NCBI GenBank assembly: GCA_023383705.1
Contig: JAHDYM010000004.1
Location: 1 to 64,000 of the forward strand
Length of the DNA: 64,000 bases
Reading direction: 5' to 3'
Origin: Gammaproteobacteria bacterium
GTDB taxonomy: Bacteria; Pseudomonadota; Gammaproteobacteria; Steroidobacterales; GCA-2729495
Of the stretch, positions 1 to 64,000 are shown piece after piece. Position numbers and translations under genes: made by a program. The notes under the pieces are model-generated. The model made no database searches. It was not told the origin of the DNA and saw only the letters and a program-made list of their open reading frames with translations. The number at the start of each line of letters is the position of its first letter. Position 1 is the first letter of the stretch.

Positions 1-54
1 GGACATCGCCCTTTCACGGCGGTAACCGGGGTTCGAATCCCCGTGGGGACGCCA
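1..54 (+). tRNA. tRNA-Glu (TTC anticodon), 3' part only; 5' end lies before the window
   Basis: CCCTTTCACGG anticodon region, T-arm GGGGTTCGAATCCCC, acceptor GTGGGGAC followed by GCCA. Confidence 0.93.
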
Positions 55-172
55 TTCCTGATTCTGGTACGGGCCGCTTCGGCGGCCGCCAGTTCTCACG
101 GCCTTCCGCTGCTGTGACGGATTCATCGATTGCATGCTAACTATTTGAGTCAGCAAGCATTATGATCGCTGT

Positions 173-2260
173 GTGACCGCGGCATTATTCAATACGACAC
201 TCTGGGCCAGCCTGGTTGCCCTGTCCCATGCGCTGGTCGGCGCCTATGTGCTGCTCAGTGGTGGCGGGGTATTGCTGCGCCGGCAGATTCTCGGGGTGGC
301 CTTTGGCGGTGTGGCCTGGGGGTTGTTGTTCGTCCGTTCCGGGCAGGCGGCAGCCATCCCGCATTTCGCGCTGCTTGCCTGGGGCATGCAGATTCTCCTC
401 CTGTACTGCTGGTACCAGTTCCTGCATCGCCTGCTGCGCGGACCGTATCAGCGCTCCATGCCGGCGCTGGTCCGGTGGCTGCTGCGGCTGTTCTGGACCG
501 TGGTCATCACTGCCCTGGCGGTGGTGGCGTGGTTTTCCCCGGCCGTTACGGCGCCCTGGATGGACACGGTTCTCAGCCTCAGCGCCGCGGCAGTTGCCCT
601 GTTGTGCCTGGCACTTGCCGCGCAATTCGTCAGTGATGCGCCGGTTGAAAACCGGACGGCGACGCGGGCACTGGCATCCGCTGCCGCGCTGGTATCGGCC
701 TCGCAGGCGGTCCTCGCGATCGTTGCGGCCGCCGGCGCGGGCGTTCCGCGCTGGCTGAGCGGCGCAGGGGCTCTTTGCCTGGCGGCGGCCGCGCTGTTGA
801 TGCTGTTTGCGCTCCGCCAGCGGCCCCAGTGGTCCCTCGACATTTTCGTTTCCCCGGAGGCACGCAGCTATGCGCCGCGTTTCCTCGCGACCGGATCGAT
901 CTTGCTCGTCACGCTGTTCCTGCTGCCGGTATTCCGCTCGCTCGAGCCACTGGTCGCCCGGCAGTCGGCGCTGGCGCTGGTCCTCGGCATGGGCACGCCT
1001 CTCGTCATATTGCTGTTCTCCGAGCGGCTGAATGCGCGCCTGAAGGTGTTTGTCAGCAAGCATTTCGTGCCATTCCGCTACGACTATCGCGAGGAGTGGC
1101 TGCGCCTGATCGACACGCTGGTCTCGAAGGACAGCGAATTGCCGCTCCCGGAACGGGTGATCAAGGCCCTGGCCGAGATCGTGGGCAGCCCGGCAGGCAT
1201 ACTCTGGACGCATGCCGACGAGACGCGGCAACTGACGGCACTGGCTGGCTGGAACGTGCCGGGGCTGCCGGAATCGCGCATCGCGAGTGACGATCCGCTG
1301 GTCCTGTTCATGCTCGAGCGCCAGTGGATCATCGATACGGCCGAGCTGTCCCGCCGTCCCGAGCTGTATGCGGGCCTGAAACGGCCGGTGTGGCTGGACG
1401 CTTTCCCCGACGGCCTGTTGATTGTCCCGCTGATCAGCAACGCGACGCTCAGCGGCCTGATCATGCTGCACCAGCCGGGTTCCAGTTTCAGGCTGAGTTT
1501 CGAGGAGATCGACCTGCTGCGGACCTCCGGGCGGCAGGTCGCCGCATTCCTTGCGCAGTACGAGGCTGACCAGAAGCTGGCCGAGAGCCGCCAGTTCGAG
1601 GCCTTCAACCGGCTGACGGCTTTCGTCATGCACGACCTCAAGAACCTGATCGCCCAGCAATCGCTGATGTTGCGTAATGCGGCGAAACACAAGGGCAACC
1701 CCGCGTTCATCGAGGATGCCATGGCCACCATCGGCAACTCGGTGGTGCGCATGAACAAGCTGCTGCAGCAATTGCAGAGTGGCGAGGCGACAGGCATGCG
1801 CCAGCGGGTCCGGGCTGCCGCCGTCGTCGCCGATGCCGTGGAGCGCTGCCAGGGCAGGGAGCCGGTTCCGCAGTTCGGGGCTGCCGCCACCGACCTGCAG
1901 GTCTGGATAGACCGCGAGCGGTTCACGGCTGTGCTGGTACACCTGATACGCAATGCCCAGGAGGCAACCGGGCGCGACGGTACAGTCCGAATCGGGGTGG
2001 CAGCGGCCGGAGCCGGCGTGGAGATCACGATCGAGGACACCGGCTGCGGCATGGATCCGGAGTTCATCCGCAACCGCCTGTTTCGTCCTTTCGATACGAC
2101 CAAGGGCAGCAAGGGCATGGGCATCGGCGTCTACCAGGCACGGTCGCTCATCATGGATGCGGGCGGTTCGCTGCGGGTTGAATCCGAGCCGGGGGTCGGC
2201 AGCCGTTTTGCGATCTGGCTGCCGCTCCATGATGCCGCTGCCGTGACGCCGGCAACATGA
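173..2260 (+). CDS. prsK: PEP-CTERM/XrtA-associated sensor histidine kinase PrsK-like (multi-TM N-terminus, GAF-like region, HATPase)
   Basis: N-terminal TM helices; FVMHDLKNLIAQQ H-box; N/G boxes (LIRNAQEATG, DTGCGMD, GMGIGVYQAR); next to a PrsR-like regulator. Confidence 0.85.
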   Translation: MTAALFNTTLWASLVALSHALVGAYVLLSGGGVLLRRQILGVAFGGVAWGLLFVRSGQAAAIPHFALLAWGMQILLLYCWYQFLHRLLRGPYQRSMPALVRWLLRLFWTVVITALAVVAWFSPAVTAPWMDTVLSLSAAAVALLCLALAAQFVSDAPVENRTATRALASAAALVSASQAVLAIVAAAGAGVPRWLSGAGALCLAAAALLMLFALRQRPQWSLDIFVSPEARSYAPRFLATGSILLVTLFLLPVFRSLEPLVARQSALALVLGMGTPLVILLFSERLNARLKVFVSKHFVPFRYDYREEWLRLIDTLVSKDSELPLPERVIKALAEIVGSPAGILWTHADETRQLTALAGWNVPGLPESRIASDDPLVLFMLERQWIIDTAELSRRPELYAGLKRPVWLDAFPDGLLIVPLISNATLSGLIMLHQPGSSFRLSFEEIDLLRTSGRQVAAFLAQYEADQKLAESRQFEAFNRLTAFVMHDLKNLIAQQSLMLRNAAKHKGNPAFIEDAMATIGNSVVRMNKLLQQLQSGEATGMRQRVRAAAVVADAVERCQGREPVPQFGAAATDLQVWIDRERFTAVLVHLIRNAQEATGRDGTVRIGVAAAGAGVEITIEDTGCGMDPEFIRNRLFRPFDTTKGSKGMGIGVYQARSLIMDAGGSLRVESEPGVGSRFAIWLPLHDAAAVTPAT

Positions 2261-2359
2261 CGGGTCTGGCCGGTAGGCTATGATTGCTGCGGTCAGCATG
2301 GCATTCAACCCGGATCCGCGACAGCTGTCGCGGGTCGTCAGTTTTCGGCGGAGAGACAT

Positions 2360-3730
2360 TTGACAGAGCAGCGCAGAAAGCTTCTTGTGGTCGAGGACGA
2401 CCCTGGCCTGCAAAGCCAGCTCAAGTGGTGCTTCACCGATTACGAGGTTCTGGTCGCCGAAGACCGGGCCGGTGCGCTTGCCCAGTTGCGTCGCCACGAG
2501 CCGCCGGTCGTCCTGCAGGACCTGGGCCTGCCGCCGGATGCGGAAGGCGTCAGCGAGGGCATTGCCACGCTGGAGGAGATCCTGGCGCTGGCACCGTCCA
2601 CGAAGGTGATCGTCGTGACCGGTCATGGCGACCAGCAGAACGCCGTGCGTTCGGTGGCCATCGGTGCCTACGATTTCTACCAGAAGCCGGTCGATACGGA
2701 CACGCTGCAGCTGATCGTCGATCGCGCCTACCACATCCACGAGCTCGAACGGCAGAACCAGCAGCTGCTGCAGAAGCGGGGCATGTCACCGCTCGATGGT
2801 GTCGTCGCCGCCAGCGGACCGATGCTGCAGGTCTGCCGCATCGTCGAGAAGGTTGCACCGACCAACGCCACCACGCTGTTGCTGGGTGAAAGCGGCACCG
2901 GCAAGGAAGTGCTGGCGCGCGCCCTGCATTCGCTGAGTCCGCGGGTTGGCAAGGGCTTCGTGGCCATCAACTGCGCGGCCATTCCGGAGAACCTGCTCGA
3001 GAGCGAGCTGTTTGGCTACGAGCGGGGCGCATTCACCGGCGCCGTGCGCCAGACGCCAGGCAAGGTCGAGCATGCCGATGGCGGCACGCTTTTCCTCGAC
3101 GAGATCGGCGACATGCCGTTGGCGCTGCAGGCGAAGCTGCTGCGCTTCCTGCAGGAGCGCGTCGTGGAGCGTGTCGGTGGCCGCGAGGAGATCCCGGTGG
3201 ACGTGCGCGTGGTCTGCGCCACCAACCAGAACCTCGAGGCTGCGATCCGCGAGAACCGCTTTCGCGAGGACCTGTATTACCGGATCAGCGAAATCACCAT
3301 CCGCATTCCGCCGCTGCGCGAGCGAGATGGCGGTTGCCGCCTGCTGCTGGCGCGGACGCTGCTGGAGCGCTTCGCGCTGCAGTACCACCGCCAGTTCCGC
3401 GGCTTCAGTCCGGATGCGCAGAATGCGGTGGAAAACTACTCATGGCCCGGCAACGTCCGGGAGATGGAGAACAAGATCAAGGGGGCGGTGATCATGGCGG
3501 AGGGGCGTCAGATCACCGCAGCCGACCTGGGCCTCGCGGCTGATGGCGAACAGACGCCCGGCCTGAACCTGCGCGAGGTGCGCAGGGATGCCGAGACCCG
3601 TGCGATCAACAGCGCGCTGGCTTATGCGGCGGGCAATATCTCCAAGGCCGCCCAGTTGCTCGGCATCACGCGGCCGACCCTCTACGACCTGCTCGACAAG
3701 TACGCGATCCAGTACGACAAGGACCGCTGA
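2360..3730 (+). CDS. prsR: PEP-CTERM-box sigma-54 response regulator PrsR-like (REC-AAA+-HTH), TTG start
   Basis: REC domain; GESGTGKE Walker [14 protein letters not shown] sigma-54 interaction motif; Fis-type HTH at the C-terminus. Confidence 0.87.
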
Positions 3731-3744
3731 GCCGCCTGCCGGGA

Positions 3745-4779
3745 TCACTCTGCCGGCTGTCTGAGCAACCTCTGTTCCCAGCGCAGCGCGGTACTGACGA
3801 TCACGTCAAGGTCGTCGAAGCGCGGTTTCCAGCCGAGTGCGGAGCGGATGCGGTCGGCAGCCGCCACCAGTGTGGGCGGATCACCGGCACGCCGCGGTTC
3901 TTCCTTCTTGACCAGCGTGACCCCGCTGTTGCGTTCGACGGCCGCGAGCACCTCGCGCACGCTGTAGCCGTGCCCGTAGCCGCAGTTCAGGGTCGCTGAT
4001 TTCCCGCCATCACGGAGATAGGTGAGCGCGTCGATGTGGGCAGTGGCCAGGTCCTCGACGTGGATGTAATCGCGTATGCCCGTACCGTCCGGCGTGGGGT
4101 AGTCGGTCCCGTAGATGGACACATGCGGCCGCTTGCCGACCGCCGCCTCACAGGCCACCTTGGTCAGCAGGGTTGCCTTGCGCGTCGACTGACCGATGCG
4201 GCCACCCGGATCGGCGCCCGCGACATTGAAATAGCGCAGTGAAACGTGGCGCATCGCATGGGCGAGATCGACATCCCTGAGCATCCATTCGCTCATCAGC
4301 TTGGAGCTGCCGTAGGGGTTGATCGGTGCGGTCGGCGTATCCTCGGAGGCAATGCCGGTATCCGGGATGCCGTATACCGCTGCCGTGGAGGAAAAGATGA
4401 AATTCCTCACGCCCGCACGAACCGCGCACTCGAGCAGGTTGCGGGTGGCGCAGGTGTTGTTGCCGTAGTATTTCAGCGGATCGCTCACCGACTCCGGGAC
4501 GATCGTATGTGCGGCAAAATGCAGGATGGTGGCGACCCGGTGACTTGTCAGCAGTCCGGTTACCAGTTCCCGGTCGCCGGTGTTGCCGGTGACCAGCAAG
4601 CCGTCCGGTACCGCCGAGCGGAAGCCGGTGGACAGGTCGTCCAGGACCACGACTCTCTCGCCGGCTTCGCACAATTGCCGGACGACATGGCTGCCGATAT
4701 ATCCGGCGCCGCCGCTGACGAGGACGGTGTCTCTGGCGCTGCTGGAACTGCTCATGACAGAATTCCGTGATGAAGGCAT
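3745..4779 (-). CDS. galE: UDP-glucose 4-epimerase
   Basis: GGAGYIGSH Rossmann motif; YGSSK catalytic motif. Confidence 0.92.
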   Translation of the reverse strand: MPSSRNSVMSSSSSARDTVLVSGGAGYIGSHVVRQLCEAGERVVVLDDLSTGFRSAVPDGLLVTGNTGDRELVTGLLTSHRVATILHFAAHTIVPESVSDPLKYYGNNTCATRNLLECAVRAGVRNFIFSSTAAVYGIPDTGIASEDTPTAPINPYGSSKLMSEWMLRDVDLAHAMRHVSLRYFNVAGADPGGRIGQSTRKATLLTKVACEAAVGKRPHVSIYGTDYPTPDGTGIRDYIHVEDLATAHIDALTYLRDGGKSATLNCGYGHGYSVREVLAAVERNSGVTLVKKEEPRRAGDPPTLVAAADRIRSALGWKPRFDDLDVIVSTALRWEQRLLRQPAE

Positions 4780-4806
4780 CAGCAGATAATTATATAGCCG
4801 GGCCCC

Positions 4807-5805
4807 ATGCCCGACGTTGATCCCTGGCGCATTTCAGTGGCGCCGATGATGGACTGCACGGACCGGCATTGCCGGTATTTCCTGCGGCTCATCAGTCCTC
4901 ACGTTCGCCTGTATACGGAGATGGTGACGGCTGCGGCAATCGTGCGCGGCGATCCCGACCGCCTGCTGCGTTTTTCGCCGGCGGAGCATCCGCTTGCCCT
5001 GCAGCTTGGAGGCAGTGATCCGGAGTTGCTTGCGGCGGCCGTCAGCAAGGCGGCGGTCCATGGCTATGACGAGATCAATCTCAACGTGGGTTGCCCGAGT
5101 CCGCGGGTATCCGAGGGCTCCTTCGGTGCCTGCCTGATGGCCGAACCCGGGCTGGTGGCCCGCTGTGTCGGCGCCATGCGTGCGGCGACACCGCTGCCGG
5201 TCACGGTAAAGACCCGGATCGGCATCGATGACCACGACGACTACGGTTTCCTCAAGGCATTCGTTGCCACTGTTGCCGCGGCCGGGTGCGGAACCTTTGT
5301 CGTCCACGCGCGCAAGGCCCTGCTCAGCGGGCTGTCGCCGAAGGAAAACCGCGAGATCCCGCCACTGCTGTACCCGACGGTCTACCGGCTCAAGGCCGAC
5401 TTCCCGGAGTTGCGCATCCTCCTGAATGGCGGCGTGGACACGCTGACTGCCATACAGGCCCATCTGGCTGCCGGGGTGGACGGCGTGATGATCGGCCGCA
5501 AGGCCTATGCAGATCCCTACTGGCTTGGCGAAGCCGAAGCCGCGTTCCTTGCCCCTGCGGGTACCTGGCAGCGGCCGAAGCGGTCGGCAATCGTCAGGGC
5601 GATGGCTGACTATGCGGCACGGGAAATGCCCCTGGGCGTCCGCCTGCACCACATCACCCGACACATGCTGGGCCTGTATCATGGCCAGCCCGGTGCGCGG
5701 GCATGGCGGCGCTTTCTCAGTACACGAGGTTGTGCGGCAGATGCCGGGCCGGGATTGTTGCTTGAGTCCTTGCAGATGGTGGCCGGCGACGAGGCCGGTT
5801 TCTGA
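4807..5805 (+). CDS. dusA: tRNA-dihydrouridine synthase (DusA-like)
   Basis: VAPMMDCTDRHCRYF start; LNVGCPSPRV with catalytic Cys; KTRIGIDD; LNGGV. Confidence 0.88.
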   Translation: MPDVDPWRISVAPMMDCTDRHCRYFLRLISPHVRLYTEMVTAAAIVRGDPDRLLRFSPAEHPLALQLGGSDPELLAAAVSKAAVHGYDEINLNVGCPSPRVSEGSFGACLMAEPGLVARCVGAMRAATPLPVTVKTRIGIDDHDDYGFLKAFVATVAAAGCGTFVVHARKALLSGLSPKENREIPPLLYPTVYRLKADFPELRILLNGGVDTLTAIQAHLAAGVDGVMIGRKAYADPYWLGEAEAAFLAPAGTWQRPKRSAIVRAMADYAAREMPLGVRLHHITRHMLGLYHGQPGARAWRRFLSTRGCAADAGPGLLLESLQMVAGDEAGF

Positions 5806-5825
5806 CATACAGGAGTTGAACACGG

Positions 5826-6644
5826 ATGGCGGAGCGCAGGAATACGGGCGGACAGACGCTGGCCCAGCGGGCAGATCTGCATGAGTACTATGAAAAGGCC
5901 GTGCAGTGTGCCGAGTCCGAGTGTGATTTCGTGGTGGACACCTTCAGGCAGGTGCGTGGCCGGTCGCCACACAGCCTGCGCGAGGATTTCTGCGGTACCG
6001 CGAGCGTGGCCTGCCAGTGGGTGAGCCTCGGCCGGTCGATGCGTGCGACCGGTGTTGATCTCGATGCCTCGGTGCTGGACTGGGGGCGAAAGCATAACCT
6101 CGCGCGCCTGAAGCCCGGTGAGCGGTCACGCATCGAACTGCTCCAGGCCGATGTCACGAAAGTCCGCGCCACGGGTTTCGATGCGGTTGCAGCTTTCAAC
6201 TTCAGCTACTGGATATTCAAGACCCGCAAACAGATGCTGCAGTACTTTCGTCGGGTCCGCCGCTCACTGGTGAAGGACGGGATATTTTTCCTGGATGCCT
6301 ACGGCGGGTACGATGCCTATCGCGAGTTGCGCGAGACAACCGCCCATCGCGGCTTCACCTATGTCTGGCACCAGGAAAAATACTTTCCGGTCACTTCGGA
6401 AGTGCTGTGCCATATCGGTTTCCGCTTCCCGGACGGCTCGCGGATAGACAAGGCCTTCACCTATGACTGGCGCCTGTGGTCCTTGCCGGAACTGACGGAA
6501 CTGCTGGCAGAAGCCGGCTTCTCCAGGACCACGGTCTGGTGGGAGGGCACCGCGAAGGACGGCCGTGGCAACGGCGAGTTCAGCCCGGAGGCGAAGGGCG
6601 AGGCCGATGCCGGCTGGGTGGCCTACCTGGTTGCGGAGTGCTGA
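5826..6644 (+). CDS. class I SAM-dependent methyltransferase
   Basis: SLREDFCGTASVACQWV and GVDLDASVLDWG SAM-binding motifs. Confidence 0.75.
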   Translation: MAERRNTGGQTLAQRADLHEYYEKAVQCAESECDFVVDTFRQVRGRSPHSLREDFCGTASVACQWVSLGRSMRATGVDLDASVLDWGRKHNLARLKPGERSRIELLQADVTKVRATGFDAVAAFNFSYWIFKTRKQMLQYFRRVRRSLVKDGIFFLDAYGGYDAYRELRETTAHRGFTYVWHQEKYFPVTSEVLCHIGFRFPDGSRIDKAFTYDWRLWSLPELTELLAEAGFSRTTVWWEGTAKDGRGNGEFSPEAKGEADAGWVAYLVAEC

Positions 6645-6737
6645 AGCGTGCGAGCCCCCGTCCGGACACTGTCCAGGGAGGGCGGCTCGTGGCTATACTC
6701 AAGGCCACCGTTTGACATATTGCGTCCCGGGTGACAT

Positions 6738-7649
6738 GTGATCGCGACTGCCGAAAACAAGCTGTCGATACTGTTTGCAGACGTGGTCGGCAGCACGCAG
6801 CTCTACGAGAACCTGGGTGACGAGCGCGCCCGCGAAACGGTCCAGCAGTGCCTGCGGATCATGAAGCAGGCCACCGAGGGCTTCGGCGGTACGGTCATCA
6901 AGACCATGGGCGACGAAGTGATGTCGACCTTCCCGTCGGCTGACGATGCCCTGAACGCGGCGAACCAGATGCAGCAGCGCATCACCAACAGCATGCGCGT
7001 CGATGCGCAGGGCACGCACGTTGCCATCCGGATCGGCTGTCACTACGGACCGGTCCTGCTCGAGGAGCGGGACATCTCCGGCGTTGCCGTGCATACGGCC
7101 AACAGCATGACCTCGCAGGCCAAGGCTGGCCAGATCCTGATCACCAGCGCGGTGGTCGGGCAGCTGAGCCCGCAGTGGAAGGCCCTGGTCCGCCAGATCG
7201 ATGTCGCCACTCCCAAGGGACAGTCGGACGAGGTCGCGGTCTTTGAAGTGCTGTGGCAGCCGGAAGAGGCCACCAACATGCTGCCGTCGATCGATCCGGC
7301 CCAGCGTGCGCCCGCCGGGCATGCGCGCCTGTACCTGCGTTTTCGTGGCCAGGAAGTCATCGTGGGCGAGGGCGGCAAGGTTACCGTCACCATGGGCCGT
7401 GCCGATGAGAACGATGTGGTCATCAAGGGCAACCTGATATCGCGCATCCATGCGCGCGTCGATGCGGCCCGCAACCGCTTCGTGCTCGTCGATGAAAGCA
7501 CCAACGGCACATTCGTCCAGCAGGACGGCAAGGAAGAGATCTACCTGCGCCGCGACAGTGCGGTGCTGGCGGGTAGCGGCGTGATCAGCATGGGGCGCGT
7601 TGCCGCCCGCGGTACGCCGCTGGCCATCGAATACAGCGTGGAAAGCTGA
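6738..7649 (+). CDS. class III adenylate/guanylate cyclase-like domain with C-terminal FHA domain, GTG start
   Basis: LFADVVGSTQLYE and KTMGDEVMSTF cyclase motifs; FHA motif GR..N.V.......SRIHA....-NGTFV. Confidence 0.85.
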   Translation: MIATAENKLSILFADVVGSTQLYENLGDERARETVQQCLRIMKQATEGFGGTVIKTMGDEVMSTFPSADDALNAANQMQQRITNSMRVDAQGTHVAIRIGCHYGPVLLEERDISGVAVHTANSMTSQAKAGQILITSAVVGQLSPQWKALVRQIDVATPKGQSDEVAVFEVLWQPEEATNMLPSIDPAQRAPAGHARLYLRFRGQEVIVGEGGKVTVTMGRADENDVVIKGNLISRIHARVDAARNRFVLVDESTNGTFVQQDGKEEIYLRRDSAVLAGSGVISMGRVAARGTPLAIEYSVES

Positions 7650-7652
7650 GAG

Positions 7653-7679
7653 TGCAGGCGGGCGCTTGGCCCGCCTGCA
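7653..7679. terminator. hairpin between convergent genes (11-bp perfect stem, 5-nt loop)
   Basis: TGCAGGCGGGC-GCTTG-GCCCGCCTGCA; no clear U-tract. Confidence 0.5.
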
Positions 7680-7693
7680 GGATCTTGTACTCC

Positions 7694-9436
7694 TCAGCCG
7701 AGGTCCCTGACCACGCGGCGGTGTTCCTCCAGCAGTTCTGCCGGCAGCCGCTGGCCAAACTCCTTGAGGTAATCCTCGACGGATGCCATCTCGGCCCGCC
7801 ACTGGCCGGCGTCGACATTGAGCAGCGCATCCATGGCGCCCGGCTTGATGTCCACGCCCCGGATGTCGATGTCCGAGCTGTTCGGCAGGAATCCGATCGC
7901 GGTCTCGCGTGCGCCTGCCTTGCCGGCGCAGCGCTCGGTGATCCACTGGATGACACGCAGGTTGTCGCCGAAACCCGGCCAGAGGAAGTGCCCGCTCTCG
8001 TCCTGGCGGAACCAGTTCACGTGGAATACAGCCGGCAGCTTTTTTGCGCGTTTTTCAAAGCTGAGCCAGTGCTGCCAGTAGTCGCCGAAGTTGTAGCCGC
8101 AGAAGGGCTTCATGGCCATCGGGTCACGCCGGGTGACCCCGACTGTGCCTGTTGCCGCCGCAGTCGTCTCGGAGGCGACGCCTGCGCCTATCAGGACACC
8201 GTGGCGCCAGCTCTTTGCCTGGTAGACCAGTGGCGCCAGCTCGCGACGACGGCCACCGAAGACGATTGCACTGAGCGGCACGCCCCGCGGGTCATCCGCC
8301 AGCGATGAGTAGCTGGAACCCTGGCGGGCCGATACCGTGAAGCGCGAGTTCGGATGTGCAGCAGGACCATTCTTCGCATCATGCGGGCGTCCCTGCCAGT
8401 CGATGGCCGGCTTGCCGTCGCCCTTGCCTTCCCACCATGGTTCCTGGTCCGCCGTCAACGCGACGTTGGTGAAGATCGTGTCGTGCCGGATCATGTCGTA
8501 GGCGTTGCGGTTGGTGGCCGGACTGGTGCCTGGCACCACGCCAAAGTAACCCGCCTCCGGGTTGATCGCGCGCAACTGGCCTTCCTCGTCGAGATGCAGC
8601 CAGGCGATGTCATCGCCGAGCGTGCGCACCTTCCAGCCCGCCATCGATGCGGGCGGGATCAGCATTGCCAGGTTGGTTTTGCCGCATGCGGAAGGAAATG
8701 CGGCGCCGATGTAAAAGCGCTCGCCGGCCGGGTTCTCGATTTCAACCAGCAGCATGTGTTCGGCCAGCCAGCCTTCGTCCCTGGCCTGCCAGCTGGCGAT
8801 GCGCAGCGCATGGCATTTCTTGCCGAGCAATGCATTGCCGCCGTAACCCGAGCCGATGCTCTGGATCAGGAGTTCTTCCGGGAAATGCATGATGAAACGG
8901 CGATCCGGACTCAGGTCGCCGGTGGAATGCAGTCCACGCACGAATTTGCCTTCGCGCTCGATGCGTTCCAGCGCGGCCTTGCCCATGCGCGTCATGAGCT
9001 TCATGTTGGCAGCGACATAGGCGCTGTCGGTAATCTCGACGCCACAGCGTGAATAGGGCGAGTCGATCGGTCCCATGCAGTACGGGACGACATACAGCGT
9101 CCGGCCCTGCATGGCGCCGGCAAACAGGCCGTCCATCTTCCGGTGCGCCTCGTCAGGCGACATCCAGTTGTTGTTGGGGCCGGCAGCATCGCGGTCCTTG
9201 CTGCAGACGAAGGTCAGGTGTTCGACGCGCGCGACATCCGAAGGATTGGAGCGGTGCAGGTAACAGTTGGGGTAGGTCTTCTGGTTGAGGGCGACGAGGT
9301 CGCCGCTGTTCTGCATTTTTTCGAGCAGGGCCGCGTATTCCGCTTCCGATCCATCGCACCAGTGAATGTTTGCCGGTTTGGTCAGGGCAGCGACGGAGTC
9401 CACCCAGTTGCGCAATGCTGCGTTACTTGTAGTCAT
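7694..9436 (-). CDS. pckG: phosphoenolpyruvate carboxykinase (GTP)
   Basis: GAAFPSACGKTNLAM P-loop; start taken at MTTSNAALRNW, the longer ORF upstream is non-coding. Confidence 0.95.
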   Translation of the reverse strand: MTTSNAALRNWVDSVAALTKPANIHWCDGSEAEYAALLEKMQNSGDLVALNQKTYPNCYLHRSNPSDVARVEHLTFVCSKDRDAAGPNNNWMSPDEAHRKMDGLFAGAMQGRTLYVVPYCMGPIDSPYSRCGVEITDSAYVAANMKLMTRMGKAALERIEREGKFVRGLHSTGDLSPDRRFIMHFPEELLIQSIGSGYGGNALLGKKCHALRIASWQARDEGWLAEHMLLVEIENPAGERFYIGAAFPSACGKTNLAMLIPPASMAGWKVRTLGDDIAWLHLDEEGQLRAINPEAGYFGVVPGTSPATNRNAYDMIRHDTIFTNVALTADQEPWWEGKGDGKPAIDWQGRPHDAKNGPAAHPNSRFTVSARQGSSYSSLADDPRGVPLSAIVFGGRRRELAPLVYQAKSWRHGVLIGAGVASETTAAATGTVGVTRRDPMAMKPFCGYNFGDYWQHWLSFEKRAKKLPAVFHVNWFRQDESGHFLWPGFGDNLRVIQWITERCAGKAGARETAIGFLPNSSDIDIRGVDIKPGAMDALLNVDAGQWRAEMASVEDYLKEFGQRLPAELLEEHRRVVRDLG

Positions 9437-9594
9437 CGAAGATCCTTGATTATTGTGAAGTAATCGCACCTGCGGGCATGTGTCCGGGCGCGATTGGAGG
9501 GCGATTATACAGATCAGGGATCGCCTATACTGCCGGCCTCCATTTCCCCGGCGATCCGGATTTTGTCCATGCAGGGTTGGTTGAAGGGCCGGCA

Positions 9595-10296
9595 TTGAAG
9601 CATCCCGATTTCTGTTGCCTGGCTGTCGAGACGGCCACTGATTTCCCCAGCCTTGCGCTGGTCCGTGGATCGCAGCTTGCGGTGCGCGCAGCCGAAGGGC
9701 TGCAGACACCTTCGCGGGCCATCTACACCTGGGTGAAGGAACTCATCGACGAGACCGGCATCCGCCTCGACGAACTGGACTGCCTGGCCTTTGGTGCGGG
9801 TCCCGGGAGCTTCACTGGCGTGCGCGTTGCTGCGGCGCTGGTGCAGGCACTGGGTTTTGCCCGGCAGTTGCCGGTCGTGCCGGTGTCGACGCTGGCGGCA
9901 CTGGCAATGGCCGGTTGCCGGGCTTCGCGGACACAGCCGGTGGCCTGCTGCCTGGATGCGCGCATGGGGCAGGTCTATTTTGCGGTCTATGCACCGGACG
10001 AGGACGAGGGGGTACGGATCCTGCGCGAGGATGTGCTGTTGCACCCGGCCGGAGTCAGTGCTGCGGGCCTGCCGTCGTGCCTTGGTGCAGGACCGGGCTG
10101 GCTCGCGTATCCGGAACTGCGCGTCCGGCTTGCCGGCGTGCTGACGGAAGTGGATGCCGGTTTGCGCCCGTCGGCGTTCGACGTTGCCAGGCTCGCGTAT
10201 CCGAAATTCCGGCGTGGCGAGGTGGTCGCACCAGCGCTCGCCTTGCCGAATTACCTGCGTGACCGGGTAACATCGGTCACCGGACAGCCAGCCTGA
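9595..10296 (+). CDS. tsaB: tRNA threonylcarbamoyladenosine biosynthesis protein TsaB; TTG start proposed
   Basis: CLAVETATDFPSLAL and AFGAGPGSFTGVRV motifs; GAAGGG a few nt before TTG; ORF open from 9478. Confidence 0.87.
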   Translation: MKHPDFCCLAVETATDFPSLALVRGSQLAVRAAEGLQTPSRAIYTWVKELIDETGIRLDELDCLAFGAGPGSFTGVRVAAALVQALGFARQLPVVPVSTLAALAMAGCRASRTQPVACCLDARMGQVYFAVYAPDEDEGVRILREDVLLHPAGVSAAGLPSCLGAGPGWLAYPELRVRLAGVLTEVDAGLRPSAFDVARLAYPKFRRGEVVAPALALPNYLRDRVTSVTGQPA

Positions 10297-10832
10297 TGGG
10301 CAGCATGATGGGCAGCATGAATATCCTCGGTACGGTACGCGGCGCGAATGCGGCTGGATTCATGGCCTGCTGCGGGTTGATCGCCTATGCGCTGTATGCG
10401 CAGTACGTGCTGGGTCTCGATCCCTGTCCGCTGTGCATCTTCCAGCGGGTTGCCCTGATTGGTCTCGGCCTCATGTTCCTGATCGCCGCCGTACACCCGG
10501 CCGGCCCGGTGATGCGGAAGTTCTATGCGGTGCTGATCGGCCTGATCGCGCTCGCGGGCGGCGGTGTTGCCGGCCGCCAGCTCTGGCTGCAGGCCCTGCC
10601 GCCGGAACGCGTTCCGGCCTGTGGTCCGGGCCTCGACTTCATGCTCGAGGCTTTCCCGGTCAGCGAAATGCTGATGACGGTGCTTTCGGGCTCGGGTGAG
10701 TGTGCGAAGGTGGACTGGACCCTTTTGGGCCTGAGCATGCCGGGATGGGTGCTGATTGCCCTGACCGTGCTCGGCGGTTTCGGCGTCGTGCTGAACTGGC
10801 GCGGCAAGGCCTGGCCCGCGGGCCGGCGCTGA
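10296..10832 (+). CDS. dsbB: disulfide bond formation protein B
   Basis: four TM helices; CPLC active site; second periplasmic Cys pair. Confidence 0.88.
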   Translation: MGSMMGSMNILGTVRGANAAGFMACCGLIAYALYAQYVLGLDPCPLCIFQRVALIGLGLMFLIAAVHPAGPVMRKFYAVLIGLIALAGGGVAGRQLWLQALPPERVPACGPGLDFMLEAFPVSEMLMTVLSGSGECAKVDWTLLGLSMPGWVLIALTVLGGFGVVLNWRGKAWPAGRR

Positions 10833-10866
10833 ACTCCCTGCGCCCGGGTTCCGTTGCTGCCTGTGG

Positions 10867-12006
10867 CTAAGCCAGCAGCCGGTCGATGATGTCGCGGTAA
10901 ACCGCCCGCATCGTGCCGATATCGGCGACCGGGATCTGTTCGTTCGGCTTGTGAATCGTGGCATTCACGGCGCCAAACTCGACCACATGCGTGCCGCTCG
11001 GCGCGATGAACCTGCCGTCCGAGGTACCACCACCGGTGGACAGCGTCGGCGTGATGCCCGTGATGCTGGCAATGGCTGCGCTGACCGCATCGGTGAGAGG
11101 TCCCGGCGGTGTCAGGAAGGGCTCGCCCGACAGATGCCAGTCCAGCGTGTAGTTCATGCCGGACTCCCGGAACAGCTTCTCCACGTGCGCGCTCAGGCGC
11201 TGGTGTGTCCAGACCGTGGAATAACGGAAATTGAAGCGGGCGCTGAGCGTGCCTGGCGTGCTGTTGACGGCATCGCCGATGCTCTCGAGCTTCACGACCT
11301 GGAAGCTGGATGGCGGGAAGAACTCGTTGCCGGCATCGACCGGTTCCGCATAGAGGCGGGTCAGCACGGGTGCAAAGGCCTGGATCGGGTTGCTGATCAT
11401 GTGCGGATAGGCGACATGCCCCGGGACGCCATGCACGGTCAGTATCCCGCTCAGGGAACCCCGTCGCCCCACGCGCACGGTATCGCCGAGCCGGTCTTTG
11501 CCCGAAGGCTCGCCGATCACGCACCAGTCGATTTTTTCACCGCGTTCAGCGAGCCATTGCATGACCCGCTTCGTGCCGTCCTGGGCGCGACCTTCCTCGT
11601 CGCTGGTGATCAGGAAGGCGATCGAGCCCCTGTGCCGGGGGTGGGTGGCAACAAACGCGGTTGCCGCATCCACCATCGCGGCAAGGCTGCATTTCATGTC
11701 GGCAGCGCCGCGGCCATACAGCACGCCGTCGCGGATCTCCGGCACGAAGGGGTCGGTTTGCCAGTCAGGTCTCGGTCCGGCCGGTACCACGTCGGTATGG
11801 CCGGCGAAGCAGAACACCGGCTCGCCCTGACCATGGCGGGCCCAGAGATTGCTGACTTCGCCGAACTGCAGGTGTTCGACGCTGAAGCCGGCGGCAGCGA
11901 GGCGTTCGGCGATCAGTTCCTGGCAGCCCTCGTCCGCCGGTGTGACGGACGGCCGGCGCAGCAGTTCGCAGGCAAAGTCGAGCGTGTCGTCCCTGGTCGA
12001 GGCCAT
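10867..12006 (-). CDS. dapE: succinyl-diaminopimelate desuccinylase
   Basis: CFAGHTDVVPAG; YGRGAADMK; TSDEEG. Confidence 0.93.
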   Translation of the reverse strand: MASTRDDTLDFACELLRRPSVTPADEGCQELIAERLAAAGFSVEHLQFGEVSNLWARHGQGEPVFCFAGHTDVVPAGPRPDWQTDPFVPEIRDGVLYGRGAADMKCSLAAMVDAATAFVATHPRHRGSIAFLITSDEEGRAQDGTKRVMQWLAERGEKIDWCVIGEPSGKDRLGDTVRVGRRGSLSGILTVHGVPGHVAYPHMISNPIQAFAPVLTRLYAEPVDAGNEFFPPSSFQVVKLESIGDAVNSTPGTLSARFNFRYSTVWTHQRLSAHVEKLFRESGMNYTLDWHLSGEPFLTPPGPLTDAVSAAIASITGITPTLSTGGGTSDGRFIAPSGTHVVEFGAVNATIHKPNEQIPVADIGTMRAVYRDIIDRLLA

Positions 12007-12010
12007 CGCT

Positions 12011-12838
12011 TCAGTCTGTCCTCAGCAGTTCGTTGAGGGAAGTCTTGGCGCGGGTCTTTGCATCGACCCGCTTCACGATGACCGCACAATACAGGTTGCA
12101 GGAGCCCTTGCCCGAGGGCAGCGTGCCCGGCACGACGACGGCCCCGGCCGGTACCCGCCCGTAGAGTATCTCGTCCTTCTCGCGGTCATAGATGCGCGTG
12201 CTCTGGCCGATGAAAACCCCCATCGAGATCACGGCACCTTCCTCGACCACGACGCCCTCGACGATTTCGGAGCGCGCGCCTATGAAGCAGTTGTCCTCGA
12301 TGATCGTCGGATTGGCCTGCAGGGGTTCCAGCACGCCACCGATGCCGACGCCGCCGGAAAGATGCACCTTGCGGCCGATCTGTGCACAGCTGCCGACCGT
12401 GACCCAGGTATCCACCATGGTGCCGCTGTCGACGAATGCGCCGATATTCACGAACGATGGCATCAGGATCACGTCGCGGGCGACATGTGCGCCGCGCCTG
12501 ACGATTGCGCCCGGTACGACCCGGACCCCGCCAGCGGCAAATTCTTCCTGGCTGTAGTGGGCGTACTTGATCGGCACCTTGTCGTAGAAATCGGTGAAGC
12601 CGGCTTCGATGCGCACATTCCGTTCGATACCGAAGTGCAGCAACACGGCTTTCTTGAGCCACTGGTTGACGACCCATCCGTCGGCGGTCTTTTCCGCGAC
12701 GCGTGCCGTGCCGCGATCGAGCATGTCGATAGCGGTCTGCACCGCGGTGCGGAGTGCCGGCGGCGGGTTCTGCAGGTCGAGGGAGGCGCGTTCATCGAAG
12801 GCCTGGTTGATGGTGCTGCTGAGTGTGTCTGTGTTCAC
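12011..12838 (-). CDS. dapD: 2,3,4,5-tetrahydropyridine-2,6-dicarboxylate N-succinyltransferase, GTG start
   Basis: left-handed beta-helix hexapeptides; [27 protein letters not shown]. Confidence 0.93.
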
Positions 12839-12888
12839 GATGAAGGTTCCGGCTGTTGCTGAATTGCTGATGTGGGTGGTCTGTTGTC

Positions 12889-15615
12889 TCAACTGCTGTT
12901 GTCGAGGGCTTCGATCAACGCCTCCCTGATCCGTTCGCAGGCGGCCTCGGTCAGCGGCTTGCCATTCTGCCCGGTGACATAGAAAACGTCCTCGGCCCGC
13001 TCGCCGACGGTCAGTATCTTTGCCGTCTGGATGCCGACCTCGTGGTTCCTGAGCACCTGGCCGATCTGGCACAGCAGCCCCGGACGGTCGCTGGCAACGA
13101 TCTCTATGACGGTCCGGTTGTTTATGTCATCGCTGCCAAAGCTGACCAGGGTCGGGGTGGTGAACATGCGGACCTGGCGTGGTGGCCGCCGGGTGACCTT
13201 GAGTCCGCTGGTCTGGCCTGCGGTGATCGCCCGCTCGAGGCGCTGGCGGATCTGTTCGCGCCGCTCGCTGTCGAGAATATGCTCGCCGCTTTCCAGTACC
13301 ACGTAGGTCGACAGGCGGAAGCCGTTGTTGAGGCGGATGATGCGCGCATCGACGATGTTGAGGCCCAGTTCATCCAGCACGGCGGTGGCAATCGCGAAGG
13401 TGTAGCGGTCCTGCGGGGCATAGGTGATCACCGAGGTGCCCGCGCGCGAGGCCTCGTCCTGGATGCCGACCATTACCCGCCGTCCTTCGTCTTCGCGGCC
13501 GGCGAGCAGTCGCGTGTGCCAGGCGATTTCCTCGGGGTGGCAGCGGAGGAAGTAATCATCACCCAGTTCCGCCCAGATCTCCTCGAGTCGCGCGGCAGGG
13601 ATGCCGGCGGCCGCCGGCAGGGCGCGCGCGGCGGCCTTGCGCTCGGCCACCAGTTCGTCCCGGTCGATGGGGTCTTCGCGGCCCCGGCGCAGTGCCTGCT
13701 TCGTCAGGCTGTAGAGTTCCTCGAAAAGCTGCGCCTTCCAGGAATTCCACAGTTTCGGGTTGGTGCCACGGACATCGGCAACGGTCAGCAGGTAGAGATA
13801 ATCGAGGTGGACCTCGTCACCCACCAGCGCGGCAAATTCGCTGATGATCGCCGGGTCGCTGATGTCGCGTTTCTGGGCGGTCAGCGACAGGCTGAGGTGG
13901 TGACGGACCAGCCAGGCGACCAGCCGCGCGTCATAGCGGCTCATGCCGTGCTCGAGCACGAAGGACTCCGCATCCAGCGCGCCGAGTTCCGAATGGTCGC
14001 CGCCGCGCCCCTTGGCGATGTCATGGAACAGGCCGGCCAGGTAGGCGAGTTCGGGCGCAGGCAGCGCGCGCATGATTTCCGAGCAGCGCGGGAATTCGTG
14101 GTCGTAGCGCGACAGGGCGAATCGCCGCAGGTTGCTGACCACGAACAGCGTGTGTTCATCGACCGTGTAAGCATGAAAGAGGTCGTATTGCATGCGGCCG
14201 ACGATGCGGCCAAAGGCGGCGACGTAGCGGCCAAGCACGCCGTAGCGGTTCATGCGCCGGAGTTCATGGGTAACGCCTTCCTTGGCTCGCAGTATCTGCA
14301 GGAAGAGGCGATGGTTGCGCGGATCCTGCCGGAAGCCGTCATCGATCAGGTTCAGGCTGCGCCGTATCAGCGAAATGGTCCCGGCGCTCACGCCTTTCAG
14401 TTCGGCGTGCTGCTGCAGGATCAGGAAGAGCTCGAGCAGCGCCGACGGGGTGGTGTCGAACACATCGTCGGAAGTGACCTGCAGGAAGCCGTTGCGGACC
14501 TGAAAGCGCTCGTTCACGCTTTCCGCAGGCGCATCCGGGTTGCTGAGGATGCGCTCCTGGAACTGCTGCAGGATCATCTCGTTGAGCCGGCTCAGGTCCA
14601 TCACCGTGCGGTAATAGCGCTGCATGAGCTGTTCGACCGCCAGCATGTAGGAAGCATCCTGGTAACCAAACAGCTGGGCGATGCGTGACTGGTGATCGAA
14701 GAGCAGGCGGTCCTCGTGGCGACCGGTCATCAGGTGCAGGGCAAAGCGGATACGCCAGAGGAATTCCCGGCCCTGCAGCAGCAGCCGCAGCTCGGGTGGG
14801 CTCAGGAAGCCGCGCTTGACCAGGTCGTCCAGGCTCTCGCTGCCGAACTCCCGGCGCGCGACCCAGGCGATCGTGTGTATGTCCCGCAGGCCGCCGGGGC
14901 TGCCCTTGATGTCCGGTTCGAGGTTGTGGACCGTGTCGTCGTAGCGATGATGACGGGCCTGTTGCTCGCGCAGTTTGCCTTCAAAGAAATTGCGTGATGG
15001 CCAGATCTGTTCCGGCGCGATCGCCGCCCGCATCTCCTGCAGCAGCGCTTCGGGCCCGAGTACCAGGCGCGACTCCATCAGTGTGGTGATGACGGTAAGG
15101 TCCTGTTCGGCGTCCTGCCGGCACTGCCGGGCGTCGCGTACGCTGTGCCGGATCTCGATGCCCGCATCCCACAGCAGGGTCAGGAATGCCGACAGGCCGT
15201 CGCCGACCGGAGCGGCGGTTTCCGCCGGCATCAGCACCAGCAGGTCGACGTCCGAGCAGGGGTGCAGTTCGCCGCGCCCGTAGCCGCCGACGGCGACCAG
15301 TGCGCAACCGGGTTGGGTCGTGCCCGCGCTGCCGCGCCATGCATGGCAGATGACCAGGTCGATGAGCCGGCTCCGGTCGGCGATCAGTTGCCCGGTGGTC
15401 TCGCCCGCCAGGAAGCGCTGGTGGAGGGCGGCGTTGCCGCAGGCAAGGATGTGGCGCAGCTGCACCAGCAAGGTGTCAGGGCCATTCCCCGGATCGCAGG
15501 GGAGGGCGGCGACCTTCGTCCAGTCGATCGCGCTGCCATCGGCAGCCAGGATGCGCGCAGCGAGTTCGCGGGCAGCATCGGTCAAAACGATCGGCTGGCT
15601 GGCTGGCTGGTTCAT
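12889..15615 (-). CDS. glnD: [protein-PII] uridylyltransferase / uridylyl-removing enzyme
   Basis: [18 protein letters not shown] NTase motif; HD domain ([17 protein letters not shown]); two ACT domains. Confidence 0.95.
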
Positions 15616-16379
15616 GTCCGCTCGCTGGCGCCGAGGGTCAGGACTTCGCATCCGCTGTCTGTGATCAGGATGGTGTGTTCCCACTGGGCGGAAAGCGAGT
15701 GATCGCGTGTGACAACCGTCCAGCCATCCGACAGCAGGCGCACATGCCGTTTGCCGGCGTTCACCATCGGCTCGATGGTGAAGGTCTGGCCGGGGCGCAG
15801 TTCGACGCCGGTTCCGGGGTTGCCGTAGTGCAGAACCTGCGGATCTTCGTGAAATACCCGGCCGATGCCATGGCCGCAGTACTCCCGCACCACGCTGAGG
15901 TCCTGCGCCTCGACGAAGGTCTGGATGGCGTGACCGATATCGCCCAGCCGGTTGCCGGGCCGGGCCTGGGCGATGCCTTTCCAGAGCGCGTCATGGGATG
16001 CGCGCACCACCCGTTCACCCTGGACGGTGGGCTTGCCGACGAAGAACATCCGGCTGCTGTCCCCATGGAAGCCGTCCTTGATCACGGTGATGTCCACGTT
16101 GACGATGTCGCCAGCCTTCAGGATCCGGTCACCCGGGATGCCATGGCAGACCACGTGGTTGACCGAGGTGCAGATGGACTTGGGAAAGCCGCGGTAATTG
16201 AGCGGGGCAGGGATCGCATGCTGCACGTTGACAATGAAGTCGTGGCAGATCCGGTCCAGTTCGTCGGTGCTGACGCCGGGCTGTACGCAGGGGCCGATCA
16301 TGTCCAGCACATCGGCTGTCAGTCGTCCTGCCAGACGCATGGCGTCCTGTTCAGCCGGGTTTTTGATTGAAATGGCCAT
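15612..16379 (-). CDS. map: methionine aminopeptidase type I
   Basis: NHVVCHGIPGD; metal ligand motifs; YCGHGIGRVFHEDPQ. Confidence 0.95.
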   Translation of the reverse strand: MAISIKNPAEQDAMRLAGRLTADVLDMIGPCVQPGVSTDELDRICHDFIVNVQHAIPAPLNYRGFPKSICTSVNHVVCHGIPGDRILKAGDIVNVDITVIKDGFHGDSSRMFFVGKPTVQGERVVRASHDALWKGIAQARPGNRLGDIGHAIQTFVEAQDLSVVREYCGHGIGRVFHEDPQVLHYGNPGTGVELRPGQTFTIEPMVNAGKRHVRLLSDGWTVVTRDHSLSAQWEHTILITDSGCEVLTLGASERT

Positions 16380-16444
16380 TCGTTCCTGTCTGCAGCCCTG
16401 AGCCGGGCCCCGGCATAATGAAGAGGAACGACCCTGCGAGCGCG

Positions 16445-16473
16445 TTGTTGCCGCCAGCCCGGTATGGTATAAA
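16445..16473 (+). promoter_or_regulatory. candidate sigma-70 promoter for rpsB-tsf
   Basis: TTGTTG (16445-16450), 17-bp spacer, TATAAA (16468-16473). Confidence 0.6.
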
Positions 16474-16540
16474 GCGCGCGCCCTAGAGGCAACGAAATCC
16501 ACACGCGTTCCGACACGTCCGGCGGGGTGCCTTCCAACCA

Positions 16541-16590
16541 CATCCGGATTCCTGCAAGGGAATCCTGCTGCGGGGCGGGGTTGCCGGATG
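16541..16590 (+). promoter_or_regulatory. structured rpsB 5' leader segment (nested stem)
   Basis: CATCCGG(16541-16547)/CCGGATG(16584-16590) enclosing ATTCC/GGAAT; between promoter and rpsB ATG. Confidence 0.5.
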
Positions 16591-16629
16591 GGGACCGCGG
16601 AGGTTCGAACCCAAACTCAAGGAGTTCCC

Positions 16630-17514
16630 ATGACTGACGTGAGCATGCGCCAGATGCTCGAGGCCGGTGTGCATTTTGGCCACCAGACTCGCTACTGGAA
16701 TCCCAAGATGGGCCCGTACATTTTCGGTGCCCGCAACAACATCCATATCATCAATCTCGAACACACGGTGCCGATGTTCCGCAAGGCGACGCGCTTCATC
16801 AGCTCGCTCGCGGGCAACGGCGGCAAGGTGCTGTTTGTCGGTACCAAGCGTTCCGCCGGTGACTCGGTAAAGGCCCAGGCCATCCGTTGCGGCATGCCCT
16901 ACGTCAGCCATCGCTGGCTGGGCGGCACGCTTACCAATTTCAAGACCATCAAGCAGTCCATCAAGCGCCTCGAAGAACTCGACGCGATGGAAGAGGACGG
17001 GACCTTCACGCGCCTGACCAAGAAAGAGGTTCTGGAGCGCCGGCGTGAACGGGAAAAGCTCGAGCGCAGCCTGGGTGGCGTGAAGAGCATGGCGTCCCTG
17101 CCCGATGCGATCTTTGTCATCGATGTCGGCCACGAGAAGATTGCGGTGCACGAGGCCAACAAGCTGGGCATCCCGGTGGTGGGCATCGTCGATACCAATT
17201 CCTCGCCGGACGGCGTCCAGTACATGGTGCCGGGCAATGACGACGCGATGCGCGCCGCCGAGCTCTATGCGATTGCGGTTGCAGATGCCGTCATCGCCGG
17301 CCAGGCTTCCATTCCTGCCTTGCCGGTCGGCGAGGATGATTTTGTCGAGCTGGATGCCGACGGCCGCCCGCGGGCCAACCCCGAGGGCAGGCGTGCCGGC
17401 GGTGCCCGGCGGGCGCCGCGCAAGGCAGCCGCGCGCGGTCCGGCCGCAAATGCCGGGCCGGAGGCCGGGAGCGAAGCAGTCGCTTCAGGCGACCAGTCCG
17501 ACGCAGAGGCCTGA
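16630..17514 (+). CDS. rpsB: 30S ribosomal protein S2 with long Arg/Ala-rich C-terminal tail
   Basis: [30 protein letters not shown] before ATG 16630. Confidence 0.97.
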
Positions 17515-17537
17515 TTTCGTCGGTCGGCCTGTCCCAT

Positions 17538-17570
17538 TCCGGGCTGCTTTTTGCAGCCCGGATGTTTTTC
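17538..17570 (+). terminator. intrinsic terminator/attenuator between rpsB and tsf
   Basis: TCCGGGCTGC-TTTTT-GCAGCCCGGA stem followed by TGTTTTTC. Confidence 0.75.
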
Positions 17571-17640
17571 CGGTGCGGTTTCGCACTTTCAGGGCCATGC
17601 ATGTTGCATGGCCCCCCGTAGATGGATCTGGAGAGACGTG

Positions 17641-18522
17641 ATGACGGCGATTGCCGCAAGTCTGGTGAAGGAACTGCGCGAGCGCACTGGCGCCGGCATG
17701 ATGGAGTGCAAGAAGGCACTGATCGACGCTGATGGCGCGATCGATGCCGCACAGGAGTTGCTGCGTACCCGCGGCCAGGCCAAGGCCGACAAGAAGGCCG
17801 GGCGGATTGCCGCCGAGGGCCAGATCATGACGGCCGCCAGCCCCGCCGGGGACGTGACCGCAATCATGGAGGTCAACTGCGAGACGGATTTCGTCGCCAA
17901 GGCCGACAATTTCCAGGACTTCGCTCGTCAGGCGGTGGAGCTCGCAGCGGTGCGGCAGCCGGCCGATGTCGACGCGTTGATGGCGCTCCCGGCGACCGAC
18001 GGGCGGACGCTCGAAGAGGCCCGTCGCGACCTGGTCGCCAAGATCGGCGAGAACATCGGCGTGCGGCGCTTTGCCTATCTGCGGCCGGTCGGCCAGCTGG
18101 CCAGCTATTTCCACGGCACACGGATCGGTGTGCTCGTCGATGTGGTGGGTGGTGATGCGGATCTTGGCAAGGATCTGGCCATGCACATTGCCGCCAGCAA
18201 CCCGCGATACCTGTCGGTCGACGAGGTGCCCGAGGATATCCGCGCCAACGAACGCCGCATTCTTTCCGAGCAGGCCCAGGCCGAGGGCAAGCCCGCCGAG
18301 ATCGTCGCGAAAATGGTCGAGGGCCGGCTGCGCAAGTACCTGAACGAAATCGTCCTGCTCGGGCAGTCCTTCGTGAAGGATCCGGACCTTTCCATCGAGA
18401 AACTCCTCAAGCAGCGTGGCGCGAAGGTCCAGGCTTTCGTGCGCCTCGAAGTGGGTGAGGGCATCGAGAAAAAGTCCGAGAACATCGCGGAAGCGGTCGC
18501 CGCCATGAATTCCGGCGGCTGA
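17641..18522 (+). CDS. tsf: translation elongation factor Ts
   Basis: VKELRERTGAGMMECKKAL; VNCETDFVAK. Confidence 0.97.
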   Translation: MTAIAASLVKELRERTGAGMMECKKALIDADGAIDAAQELLRTRGQAKADKKAGRIAAEGQIMTAASPAGDVTAIMEVNCETDFVAKADNFQDFARQAVELAAVRQPADVDALMALPATDGRTLEEARRDLVAKIGENIGVRRFAYLRPVGQLASYFHGTRIGVLVDVVGGDADLGKDLAMHIAASNPRYLSVDEVPEDIRANERRILSEQAQAEGKPAEIVAKMVEGRLRKYLNEIVLLGQSFVKDPDLSIEKLLKQRGAKVQAFVRLEVGEGIEKKSENIAEAVAAMNSGG

Positions 18523-18673
18523 GGTCTCCGCTGACCGGACGGGAGCATGGCCGGTCGGAGATGTGCGGTACGTCGCAAGCCTGTCCTGCTGTTAACCTCG
18601 CAGGACAGCAAATCCGGTAGAATCACCCGGGTTTTGCCTCGCCACCCAACGGATATCGCACGGTCCTGATCGC

Positions 18674-19396
18674 ATGAACGAAACTCGCCTGCTCTACCGG
18701 CGCATGCTGCTGAAGCTCAGCGGCGAGGTACTCATGGGTGGTGGCGATTACGGAATCGACCCCGTGGTGCTGGCCCGCATTGCCGCCGAGCTCAAGGAAG
18801 TCGTGGGCCTCGGTGTGCAGCTCGGCATCGTCATCGGTGGCGGCAATATCTTTCGCGGCGCGGGCCTGGCGCGGGCCGGCATGGATCGCGTCACCGGCGA
18901 CCACATGGGAATGCTGGCCACGGTCATCAATTCGCTGGCCCTGCAGGATGCCCTCGAGCGCGTGGGCACCCATGCCCGGGTCATGTCGGCCCTGCAGATC
19001 CACGAGGTCTGCGAGGATTACATCCGGCGTCGCGCGATCCGTCACCTCGAGAAGGGCCGGGTCACCATCTTTGCGGCAGGCACCGGCAACCCGTTCTTCA
19101 CCACGGACAGCGCAGCGGCATTGCGGGCCATCGAGATCGATGCGGATGTGCTCGTCAAGGGCACCAAGGTCGATGGCGTCTATACCGCTGATCCGGTCAA
19201 GGATCCCGGTGCCGTGCGCTACGACCGGCTGACCTTCGACCGGGTGATTGCCGACAAGCTGAATGTCATGGACACGACGGCAGTCGTGATGTGCCGGGAA
19301 AATGCTGTACCGATCCGCGTATTCAATCTGAACGGAGCCGGAGAGCTGGTGCGTCTCGCGCGTGGCGAGGACATCGGCACACTGGTGACCGGTTAG
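18674..19396 (+). CDS. pyrH: UMP kinase
   Basis: [32 protein letters not shown]. Confidence 0.97.
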
Positions 19397-19421
19397 GCAC
19401 GCACAGTCTGGAGGTTGCGGC

Positions 19422-19979
19422 GTGATCAATGAGATCAGAAAGGATGCTGATCAGCGCATGGCCAAGTGCGTGGTCGCCATGGCCCAGGGGTTGCGCAAGT
19501 TGCGCACCGGCCGGGCCCACCCGAGCCTGCTCGAACACCTGATGGTGGACTACTACGGGTCCAGTGTCCCGCTCACGCAAACCGCCAACGTTGCGATCGA
19601 GGATCCCCGCACGCTGACCGTCACTCCCTGGGAAAAGTCGATGGTGGCCGTGATCGAGAAGGCCATCATGAGTGCCAACCTCGGTCTCACGCCGCGCAGT
19701 GCCGGCATGGTCATCCGCGTGCCGCTGCCGGTGCTCACCGAAGACCGGCGTCGCGACCTCGCCAAGATGGTTCGGCAGGAAGCGGAGCAGGGCCGGGTGG
19801 CCATACGCAATGTCCGGCGCGATGCCATCAACGACATCAAGGAACTGCTGAAAGACAAGCTCATCAACGAGGATCAGGGGCATCAGGGTGAGTCGATGAT
19901 CCAGGAGCTCACCGACAGGCACGTCGCCGAAGTCGAACGGATCTCCGAGGAAAAGCAGAAGGAGATCATGGAGTTCTGA
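19422..19979 (+). CDS. frr: ribosome recycling factor, GTG start
   Basis: [22 protein letters not shown]; whole-length match to the family pattern. Confidence 0.96.
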
Positions 19980-20014
19980 TCGGTTCGTGAAGCCTGATCA
20001 AGATCTGGGGAGCG

Positions 20015-20764
20015 ATGAGTACCAGCAGTAAATTCCAGCCGATACAGCCTGCCCATGTGGCGATGATCATGGACGGGAACGGACGCTGGGCCAATGCGCA
20101 CGGACGGCCCCGCCATGCCGGCCACCGCGCCGGGGTAAAGGCCGCGCGGGCCGTAATCGAGGCCTGTGCTACCAGGGACGTGAAGGTACTGACGCTGTTT
20201 GCCTTCAGCAGCGAGAACTGGAAGCGGCCGCCGGGTGAGGTCGATGCGCTCATGCGGCTGTTCGTCGAGGTGTTGCAGAGGGAAGTCGATGCCCTGCACG
20301 AGAACGGCATCCAGTTGCGCTTCATCGGTGCGCGCGACAGCCTTCCCACGATCCTGCGCAAGCGCATGGCCGATGCCGAGGCGCGTACCGCCGCCAACTC
20401 GCGCATGACCCTCGTGCTGGCAGTCGCCTATGGCGGCCAGTGGGACATGGTGCAGGCCGTGCGGCGCATCGGTCACAAGGTGCGGGCCGGTGACCTGGAT
20501 CCTGCCGATATCGACGAGCCGCTGATCGACCGTCATCGTGCACTGGCCGGGCTGCCCGCCCCCGATCTGCTGATCCGCACCGGTGGCGAGCGTCGTATTT
20601 CCAATTTCCTGCTCTGGGATCTGGCCTATACCGAGCTGCATTTCACCGATACGCTCTGGCCTGACTTCAGTGCGGAGGAACTGGCAGTGGCGCTGGAACT
20701 GTTCAGCAGCCGGCAGCGGCGCTTTGGCGGAGTTCCCGAGCAACTCGAGGCCATCGGCGATTGA
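20015..20764 (+). CDS. uppS: (di-trans,poly-cis)-undecaprenyl-diphosphate synthase
   Basis: VAMIMDGNGRWA; FAFSSENWKRP; RTGGERRISNFLLWD. Confidence 0.96.
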   Translation: MSTSSKFQPIQPAHVAMIMDGNGRWANAHGRPRHAGHRAGVKAARAVIEACATRDVKVLTLFAFSSENWKRPPGEVDALMRLFVEVLQREVDALHENGIQLRFIGARDSLPTILRKRMADAEARTAANSRMTLVLAVAYGGQWDMVQAVRRIGHKVRAGDLDPADIDEPLIDRHRALAGLPAPDLLIRTGGERRISNFLLWDLAYTELHFTDTLWPDFSAEELAVALELFSSRQRRFGGVPEQLEAIGD

Positions 20765-20815
20765 CCACGACGACCGGGACCTTCACTGTGGTCCGGAACC
20801 GGTAGCGGAGTTTCC

Positions 20816-21628
20816 GTGAACGAGTTGCAGAAGCGGGTGCTGACTGCAGTGGTACTGGTGACGGCGCTGCTCGGCATTCTCCTTGCAGCCCCGCCAGTCG
20901 TCGCAACGGCGTTTGCCGCCCTGCTGATGCTGCTCGCTGCCTTCGAGTGGACGGCCTTCCTCGGCGCCGTCAGTCCCGTGGTGCGTCATGCCTATCTCTT
21001 GTTGCTGGCCCTGGCCTACGCCGGGAGTTACTGGCTGGTTCCGGAGCGGGTCGGCCTGGCTTCGCTGCTGTGGATTGCGCTTGCGTGGTGGCTGGTGGCA
21101 GTGGCCTGGATCCTGCGTTATCCGGTGCGCATCACGCCATTGGCTGCGGGGGTTGCCGGCATGTTCGTGCTGGTACCGGCCTGGATCAGCCTGGTGAGCA
21201 TCCTGCAGGTGGCGGGGCAGGGTGCTGCGCTCCTGCTGCTGACGCTGTCAATGATCTGGGCAGCCGATATCGGCGCGTATTTTGCCGGGCATCGCTGGGG
21301 GCGCCTGAAGCTTGCGCCGCAGGTCAGTCCGGGCAAGACCGTGGAAGGGGTGGCTGGCGGGCTGCTCTGCACCGTGCTCGTTGCCGGTATCGGCGGCAGC
21401 CTGCTCGGCTTGCCGGTCGCAGCCATGCTGCCGCTCGGCCTGTGCGTGGCGGCGATATCGGTGGTTGGCGACCTGACCGAGAGCATGTTCAAACGCAGCG
21501 TGGGGCTCAAGGACAGCGGACGGCTGTTTCCCGGCCATGGCGGGGTCCTCGACCGGATCGACAGCATCACGGCGGCGGCGCCCCTGTTCGCACTGGCCCT
21601 GCAGTGGATGGGACGGATCCCTGCCTGA
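20816..21628 (+). CDS. cdsA: phosphatidate cytidylyltransferase, GTG start
   Basis: multi-TM; SVVGDLTESMFKRSVGLKDSG...PGHGGVLDRIDS signature. Confidence 0.93.
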   Translation: MNELQKRVLTAVVLVTALLGILLAAPPVVATAFAALLMLLAAFEWTAFLGAVSPVVRHAYLLLLALAYAGSYWLVPERVGLASLLWIALAWWLVAVAWILRYPVRITPLAAGVAGMFVLVPAWISLVSILQVAGQGAALLLLTLSMIWAADIGAYFAGHRWGRLKLAPQVSPGKTVEGVAGGLLCTVLVAGIGGSLLGLPVAAMLPLGLCVAAISVVGDLTESMFKRSVGLKDSGRLFPGHGGVLDRIDSITAAAPLFALALQWMGRIPA

Positions 21629-21646
21629 TGTCTTAGTATTCACGCC

Positions 21647-23026
21647 ATGCCATCCATACTCAATTCCCTGCTGGCCTTCATCGCTGCCATCGCCTTGCTG
21701 GTGGCGATACACGAATACGGGCACTACCTGGTGGCCCGCCTGTCTGGCGTCAAGGTCCTGCGCTACTCGATCGGCTTCGGCCAGGTCCTCTGGTCGCGCC
21801 GTGCCGGGCCGGACCAGACCGAATACTGCGTGTCGGCAATACCGCTCGGTGGCTACGTGAAGTTGCTGGACGAGCGGGATTGCGCGGTGAGCTTCGCGGA
21901 GCGTGACCGTGCCTTCAACCGGCAGTCCGGTCCCGTGCGCATGGCCATCCTGTTCGCCGGGCCGGCATTCAACCTGGTGTTCGCCGTACTCGCCTATACG
22001 CTGATGTTCATGCACGGCGTGCCGGGAATCCGGCCGGTGGTTGGTACCGTTGAACCGGACTCGCTTGCCGCGAGCGCCGGCTTGCGCGAGGGCGATACCA
22101 TTGTTGCTGTCGGTGGCCGGCCGGTCCGGACCTGGGAATCCGCCACCCTCGGCATCCTGGACGAGTTGCTGGCCAACGGTTCGATCGGTCTCGAGGTCAG
22201 CGGCAAGGATGCGGCCGGGTCCGCGGCGCCCCGCGCGGTGGTGTTGCAGACCGCTGGCCGCGAATCCCGACTGACCGAGCCCGGGAAACTGTTCGTGGAG
22301 CTGGGCTTTGAGCCCTGGAAGCCGGTCCCTGATGCCGTCATCGGTGAACTGACGGCGGGTGGACCGGCCGAGCGCGCCGGCATACAGCCGGGCGACCGGG
22401 TGCTTGCCGTCGACGGCACTGACGTGGACAACTGGCCACACTGGGTCGAGCTGGTGCGCGCGCGGCCTGCGCAGATCGTCGACGTCAGGCTGCGGAGGGG
22501 TAGCGAGGAGCTGGAGCTCGCCATCGAAATCGAGGCGGTGGACACGGATACAGGCCGGATCGGGCGCATCGGCGCAGCGGTACAGATGTCGCCCGGCCAG
22601 TTCGACCACATGCGTGCCGAGGAGCGCTACACGCCGGTCAGCGCCCTGCAGCGGGCGACGGTCCGTACCTGGGAGATGAGCATACTGACCTTGCGCATGA
22701 TATGGCGGATGGTGGTCGGTGATGTTTCGGTAAAGAATATCAGCGGCCCGATCAACATCGCCCAGTATGCGGGCTATAGTGCGAGCATCGGCGTTTCGGC
22801 ATTCCTGGGTTTTCTTGCGGTGGTCAGTATCAGTCTCGGTGTCCTCAACCTGCTTCCCGTGCCGATGCTCGACGGCGGCCAGATCGTCTACACCCTGGCC
22901 GAGCAGCTCAAGGGCAGTCCACTGTCCGAACGTGCGCAGATGATCGGCCAGCAGGTCGGCCTCGGTCTGCTGCTGCTCCTGATGAGCTTCGCGTTCTATA
23001 ACGACATTTCCAGATTGCTCGGCTGA
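21647..23026 (+). CDS. rseP: RIP metalloprotease RseP (site-2 protease)
   Basis: HEYGH zinc motif; PDZ domains; NLLPVPMLDGG. Confidence 0.95.
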   Translation: MPSILNSLLAFIAAIALLVAIHEYGHYLVARLSGVKVLRYSIGFGQVLWSRRAGPDQTEYCVSAIPLGGYVKLLDERDCAVSFAERDRAFNRQSGPVRMAILFAGPAFNLVFAVLAYTLMFMHGVPGIRPVVGTVEPDSLAASAGLREGDTIVAVGGRPVRTWESATLGILDELLANGSIGLEVSGKDAAGSAAPRAVVLQTAGRESRLTEPGKLFVELGFEPWKPVPDAVIGELTAGGPAERAGIQPGDRVLAVDGTDVDNWPHWVELVRARPAQIVDVRLRRGSEELELAIEIEAVDTDTGRIGRIGAAVQMSPGQFDHMRAEERYTPVSALQRATVRTWEMSILTLRMIWRMVVGDVSVKNISGPINIAQYAGYSASIGVSAFLGFLAVVSISLGVLNLLPVPMLDGGQIVYTLAEQLKGSPLSERAQMIGQQVGLGLLLLLMSFAFYNDISRLLG

Positions 23027-23030
23027 GTCA

Positions 23031-25463
23031 GTGATGGGGCTGTTGTCGCCGGGTCGCCTGTTTGCGCGCATGCTGCTTGCAGCGATGTTGCTGGTGCTGT
23101 CATCTGCCGGGCATGGCCAGGATGCCGCCCCTGCGGCTGTCGGTGACCTGGTCGTGCGCAATATCCGCGTGGAAGGATTGCAGCGCATCGCCGAAGGTAC
23201 GGTGCTCAACTACCTGCCGGTTAACATCGGGGACCGCATCGACCAGGGTCGCATCCAGGAGGCGGTCCGTGCGGTGTATGGCACCGGTTTTTTCCGCGAT
23301 GTCGAGATCCGCTGGGACAGCGGAGCCCTGATCATCGTGGTGTCGGAGCGCCCGTCGATCGCCAGTTTCTCGATCACCGGCAACAAGGACATCAAGACCG
23401 AGGACCTGCAGGAACCGCTGGCCAGGATTGGCCTCAAGCAGGGCCGCATCTTCAACCAGTCCGTGCTGGACGAGGTCGAGCAGTCGCTCACGGACCAGTA
23501 TTTCAGCCGTGGCAAGTACGCGGCGAAAGTCACGGCAGAGGTCGAGGGGCTTCCTGACAACAAGGTGGCGATCGCCATCACGATCAAGGAAGGCGACCGG
23601 GCCCGGATCCGGCAGATCAACCTGGTCGGCAACAGCAGCTTCAGTGACGAGGAAATCCTCGAGCGCTTCGAACTGAAGACGCCGACCTGGCTGTCATTCA
23701 TCCGGCAGGATGACCGCTATTCGCGCGAAGCGCTGTCGGGCGACCTGGAAACCCTGCGTTCCTACTACATGGACCGCGGCTTTGCCGATTTCAACGTCGA
23801 GTCGACCCAGGTGGCGATCTCTCCGGACAAGCGCGACATATTCGTCACGATCAACCTGATAGAAGGTGACAGATACCGGATCAGCGATGTGCGCCTGGCC
23901 GGCGAGCTGGTGCTGACCGAGCGGCAGCTCAACCCCTTCGTCGTGGTCAAGCCGGGGCAGAGCTACTCGCAGCAGCTGATCACGCAGAGCGCGGACATGA
24001 TCCGGCTCAGGCTGAGCGAGGAGGGCTATGCCTTTGCCACGGTTGACCCGGTGCCGGAGCTGGACCGGGAGGCCAAGACGGCCGCGATCACGCTGTACGT
24101 GGAACCGAAGAGCCGCGCCTATGTGCGGCGGGTGAATTTCAATGGCACTTCGTCGATCAACGATGATGTGCTGAGGCGGGAAATGCGGCAGCTCGAGGGC
24201 GGCTATCTGTCGAACAGCCGCCTGGAGCGTTCCAAGATCCGTCTGCAGCGCCTGCCCTACATTGAAAAGGTCGAGGAAACCACCAACCCGGTGCCGGGCA
24301 CCCCGGACCTGGTCGATCTGGATTTCGACATCACGGAAGGTTTGCCCGGCCAGTTCGGCGGTGGCGTCGGCTACTCGCAGTCGCAGAAGCTGATCTTCAA
24401 CGGCAACTTCGTGCATACCAATTTCATGGGCAGCGGCAACCGCGTGCAGGCCGATATCAATACCGGGCAGTACCGGACGGTCTACGGCGTGTCCTACACG
24501 GATCCCTACACGACGATCAACGAGGTCAGTCGCACGATCAGCCTCGCCTATCGTGACATCACCCAGTTCACCTCGGACGCATCGGACTTCTCGACCAAGA
24601 CCCTTTCCGTATCGGCCGAGTTCAGCTATCCCGTTACCGAATACCAGCGGCTGATCTTCGGCGGTACCTTGCAGAGTTCCGAGTTGCTCAGCGACAGCTT
24701 CCAGACCGAGCAGGCCCAGGAGTGGGTGCGCAACAACGGCGACAGTTCCTCGACCATCATCCCCGGCGGTGCGATCTACGAGACCAAGTTCGACACCGTT
24801 GAACTGCTGGCAGGCTGGATCTACGACACCCGCAACCGGGGCCTGTTTGCCGACCGCGGTGCGCGGCACCGGTTGACCGGCAACGTCACCGTGCCCGGCA
24901 GCGATGTCGAGTACTACACGCTCAACTACAACTACCAGCAGTACCTGCCGGTCAACCGCTGGGCGACCTTCCTGTTCAGCCTGGATCTCGGGTATGGCGC
25001 GGCGATCGGTGATACCACGTCCTTGCCGCCATACCGCAACTACTTTGCGGGCGGTCCGGATACCGTGCGCGGCTACCGTGAAAACGACCTCGGCCCGAAG
25101 GACACCTTCGGCAATCCCTACGGCGGTGACCTGCTGACGGCCGGCCAGGTCGAGTTGCTGCTGCCCATCCCCGAGAAATGGCAGTCGAAGTCGCGCTTTA
25201 CGCTGTTTTTCGACATGGGCAATGTCTTTTCAGTGGGCGATGTCGAGTTTTATGCGCCGTTCCCCAATGACCGCCAGCCGATCGATTATGATTTCGACCT
25301 GGGCGAGCTGAAGCGGTCTTACGGCATCTCGGCCCAGTGGCTCGCACCGCTTGGCCTGTTCCGTTTCAGTTATGCTTTCCCACTGGATGCGGACTCGGCC
25401 ACCGACCTCTCGTACGGCGACAGCACCGAGCGCTTCCAGTTTTCAATCGGTGGCGCGTTCTAG
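23031..25463 (+). CDS. bamA: outer membrane protein assembly factor BamA (start GTG 23031 or ATG 23034)
   Basis: signal peptide; POTRA repeats; VRGYRENDLGP; C-terminal beta-barrel ending in F. Confidence 0.95.
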   Translation: MMGLLSPGRLFARMLLAAMLLVLSSAGHGQDAAPAAVGDLVVRNIRVEGLQRIAEGTVLNYLPVNIGDRIDQGRIQEAVRAVYGTGFFRDVEIRWDSGALIIVVSERPSIASFSITGNKDIKTEDLQEPLARIGLKQGRIFNQSVLDEVEQSLTDQYFSRGKYAAKVTAEVEGLPDNKVAIAITIKEGDRARIRQINLVGNSSFSDEEILERFELKTPTWLSFIRQDDRYSREALSGDLETLRSYYMDRGFADFNVESTQVAISPDKRDIFVTINLIEGDRYRISDVRLAGELVLTERQLNPFVVVKPGQSYSQQLITQSADMIRLRLSEEGYAFATVDPVPELDREAKTAAITLYVEPKSRAYVRRVNFNGTSSINDDVLRREMRQLEGGYLSNSRLERSKIRLQRLPYIEKVEETTNPVPGTPDLVDLDFDITEGLPGQFGGGVGYSQSQKLIFNGNFVHTNFMGSGNRVQADINTGQYRTVYGVSYTDPYTTINEVSRTISLAYRDITQFTSDASDFSTKTLSVSAEFSYPVTEYQRLIFGGTLQSSELLSDSFQTEQAQEWVRNNGDSSSTIIPGGAIYETKFDTVELLAGWIYDTRNRGLFADRGARHRLTGNVTVPGSDVEYYTLNYNYQQYLPVNRWATFLFSLDLGYGAAIGDTTSLPPYRNYFAGGPDTVRGYRENDLGPKDTFGNPYGGDLLTAGQVELLLPIPEKWQSKSRFTLFFDMGNVFSVGDVEFYAPFPNDRQPIDYDFDLGELKRSYGISAQWLAPLGLFRFSYAFPLDADSATDLSYGDSTERFQFSIGGAF

Positions 25464-25535
25464 GCACAACTTGACTGCCGGTGGCGAGGGGTCACCGGCA
25501 TCACTCAACGCAATTCAATGACACAGGAAATCACG

Positions 25536-26078
25536 ATGTTGCAGATCAGGAAGTGGGCCGCACTGGTGGCGATGACGGGCATGCTGGCCATGCCGCAGGC
25601 CGTGCTGGCACAGGCCAAACCGGTCAAGATCGGCTTTGTCAACGTGGCGCGTCTGCTGGCCGAGTCACCGCAGGCCAATGCGGCCAACCGAGCGCTCGAG
25701 AACGAGTTCGCGCCACGCCAGCGCGACCTGCTCGCCAAGCAGAAGGCCTTCAAGGATCGCGCTGACAAGATGCAGAAGGATGCGGCAGTGATGGGTGCCG
25801 ACGAGCGTCGCAATGCCGAGAACGACCTGCGGCGCGATGAGCGTGAACTGGCGCGGCAGTTCGAGGAGCTGCGTGAAGACCTGAACAACCGCAAGAACGA
25901 GGAGCTGGGCAAGCTGCGCGTCAACCTGCTCGGTGAAGTCGAGGGCTTTGCGCGCCAGGGCGGGTATGACTTGATCGTCAGCGATGCCCTGTACGTGAGC
26001 CCGGGCCTGGATGTCACCGCGCAGATATTGCAGGCCTTGCAGGGTCGTTCAGGTGCGGCTGCACCCGCCAAGCCCTGA
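25536..26078 (+). CDS. skp: OmpH/Skp-family periplasmic chaperone
   Basis: signal peptide; KIGFVNVARLL; coiled-coil; position between bamA and lpxD. Confidence 0.88.
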   Translation: MLQIRKWAALVAMTGMLAMPQAVLAQAKPVKIGFVNVARLLAESPQANAANRALENEFAPRQRDLLAKQKAFKDRADKMQKDAAVMGADERRNAENDLRRDERELARQFEELREDLNNRKNEELGKLRVNLLGEVEGFARQGGYDLIVSDALYVSPGLDVTAQILQALQGRSGAAAPAKP

Positions 26079-26150
26079 GGCACCGCTGCACGGGCGGGCG
26101 GCTGGCGCAAGCCTGATGCCGCCTGACCTGGCAGGCCTTGCCGAACGGCG

Positions 26151-27191
26151 GTGCACGGCATGACGATGACCCTTGGCCAGCTCGCGGTCCGCCACGGTTG
26201 CGAACTGCGCGGCGACCCGGACGCGATCGTCGACCGGGTGGCTACGCTGGCAGACGCAGGACCCGGTTCGATCGGTTTTCTCGCCAACCCGGCATACCGG
26301 TCGCAGCTTGCCGCCACGCGCGCGACCGCGGTGATACTCCGCGCCGCGGACCTCGGCGACTGCCCGGTCGCCGCACTGCTGGCAAAGGATCCCTATGCGG
26401 TCTATGCGCGGGTTGCCGCCGATCTGCATCCAGCGCCGCCGCCGCGACCTGGCATACACCGGGCGGCTGTGCTCGGCGCCGCGGTCGAGGTTCCCGGAAG
26501 TTGCGAGATCGGGCCCGGGGCCGTGCTGGGCGACGGTGTGTCGCTTGGTGAACGGGTCTGTATTGGCGCCAATGCGGTGATCGGCGAGGCGGTGGTGATC
26601 GGGGCTGATACCCGTATCGCTGCCGGGGTGGTCATCTATGGCGGCGTGCGGCTTGGCAGCCGCTGCGTGATCCATTCCGGTGCGGTCATCGGTGCGGATG
26701 GCTTCGGTTTCGCGCGCGACCGCGATGGCAGCCAGATCAAGGTGCCGCAGATCGGTGGCGTGGTCATCGGTGATGATGTCGAAATCGGTGCCTGTACCAC
26801 GGTCGACCGCGGCGCGATTGGCGACACGGTCATTGGCGACGGCGTCAAGCTCGATAACCAGATACAGGTTGGGCACAATACCCGCATTGGCGCCCATACG
26901 GTGATCGCAGGGCAGTCCGGCATCTCCGGCAGCACGACCATCGGTGCACGCTGTACCATCGGCGGCAAGGTCGGGATTGCCGGGCATATCCGCATTGCCG
27001 ACGACGTGGTGATCGGCGGTGGTACCAGCGTACCGGGGTCCATCAACGTTCCGGGTGTCTATGCAGGTGGCGGTACACCGGCCGACACCCTGCAGCGCTG
27101 GCGCAGGAACATGGTGCGGTTTGGCCAGCTCGACGAAATGGCGCGCCGGCTTCTGGCGATCGAGAAGCGCATCAGGCAGGATTCCGAGTGA
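26151..27191 (+). CDS. lpxD: UDP-3-O-(3-hydroxyacyl)glucosamine N-acyltransferase
   Basis: hexapeptide repeats; [30 protein letters not shown]. Confidence 0.95.
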
Positions 27192-27964
27192 CCACGATTC
27201 ATCCAACCGCGATCGTCTCGACAGAGGCCGAACTCGACAGCAGCGTCAGCGTCGGTCCCTATGCCGTCATCGGGCCGGGTGTGCAGGTTGGCGCCGGCAC
27301 GACGATCGGCTCCCACGCAGTCCTCAAGGGTCCGACCGTCATCGGTCGTGACAACCGCATCTTCGGTTTTGCCGTCATCGGCGAGGATCCGCAGGACAAG
27401 AAGTACGGCGGTGAGCCGACGCGACTCGCGATCGGCGACCGCAATACCTTCCGCGAGTTCTGCTCGGTACACCGCGGGACGGTCCAGGACAAGGGCGTCA
27501 CCCGCGTCGGCAACGACAACTGGATCATGGCCTATGTGCACATCGCGCATGACTGCATCGTCGCCAACGACGTCATCTGCTCGAACAACACCACGTTGGC
27601 CGGGCATGTGCAGGTCGGCGATCACGTGATCTGCAGCGGCTTTTCCGCCATCCACCAGTTCTGCCGGCTTGGTGCGCACAGCTTCCTGGGCGGGTTCGCC
27701 GCCATCACGCGCGATGTCCCGCCCTATGTGATGGTGGCCGGAACGCCGACAGCCCCCCATGGCATCAACACGGAGGGCCTCAAGCGTCGCGGGTTTGGTC
27801 CCGACCAGTTGCGCAATCTCAAGGACGCCTACCGGATCCTCTATCGCGATGGACTCCAGCTAACCGAGGCGCGCGACCGGATCGCCGTGCTGGCGGCGAC
27901 GCAGCCGGAGCTTCGCATCCTCGTCGAGTTCATCGACACCTCCGAGCGGAGCCTGATCCGCTGA
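27188..27964 (+). CDS. lpxA: UDP-N-acetylglucosamine acyltransferase, GTG start overlapping lpxD stop
   Basis: IHPTAIV start; hexapeptide repeats; [20 protein letters not shown]. Confidence 0.95.
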
Positions 27965-27972
27965 TCCGCCGC

Positions 27973-29118
27973 ATGCCGCGGATTGCCATCGTTGCGGGCG
28001 AAGTATCCGGTGACCGGCTCGGCGCCGGCCTGATCCGCGCGGTACAGGCGCGACGTCCCGACATCCGCTTTTCCGGCATCGCCGGACCGCTGATGCAGGC
28101 TGCCGGCGCCGAAGCCTGGCGGCACAGCGATGAACTGGCCGTGATGGGGCTCGCCGAGGTGGTGCGGCACCTGCCACGCCTGCGACGCATCATCCGCGAG
28201 TTCGAGGCGCGCCTGCTCGCCGATCCACCCGACCTCTACATCGGCATCGATGCGCCGGACTTCAACCTGCGTATCGAGCGCACCGTGCGTGCTGCCGGCA
28301 TACCGACGGTGCACTACGTGTCGCCCTCGGTGTGGGCATGGCGCAGCGGCCGGGTCCGCGTGTTGCGGGAAGCCTGTGACATGGTGCTGTGCCTGCTGCC
28401 CTTCGAGGCCGATTTCCTGCACCAGCACCAGGTACCGGCAGTCTTCGTCGGGCATCCGCTGGCGGACGAACTCCCGGCTGATCCGGATCCGCAGGCTGCC
28501 CGGCTGCAACTGGGCCTGCCCGCAACGGGCAGGGTGGTGGCCATCATGCCCGGCAGCCGGGTGGGCGAACTGGAGCGGCTTGGGCCGGTGTTTGCCGCGA
28601 CAGCGCGCTGGCTGAAAGCGCGCCTGCCCGACGTGGTTTTCGTTGCGCCAATGGCGCGGCCGGACTTGCGTGAACGCTTTGCTGTCCATTGGCAGCAGGC
28701 GACCGGTGGTCTCCCCGTACATCTGGTCGATGGCCAGTCGCATGCGGCCATGGCTGCCGCCGATGCCATCCTGCTCGCCTCCGGGACCGCCACGCTCGAG
28801 GCGATGCTGCTCAACCGGCCCATGGTGGTGGCCTACCGCATCTCGCCCCTCAGCTATGCCCTGGTAAAGCTGTTCCGTCTCATCCATGTGCAGCACATGG
28901 CACTGCCCAACCTGCTGGCCAACCAGCGCCTGGTGCCGGAGTTCGTGCAGGCGCAGGTCGAGCCAGGGACGCTTGGCCCGGCGCTGCTCGAGCTGCTCGA
29001 GAATCCGGCCAACCGCCGGCAGCTGGGCCAGCGTTTCCACGAACTCGCCAGTGGCCTGCGCCAGGCCGCGAGCGAGCGCGCTGCGGATACGGTGCTGGCC
29101 ATGCTTGAACGCAGCTGA
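27973..29118 (+). CDS. lpxB: lipid-A-disaccharide synthase
   Basis: [30 protein letters not shown]. Confidence 0.96.
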
Positions 29119-29168
29119 GTTTCCGGGGCGCTCTGCGAGCGGTCCGGCTCCGTATAATCCCGCCTTCC

Positions 29169-29810
29169 ATGGTCCCTTCCATTACATCGAATGACGCCAG
29201 CAGTCCTGCTGTTGTCGTGGCCGGCATCGATGAAGCCGGACGCGGGCCTTTGGCCGGTGCGGTGGTCGCTGCGGCCGTGGTGCTGGCGCCGGGCCAGGCC
29301 CTCGCCGGTGTCCGTGATTCCAAGCAGCTGAGCGCGACGCAACGCGAGACGCTGGTGGAACATATCCGCAGCAGTGCGCTCGACTGGTCGATCGGCCTGG
29401 CAACGCATGCTGAAATCGATGCGCTCAACATCCTGCAGGCGACCATGCTGGCCATGTCGCGCGCCTTTGCCGGGCTGCGCCTGCAGCCCGGGCTGGTGCA
29501 GGTCGATGGCAACCGCGCACCCGTGCTGGACGGCTTTGGCGGCAGCGTGCAGACCGTGATCGGTGGCGACCGCAGCTGTCCGGCCATCTCGGCGGCTTCG
29601 ATACTGGCCAAGGTCCACCGTGACCAGCTGATGATGGAACTGCATGCCGAATACCCGGGCTATGGCTTTGATCGCCACAAGGGTTACCCGACCGCTGCAC
29701 ATCGCGCCGCGCTGCTTGCGCTCGGACCATGTCCGGCGCACCGGCTCAGCTTTGCGCCCGTGCGCGCCGCATTGCGTGCCTCCGCACGGCAGTCCGCGGA
29801 GCTGGCGTGA
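29169..29810 (+). CDS. rnhB: ribonuclease HII
   Basis: [29 protein letters not shown]. Confidence 0.96.
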
Positions 29811-32800
29811 TGACGGCACCGGCCTTCGTACACCTGCATGTGCACACCGAGTACTCGCTGGTCGACAGCGTGGTGCGCCTGCCGGAGCTGATCAAGGCGG
29901 TTGCGGCCGCCGGCATGCCGGCCGTGGCGATGACCGACCAGAGCAATCTGTTTGGCCTGGTCAAGTTCTATCGTGAAGCCCTCGATGCCGGCATCAAGCC
30001 GGTGATCGGTGCCGAGATCAGGGTGACCGGCCGCGAAGAGCAGGCCGAGCCCGCCCGACTGGTACTGCTGTGCCGGAATACGCAGGGTTACCGCAGCCTG
30101 TCCCGGCTGCTCAGCCGTGCATGGCTCGAAGGCCAGGACAATGGCATCCCGCGGGTACAGGCCAGCTGGCTCGATGGCGGTGCGACCAGCGGGCTGATCG
30201 CCCTGTCCGGCGGGCCGGATGGCCTGCTCGGCCACACGCTGCTGGGCGGCCCGCCGGAGCGTGCCGAGCGTGCAGCAGCAGCCTGCCGCGCGTGGTTCGG
30301 TGACGATTTCTATATCGAGCTGCAGCGTACCGGCCGGCCGCAGGACAACGCCTATGTCGAAGCGGCCGTGCGTTTCGCCAGCCGGATGGGGCTGCCGGTG
30401 GTTGCCACCAACGATGTGTGCTTCCTGAAGCCCGACGAGTTCGATGCGCACGAGGCGCGGGTCTGCATCCAGCAGGGGCGAACGCTGGCTGATCCCGGCC
30501 GCCCGCGGCTGTACAGCGAGCAGCAATATCTGCGCACCCCGGCCGAGATGCAGCGCCTGTTTGCCGACCTCCCGGAGGCGCTGGCGAACTCGGTAGAGAT
30601 CGCCAGGCGCTGCAATGTCACGCTCAGCCTGGGTGAAACCCACCTGCCGGATTACGCGGTGCCGGATGGCATGCAGCCGACGGATGTCCTGCGCGAGCAA
30701 GCCGAGGCCGGGCTGGCCGCGCGCCTCGCCGAGGCGGGCCCCGGGCAGATCAGCGGCCCGGTCGCGGGCTATGAGCAGCGTCTTGCCGATGAGCTGGCGG
30801 TGATCTGCCGGATGGGCTTTGCCGGCTACTTCCTGATCGTTGCGGACTTCATCCGCTGGGCGAGGGAGCACGATATCCCGGTGGGTCCCGGTCGCGGTTC
30901 CGGCGCGGGCTCGCTGGTGGCCTGGGTGCTCGGCATCACCGACCTGGATCCGATCCGCTACGAGCTGCTGTTCGAGCGCTTCCTGAACCCGGAGCGCGTG
31001 TCCATGCCGGACTTCGATATCGACTTCTGCACCGAGGGCCGCGACCGGGTCATCGAATATGTCGGCGAGCGCTATGGCCGCGACCGCGTCTCGCAGATCA
31101 TCACCTACGGCACGATGGCTGCGCGTGCCGTGGTGCGCGACACGGCCCGCGTGCTCGGTCATCCCTATGGACTCGCCGACCGCATTGCCAAGCTGATTCC
31201 CAACAATCCCGGCGTGGAGATGACACTCGGGATCGCCCTGCAGCAGGAAGCGGAGCTGGCGGCCGCGTACGCCGCGGACGAAGAGGTTCGCAGCCTCATC
31301 GACCTGGCCCGGCAGCTCGAGGGCCTGGTGCGCAATGCCGGCCGCCACGCCGGTGGCATCGTGATTGCGCCGCGGGAAATCACCGAATTCACGCCGCTCT
31401 ACCAGGTGGCCGGTGACCAGACCGCAGTCACGCAGTTCGACAAGGATGATGTCGAGGCGGCCGGTCTCGTCAAGTTCGACTTCCTCGGCCTGAGCACGCT
31501 GACGATCATCGATCGTGCGGTACGCCTGATCAACGCGGCACGCGCCGCTGCCGGTGAGGCTGCGCTGGATATCCGCCAGTTGCCGCTGGACGACCGGGCA
31601 ACTTTCGCGCTGCTGCAGGGCTGCAGGACGACGGCCGTGTTCCAGCTTGAATCCTCCGGCATGCGTGACCTGATGCGCCGCCTGCAGCCGGACACCTTCG
31701 GTGACATCGTGGCGCTCGTTGCCCTGTTTCGTCCGGGCCCGCTACAGTCGGGAATGGTCGATGATTTCATCAGCCGCAAGCACGCCGATGCCAGCCAGCC
31801 GATCGATTACCTGCATCCGGACCTCGAGCCGGTGCTGCGGGAAACCTACGGCGTGATCCTCTACCAGGAGCAGGTGATGCAGATTGCGCAGCGCCTGGCC
31901 GGTTATTCGCTCGGCGAGGCCGACCTGCTGCGCCGGGCCATGGGCAAGAAAAAGCCCGAGGAGATGGCCAAGCAGCGCGCCGGATTCACCGATCGGGCCG
32001 CAGCCCGGGGTACCGACCGCGCCCGCGCGACCTGGATCTTCGACCTGATGGAGAAGTTCGCCGGGTACGGCTTCAACAAGTCGCACTCGGCGGCCTATGC
32101 CCTGCTGGCGTACCAGACTGCCTGGCTGAAGGCCAATTACCCGGCGGCATTCATGACTGCGGTGATGACCACTGAAATGGAGAAAACCGACGGGCTCGTG
32201 GTGCACAAGCGTGAGTGCGCGGCGCTCGGAATCGAGTTGCTGCCACCGGACGTGAATGTGTCGAGGCACGAGTTTGCGGTCGAGGCCGACAACCGTATTC
32301 GCTACGGCCTGGGTGCGATCAAGGGCGTGGGGCAGGGTGCCGCCGAGCACATCGTCGCGCAGCGGAACGAGTCGGGTGCCTATCGCAGCCTGCATGATTT
32401 CTGCCGGCGGGTCGGTGGCCAGAAGCTCGGGCGGCGTCCGGTCGAGGCGCTGATCAAGGCCGGTGCGCTCGATGCGCTCGGTCCCAATCGTCCCAGCCTG
32501 CTGGCCGAACTGCCGCGCGCGATGGATGCGGCCGACCAGGCAGCCGCTGCCGACCGGGCCGGGCAGGAAGACATGTTCGGCGCGCCGGCGAGCCGGCCGG
32601 CGACAGAGCACAGCGTGCCGGAGCTTGCCGACTGGGGCCTCGGCCGCAAGTTGCAGGCCGAGCGGGAGAGCCTCGGGCTCTATCTCAGCGGTCATCCCTT
32701 CGACCAGTACCGCAGCGACCAACCCTTCATCTGCACTGCGAACATTGCGGCGCTGCTTGCCGAACGTCCGCCGGTGCCAGGCGAGTATCGTGGTCCCACG

Positions 32801-33307
32801 CGCGAGGTCACGGTGGGCGGTATCGTTGCCTCCATCCGCAAGCGCGGCTCGCGCGTATCGGTCGAACTTGATGACGGTACCGGCAGCATCGAGGTCGGCT
32901 TCTTCCAGGAAGCCTATGACCGCTGGCGCCACTTGCTCGGCAGCCAGGCGCTGGTGGCCATCAGCGGCTCGGTGCGCTTCGACGAGTTCATCAACGGCTG
33001 GCGGATTACCGCCAGGGATGTGCTCGATCTCGACCGGCTGGTCGAGGCCCGTGCAACCGGCCTGCTGCTGCGCTGGCGTACCGATGTGGAACGCCACCTG
33101 AGCCCCGCGGTGCTGAAGGACGTCCTCGAGCCGCACCGGCCGGGCCGTTGCGCAGTGACCGTACACTACCGTCACGGTGACAGCCAGGCGCGGCTGGCAC
33201 TGGGCCGGGAGTGGGCGATCCGGCCTGCGCGCGAGTTGCGCGAACGCCTGTCGGAACTGGTCGGGAATGATGGCTTCCGTTTCGTCTACGAAGGGCCAGG
33301 TCAGTGA
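29810..33307 (+). CDS. dnaE: DNA polymerase III subunit alpha
   Basis: FVHLHVHTEYSLVD PHP domain; MPDFDIDFC; start overlaps rnhB stop. Confidence 0.97.
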   Translation: MTAPAFVHLHVHTEYSLVDSVVRLPELIKAVAAAGMPAVAMTDQSNLFGLVKFYREALDAGIKPVIGAEIRVTGREEQAEPARLVLLCRNTQGYRSLSRLLSRAWLEGQDNGIPRVQASWLDGGATSGLIALSGGPDGLLGHTLLGGPPERAERAAAACRAWFGDDFYIELQRTGRPQDNAYVEAAVRFASRMGLPVVATNDVCFLKPDEFDAHEARVCIQQGRTLADPGRPRLYSEQQYLRTPAEMQRLFADLPEALANSVEIARRCNVTLSLGETHLPDYAVPDGMQPTDVLREQAEAGLAARLAEAGPGQISGPVAGYEQRLADELAVICRMGFAGYFLIVADFIRWAREHDIPVGPGRGSGAGSLVAWVLGITDLDPIRYELLFERFLNPERVSMPDFDIDFCTEGRDRVIEYVGERYGRDRVSQIITYGTMAARAVVRDTARVLGHPYGLADRIAKLIPNNPGVEMTLGIALQQEAELAAAYAADEEVRSLIDLARQLEGLVRNAGRHAGGIVIAPREITEFTPLYQVAGDQTAVTQFDKDDVEAAGLVKFDFLGLSTLTIIDRAVRLINAARAAAGEAALDIRQLPLDDRATFALLQGCRTTAVFQLESSGMRDLMRRLQPDTFGDIVALVALFRPGPLQSGMVDDFISRKHADASQPIDYLHPDLEPVLRETYGVILYQEQVMQIAQRLAGYSLGEADLLRRAMGKKKPEEMAKQRAGFTDRAAARGTDRARATWIFDLMEKFAGYGFNKSHSAAYALLAYQTAWLKANYPAAFMTAVMTTEMEKTDGLVVHKRECAALGIELLPPDVNVSRHEFAVEADNRIRYGLGAIKGVGQGAAEHIVAQRNESGAYRSLHDFCRRVGGQKLGRRPVEALIKAGALDALGPNRPSLLAELPRAMDAADQAAAADRAGQEDMFGAPASRPATEHSVPELADWGLGRKLQAERESLGLYLSGHPFDQYRSDQPFICTANIAALLAERPPVPGEYRGPTREVTVGGIVASIRKRGSRVSVELDDGTGSIEVGFFQEAYDRWRHLLGSQALVAISGSVRFDEFINGWRITARDVLDLDRLVEARATGLLLRWRTDVERHLSPAVLKDVLEPHRPGRCAVTVHYRHGDSQARLALGREWAIRPARELRERLSELVGNDGFRFVYEGPGQ

Positions 33308-33416
33308 GTTGGCCAGTGAACCGGCCGGTGCTGGCGTGCAGGCTGGCCCAAAGTGTGGCTTGTAAGGCATGCGGGCCCCGGTTTAGTGTGGCGCGCAGCA
33401 GGTATGGCAGGGAGTC

Positions 33417-34376
33417 ATGGTTCTGAAATTTCTGGATTTTGAACAGCCCATCGCGGAACTCGAGGCGAAAATCGACGAGCTGCGTTTCGTGGGTGATGAT
33501 TCCGAGGTCAACATCAGCGACGAGATCGCGCGCCTCAAGGCCAAGAGCGATGCGCTCACGCGCAGCATATTTTCCAGCCTGTCGGCCTGGCAGATCGCTC
33601 AGCTGGCCCGTCACCCCCTGCGTCCCTACACGCTCGATTACCTCGGCATCATCAGCCCGGAGTTCCAGGAACTGCATGGCGACCGCATGTATGCAGACGA
33701 TCCGGCCGTGGTCTGCGGGCTCGGGCGCCTCGACGGCAAGCCCGCGGTCTATATCGGCCAGCAGAAAGGCCGGGACACGAAGGAACGGGTGCGGCGCAAT
33801 TACGGCATGCCCAAGCCCGAGGGTTATCGCAAGGCGCTGCGGCTGTTCCGGCTGGCCGAGAAATTCCGCCTGCCGATCATCACCTTCATCGATACGCCGG
33901 GTGCCTATCCGGGCATCGGTGCCGAAGAGCGCGGCCAAAGCGAAGCCATCGCCCGCAACCTGTTCGAGATGGCCCACCTCAAGGTGCCGATCATCAGCAT
34001 CGTGATCGGCGAGGGTGGCTCCGGTGGTGCGCTGGCGATCGGCGTGGCCGATCGCGTGCTGATGCTCGAGTTCAGCATCTATTCGGTGATTTCGCCGGAA
34101 GGCTGCGCGAGCATCCTGTGGAAGAGTGCGGAGAAGGCCGAGCTGGCGGCCGAGGCCATGGGCGTGACGGCTCCGCGGCTGCGCGAACTCGGCCTGGTCG
34201 ACGAGGTGGTGCGCGAGCCGCTGGGCGGAGCGCATCGCGACCCGGCCGTCACCGCCGAATCCATACGCAGCACGCTGGTCCGGCACATGCGGGACCTGGA
34301 TTCGGTGGATGTCGGGGAACTGTTGCGCCGCCGGGCTGCGCGCATTGCGTCCTACGGCAGTTTCCGTGAGAACTGA
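33417..34376 (+). CDS. accA: acetyl-CoA carboxylase carboxyltransferase subunit alpha
   Basis: [36 protein letters not shown]. Confidence 0.97.
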
Positions 34377-34404
34377 GTCGGCCTGAATCCATGCTTGCCG
34401 GCAG

Positions 34405-39732
<5,328 letters not shown>

Positions 39733-39755
39733 TTTCGGGGGGAGTGTCAGGGACC

Positions 39756-40046
39756 ATGGCGATACGCGTAGCGACCGGCGTTCTCGCCCTGCTGTTCTGC
39801 GCGCTGCAGTACCGGCTCTGGGTTTCGGATGACGGTTTCGCCGAGGTTTCCCGGCTGGGCACGCTGATCGGCGAGCAGGTCGAGGAAAACCGCCATCTCG
39901 ACCAGCGCAACCAGCGCCTCGAGGCTGAAGTCGCCGACCTGCGCAAGAGCGAAGGCGCGCTGGAAGAGCGCGCCCGCGCCGACCTCGGCCTGATTGGGCC
40001 GGACGAGACCTTCTACATCTTCAGTGCCGCGCAGCCGACCGGCTGA
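39756..40046 (+). CDS. ftsB: cell division protein FtsB
   Basis: short single-TM coiled-coil; EERARADLGLIGPDETFY; position after eno. Confidence 0.9.
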   Translation: MAIRVATGVLALLFCALQYRLWVSDDGFAEVSRLGTLIGEQVEENRHLDQRNQRLEAEVADLRKSEGALEERARADLGLIGPDETFYIFSAAQPTG

Positions 40047-40068
40047 TTCCCCGACCGGAGCCCCTCGC

Positions 40069-40815
40069 GTGCTGCATATCGAACACCAGGGCGAGGTCGC
40101 CACCATCCGCATGGACCGCCCGCCCGCCAATGCGCTGGATCACGCGCTGGTGGATGCCTTGCTGGCGGCCCTCGATACCGTGCAGGCCGGTAGTGCCCGT
40201 GCCCTGATTCTCACCGGGCGTCCCGGCATGTTCAGTGGCGGGCTCGATGTGCCCGCGCTGATCGACTGCCAGCGGCCGGACATCAGCCGTTTCTGGCAGC
40301 GGTTTTTCGAACTCGGCTGCCGGCTTGCATCGAGTCCCATACCTGTCATCGCGGCGCTGTCCGGGCATGCCCCGGCAGGTGGCGCCGTGCTCGCCCTGCA
40401 GTGTGATTACCGCATCGGCATCGAAGGCAATTTCAGGATCGGGCTCAACGAGGTGCAGGTTGGCCTGCCGGTACCTGCCACGATACTGCTGGCGTTGGAG
40501 CAGGTGATCGGCCCGCGGCGGGCACGCCAGCTCGCAACCCGTGGCAGCCTGTTGCCGATGGCTGAAGCGCTGGCCATCGGCCTCGTCGATGAACTGGTGG
40601 GTGCCGACAGCCTGCTGCCGGCTGCGCTGGCGCGCGCACAGGAACTGCTGGCCTTGCCCCCGATCGCGATGAACACCACGCGCCTGGCCGGCAAGGCAGC
40701 GCTGATCGAGGCCTGCCGCAGCAGCAGCGATGTGGCCACCGCCACGGACTGGTGGTTCAGTGCCGAGACCCAGGCCGAGATGCGCAAACTGGTAGCCCGC
40801 CTGAGCAAGAAATAG
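40069..40815 (+). CDS. enoyl-CoA hydratase/isomerase family protein, GTG start
   Basis: crotonase pattern: GRPGMFSGGLDV, LSGHAPAGGAVLALQCDYRIG. Confidence 0.85.
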   Translation: MLHIEHQGEVATIRMDRPPANALDHALVDALLAALDTVQAGSARALILTGRPGMFSGGLDVPALIDCQRPDISRFWQRFFELGCRLASSPIPVIAALSGHAPAGGAVLALQCDYRIGIEGNFRIGLNEVQVGLPVPATILLALEQVIGPRRARQLATRGSLLPMAEALAIGLVDELVGADSLLPAALARAQELLALPPIAMNTTRLAGKAALIEACRSSSDVATATDWWFSAETQAEMRKLVARLSKK

Positions 40816-40824
40816 CCGGTCCTT

Positions 40825-41685
40825 TCAGTCGCTGCCCGGTGCCAGGCGACGCCTTGTCGCCGCAGCGTGCGCGAGGGTGGCGGCGGCGGGTTCGGGCAGC
40901 GTCAGCCGTTCCCCTGGCCTGGCGATGCGCAGGCCCGCCGTGGCCAGCGCTGCACCGTCCGCAGCCGATGCGTAGTGATACGCCACCATCTGCCGGATAT
41001 GCGCGGCAGGGTATTCGCGCAACAGGTCCGGCAGGCCGGTGTGCGAGGGATTGCCATGCAGGTCGCAGTCGTGGACCAGTGGCATCCTGCCATCGGCATA
41101 CTGCGCAATGAGTTCGGGGATCGGTCGCGTGTCGCCGCTGTAGAAAAACGCACCGGGCAGGCACAGTCCCCAGGCCGTGCCGGGCACGTGGTGGCGCACC
41201 GCGAACACATCAAACCACAGGCGGTGATGCCAGAAACCATGGCTTACCGGGATCAGGTGGAAGGCGTCCCAGAAATTCGCCTCGCCCTCGGCAACTACGT
41301 TTGGATACTCGGCGATCCGCCCCTGCAGCAGCGGCACAAGCATCGCCGGTACATAAAGCCGCGTGCGTGCCTGACGCTGATCGCCGAAGAAGTTGGCGAC
41401 GAACAGGCGTTCAAGGCCGGCCACGTGATCCATGTGCACGTGGGTGATGAACAGGGCAGGCGGCGGATGCCCGTAGCAGTCCAGGAATGCGCTCAGCGCC
41501 TCCTGACCGCAGTCCACCATCAGCAGGGGCTGGCCGGCGTGTTCGAGCACCACGCTTGCCGAGCCGAGTTGTGGTGCGGCTGCATTGCCGACACCGAGAA
41601 AGCGCAGGCTCCACGCAGGCGGGTCGGATGGAAGGCTCGGCACAGGCTTTGCTCCGCTCGCAGACAGGCTCAACGCGGCTAGCAT
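40825..41685 (-). CDS. MBL-fold metallohydrolase (RNase Z-like); start uncertain, ORF open to 41775
   Basis: THVHMDHVAG metal-binding motif; HDCDLHGNPSHTG. Confidence 0.8.
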   Translation of the reverse strand: MLAALSLSASGAKPVPSLPSDPPAWSLRFLGVGNAAAPQLGSASVVLEHAGQPLLMVDCGQEALSAFLDCYGHPPPALFITHVHMDHVAGLERLFVANFFGDQRQARTRLYVPAMLVPLLQGRIAEYPNVVAEGEANFWDAFHLIPVSHGFWHHRLWFDVFAVRHHVPGTAWGLCLPGAFFYSGDTRPIPELIAQYADGRMPLVHDCDLHGNPSHTGLPDLLREYPAAHIRQMVAYHYASAADGAALATAGLRIARPGERLTLPEPAAATLAHAAATRRRLAPGSD

Positions 41686-41731
41686 CGGGGATCTGTCAGG
41701 CAAGTGCAAACCCGATGGATAACATCGGCTT

Positions 41732-44425
41732 ATGTTGTATTCAGACGAAAGCATGTCAGAATCCGCCCCAGACATGGATCATCGCCTCACAATCACCGGC
41801 ATGCAGGACGCGGTGGGCTCCCGTACCGCGGGTGGTCTGGACGTCCTCTACACCAAGCTGGCGGTCGACCTGCAGAACATGACGGCCGGCGATGCTGACC
41901 AGGTACTGATGGCCGCGATCGAGACCCTGCGCGATGAACTCGGCTGCGATGCGAGCTGTGTCGCGCTGCTGGGCGAGGACGGCCGGCGCATCGAGCGCGT
42001 TGTCGCGGCCCGGAGCACCTTCGCGATCTGCAATCCCGAGGTACTCACCGACATGGCCATGGCCGAGCTGCCCTGGCTGGACCAGCGCCTCGAGCACCTG
42101 CGGGTTCGCGGCATCGCCGATACGGCCAATCCGCCGGTGTCGCAGGCAGCCGACGGTGCGCGCCTCGCGGTGCTCGGCTGTGGCGCTGTCCTCCTGATCG
42201 GTTTCGATGTGCACGGTCGCCGGGCCGGGTTCATGGCGCTGTTTTTCGGCCAGCCGCAAGCCAGCTGGAACGCCGAGCACACCCTGTTGCTCAAGCTCCT
42301 CGGTTCCAGCTTCGCCACGGGCATCGAGCGCCTGCGTTCCGCCCAGAGCCTCGCCAGGCGCGACGAGTGCGAGCGCCTCCTGCAGCAGACCGCCAACGAC
42401 GGCACCTGGGATTTCGATGCGGTGAACAACCGCGTCGAGTACTCGCCGCGCTGGAAGGCGATGATGGGTTACAGCGACGAGGACCTGTCGCGTTCTGCGC
42501 CGGACTGGCGCCGGATCGTGCACGTCGATGACTATGCGCGGCTGCAGGTCAGGCTGCGCGAGCACCTGGCCGGCCATACCGAGATCTTCGAGAACACCCA
42601 CCGCATGCGCCGCCGGGATGGCGAGTGGCGCTGGGTGACCTGCCGCGCCAAGGCGATGCTCGACGAGCAGGGGCGGCTGCGCCGCCTGGTCGGCGTGGAA
42701 ACCGACATCACCGAGCAGAAGGTCTACGAAGAGGCGCTGTTCCGCGAGAAGGAGAGCGCGCAGATCACCCTGCAGTCGATCGGCGACGGCGTGGTCACCA
42801 CCGATGGCGATGGCGTCGTCGAATACGTGAACCCGGTTGCCGAGGAACTCACCGGCTGGAAACTCGACGATGCCAGTGGCCGGCATGTGGACGAGATCTT
42901 CCGTGGCTTCCACGAGGAGACCTGCGAGCCGCTGGAAAACCCGGTCATCAGTTCGATCAAGCGCAATCGCTCGGTCAAGTCGGTGCGGCCCTCGCTGCTG
43001 ATCCGGCGGGATGGCAACGAGCTGTACATCGAGAGCACGGCCTCGCCGATCCGCAACGATCGCGGCGAGGTGACCGGTGGCGTGCTGGTCTTCCACGATG
43101 TCAGCGAGTCGCGCGAACTCAACCGGCGGCTGTCCTACCACGCCAGCCACGACCTGCTCACCGGCCTGGTGAATCGCCGTGAATTCGAGAGCCGGCTGGA
43201 GCGCTCGCTGAAGAGCGCCAAGGCCCGCGAGACCTCCTATGCCTTGCTCTACCTCGACCTCGACCAGTTCAAGATCATCAACGATTCCTGCGGGCATGGC
43301 GCCGGCGATACCCTGCTGACCCAGATCAGCGCGCTGCTGACCGCCAAGATCCGCTGGCGGGACACGCTGGCGCGCCTCGGTGGCGACGAATTCGGCCTGC
43401 TGCTGGAAGCCTGCAGTGCGGAGGAGGCCATGCGTACCGCCGAGATGCTGCGCGAGGCCATCCGCGAGCACAAGTTCAGCTGGGACGACCGGTCATTCCG
43501 GCTCGGTGTCAGTATCGGCGTGGTGCCCATCACCGGCGAGAACGAAAGCGTGGCCACGCTGATCGCAGCCGGCGACAGCGCCTGCCAGGCAGCCAAGGAG
43601 GCCGGGCGCAACCGCATCCACTCCTTCAAGCAGAACGATATCGACCTGATGCGCCGTCGCCGGGAGATGCAGTGGGCGGCACGGATCAACAATGCGCTGG
43701 AAGAGGACCGCTTCGAGCTGTACCGCATGACGATTCAGCCGCTGCAGGCCGAGGAGAGCGGTTCCCATTACGAGATCCTGCTGCGCATGCGCGACGAGGC
43801 CGGTGCGCTGGTTTCGCCGGACCTGTTCATCTCCGCCGCCGAGCGCTACGGGCTGATCTCGAACATCGACCGTTGGGTCGTCGAGCATGCCTTCCTGTGG
43901 CTGGTGTCGGAGGCCGATGAGCGCGAACGGCTGGCGCTCTGCTCGATCAATCTTTCCGGCTCGAGCCTCGCCGACAACGAGTTCCTGCCCTTCGTGATCC
44001 GCCAGTTCCAGCGCAGTGGCCTCGATGCCAGCAAGATCTGCTTCGAGATCACCGAGACGGCGGCGATCGCCAGCTTCGCGCAGGCCAGCCGCTTCATCAA
44101 TGCGCTGAAGGAACTGGGCTGCAAGTTTGCGCTGGACGACTTCGGCACCGGGTTGTCGTCCTTCGGTTATCTCAAGCACTTCCCGGTCGACTACCTCAAG
44201 ATCGACGGCAGCTTCGTCAAGGAGATGCTGCATGATCCGATCGACCGGGAGATGGTGCGCTCGATCAACGAGATCGGGCACCTGACCGGCAAGAAAGTCA
44301 TCGCCGAGTGGGCCGAAAACCAGGAAATCATCACCATGCTGCGTGGCATGGGCATCGATTACGCGCAGGGCTACGGGATTTCCGAGCCACGGCGCGTGCT
44401 GATGTCGGCAGCCGCCAACAGCTAA
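41732..44425 (+). CDS. GAF-PAS-PAS-GGDEF-EAL cyclic-di-GMP signalling protein
   Basis: LARLGGDEFGLLLE; DDFGTGLSSFGYLK EAL-domain signature; PAS motifs with PAC segments. Confidence 0.93.
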   Translation: MLYSDESMSESAPDMDHRLTITGMQDAVGSRTAGGLDVLYTKLAVDLQNMTAGDADQVLMAAIETLRDELGCDASCVALLGEDGRRIERVVAARSTFAICNPEVLTDMAMAELPWLDQRLEHLRVRGIADTANPPVSQAADGARLAVLGCGAVLLIGFDVHGRRAGFMALFFGQPQASWNAEHTLLLKLLGSSFATGIERLRSAQSLARRDECERLLQQTANDGTWDFDAVNNRVEYSPRWKAMMGYSDEDLSRSAPDWRRIVHVDDYARLQVRLREHLAGHTEIFENTHRMRRRDGEWRWVTCRAKAMLDEQGRLRRLVGVETDITEQKVYEEALFREKESAQITLQSIGDGVVTTDGDGVVEYVNPVAEELTGWKLDDASGRHVDEIFRGFHEETCEPLENPVISSIKRNRSVKSVRPSLLIRRDGNELYIESTASPIRNDRGEVTGGVLVFHDVSESRELNRRLSYHASHDLLTGLVNRREFESRLERSLKSAKARETSYALLYLDLDQFKIINDSCGHGAGDTLLTQISALLTAKIRWRDTLARLGGDEFGLLLEACSAEEAMRTAEMLREAIREHKFSWDDRSFRLGVSIGVVPITGENESVATLIAAGDSACQAAKEAGRNRIHSFKQNDIDLMRRRREMQWAARINNALEEDRFELYRMTIQPLQAEESGSHYEILLRMRDEAGALVSPDLFISAAERYGLISNIDRWVVEHAFLWLVSEADERERLALCSINLSGSSLADNEFLPFVIRQFQRSGLDASKICFEITETAAIASFAQASRFINALKELGCKFALDDFGTGLSSFGYLKHFPVDYLKIDGSFVKEMLHDPIDREMVRSINEIGHLTGKKVIAEWAENQEIITMLRGMGIDYAQGYGISEPRRVLMSAAANS

Positions 44426-45054
44426 CCGGCATCGCGGGCGCGCTGCAGGAGGGTACGCAGCAGACGGCGCAGGCTGGTCCGCAACTGTTCCGGTTCGCCG
44501 AGTGCCGGCAGGGTGTCGGCAATTGCCTCGAGGGTCGAGACGAAATCACGCCGGGGTTCCTCGCGCAGCCGTCCGTACATCGAGGGTTCGCGGGGCTTCA
44601 GCACGATGCGCGGCAGTTTCAGCAGCCAGGCATTCCGCCACCACAGGGTCTTGGCCTGGCTCCAGGTGCCATCCAGCACGATGATGCCGTCCAGTCCGTG
44701 ACGCTTGAGGTCGCGGACGCGGCCCTTGCGATCGATCACCGCCACCGGTTGCTTGTCCGCCCCTTCGGGCAGCGCGACGCCGAGTTTCGCAGCGGCCAGC
44801 ACGGCCCAGCGTTCGCGATTGGCGTCCTTGATGCCGACGGCATGATCCAGCGAGGCCCATGACAGGCCGACGCGGATCTCGGCTTTCGGCAGCGTGAGCG
44901 TGACCAGTCGCGCCGTGCCGAGCACGGCATCGTTCTCCTGCGGATGCTGGAGAATGACGACGCGTAGCCGGGTGTCGACCGGTTCGACCCGGTCGCAGAT
45001 GCACAGGGCTGGCGGTTTGCTGCAGTTCGGGCAGGTGAGGATTTCGTCGGACAT
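44422..45054 (-). CDS. DTW domain protein (tRNA-uridine aminocarboxypropyltransferase family)
   Basis: Cys-rich N-terminus CPNCSKPPALCICD; LDGTWSQAKTLWWRN DTW motif. Confidence 0.87.
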   Translation of the reverse strand: MSDEILTCPNCSKPPALCICDRVEPVDTRLRVVILQHPQENDAVLGTARLVTLTLPKAEIRVGLSWASLDHAVGIKDANRERWAVLAAAKLGVALPEGADKQPVAVIDRKGRVRDLKRHGLDGIIVLDGTWSQAKTLWWRNAWLLKLPRIVLKPREPSMYGRLREEPRRDFVSTLEAIADTLPALGEPEQLRTSLRRLLRTLLQRARDAG

Positions 45055-45059
45055 CTTGT

Positions 45060-45086
45060 GGTTCGCGCCTGAAGGCGCTCCTACGG
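45060..45086 (-). repeat. REP-like element CCGTAGGAGCGCCTTCAGGCGCGAACC (minus orientation) over the nadC 3' end
   Basis: GTAGGAGCGCCTTCAGGCGCGAA with GCGCCT/AGGCGC stem; resembles the GTAGGAGCG-type REP sequences of Pseudomonas/Xanthomonadales. Confidence 0.6.
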
Positions 45087-45974
45087 GGCGGCGGGCGCGC
45101 TGAAGCTGAAGCGCATCGACAGGTCGATGGCGCGGATATTCTTGGTCAGGTCGCCGACCGAGATGAAATCGATACCGGTCTCCGCAACGCTGCGGACGGT
45201 TTGCAGGTCGATGCCGCCGGAGGCCTCGAGTCCGGTGCCGGGCGCCAGGCGATTGCGCAGCGCTACGGCCTCGCGCATCAGTGCCGTGCTGAAATTGTCG
45301 AGCAGCAGGCGGTCGGCACCGGCGCGCAGCGCTTCCTCCACCTGTTCGAGTGTTTCGACCTCGACTTCCAGCAGCACCGTCGTGCCTTGCGTGCGCGCGC
45401 GCCGCACTGCCGTCGTGATGCCACCTGCCGCGACGATGTGATTTTCCTTGATCAGGATGCCGTCATGCAGTCCGATGCGGTGATTCATCCCACCGCCAAC
45501 CCGCACCGCATGCTTTTGCGCGAGGCGCAGGCCTGGAATCGTCTTCCGGGTATCGAGGATCGTTGCACCGGTGCCGGCCACGGCCTCGACGTAGCGACGC
45601 GTGCTGCTGGCCACGGCCGACAGCGTCTGCAGGAAATTGAGTGCGGTCCGTTCGCCGGTCAGGATTGCCCGTGCCGGCCCGCGCAGCTCGCAGAGCAGCT
45701 GTCCGGCGCTGAGCGGATCGCCGTCGCGACAATGCCAGTCGATGCTGATGCCCGCTCCGAGTGCGGCGAACACCGCATCGACACAGTCCCGGCCACACAG
45801 CACGGCCGCTTCGCGGGTAATGATCCTGGCGAGGGCCTGCTGGTTTTCCGGTACGAGGGCAGCCGTGAGGTCACCGCTGCCGATGTCCTCGGCCAGCGCA
45901 GCGCGCACGGCGGCGGCGATCACCGCCGGAGGAAGTGGCGGGGGCGGCGTCAGTTGCGATGTGCTGGCAGGCAT
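45081..45974 (-). CDS. nadC: carboxylating nicotinate-nucleotide diphosphorylase
   Basis: AEDIGSGDLTA; GERTALNFLQTLS; DTRKTIPGLR. Confidence 0.95.
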   Translation of the reverse strand: MPASTSQLTPPPPLPPAVIAAAVRAALAEDIGSGDLTAALVPENQQALARIITREAAVLCGRDCVDAVFAALGAGISIDWHCRDGDPLSAGQLLCELRGPARAILTGERTALNFLQTLSAVASSTRRYVEAVAGTGATILDTRKTIPGLRLAQKHAVRVGGGMNHRIGLHDGILIKENHIVAAGGITTAVRRARTQGTTVLLEVEVETLEQVEEALRAGADRLLLDNFSTALMREAVALRNRLAPGTGLEASGGIDLQTVRSVAETGIDFISVGDLTKNIRAIDLSMRFSFSAPAAP

Positions 45975-46005
45975 GAAACGCAGCTGACGCCGCTCCCGGG
46001 ATGCT

Positions 46006-46602
46006 TCAGAAGGGCAGGCCGTGTGACTGTCCGGTCATGCACATCAGCATGGGCAGGGACAGCACGAAGTTGGTGCGCGAGGCGAGCAGGGCCACGTTGC
46101 GTGCCGCTGCCTTCTGTTCGTCAGTGGCGGGGGTGATGCCGAGGACCTTCTTCTGGTTGGGCCAGATCAGCACCCAGACATTGAACAGCATGATCAGGCC
46201 GAGCCATGAGCCGACGCCGATCACCCGGAAGCCTTCCTGGAGCGCCAGGACCTGCATCAGGCCGCCGCCAAGCGGCCGGAACGCGAACTCGATCAGCAGT
46301 ACGCCGGACAGTGCGGTCACGACTGCCGCCCAGCGAAACCACAGCAGGGCGCGCGGCGCGATGTACTTGCTGATGCCGGCGCCACCGGGACCGCCCTTGT
46401 CGGTACCCGCGGCGGCAAGGCCCGGAATCTGCACCACGTTGAAGTAGTAGAGCAGGCCGATCCAGGCCACGCCGGAAATGATGTGCAGCCAGCGATCGAG
46501 ATTCTGCACGCTGAAACCGGAGCCACCGAGCGCGAAGCCGAGCGCAGCCATCAGCAGCAGGCCGGTGAGAATTGCGCCATTGACAGTTTTCAGGGGGTTC
46601 AT
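46006..46602 (-). CDS. urate hydroxylase PuuD N-terminal-like membrane protein
   Basis: multi-TM; DRWLHIISGVAWIGLLYYFNVVQIP; VWVLIWPNQKKVLG. Confidence 0.75.
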   Translation of the reverse strand: MNPLKTVNGAILTGLLLMAALGFALGGSGFSVQNLDRWLHIISGVAWIGLLYYFNVVQIPGLAAAGTDKGGPGGAGISKYIAPRALLWFRWAAVVTALSGVLLIEFAFRPLGGGLMQVLALQEGFRVIGVGSWLGLIMLFNVWVLIWPNQKKVLGITPATDEQKAAARNVALLASRTNFVLSLPMLMCMTGQSHGLPF

Positions 46603-46681
46603 CAGGTGTTTCCTCGGGCTGTCGGGTTGATGCCAATACAGGACGTGGAGAGCGGCAGGATAGGAGACTGTGCAGCGGGTT

Positions 46682-47344
46682 TCAATTCGTCGCCAGCGGA
46701 TCCCCGGTGGCGGCTGCCCGGGTTTCGGCCACCGGCAGCGGCAATGCGGCAGCAAAGATCGGCTTGAAGCGGTTGACGATTTCGCAGAACAGGTCGGCGG
46801 TTCGCTCGGCATCGTAGGCGGCAGCGTGCGCGGCCTCGTTGTCCCAGTCCATGCCGGCGGCGAGTGCCGCCTGCGCGAGTACGGTCTGTCCAAAGGCGAT
46901 GCCACACAGGGTGGCGGTATCCAGCACGCTGAAGGGATGGAAGGGGCTGCGCTTGATGTCCGTGCGGGCGATCGCCTCATTGAGGAAGCCGAGGTCGAAG
47001 TGCGCGTTGTGTGCAACCAGGATGGCGCGCTTGCAGCCCGCCTCCCGGACCGCCTTGCGTACCTCGACAAAGACCTTTTGCAGCGCCTCGCGTTCGGGAA
47101 TCGCCGGGCGCAGCGGATGGAAGGGGTCGATGCCCGTGACCTGCAGGGCAGCGGGCTCGAGGTTGGCGCCGGGGAAGGGCTGCACGTGGAAGGCTATGGT
47201 CTCGCCACGCCGCAGGTTGCCGTCCTCATCCATGTTCAGCAGCACGGCGGCGATCTGGAGCAGCGCATCGGTCCGCGCGTTGAAGCCGCCGGTTTCCAGG
47301 TCGACGACAACGGGCAGGAAGCCGCGAAAACGGGTGCTGATCAT
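46682..47344 (-). CDS. rnt: ribonuclease T
   Basis: [39 protein letters not shown] DEDDh exonuclease. Confidence 0.94.
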
Positions 47345-48945
47345 CAGCGGTGCCGCGGCTGCGTGCCGGGTGAGGCCAGTTCCTGCAGGTCGGCGGCATG
47401 GTCGAGCAGCAGCGACAGGCTGTAGCGCAGGCCAAAACCGGTGCAGCTGCCCGGCACATGGGCGAGTCCATCCTTGCGGGTCGCGGCAGCCAGGTCCACG
47501 TGGACCCAGGGGATGCCTTCCGGCACGAAGCGCTGCAGGAAGCGTGCTGCCAGGATATGGTCGGCCTCGCCGCCGCTGATGCACTGGCTGATGTCGGCGA
47601 CCTTCGACTTCAGGTCGTCGTCGAAGTCCTCGTCCATCGGAAAGGGCCAGACGCGTTCGCCGGACTCCTGGCCGACGCGGATCAACAGTTCGTTGAGCGT
47701 GTCGCGGTTGCTGAAGGTGCCGCTGTAGCGTTCGGACAGTGCATGGACGCAGGCGCCGGTCAGGGTGGCGTAGTCGAGCATGAGCCGCGGCTTGTCGCGT
47801 CCGGCAAGGGCCAGGGCATCGGCGAGCACCATGCGGCCTTCGGCATCGGTATGCACGACTTCGACGGTCAGGCCATTGGCAGCGGTGACCACGTCACGCT
47901 GCTTGTAGGCGCTTGCCCCGCTGCGGTTTTCGGTAATCGCGAGCCAGCAGTCCACCGACAGCGGTGAACGCAGCGCGCTCAGGGCCTGCAGTACGGCCAG
48001 CGCCACGGCACTGCCCGACATGTCGGTATGCATGTCAAGCATGTGTATGGCGCTCTTGCTGTTGGTGCCACCGGTATCGAAGATGATGCCCTTGCCGATC
48101 AGGGCGAGGTCCGGCTGGCCGGTCTGGCCGCCCGGCCGGTAACGCAGGCGGGCGATGCCGGCATCGCGGCTGGCATTCCCCTGGGCAACGGCGAGGAATG
48201 CGCCGGCGCCGAGCTTTGCGAGCGCCTTTTCATCGAGCCACTCGAATTCCCAGCCATGCCGTGCAGCCAGTCCGGCCAGCAATTCACGGTAGGTGGTCGC
48301 GGTCAGCTTGTTGGCTGGCAACGCCGTCAGCCCGCGAACCATGTTCAGTCCTTCGATTTCGGCGAATGGCCTCTGCAGGTCGATCTGCTCGTGGAGACCC
48401 AGGAGTTGCACCTTTTTCAGCGTCGCAGGCCGATGCTCCTTGCGAAATGCGGGCGCCTGCCAGCCGTGTGCGCCCAGTGCGAGGACTACTGCCTTCGCAA
48501 TGCGCCGGGCATCGTCGGCTTCCATGCCATGCACGACCAGCCCGACCGAGCGCGGTTCTTCAGCGAGGGCATCGGCCACCAGTGCACCGGCGAAGCCGAG
48601 CAGCCTGAAGGTGCCGGGCAGTGCGGCCTTGCTGCCGGCGGCGGGTGCCGGCAGCAATCCGAGCGTTGCAGCCGTCGTGCTGTTGCCAAGCATGCCGCGC
48701 AGCGCGCGGCCGGCAGCGAGCTTGCCCAGGCGCTTGATCCTCGGCTGCAATGACCTGAGTCCGGGCAGTTCGCGCCACAGCGAGGGTGGCGGGCGGCTGG
48801 CCGCGACGACGATGAGATGATCGACCTCCGTCAGCGCGGTCTTGCGCAGGCGTCCCGGTGCCTGCGTGACCCTGAAGCCGACGCCGGCCGGCAGCAACTT
48901 GTCTGCCGCCGTTTGCTTGACCTGTTTTGGTGAAACGCCGATCAT
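47344..48945 (-). CDS. leucyl aminopeptidase family (M17) peptidase
   Basis: [22 protein letters not shown]-equivalent [22 protein letters not shown]. Confidence 0.9.
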
Positions 48946-49021
48946 TGTTGGGTGCCTTGGCTGGTCTGGATCGAGTCTGGCTGCAGTATAGGGCAAGTCA
49001 CACAAAATCAGCGGAGCCACC

Positions 49022-51703
49022 GTGCCCGATTCAGTCAACCCGAGCCCACTGCCGGATGATTTCGATCCTGAAGAGACGCGTGAATGGATCGAGTCGATTG
49101 ATTCCGTGCTGCGTACCCACGGTGCGGAGCGAGCGCAGTTCCTGCTCAACCAGATGGTCGATCGCGCGCGGCGTTCCGGCGCCTATCTGCCCTTCCGTCC
49201 CAATACCGCCTACCTGAACACCATTCCGCTCTGGCTGCAGCCGGAGTATCCCGGTGATCGCGCCATCGAGCGGCGGATCGAGGCCTATCTGCGCTGGAAT
49301 GCGATGGCCATGGTCGTGCAGGCCAACCGGCAGAGCACCGAGTACGGTGGCCATATCGCCACCTATGCCTCGGCAACAACCCTCTACGAGGTCGGCTTCA
49401 ATCACTTCTGGCGGGCAGCCAGCGCCGAATTCGGCGGCGATCTGGTCTACATCCAGGGCCATTCCTCGCCGGGCATCTATGCACGGGCCTATCTCGAAGG
49501 GCGGTTGAGCGAGGAACAGCTGGACTTTTTCCGTCAGGAAGTGGCCGGCAAGGGCAAGGGGCTTTCCTCCTATCCGCATCCCTGGCTGATGCCGGACTTC
49601 TGGCAGTTCCCGACCGTATCGATGGGCCTTGGTCCGATGATGGGCATCTACCAGGCCCGCTTCATGAAGTATCTGGAGCATCGCGGCCTGGCCGATACCA
49701 GCGGGCGCAAGGTCTGGTGTTTCCTCGGCGACGGCGAGATGGACGAACCCGAGTCGATGGGCGCCATCACCATGCCGGTACGCGAGAAACTCGACAACCT
49801 GATCTTCGTGATCAACTGCAACCTGCAGCGCCTCGACGGACCGGTGCGCGGCAACGGCAAGATCATCCAGGAGCTGGAGGCCGCCTTCCGCGGTGCCGGC
49901 TGGGCGGTCATCAAGGTGCTGTGGGGGTCACGCTGGGATCCGCTGCTCGCCGAGGACCACCAGGGTTTCCTGCGCCGGCGCATGGAAGAAGCAGTGGACG
50001 GCGAGTACCAGAATTTCAAGGCCGCCGGTGGCGCCTATACGCGCGAACACTTCTTCGGCAAGTATCCCGAGCTCAAGGCGATGGTCGCGCACCTCTCGGA
50101 TGACGAGATCTGGCGCCTGAATCGCGGCGGCCTCGATGCGATCAAGGTGCATGCCGCCTATGCGCGCGCCATGAAACAGGATGGCCGGCCCATCGTGATC
50201 CTCGCCAAGACGGTCAAGGGCTATGGCCTGGGCCAGGCAGGCGAAGGGCGCATGACCGCGCATCAGACCAAGAAGCTCGATGTCGATAGCCTCAAGGCGC
50301 TGCGCGACCGCTTCCACATCCCGGTTTCGGATGCCGACATCGACAAGCTGCCCTTCTGCCGGCCGGCACCTGATAGCGAGGAGATGCGCTACCTGCAGGA
50401 GCGCCGCAAACAGCTCGGCGGTTATCTCCCCGCGCGCAAGGGCAACATCGAGCCGCTGGTCGTGCCGGGGCTGGATCTGTTCAAGGCGCAGCTCGAAGGC
50501 AGCGGTGACCGTGCCGCTTCAACCACGATGGTCTTCGTCCGCTTGCTCAACAGCCTGCTGCGTGATCCCGCCATCGGCAAGAAAGTCGTGCCGATCGTGC
50601 CCGATGAGGCGCGCACCTTCGGCATGGAAGGCATGTTCCGGCAGATCGGCATCTATTCCTCGGTAGGGCAGCTGTATACACCGCAGGACGCCGAGCAGCT
50701 CATGTACTACCGTGAGGACAAGCAGGGGCAGATCCTCCAGGAAGGCATCAACGAAGGCGGTGCCTTCTGCTCATGGCTGGCGGCGGCAACGGCCTACGCG
50801 AATCATGGCGTGTACATGCTTCCCTTCTACATCTTCTATTCGATGTTCGGTTTCCAGCGTATCGGCGACTTCATCTGGGCGGCGGGCGACATGCAGGCCA
50901 AGGGCTTCCTGCTCGGCGCGACGGCCGGCCGTACCACGCTGGCCGGTGAGGGTTTGCAGCACCAGGACGGTCACAGCCTGCTGGCTGCATCGACGATACC
51001 GAACTGTATTGCCTACGATCCGGCCTATGGCTACGAACTCGCCGTGATCATCCACGACGGCATGCGGCGGATGTACGAGCGGCAGGAGCGCGTCTTCTAC
51101 TACATCACCGTCATGAACGAGAACTACGTGCAGCCAGCCATGCCCGAGGGTGTCGAGGAAGGCATCCTGCGTGGCATGTACCGGCTGCGGCGCGGAGAGC
51201 GGCAATCCCTGCACGTGCAACTGATGGGTTCGGGCACGATCCTGCGTGAAGTGATCGCGGCGGCGGAAATGCTCGAGAAGGACTTCGGCGTGTCGTCCGA
51301 TGTCTGGAGCGTGACCAGCTTCAGCGAGCTGCGACGCGATGGCATCGACTGCGATCGCTGGAACATGCTGCATCCCGTGGAAAAGCCGCGGCAGTCCTGC
51401 GTGGCGCAAAACCTGGCCGGACAGCCCGGTCCCTGCATAGCGGCCACCGACTACATGCGTACGGTCGCTGACCAGATCCGGCCCTGGGTTCCCGGCCGCT
51501 ATGTGGTGTTGGGCACCGATGGCTTTGGTCGCAGTGATTCACGGGCGGCTCTGCGCGATTTCTTCGAGGTGGATTCCCGGTACGTCGTGGTCGCGGCGCT
51601 CAAGGCGCTGGCCGATGAAGGCAGTATCGATGCGGCCAGGGTTGCGAAGGCGATTGCGACGCTCGGCATCGATCCGGCCAAACCGAATCCTGTGACGGTC
51701 TGA
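49022..51703 (+). CDS. aceE: pyruvate dehydrogenase E1 (homodimeric), GTG start
   Basis: GDGEMDEPES ThDP motif; INCNLQRLDGPVRGNGKIIQELE; YELAVIIHDG. Confidence 0.97.
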   Translation: MPDSVNPSPLPDDFDPEETREWIESIDSVLRTHGAERAQFLLNQMVDRARRSGAYLPFRPNTAYLNTIPLWLQPEYPGDRAIERRIEAYLRWNAMAMVVQANRQSTEYGGHIATYASATTLYEVGFNHFWRAASAEFGGDLVYIQGHSSPGIYARAYLEGRLSEEQLDFFRQEVAGKGKGLSSYPHPWLMPDFWQFPTVSMGLGPMMGIYQARFMKYLEHRGLADTSGRKVWCFLGDGEMDEPESMGAITMPVREKLDNLIFVINCNLQRLDGPVRGNGKIIQELEAAFRGAGWAVIKVLWGSRWDPLLAEDHQGFLRRRMEEAVDGEYQNFKAAGGAYTREHFFGKYPELKAMVAHLSDDEIWRLNRGGLDAIKVHAAYARAMKQDGRPIVILAKTVKGYGLGQAGEGRMTAHQTKKLDVDSLKALRDRFHIPVSDADIDKLPFCRPAPDSEEMRYLQERRKQLGGYLPARKGNIEPLVVPGLDLFKAQLEGSGDRAASTTMVFVRLLNSLLRDPAIGKKVVPIVPDEARTFGMEGMFRQIGIYSSVGQLYTPQDAEQLMYYREDKQGQILQEGINEGGAFCSWLAAATAYANHGVYMLPFYIFYSMFGFQRIGDFIWAAGDMQAKGFLLGATAGRTTLAGEGLQHQDGHSLLAASTIPNCIAYDPAYGYELAVIIHDGMRRMYERQERVFYYITVMNENYVQPAMPEGVEEGILRGMYRLRRGERQSLHVQLMGSGTILREVIAAAEMLEKDFGVSSDVWSVTSFSELRRDGIDCDRWNMLHPVEKPRQSCVAQNLAGQPGPCIAATDYMRTVADQIRPWVPGRYVVLGTDGFGRSDSRAALRDFFEVDSRYVVVAALKALADEGSIDAARVAKAIATLGIDPAKPNPVTV

Positions 51704-51726
51704 TTTTTCCGGGTTGAGAATGGTTC

Positions 51727-53022
51727 ATGGCACGGCGTGAGATAAGGGTCCCGGATCTCGGCGACTTCAAGAACGTCGAGATTGTCGAAGTGGTGGTCCG
51801 TCCGGGCGAGCAGGTGCGTGCCGAGCAGGTGCTGATCACGCTCGAAACCGACAAGGCGGCGATGGAAGTGCCGTCGCCGGTGGCGGGTACCGTTGTCGAG
51901 ATCAAGGTGGCCCAGGGTGGCCGCGTCTCGACCGGCGACCTGATCGCCGTGCTGGACGCCGATGAATCGCTTGCAGTTGCGCCCATACCGGCACCCGCAG
52001 AAAAGGCTGCTCCGGCAGCGACCCCGCCACCATCGCCGCGGTCCGAAGCGCCGCCGGCACGGCGTGCACCGGAAGCTGCCCGCGCCGCTGCCCCGGTCCT
52101 GCCGCCGATCGATGAGGCCACTTTTTCACGCGCCCACGCCAGTCCCTCGGTACGCAAGTTCGCCCGTGAGCTCGGCGTCGACCTCGGCCGGGTAAAAGGC
52201 ACCGGCCTGAAGGGCCGGGTGCTGCTCGATGACGTCAAGCAGTTCGTGAAGTCGGTGATGAGCGGTGCGGTCAGCACCGGTCCCGCCTTGCCGGCCGTGC
52301 CGGTGGTCGATTTCGCGAAGTTCGGCCCGATCGAGATCAGCCCGCTGTCACGCGTGCGCAAGATCTCCGGTCCGCGCCTGCAGGCGGCCTGGCTGAATAT
52401 CCCGCATGTCACGCAGCAGGACGATGCCGACATCACCGCGCTGGAGGAACGCCGCCAGGCGCTGAAGGACAAGGCCGCGGCAGAGGGCGTGAAGCTCACC
52501 CCGCTGGCTTTCTTCGTGCGCGCCGCGGTGCTGGCACTGAAGGAATTCCCGGACTTCAACAGTTCGCTGACCGAAGACGGCACCGGCCTCGTGCACAAGA
52601 AATACTGGCACATCGGTTTTGCGGCCGACACGCCGCAGGGCCTGGTGGTGCCGGTGATCCGCGATGCCGACCAGAAGGACCTGCTCGCGATCGCGCGTGA
52701 ACTCGGCACGCTGAGCGAGAAGGCGCGCGGCGGCAAGCTCACGGCCGCCGAGATGCAGGGCGGTACCTTCACGATTTCGAGCCTCGGCGGCATCGGCGGC
52801 ACCTACTTCAGCCCGATCGTGAATGCACCCGAAGTCGCCATCCTCGGCGTGGGTCGTTCGGCGATGAAGCCGGTCTGGGCGAAGGACCGCTTCGTGCCGC
52901 GGCTGATCCTGCCGCTGTCGCTGTCCTACGATCACCGCGTGATCGACGGCGCGACCGGTGCGCGCTTCTCCGCCTTCCTCGTCGGCCTGCTGGGCGACGT
53001 CGATCGCCTGCTGGCGGGCTGA
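51727..53022 (+). CDS. aceF: dihydrolipoamide acetyltransferase E2 with one lipoyl domain
   Basis: ETDKAAMEVPS lipoyl motif; ASPSVRKFARELGVDL E1/E3-binding domain; SYDHRVIDGA. Confidence 0.95.
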   Translation: MARREIRVPDLGDFKNVEIVEVVVRPGEQVRAEQVLITLETDKAAMEVPSPVAGTVVEIKVAQGGRVSTGDLIAVLDADESLAVAPIPAPAEKAAPAATPPPSPRSEAPPARRAPEAARAAAPVLPPIDEATFSRAHASPSVRKFARELGVDLGRVKGTGLKGRVLLDDVKQFVKSVMSGAVSTGPALPAVPVVDFAKFGPIEISPLSRVRKISGPRLQAAWLNIPHVTQQDDADITALEERRQALKDKAAAEGVKLTPLAFFVRAAVLALKEFPDFNSSLTEDGTGLVHKKYWHIGFAADTPQGLVVPVIRDADQKDLLAIARELGTLSEKARGGKLTAAEMQGGTFTISSLGGIGGTYFSPIVNAPEVAILGVGRSAMKPVWAKDRFVPRLILPLSLSYDHRVIDGATGARFSAFLVGLLGDVDRLLAG

Positions 53023-53028
53023 GCGGCG

Positions 53029-54837
53029 ATGGCAGTGATCGAGATCAGGGTTCCCAGGCTCGGCGACTTCAAGGACGTCGAGATCATCGAGGTGCATGTG
53101 GCCGTTGGCGATACCGTCCGGCCCGAAGCCACGCTGATCACGCTCGAAACCGACAAGGCGGCGATGGAAGTGCCCTCGACTGCCGGTGGTGTGGTCAAAG
53201 AACTGCTGGTGAAGAAGGGCGACCGGGTTTCCGAAGGACATCTGATCCTGAAGCTGGAAGGCGCGGCCGTCGCTGCCGCACCCGAGCCGGCGGCCAGTGT
53301 AGCGAGCAGTGCAGCGGCCAGCCCCGCAGGCAGCGTCTCCGCGGCGCCAGCATCGGCGCACGCAGCGCCTGCAACCCCCTCGCGTCCCGCAGCGCCGGCA
53401 CCGATCAGTGCTGCCGGCTACAGCGGGCCAGTCGATGAGGAAACCGAACTGCTGGTGCTCGGCGCCGGTCCGGGCGGCTATCCGGCCGCTTTCCGCGCTG
53501 CCGATCTCGGCCTGCAGGTCACGCTCGTGGAGCGCTGGGCCACGCTGGGCGGTGTCTGCCTGAACGTCGGCTGCATTCCATCGAAAGCGCTGCTGCACGC
53601 TGCCAGAGTGATCGAAGACGTCGAGGGCATGGCCGACTGCGGCCTGCGCTTTGGCGAGCCGCAGATTGATATCGATGCGCTGCGTGGCTGGAAGGAGCGC
53701 ACGGTCGGCAAGCTGACCGGCGGCCTGGCTACGCTCGCGAAGCAGCGCAAGGTCAAGCTTGTGCGCGGTACCGGCAGCTTCCTCTCGCCGAATCACCTGG
53801 AAGTCGTCGATGGCGGGCAGCGCAAGGTCATCGCCTTCCGCCAGTGCGTGATCGCCGCGGGTTCCGAATCCGTGCGCCTGCCGGGATTCCCCGACGATCC
53901 GCGCATCATCGACTCGACCGGTGCGCTGGAACTGCGGCGCGTGCCGAAGACCATGCTGGTGGTCGGCGGCGGCATCATCGGTCTCGAGATGGCCACCGTC
54001 TACAGCGCGCTCGGCACGCAGATCTCGGTGGTCGAGCTCACCGACGGCCTGATGCCCGGCTGCGATCCGGACCTGGTGCGGCCGCTGCAGCGGCGTATCG
54101 CCAAACGCTACGCAAAGATCATGACCGGCACGAAGGTGACGAAGATCGTGCCGGCCGCCGAGGGCCTGCAGGTCACTTTCGAAGGCAAGACCGCGGCGAC
54201 GGAGACCTACGAGCAGGTGTTGATGGCTGTCGGCCGCACGCCGAACGGCAAGCGCCTCGCAGCCGAAAAAGCCGGCATCAACGTCGACCAGCGCGGCTTC
54301 ATCCCGGTCGACAAACAGATGCGCACCAATGTGCCGCACATCTTCGCGGTCGGTGACATCGTCGGCCAGCCGATGCTGGCGCACAAGGCCAACCATGAAG
54401 GCCGGGTGGCTGCTGAAGTCGCCGCCGGGCACAAGGTGGCCTTCGATGCGCGGGTCATTCCCTCGGTGGCCTATACCGATCCGGAAGTTGCCTGGGTGGG
54501 CATGACCGAAACCGAAGCGAAGGCGGCGGGCATCGAATACGGCAAGGGCCAGTTTCCCTGGGCAGCCAGCGGCCGGGCGCTGGGCCTCAATCGCGACGAA
54601 GGCATGACCAAGCTGCTCTTCGATGCGAAGACCCACCGCGTGCTCGGTGCCGGCATCGTCGGTCCCAACGCCGGTGACCTGATTTCCGAAGTGGCCCTGG
54701 CCATCGAGATGGGCTGTGATGCCGCCGACATCGGTCTCACCATCCACCCGCATCCGACCCTGTCGGAAACGGTCGCCTTTGCCGCCGAGGCCTTCGAAGG
54801 CACGCTGGTCGACCTGTACCTGCCGAAGAAGAAGTAG
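53029..54837 (+). CDS. lpdA: dihydrolipoyl dehydrogenase with N-terminal lipoyl domain
   Basis: ETDKAAMEVPS lipoyl motif; VLGAGPGGYPAAFRA; GGVCLNVGCIPSKALL. Confidence 0.96.
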   Translation: MAVIEIRVPRLGDFKDVEIIEVHVAVGDTVRPEATLITLETDKAAMEVPSTAGGVVKELLVKKGDRVSEGHLILKLEGAAVAAAPEPAASVASSAAASPAGSVSAAPASAHAAPATPSRPAAPAPISAAGYSGPVDEETELLVLGAGPGGYPAAFRAADLGLQVTLVERWATLGGVCLNVGCIPSKALLHAARVIEDVEGMADCGLRFGEPQIDIDALRGWKERTVGKLTGGLATLAKQRKVKLVRGTGSFLSPNHLEVVDGGQRKVIAFRQCVIAAGSESVRLPGFPDDPRIIDSTGALELRRVPKTMLVVGGGIIGLEMATVYSALGTQISVVELTDGLMPGCDPDLVRPLQRRIAKRYAKIMTGTKVTKIVPAAEGLQVTFEGKTAATETYEQVLMAVGRTPNGKRLAAEKAGINVDQRGFIPVDKQMRTNVPHIFAVGDIVGQPMLAHKANHEGRVAAEVAAGHKVAFDARVIPSVAYTDPEVAWVGMTETEAKAAGIEYGKGQFPWAASGRALGLNRDEGMTKLLFDAKTHRVLGAGIVGPNAGDLISEVALAIEMGCDAADIGLTIHPHPTLSETVAFAAEAFEGTLVDLYLPKKK

Positions 54838-54852
54838 CCGGCGCGTTCCACC

Positions 54853-54884
54853 AAAAAAACCGGGCCATCACCGATGGCCCGGTT
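54853..54884 (-). terminator. intrinsic terminator for the minus-strand gene ending at 54940
   Basis: AACCGGGCCATC-(ACC/GGT)-GATGGCCCGGTT 12-bp stem; on the minus strand followed by a run of seven T. Confidence 0.8.
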
Positions 54885-54939
54885 ACCCCCGGAGGACCGT
54901 GCTGCAGGCGGGGCACCTGCAGCACGTAATCGCAATGGC

Positions 54940-56742
54940 TCAGGGCGTGACGATCTTCTTCCAGACCTTCGCGCCCAGGTAGGCACCCAGCAGCGGGCTG
55001 TCGCTCGGCGGGGTCCACAGCGCCCAGGTGCCGGTGTACTGGTTCTGCACCGGCGCATTCACGTCCGCTGCGCCCTGGGCCGGGTCATAGCCGAGGTGGC
55101 CGTACTCGGACACGGCCCAGGCGAGGTTGGGATCCAGCGCACTGATCGGCGAGGTGGCCGAGGACTGCCGCAGCGGCGGATAGGGCTGCGTGCTGGCAGG
55201 ACAGCCACCCATCACGAAGCAGCAGGCTTCGGTTGCCGTGCTGCCGGGGATCCTGCACTGCGTGTTTGCCCAGTTGCCCCAGTAGGCAGCAAAGGGATGG
55301 CCGACACCCGGGTAGGTGTCGTAGTCCTTCGTGTTCCAGTACAGCCAGTTCTTGTAGCCGATCTCCTTGGCGATCTGGTTCGGGATCTCGACCAGGCTGA
55401 GGACCGATTCCGACATGATCTGCGGGAAGGCGACGATGATGTGCTTGATGCCGCGGTTCTTCAGTTCCTCCAGCGCATCCCAGTACAGGTAGCCGTCGAG
55501 GCCCTGGGGCAACACGTCATGGCTCTCGTACAGCCAGGCCTCGCCGAGATTCTCGCCACGCATGGCGCGCGTGCGCTCCATCTGCGAGAAGGTGGGCGGC
55601 CTCGGGATGATGCCCGGGTTGACCTCGGAGCGTCCGAACCAGGCGCCCATGATGTTCTGCTCCGCGATCTGCGGGAACACCGTGCGCAGCGCTTGGCGGA
55701 TGTTCCGGTTCAGCACCAGCGTGTCGTCGATCTTCGGGTCGAACCACTGCTTGTTGGCACCGACATGGTGATTCATCAGCAGCACGGCGGTGTCGGCCAG
55801 CGGCACCCTGGTGTTGATCGCCCGGGCGATGCCCACCACCTGGATCCAGGCGAGTGCCGGGTCTTCGGTGAAGGGGTTAGGCCGGCCGGCCAGGGGTACC
55901 GCGGCGTCAGTGACCGGTGCACCGAGCGAGGAGGTCCAGTTTGCCGGTGCGGTGGGGTAGGAGGCGGTCATCAGGTTGGAAGGATCGTTGACCCACTCCA
56001 CGCTGACGCTCTTCCCGTTCGCAGCGTTCCAGGCGCTGACCACCTTGCGGGTTTCGCTGATCTGCTCGAAGGTCTTCCAGAAGCGCACGCCGCTGGTGGT
56101 GGTGTCGACGACGATCAGCCGGCTGATGTCGTTGGCCAGCATGCGTTCAACCGCACCGTCCACGTTGTAGCGCTGCGGATCACAGCCGGCCCAGGGGCCA
56201 CCATCCGCGGGGCTGCCGCAGTAGGTGAGCGCGGCGCCACCGGCCACCTGCGGGTTGTACATGCCGCGCGGATTCGGCAGGTCGGCCGGGTTGTCGCTGA
56301 TCCAGCTCATCTTGCCGGTGAACACCGAGATGGTCTTGCGGGTCTTCAGCTTGTAAACGGCGGCCTGCAGGTTCAGGGCGGTGGTCATCTGCGCCAGCTG
56401 GGTGTCGGTGATCGTGTTGTAGCGATCCTGGCCGCCGATGCGCGGGTATTCGAAGTCGTATTTCTTCGACTGGGCCAGGCCGCTCGGATCGGTCAGCATC
56501 AATGGCCAGAATGTGGGATTCCAGATGATGTTCTTGTAACCGAATGAATTTGCATCGTAATAAAACATCTGGGCGCTCGAGTCCCAAGCCTTTTGCGGGC
56601 CCCAGGTGGTGGCGCCGCCATGCACGGCATACAGCACGCCGATGCGCTCCGGCGGGCTGGGTGGCGCGGCGCCAGCTTGGCTGGCCATGGTCAGGCACAG
56701 GGCGGCCAGCAGGCCGGCCCCGACGTTCTTGTCAGCTCGCAT
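54940..56742 (-). CDS. large exported protein of unclear family; possible remote ferrochelatase/CbiK-like fold
   Basis: Sec signal peptide MRADKNVGAGLLAALCLTMASQAGA|APP; GGGAGAG SD; GVLYAVHGG near the N-terminus; long minus-strand ORF with its own terminator. Confidence 0.85.
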   Translation of the reverse strand: MRADKNVGAGLLAALCLTMASQAGAAPPSPPERIGVLYAVHGGATTWGPQKAWDSSAQMFYYDANSFGYKNIIWNPTFWPLMLTDPSGLAQSKKYDFEYPRIGGQDRYNTITDTQLAQMTTALNLQAAVYKLKTRKTISVFTGKMSWISDNPADLPNPRGMYNPQVAGGAALTYCGSPADGGPWAGCDPQRYNVDGAVERMLANDISRLIVVDTTTSGVRFWKTFEQISETRKVVSAWNAANGKSVSVEWVNDPSNLMTASYPTAPANWTSSLGAPVTDAAVPLAGRPNPFTEDPALAWIQVVGIARAINTRVPLADTAVLLMNHHVGANKQWFDPKIDDTLVLNRNIRQALRTVFPQIAEQNIMGAWFGRSEVNPGIIPRPPTFSQMERTRAMRGENLGEAWLYESHDVLPQGLDGYLYWDALEELKNRGIKHIIVAFPQIMSESVLSLVEIPNQIAKEIGYKNWLYWNTKDYDTYPGVGHPFAAYWGNWANTQCRIPGSTATEACCFVMGGCPASTQPYPPLRQSSATSPISALDPNLAWAVSEYGHLGYDPAQGAADVNAPVQNQYTGTWALWTPPSDSPLLGAYLGAKVWKKIVTP

Positions 56743-56794
56743 CGTTCTCTCCCCCGAGTTTGAGTTGGATGACGGATTTCCCGTCTGCGTCCCG

Positions 56795-56824
56795 ACTATT
56801 TGCCGCGCCCCGGGGCGGTCGCAA
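56795..56824 (-). promoter_or_regulatory. candidate promoter for the exported-protein gene
   Basis: minus-strand TTGCGA (56819-56824), 18-bp spacer, AATAGT (56795-56800); CGCCCCGGGGCG palindrome inside the spacer. Confidence 0.35.
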
Positions 56825-56906
56825 GCGGAAAGTCTTGAATTGAGGGGTATTTGTCCTGAACGACGATTCACGCCAGCGTTCTGGCATGAATGCAGGCTCC
56901 GCAGGC

Positions 56907-56922
56907 AGCCGGTGCACCGGCT
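56907..56922. promoter_or_regulatory. perfect 16-bp palindrome AGCCGGTGCACCGGCT in the divergent intergenic region
   Basis: self reverse-complementary sequence between two divergent starts. Confidence 0.55.
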
Positions 56923-56996
56923 TGCGCCCTGGCGGCCACTCATGGCATTAATGACCGGCGCCATCCCTCAGACAAACAGAACACCCCGGGATCACG

Positions 56997-57953
56997 GTGA
57001 CGACCCAACCGCTCACGGCAGGCTGGAGCAGCGCAGGTGAGGTCCAAGCGGGCCAGGCGCCACGTCCGCGCGGCCGTAAACCGGCCCGCAAGGACTACCT
57101 CTGGTTCCTGCTGGTCATCCCGCTGCTGATCTCGCTGTGGTTCGCGGCGATGCGCGTCCGGCCGGTCGGTGAACTCGGCTTTGCTGTTGGCTGGCTGTAC
57201 CTCGGCAGCCGGATCATGGTGGCGTGGTGGGGTGCGCATCTGGGTGCACTGGCCGCGGCCTGGCTGGTGCGTGACCGCAACTGGCCCTTGTGGCGGATAT
57301 TGCTGCTGGGCTTTCTCATCGCCTGGTTGCCGCTCACCGGGCTCTTCCATCTGCACCTGCAGTTCATTTCCGTGCTGTACCCCGATCAGCTGGGCAGCCT
57401 GTCGCTGCGCGAGATGACGTTCAGCGCCGACTACCTGTGGCGGCTGACCAGCCGCTCGCTGCCGCCATTCCTGCCGCTGTGGATGGGCGTGGTGCATGCC
57501 TACCGGCGGCAGTTCGGCGTGGACTGGTACACCGCCCGCGACCCGGCGCCGGCGTCGGCCGTTGTCGAGGTGCCGAAGGCTGTCGCCGCTGCGCTGCCGG
57601 TTGCGGCCACGGCGCGGCCAGCTTTCCTCCAGCAATCGAGGCTTGCCGACAGCGCCAGGCCCAAGACGCTGAAGGCCGCCGAGCACTACATCGAGATCGT
57701 GGCCGACTGCGGCAGCGACCTGGTGCGCTATCGCTTCAACGATGCGATCCAGGCCATGGCGCCGCTGGATATCGGCGGGCAGGTGCACCGTTCCTGGTGG
57801 GTCCGCTGGGACTGCGTGGCGCGCGTCGTGCAGCGGGGCGGTGCGCTGGAGTTGCTGCTCGATGACGGGCGCACTATCCCCGTCAGTCAGGCTTACAAGA
57901 GCGAAGTGCGGCGCCGCTGTGCCGGCCACGGCAACAGCCCTGTGCGCAGCTGA
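56997..57953 (+). CDS. membrane-anchored LytTR-domain DNA-binding regulator, GTG start
   Basis: several N-terminal TM helices; C-terminal AEHYIEIVADCGSDLVRYRFNDAIQ...HRSWWVRWDCVARV...LLLDDGRTIPVSQAYKSEVRRR LytTR pattern. Confidence 0.85.
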   Translation: MTTQPLTAGWSSAGEVQAGQAPRPRGRKPARKDYLWFLLVIPLLISLWFAAMRVRPVGELGFAVGWLYLGSRIMVAWWGAHLGALAAAWLVRDRNWPLWRILLLGFLIAWLPLTGLFHLHLQFISVLYPDQLGSLSLREMTFSADYLWRLTSRSLPPFLPLWMGVVHAYRRQFGVDWYTARDPAPASAVVEVPKAVAAALPVAATARPAFLQQSRLADSARPKTLKAAEHYIEIVADCGSDLVRYRFNDAIQAMAPLDIGGQVHRSWWVRWDCVARVVQRGGALELLLDDGRTIPVSQAYKSEVRRRCAGHGNSPVRS

Positions 57954-57956
57954 GGC

Positions 57957-59417
57957 TCAGCCGTCCGGCTGCATCAGTTCCAGCCACCGTGCAAAACGCC
58001 GGCGGAGCAACGGGTTCTCCACCGGTGCCAGCACCGTGCTTCCTGGCACCGGCCAGTTGCGGGCCTCGTCCGCTGCGACCAGCCGCGCCAGTCCGCGTGC
58101 GGTGGCTTCCGGTTCGGCGCTGCGCATCACCGGCCTGCCGGCGAGGTCCGCCAGGCACTGGCAGAGGTAGTCGTTGGCTGACAGTCCGCCCGTGAGCAGC
58201 AGGCGCGAAAAGGGCGGGCCGTGCGCTGCCAGTTCGCGGTAGTTCGTGTACAGCAGGAATGCGATGCTCTCGAGCACGGCCAGCAGGCGCATTCCGGGCG
58301 TGCTCGTGTCGGTGCTGCCGGTATCGACGAAGCGGGTTTCGAAATCGCTGCGCCAGAAGGGCGAGCCGAGGCCGCCGATGCCGTTGAGAAACAGCGGTGG
58401 CCCCAAGCCGGCGGCGAGTGCTGCCTGTCCGGCCGCCAGCAGTTCGGGCAGTGGCAGTTGCTCGCGCCCGGCCAGCCAGTCCAGCGCGCTGCCGGCGCCA
58501 TTCACCGTGCCTTCGAGCATGTAGTCCACGCCCTCGGCATCCGACCAGACCACGCTGACCAGCAGTCGCGGCGCATCCGGCATCCGGTCGCGCAGCGCGC
58601 GCTGGATGAAGGCCCCGGTGCCGAGGTTCAGGTAGGCGGTGGCGGCATCGAGTGCGCCGAAGGCAAAAGGCACGGCCGACTGGTCGCCGGTGACGACGGT
58701 GAGCGGGACGGGGCCGAGCGCCGTGCCGAGCTGGCCCCAGGCATGACGGTTGTGCACCGCGAGCGGCAGTTCGTCGCGGGCAATGCCGAAGAGCCGCAAC
58801 AGTTCCCCGCACCAGTCGCGGGTGGCCGGATCCCAGAGCTGGGTACGGGCGGCATTGGCCGGATCCGCATAACAGGGCAGCCCATCGAGCAGGCGACAGG
58901 CGATGAAGCTCGCCAGTGGTCCCATCACGAGTTCGCCGGCCGCGTGCGCCGCCTGCACGCCAGGCAGATGGTCGAGGCACCAGCGCATCTTGCTGGCGCC
59001 ATAGTGTGGCGTCAGCACCAGCCCGGTCCGCTCACGGATAAGCCTGGCTTGCGGCGCGAGACGGCTGAGCCAGGCGGCATTGCGCCGGTCCTGCCAGGAA
59101 ATCACCGGGCTGAGCGCTGCGCCGCTGTGTCGCTGCCAGCAGCACATGCTGGAGCGCTGGGTGGCGAGGCCCGCGGCGACGAGCCGGCTCCCGGCCGGCA
59201 GCTGGCGGCAGGCCGCAGCGATCGCTGCGCGCAGGGAGGCGATCAGCGCCTCGGGATCGTGCTCGATGTGTCCCTCGGTGCCGTGCAGTGTTTCGATGGG
59301 CACCGAAGCCGTCGCGACCAGCTCACCGTCGTCGGCGAAAACCAGCGCGCGGCTGGCGTGCCCGCCCTGGTCGAGTGCCAGGTAGAGCCGTTGTCCGGGC
59401 TGCGCTTCAGGCTTCAT
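57957..59417 (-). CDS. FGGY-family carbohydrate kinase (glycerol kinase-like, divergent)
   Basis: LYLALDQGGHASRALVFADDGE; ISWQDRR; VVTGDQSAVPFAFG; LTGGLSANDYLCQCLADLAG. Confidence 0.87.
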   Translation of the reverse strand: MKPEAQPGQRLYLALDQGGHASRALVFADDGELVATASVPIETLHGTEGHIEHDPEALIASLRAAIAAACRQLPAGSRLVAAGLATQRSSMCCWQRHSGAALSPVISWQDRRNAAWLSRLAPQARLIRERTGLVLTPHYGASKMRWCLDHLPGVQAAHAAGELVMGPLASFIACRLLDGLPCYADPANAARTQLWDPATRDWCGELLRLFGIARDELPLAVHNRHAWGQLGTALGPVPLTVVTGDQSAVPFAFGALDAATAYLNLGTGAFIQRALRDRMPDAPRLLVSVVWSDAEGVDYMLEGTVNGAGSALDWLAGREQLPLPELLAAGQAALAAGLGPPLFLNGIGGLGSPFWRSDFETRFVDTGSTDTSTPGMRLLAVLESIAFLLYTNYRELAAHGPPFSRLLLTGGLSANDYLCQCLADLAGRPVMRSAEPEATARGLARLVAADEARNWPVPGSTVLAPVENPLLRRRFARWLELMQPDG

Positions 59418-60054
59418 CCGGCGGCGGGGTCTTGTGCGGGTACTCGCACCAGGCGGCGATCACGCAGTTCGGGCAATCGGGCTGGCGCGCCTTGCAGACG
59501 TGACGACCATGCAGGATCAGCCAGTGATGTGCATCGCGCTGGAAGCGCTTGGGCGTGCAGGCCACCAGCTTGTCCTCGACTGCACGCGGCGTCTTGCCGG
59601 GCGCGAGCCCGGTGCGGTTGCCGACGCGGAACACGTGGGTATCCACCGCGATGGTCGGCATGCCGAAGGCGATGTTCAGCACGATGTTGGCTGTCTTGCG
59701 GCCCACGCCGGGCAGCGCTTCGAGTGCCTTGCGGTCGGCCGGCACCTCGCCGCCGTACTTGTCGAGCAGGATGCGGCAGGTGCGCAGGATGTTTTTTGCC
59801 TTGGTGTTGTACAGGCCGATGGTGCGGATGTACTTCTTCAGTTCCGTCTCGCCGAGTGCCAGCAGGGCTTCCGGTGTGTTGGCGATCCTGAACAGCGGCT
59901 TGGTGGCCTTGTTGACGCTCACGTCAGTGGCCTGCGCCGACAGGATCACCGTCACCAGCAACTGGAAGGTCGAGCGGTAGACGAGTTCGGTTTTCGGCCG
60001 GGGATTGGCTTTCTGCAGGCGCCGGAATATCGCCATGCGGGCTTCGGGTGTCAT
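59407..60054 (-). CDS. nth: endonuclease III
   Basis: LLVTVILSAQATDVSVNKAT; LPGVGRKTANIVLN HhH; VDTHVFRVGNR; C-x6-C-x2-C-x5-C cluster. Confidence 0.96.
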   Translation of the reverse strand: MTPEARMAIFRRLQKANPRPKTELVYRSTFQLLVTVILSAQATDVSVNKATKPLFRIANTPEALLALGETELKKYIRTIGLYNTKAKNILRTCRILLDKYGGEVPADRKALEALPGVGRKTANIVLNIAFGMPTIAVDTHVFRVGNRTGLAPGKTPRAVEDKLVACTPKRFQRDAHHWLILHGRHVCKARQPDCPNCVIAAWCEYPHKTPPPDEA

Positions 60055-60632
60055 GGGTCTGCGGTCCGTTTGTGCTGGATGAAGTTGCGCAAGGCGATCA
60101 GTCCCGCCAGTGCGAAGAAGCCGCCGGGCGGCAGGCTGGCGACCAGCAGGCCGTTGCCCAGCAGTTCGCGCACGGTGCCGAGAGCGGCAAGAACCAGCAG
60201 GAAGCCGAGCCCGTGGCCGAGTCCGTCCAGCAGCGAAGGCAGCAGCGGATTGCGGCTGGCGAAGGCCTCGGCGCGGCTGAGGATCACGCAGTTGGTGACG
60301 ATCAGCGGGATGAACAGGCCGATTTCGCCGTACAGCTCGAACCACCAGGCCTTGAAGAGCAGGTCGACGCTGGTGACGAAGGCCGCGATGATCAGCACCA
60401 GGGCCGGTAGCCGCACGCGGGCATCGATCCAGTGGCGCGTGAGCGAGACCAGGGCATTGGTCGCACAGACCACCAGCAGCGTGGCGATGCCGAGCGCCAG
60501 TCCGGCCACCAGCGTGCGGCTGACCGCCAGCAGCGGGCACAGGCCGAGCAGCTGGGCCATGCCCGGGCTGTTCGACCAGATGCCGCTGAGAAATATCTCG
60601 CGATGGCTGCCTGTGGATGCCGGTACCGTCAT
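60051..60632 (-). CDS. rsxE: electron transport complex subunit RsxE
   Basis: GIWSNSPGMAQLLGLCPLLAVS; multi-TM; rsx/rnf context. Confidence 0.94.
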   Translation of the reverse strand: MTVPASTGSHREIFLSGIWSNSPGMAQLLGLCPLLAVSRTLVAGLALGIATLLVVCATNALVSLTRHWIDARVRLPALVLIIAAFVTSVDLLFKAWWFELYGEIGLFIPLIVTNCVILSRAEAFASRNPLLPSLLDGLGHGLGFLLVLAALGTVRELLGNGLLVASLPPGGFFALAGLIALRNFIQHKRTADP

Positions 60633-60653
60633 GCTGGCGAAAACGTCCTCGAC

Positions 60654-61325
60654 TCAATCCCCGCTGGTAGCCGCCGGGCTGCCGGCGGGTATCGCGAAGA
60701 TATCTTCGCGATGCCGGCGGAAGTATTGCATGGCGCGACGCGTGGCGGCGACGACGGCCCGGCTGCTGATCGTGGCGCCGGTGATCGCATCGATGTCGCC
60801 GCCGTCCTTGCGCAGGCGCCAGCGGGATTCTTCCGGCTCGCCGAGCGAGCGGCCGTCGAAGCTGCCGATCCACGCCGACTTGTCGGCCTCGATCACGTCA
60901 CCGATGCCGGGCGTTTCGCTGTGGCTGGTCACGCGCACGCCGAGGATCCGTCCGTCGATCGTCACCGCGACCAGCAAGCGGATCTGGCCCGAGTAGCCGT
61001 CCGGCGCCAGGCTGGTGAGTACCGCGGCGACGGGCTTGCCAGCGCGGCGTGCACGCCAGATCTGCCGGGGCTCGTCGTCCGGCAGCGCCAGCCGGATCAT
61101 GTCGCGGTGTGGCTCGTTGTCGTAGAGCGCAGCGGGCAGGACCGCTGACAGCTCGACCAGCACGCGCCGGGCCTCGTTGTCGGCGATGCGCTCGCGGGCG
61201 GAATCCCAGGCCAGTCCGACCACCAGTCCGGCCGCGGCGGCGAAGCCCGCCAGGCTGGCGACGGCCTGCCAGCCGGGGCGATTCGCCCGCACCGGCATGC
61301 CGAGTTCCTGTTCCTGCCCGGCCAT
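60654..61325 (-). CDS. rsxG: electron transport complex subunit RsxG
   Basis: GYSGQIRLLVAVTIDGRILGVRVTSHSETPGIGD; DAITGATISSRAVV flavinylation motif. Confidence 0.94.
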   Translation of the reverse strand: MAGQEQELGMPVRANRPGWQAVASLAGFAAAAGLVVGLAWDSARERIADNEARRVLVELSAVLPAALYDNEPHRDMIRLALPDDEPRQIWRARRAGKPVAAVLTSLAPDGYSGQIRLLVAVTIDGRILGVRVTSHSETPGIGDVIEADKSAWIGSFDGRSLGEPEESRWRLRKDGGDIDAITGATISSRAVVAATRRAMQYFRRHREDIFAIPAGSPAATSGD

Positions 61326-62365
61326 CAGCCGGGCCAGCCGTAGATGCGCGGGCGGGTCCAGCGCTCGATCAGCGGTACCGCCATGTTCATCAGCAACACG
61401 GCAAAGGCGATGCCATCGGCGTAGCTGCCCCAGCTGCGAATGACGTAGGTGAGCACGCCGATACCGCCACCATAGATGAGCCGGCCGCGCGCGGTGGTCG
61501 GCGAGGAAACCGGATCGGTGGCGACGAAGAAGGCGCCGAGCATCGCGCCGCCGCTGAACAGATGCATGCCCGGCGAGGCATGGATCTCCGGATCCATCAG
61601 CCAGAACAGGCTCGCCATGCCGAGGAGTCCGCCCAGCACGCCGGCCGGCGTATGCCAGCGGATGATGCCCAGCCACAGCAGCACAGCGCCGCCGATCGCC
61701 ACGAAGTTGTTGACCCACTCCCAGCCGGCCCCGCCGAAATCGCCGAATACCGGATGCATGCGGATCTCGTCCATGGTGCGCATCGCGCCGAGCCCTTCGC
61801 GGACGCGGTCGAGCGTGGTCGCCCGCGTGACGGCATCCAGCGTCAGTGCGTCGGGGAACCGGCCGGTCAGCCCGTACTGCAGCGTCGCGCCGATGCCGGG
61901 CCGCTGATAGTCGAGGTCGCCGATATCGGGAGGCGGCCAGCCGGTCATCAGGTCGGGAAAAGACACCAGTACCAGCACGTAGCCCGCCATCGCCGGATTG
62001 AAGAGGTTGTAGCCGAGCCCGCCATAGGCGTGCTTGACCAGGCCGATCGCGAACACCATGCCGGTGGCCGTCACCCACCACGGACAGAGCGGCGGCAGCG
62101 CGAAGGCAAACAGCAGGGCGGCGACCAGCGCGCTGCCATCGCCGAGGCTCGCGGCAACCGGCTTGTGCCGCAGCCGCAGCGCCAGCGCCTCGGTGCCCAG
62201 CGCGGCCAGACTCGCCACCGCGATGTTGAACAGGATCCCCGGGCCGTAAAACCATGCGCTCACGCCGACAGCCGGCAGCAGTGCGAGGATCACCACGCGC
62301 ATCATGCCCGCCACGCTCGACGGCGCTTGCCACTGCGGCGGCTGTGCGGTTTCGAAACGCATCAT
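61325..62365 (-). CDS. rsxD: electron transport complex subunit RsxD
   Basis: multi-TM; LTLDAVTRATTLD flavinylation-type motif; FFVATDPVSSP. Confidence 0.94.
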   Translation of the reverse strand: MMRFETAQPPQWQAPSSVAGMMRVVILALLPAVGVSAWFYGPGILFNIAVASLAALGTEALALRLRHKPVAASLGDGSALVAALLFAFALPPLCPWWVTATGMVFAIGLVKHAYGGLGYNLFNPAMAGYVLVLVSFPDLMTGWPPPDIGDLDYQRPGIGATLQYGLTGRFPDALTLDAVTRATTLDRVREGLGAMRTMDEIRMHPVFGDFGGAGWEWVNNFVAIGGAVLLWLGIIRWHTPAGVLGGLLGMASLFWLMDPEIHASPGMHLFSGGAMLGAFFVATDPVSSPTTARGRLIYGGGIGVLTYVIRSWGSYADGIAFAVLLMNMAVPLIERWTRPRIYGWPG

Positions 62366-63903
62366 TCGGCCTTGTCGTTGTCCGGCGCCTTGCCGCGCTG
62401 CCGGCTGCGGGCCAGCAGGGCATCGAGTGCCGAGGGCCCCACCGGGGTGTCCTGCTGTTCGGCACTGTTACGCGCCAGTCGTTGCGTGCGGGCTTCGAAG
62501 CGTTCGCGCGCAATGCTGGCCCGCTCGCGCGCCAGTCGTGCGCGGCTCGCCATCTGCTTGCCTGCCTGGAAGCGCGTGGCCAGATGGATATGGCTGGGAC
62601 AGCTGTAGTCGCAGGCGCCGCATTCGATGCATTCGCTGACGCCGAGCGCAGCCAGCCGGTCGCTGCTTGCCATGCGTACCGCAGCCAGCAGGTCCTGGGG
62701 CATCAGGCCGGCCGGACAGGCCTCCACGCAGAGTCCGCAGCGTATGCAGGGCTGCTCGGGGGCGGTGTCGCCGAGTTCTGCAGCCGTCGCCGCGATCACG
62801 CAGTTGGTGGCGGCGCTGACCGGCAGCGCATCGTCGGGCAGCGCGATGCCCATCATCGGGCCGCCCATGATCAGTCGCTGCGGATTGCCCGTGTAGCCGC
62901 CGGCCAGTGCAACCAGCTCGGATATCGGCGTGCCGATGCGCGCCTCGATGTTGCGCGGTTGCGCGATGCCGCCGCCGCTGATCGTGATGATGCGCGAGAC
63001 CAGCGGCCGGCCTTCGAGGAAGAAATCCGCCACCGCTGCCGCGGTTGCGACGTTGTGGCAGATCACGCCGATGTCGGCCGGCAGGCCGCCCGCCGGGACC
63101 TCGCGGCCGAATACCAGTTCGATGAGCTGCCGTTCGCCGCCGGCCGGGTATTTGGCCGTGACGGTCGAGATCGCGAGGCGCGGATCGCCGGCCTGGTCGA
63201 GCGCTGCCAGCAGTGCGGCGCGGGCTTCCGGCATGTCGGTCTTGATCGCGATCACGGCGAGTTCGGCACCGAGCGCCTTGCAGAGGATGCGCGCGCCGGC
63301 TACCACCCTCCCGGCGCGTTCGCGCAGCAGCATGTCGTCGCAGCTGATATAGGCCTCACACTCCGCGCCATTAAGCAACAGCCGTGGCTGCTCGCCGGCT
63401 GCCGCCAGTTTCAGCGCGGTCGGAAACAGTGCGCCGCCGAGCCCGACGATGCCGGCGCTGGCGATCTGGCGGCGGAGTTCGGCGGCGGGCAGGGTCTCGG
63501 CATCGGGCCGGGGCGGATAGCCGTCCCACCACGGTTCGCTCTCACACGATTCGCTCCGGGCACGCTCGATCACGATGCAGGGCAGGGGCTGGGCACTGCC
63601 GGCAACCGGGTAGGTGCCGATGGCCGCGATGCGACCGGCGATGCTGGCATGGATGGCCGGGTGGCCCGGACTTCCGGGCGCTGCGAGCGGTTCGCCACAA
63701 CGCACGACCTGGCCGCAGACCACCAGCGGCGATGCGCCCGGCTGTGTGCTGGTCTGTGCGCTGTTGCCGAGCGGGATCGTCACGCGCGCCGGCGGCGGTG
63801 CCGCGAGTATCGGCATCTGCGTGGCCAGCGACTTGCGCCGGGGCGTGCGCACGCCCCAGGCCGGACGGCGTGGCTGCGCCTGCCAGGTCGTCGGCCCGCT
63901 CAT
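62362..63903 (-). CDS. rsxC: electron transport complex subunit RsxC
   Basis: two 4Fe-4S motifs CIRCGLCVEACP and CIECGACDYSCP; GGALFPTALKL. Confidence 0.94.
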   Translation of the reverse strand: MSGPTTWQAQPRRPAWGVRTPRRKSLATQMPILAAPPPARVTIPLGNSAQTSTQPGASPLVVCGQVVRCGEPLAAPGSPGHPAIHASIAGRIAAIGTYPVAGSAQPLPCIVIERARSESCESEPWWDGYPPRPDAETLPAAELRRQIASAGIVGLGGALFPTALKLAAAGEQPRLLLNGAECEAYISCDDMLLRERAGRVVAGARILCKALGAELAVIAIKTDMPEARAALLAALDQAGDPRLAISTVTAKYPAGGERQLIELVFGREVPAGGLPADIGVICHNVATAAAVADFFLEGRPLVSRIITISGGGIAQPRNIEARIGTPISELVALAGGYTGNPQRLIMGGPMMGIALPDDALPVSAATNCVIAATAAELGDTAPEQPCIRCGLCVEACPAGLMPQDLLAAVRMASSDRLAALGVSECIECGACDYSCPSHIHLATRFQAGKQMASRARLARERASIARERFEARTQRLARNSAEQQDTPVGPSALDALLARSRQRGKAPDNDKAE

Positions 63904-64000
63904 GCCGGCACCCGCGCCGGGAGCGGCGAGCTTCCGGTCTCGAGCCGGATGCAATCGACCGGGCAGACCGGGATGCAGAGCTCGCAGCCGGTGCAATCGG
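63900..64000 (-). CDS. rsxB: electron transport complex subunit RsxB, C-terminal fragment (5' part outside window)
   Basis: manual minus-strand translation DCTGCELCIPVCPVDCIRLETGSSPLPARVPA*; not in the ORF track. Confidence 0.88.
   Translation of the reverse strand, partial: DCTGCELCIPVCPVDCIRLETGSSPLPARVPA

Follow-up and report, generated by a model that had tools for sequence, protein, structure and literature searches.

An exported protein family with the ferrochelatase fold, found mostly in genomes without HemE, and its local pairing with a membrane LytTR regulator

The 64-kb stretch of DNA analysed here (the window) encodes P0001, the first recognised member of a previously undescribed family of exported proteins. 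This family, called family A here, has the class II chelatase fold and forms a new branch of the ferrochelatase fold whose members are exported. Family A is most likely an extracytoplasmic heme- or porphyrin-binding protein of bacteria unable to make heme; this reading has a probability of roughly 0.48, and we infer the ligand and the role of the family at about even odds. Two things can be separated at the locus: a ferrochelatase-fold family of wide occurrence, and the pairing of its gene, probably regulatory and local to one small clade, with a divergent gene for a membrane LytTR protein, P0002. The earlier note on this DNA had proposed the pair as an undescribed system; as a general pair it does not hold, since nearly all other loci of the exported family have no LytTR gene.

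The features of the locus are given in Table 1. The start used for P0001 is the ATG at 56742, which gives the protein the N-terminal signal peptide MRADKNVGAGLLAALCLTMASQAGA and has the Shine-Dalgarno site GGGGGAGA upstream; the open reading frame as called mechanically, from 56964, is too long. Nearly all P0001 homologues have a similar leader, either hydrophobic or of the lipoprotein type, at their start. A terminator scan returned three sites versus 1.4 expected in shuffles, the terminator of P0001 being by far the longest. A large exported protein with a signal peptide, its own Shine-Dalgarno site and a minus-strand terminator could thus be located just as the earlier note had claimed. P0001 is a real coding sequence, since many full-length homologues exist in related and public genomes: among 60 related genomes, 24 contain relatives of P0001 and more than 20 full-length homologues share 43–89% identity with it, and in a public genome collection 67 loci with homologues were found.

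Table 1. Features of the P0001/P0002 locus (positions in the window).
Feature	Position	Strand	Basis
Intrinsic terminator of P0001 gene	54858..54884	-	Hairpin, 12-pair stem, T tail
P0001, exported ferrochelatase-fold protein, 600 aa	54940..56742	-	Homologues; AlphaFold + Foldseek; HemH profile alignment
Leu448 codon, at catalytic Glu position (human E343)	55399..55401	-	Profile alignment
Invariant His325 codon, at catalytic His position (human H263)	55768..55770	-	Profile alignment
Invariant His41 codon, at human ferrochelatase Met76 / B. subtilis Tyr13 position	56620..56622	-	Profile alignment
P0001 signal peptide region, ~residues 1-25	56668..56742	-	Read from sequence
Shared divergent intergenic (promoter/operator) region, 254 bp	56743..56996	.	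Layout common to G001, G004, G013; alignment partly conserved
Candidate operator repeat 1 (TGGCATGAA)	56882..56890	+	TGGCATKAA site; motif chosen after seeing alignment
Candidate operator repeat 2 (TGGCATTAA)	56943..56951	+	TGGCATKAA site; motif chosen after seeing alignment
P0002, membrane-anchored LytTR transcription regulator, 318 aa	56997..57953	+	Pfam LytTR; hydropathy
P0002 hydrophobic (transmembrane) region, residues 34-119	57096..57353	+	Hydropathy
LytTR DNA-binding domain of P0002, residues 225-306	57669..57914	+	Pfam PF04397

P0001 alone has no match in Pfam, NCBIfam, PHROGs or the PDB sequences, including PF00762 at its curated cut-off. A profile search of the PDB returned only a mannanase (E 0.23), which was taken as chance, and a Foldseek search of viral models returned nothing. 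The AlphaFold model, for which an alignment of 25 family members served as input, has a pLDDT of 85.6 and a pTM of 0.86. Its 43 best PDB matches in Foldseek turned out to be all ferrochelatases (yeast, human, Bacillus, Listeria) with E from 2.8e-9 to 1.2e-4; periplasmic CbiK follows as a distant match (E 0.055), and a sugar-binding protein ranks just below the chelatases. Independently of the structure model, a family A profile aligns with one built from the HemH proteins of related genomes, and the alignment spans HemH from end to end (E 2e-6; N-terminal half alone, 2e-5). The Pfam Ferrochelatase family (PF00762) shows weak matches in 6 of 25 family A members, the best at 9.7e-4. The class II chelatase (ferrochelatase) fold of P0001 is nearly certain. 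The earlier note had called the family unclear and had suggested AlphaFold and Foldseek for the exported protein; both were run and gave ferrochelatases, so "unclear" is still correct with regard to curated sequence families, none of which was matched, but not with regard to the fold.

The profile alignment places P0001 "VLYAVHGG" on HemH "VLLVNLGT", "LLMNHH" on "LLFSFHG", and "SESVLSLVEI" on "ADCLETLEEI", which sets the registers of His41 and His325 and puts Leu448 and Glu452 at Glu343 and Glu347, respectively. The human residue numbers (Met76, His263, Glu343, Glu347) and B. subtilis Tyr13 were assigned to the HemH columns from the known sequences of those enzymes. His325 is conserved in 65 of 65 family A members and His41 in all 61 with residues there; Leu occupies the Leu448 position in 62 of 65, and Glu452 is invariant. 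Six Cys (175, 187, 496, 507, 508 and 514) are also conserved and may form disulfides. According to a review, M76 of human ferrochelatase faces the catalytic H263, no H263 variant is active, and E343K, likewise inactive, is purified with protoporphyrin still bound (PMC9133952). In HmuS, heme is bound in a ferrochelatase-like head/neck cleft via Met79 and His254 (PMC12583661). The simplest reading of the family A residues predicts a tetrapyrrole-binding protein with one His per face. The tetrapyrrole would sit in the ferrochelatase cleft of P0001, outside the cytoplasm, one face being held by His325, the former catalytic His, and the other by His41, at the former metal-ligand position; the loss of the catalytic Glu (Leu448) would disfavour normal iron insertion. 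In bacteria unable to make heme or porphyrin, such a protein would serve to catch the scavenged compound, to keep it bound or to pass it on.

Four heme-pathway genes were scored: HemE (by PF01208), HemH, HemB and AhbD. HemE is present in 346 and absent from 24 of 370 surveyed Gammaproteobacteria with completeness of at least 90%. The carriers of family A are nearly all MAGs. In counts that ignore kinship and MAG gaps, 20 of the 24 related genomes with family A have no HemE, and 37 of 39 additional carrier genomes, among them Alphaproteobacteria, members of several clades of Gammaproteobacteria and delta-like bacteria, are without a convincing HemE. After removal of one duplicate genome, this amounts to 56 of 62 carriers without HemE; G090, with only a 54-residue fragment match, was counted as one of them. 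For Gammaproteobacteria only, the figure is 37 of 41 (Fisher p ~1e-32, ignoring kinship). The carriers fall in several separate clades of the family tree, and the link between family A and HemE absence is therefore unlikely to reflect one event. Within the window's order, outside the window's family, both carriers are without HemE, and none of the 20 HemE-positive genomes carries family A. HemE-type genes are present in four carriers among the relatives (G013, G025, G027 and G033). HemH is kept by 17 of the 39 additional carriers. Many genomes keep canonical HemH without HemE (e.g., G060, G062, G066, G073, G075 and G085), as would be expected of bacteria that import porphyrin. HemE loss and family A could also both mark certain uncultured lineages, and Thermodesulfobacteriota may lack HemE for other reasons (the Ahb route).

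The window's bacterial family is mostly without HemE, keeps HemB, and lacks HemH in most genomes, single-contig ones included. In the window's own genome (G000), neither HemE nor HemH was found, and no AhbD match passes the cut-off. HemE absence alone is no proof of heme auxotrophy, HemB being kept; the family is a probable case of heme auxotrophy in free-living Gammaproteobacteria. The own genome probably needs heme, since a c-type cytochrome is encoded near its second family A gene. This second copy (L137, G000:C116:2521-4275), 51% identical to P0001, belongs to a clade beside Alphaproteobacterial members and is followed by an F420/FMN-type LLM oxidoreductase gene. A siroheme-dependent (Ahb) route in place of HemE is not indicated in the window's family, where TIGR04545 (AhbD) matches are all below the cut-off and mostly at the level of generic radical-SAM proteins; scores are higher in G027 and G058, still below the cut-off. 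The idea that P0001 substitutes for a missing cytoplasmic HemH was rejected, as the protein is exported and without the Glu, and HemH is kept in 17 of the 39 other carriers.

P0002, which starts with GTG, has three strong hydrophobic segments by hydropathy (residues 34-52, 73-91 and 101-119) and matches PF04397 with E 4.6e-8 (33.6 bits vs. a curated cut-off of 22.6). Pfam finds LytTR only; a receiver domain is absent, and the N-terminal hydrophobic segments stand in its place. The divergent layout described in the earlier note is present, and a LytTR gene adjoins family A in the same way in G001, G004 and G013 as in G000. The exported proteins of G001 and G013 are 89% and 69% identical to P0001, respectively, whereas the G004 contig begins inside the signal peptide of its family A gene, and this member was left out of the family tree because the contig breaks inside the gene. 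In the tree, P0001 and the G001 and G013 members form a fully supported clade with L065 (G031); the latter is without a LytTR neighbour, so the pairing occurs in four of five members of P0001's clade. No LytTR neighbour was seen at the other family A loci surveyed, and P0002 homologues occur in other genomes without family A nearby. A count of co-occurrence, which the earlier note had suggested, thus confines the pairing to one small clade: it is real but local.

The motif TGGCATKAA has only two sites in the window, both in the P0001/P0002 intergenic region, 61 bp apart, and pairs of GGCATKAA lie in the corresponding region 64 bp apart in G001 and 66 bp apart in G004. Shuffles of the whole window gave at least two matches in 15 of 100 cases, so that only the co-location is notable. 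The LytTR consensus 9-mer was sought in the intergenic region and not found. The GGCATKAA repeats are a candidate operator, no more. Taken with the conserved divergent layout, they make it plausible that P0002 controls P0001: in the window's lineage, the membrane LytTR protein would probably sense an envelope signal and act on the P0001 gene through the shared intergenic region. It is possible, although we would not bet on it, that the LytTR gene is unrelated to P0001 and that the layout is merely an inherited neighbourhood, as it is seen at four loci of one clade only and the G013 neighbour is just 33% identical to P0002, below another LytTR protein encoded elsewhere in G013. However, the pairing is kept in G013 at 69% identity of the exported protein and with different outer neighbours, and three genomes have the paired repeats in the intergenic region only.

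The immediate neighbours of family A vary by clade. With the frequency in more distant sequence taken as the expectation, DUF1838 is found near 22 loci (3.2 expected), an FAD oxidase near 13 (1.6), an MFS transporter near 10 (2.1), HiPIP near 7 (0) and a CpeT-like protein near 6 (1.1); hydrolases, VOC and Rieske genes are neighbours in some clades. For most of the statistically supported neighbours (DUF1838, FAD oxidase, HiPIP, MFS) no tetrapyrrole function is known, and across the surveyed loci nothing that is clearly a heme transporter was consistently adjacent. Direct tetrapyrrole links are few, and for this reason the tetrapyrrole role is argued mainly from the fold, the residues and the phylogenetic profile rather than from the gene neighbourhood. 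Two candidates were rejected: LLM oxidoreductase as a partner of family A (3 near vs. 1.1 expected, not significant), and a chlorophyll breakdown operon of chlorophyllase-like hydrolase, CpeT-like protein and Rieske protein, in which the hydrolase match is generic and the Rieske proteins are of the VanA type.

Several loci deserve separate mention. The gene at L124:11510-12421 shares its operon with family A and HiPIP and encodes a HemD-like protein with an apparent signal peptide, apparently an exported uroporphyrinogen-III-synthase fold. In G013, a cluster (L172, G013:C9:8000-27999) ~15–30 kb from the P0001 orthologue on the same contig contains HemD, three HemE-type genes, geranylgeranyl-reductase-like FAD proteins and a PPOX/F420-type protein, together with a TonB receptor and a peptide-type ABC binding protein; a cluster of this type is repeated in G025 (L174, G025:C109). 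Gammaproteobacteria of the marine and sponge type have, tightly coupled to family A on its downstream side, DUF1838 proteins whose leader is of the exported type (L081-L122, e.g., L107:5345-6211); DUF1838 proteins are almost absent from the literature searched.

These catabolic-looking, clade-variable neighbours (DUF1838, FAD oxidase, MFS, hydrolases, VOC, Rieske) would fit a periplasmic protein that binds or converts a substrate other than a tetrapyrrole and was co-opted into catabolic operons, the more so as the chelatase fold resembles that of type I periplasmic binding proteins and the sugar-binding protein follows directly after the chelatases in the Foldseek ranking. We consider this unlikely: the significant fold matches are all ferrochelatases and include no binding proteins, exactly the two metal-flanking positions are invariant, and the HemE-loss profile spans unrelated lineages. 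Least probable of all is an active exported chelatase or de-chelatase, functionally HmuS-like but of class II fold, which would strip iron from scavenged heme or swap porphyrin metals: the catalytic His and Glu452 at the E347 position are invariant, HmuS de-chelates heme in heme-auxotrophic Bacteroides (PMC12583661) and the HemH present in about half of the additional carriers could re-metallate imported porphyrin, but Leu stands at the E343 position, where human variants are impaired or inactive (PMC9133952), and a second His opposite the first is expected of a binding site, not of an open metal-entry site.

Another group of proteins with the ferrochelatase fold, family B, was found in related genomes by the Ferrochelatase Pfam search. 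These proteins of ~490 aa have an N-terminal membrane anchor and are encoded at L157-L163, L166, L160:1285-2751 (G001), L178:5699-7171 (G005) and L176 (G015), with an F420-type LLM oxidoreductase gene adjoining in G001 and G005. The family B model is moderate (pLDDT 69), with ferrochelatases again first in the fold search; the catalytic His is kept, and Asp occupies the E343 position. Family B occurs in one of the 370 surveyed genomes, which is without HemE. Profile comparison detected no relation between families A and B beyond the common fold. It is a rather doubtful suggestion that in free-living heme-auxotrophic proteobacteria family A (soluble or lipoprotein) and family B (membrane-anchored) together make up an extracytoplasmic heme/porphyrin salvage that replaces synthesis, in which A would trap the tetrapyrrole by bis-His ligation and B may change its metal.

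Among uncultured bacteria, heme auxotrophs are reported to be common, and many of those from sediment and water show no known heme acceptor (PMC11139205). Family A, whose carriers mostly lack HemE, is a candidate for the missing heme-acquisition step; uncultured bacteria without HemE may use it, in a way so far unrecognised, to obtain heme or porphyrins. If so, the fold of an essential biosynthetic enzyme has been re-used for scavenging. A phrase search of the literature covered here for an exported or periplasmic ferrochelatase found no paper.

Among known systems, family A shares with HemH/CpfC (PF00762) the two-domain class II chelatase fold and the catalytic His position. However, P0001 is exported, whereas HemH acts on the cytoplasmic side without an export signal; it has 600 aa vs. 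~340–370, an identity of ~11%, no Pfam match, Leu for the catalytic Glu, His at the M76 position and six conserved Cys, and its family is often found in genomes without HemE. P0002 resembles the membrane-anchored LytTR one-component regulators (PF04397) in its N-terminal membrane segments and C-terminal LytTR domain; what sets it apart is the divergently placed gene for a ferrochelatase-fold protein, an arrangement confined to a single clade, and it is without a receiver domain. For exported proteins, the class II chelatase fold has its closest precedent in the periplasmic CbiK of Desulfovibrio vulgaris (2xvx, 2xvz), a cobalt chelatase of 262 aa that matches P0001 only at E about 0.06. HmuS of Bacteroides is likewise a chelatase that handles heme in heme auxotrophs, and its cleft ligates heme from both sides (PMC12583661). 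HmuS is a six-domain class I (CobN/ChlH-like) protein with Met/His ligands, encoded in the hmu operon, and has no direct relation to P0001, which, with its class II fold, is without that six-domain architecture; for a similar two-sided ligation of heme in P0001, His41 and His325 are the predicted candidate ligands.
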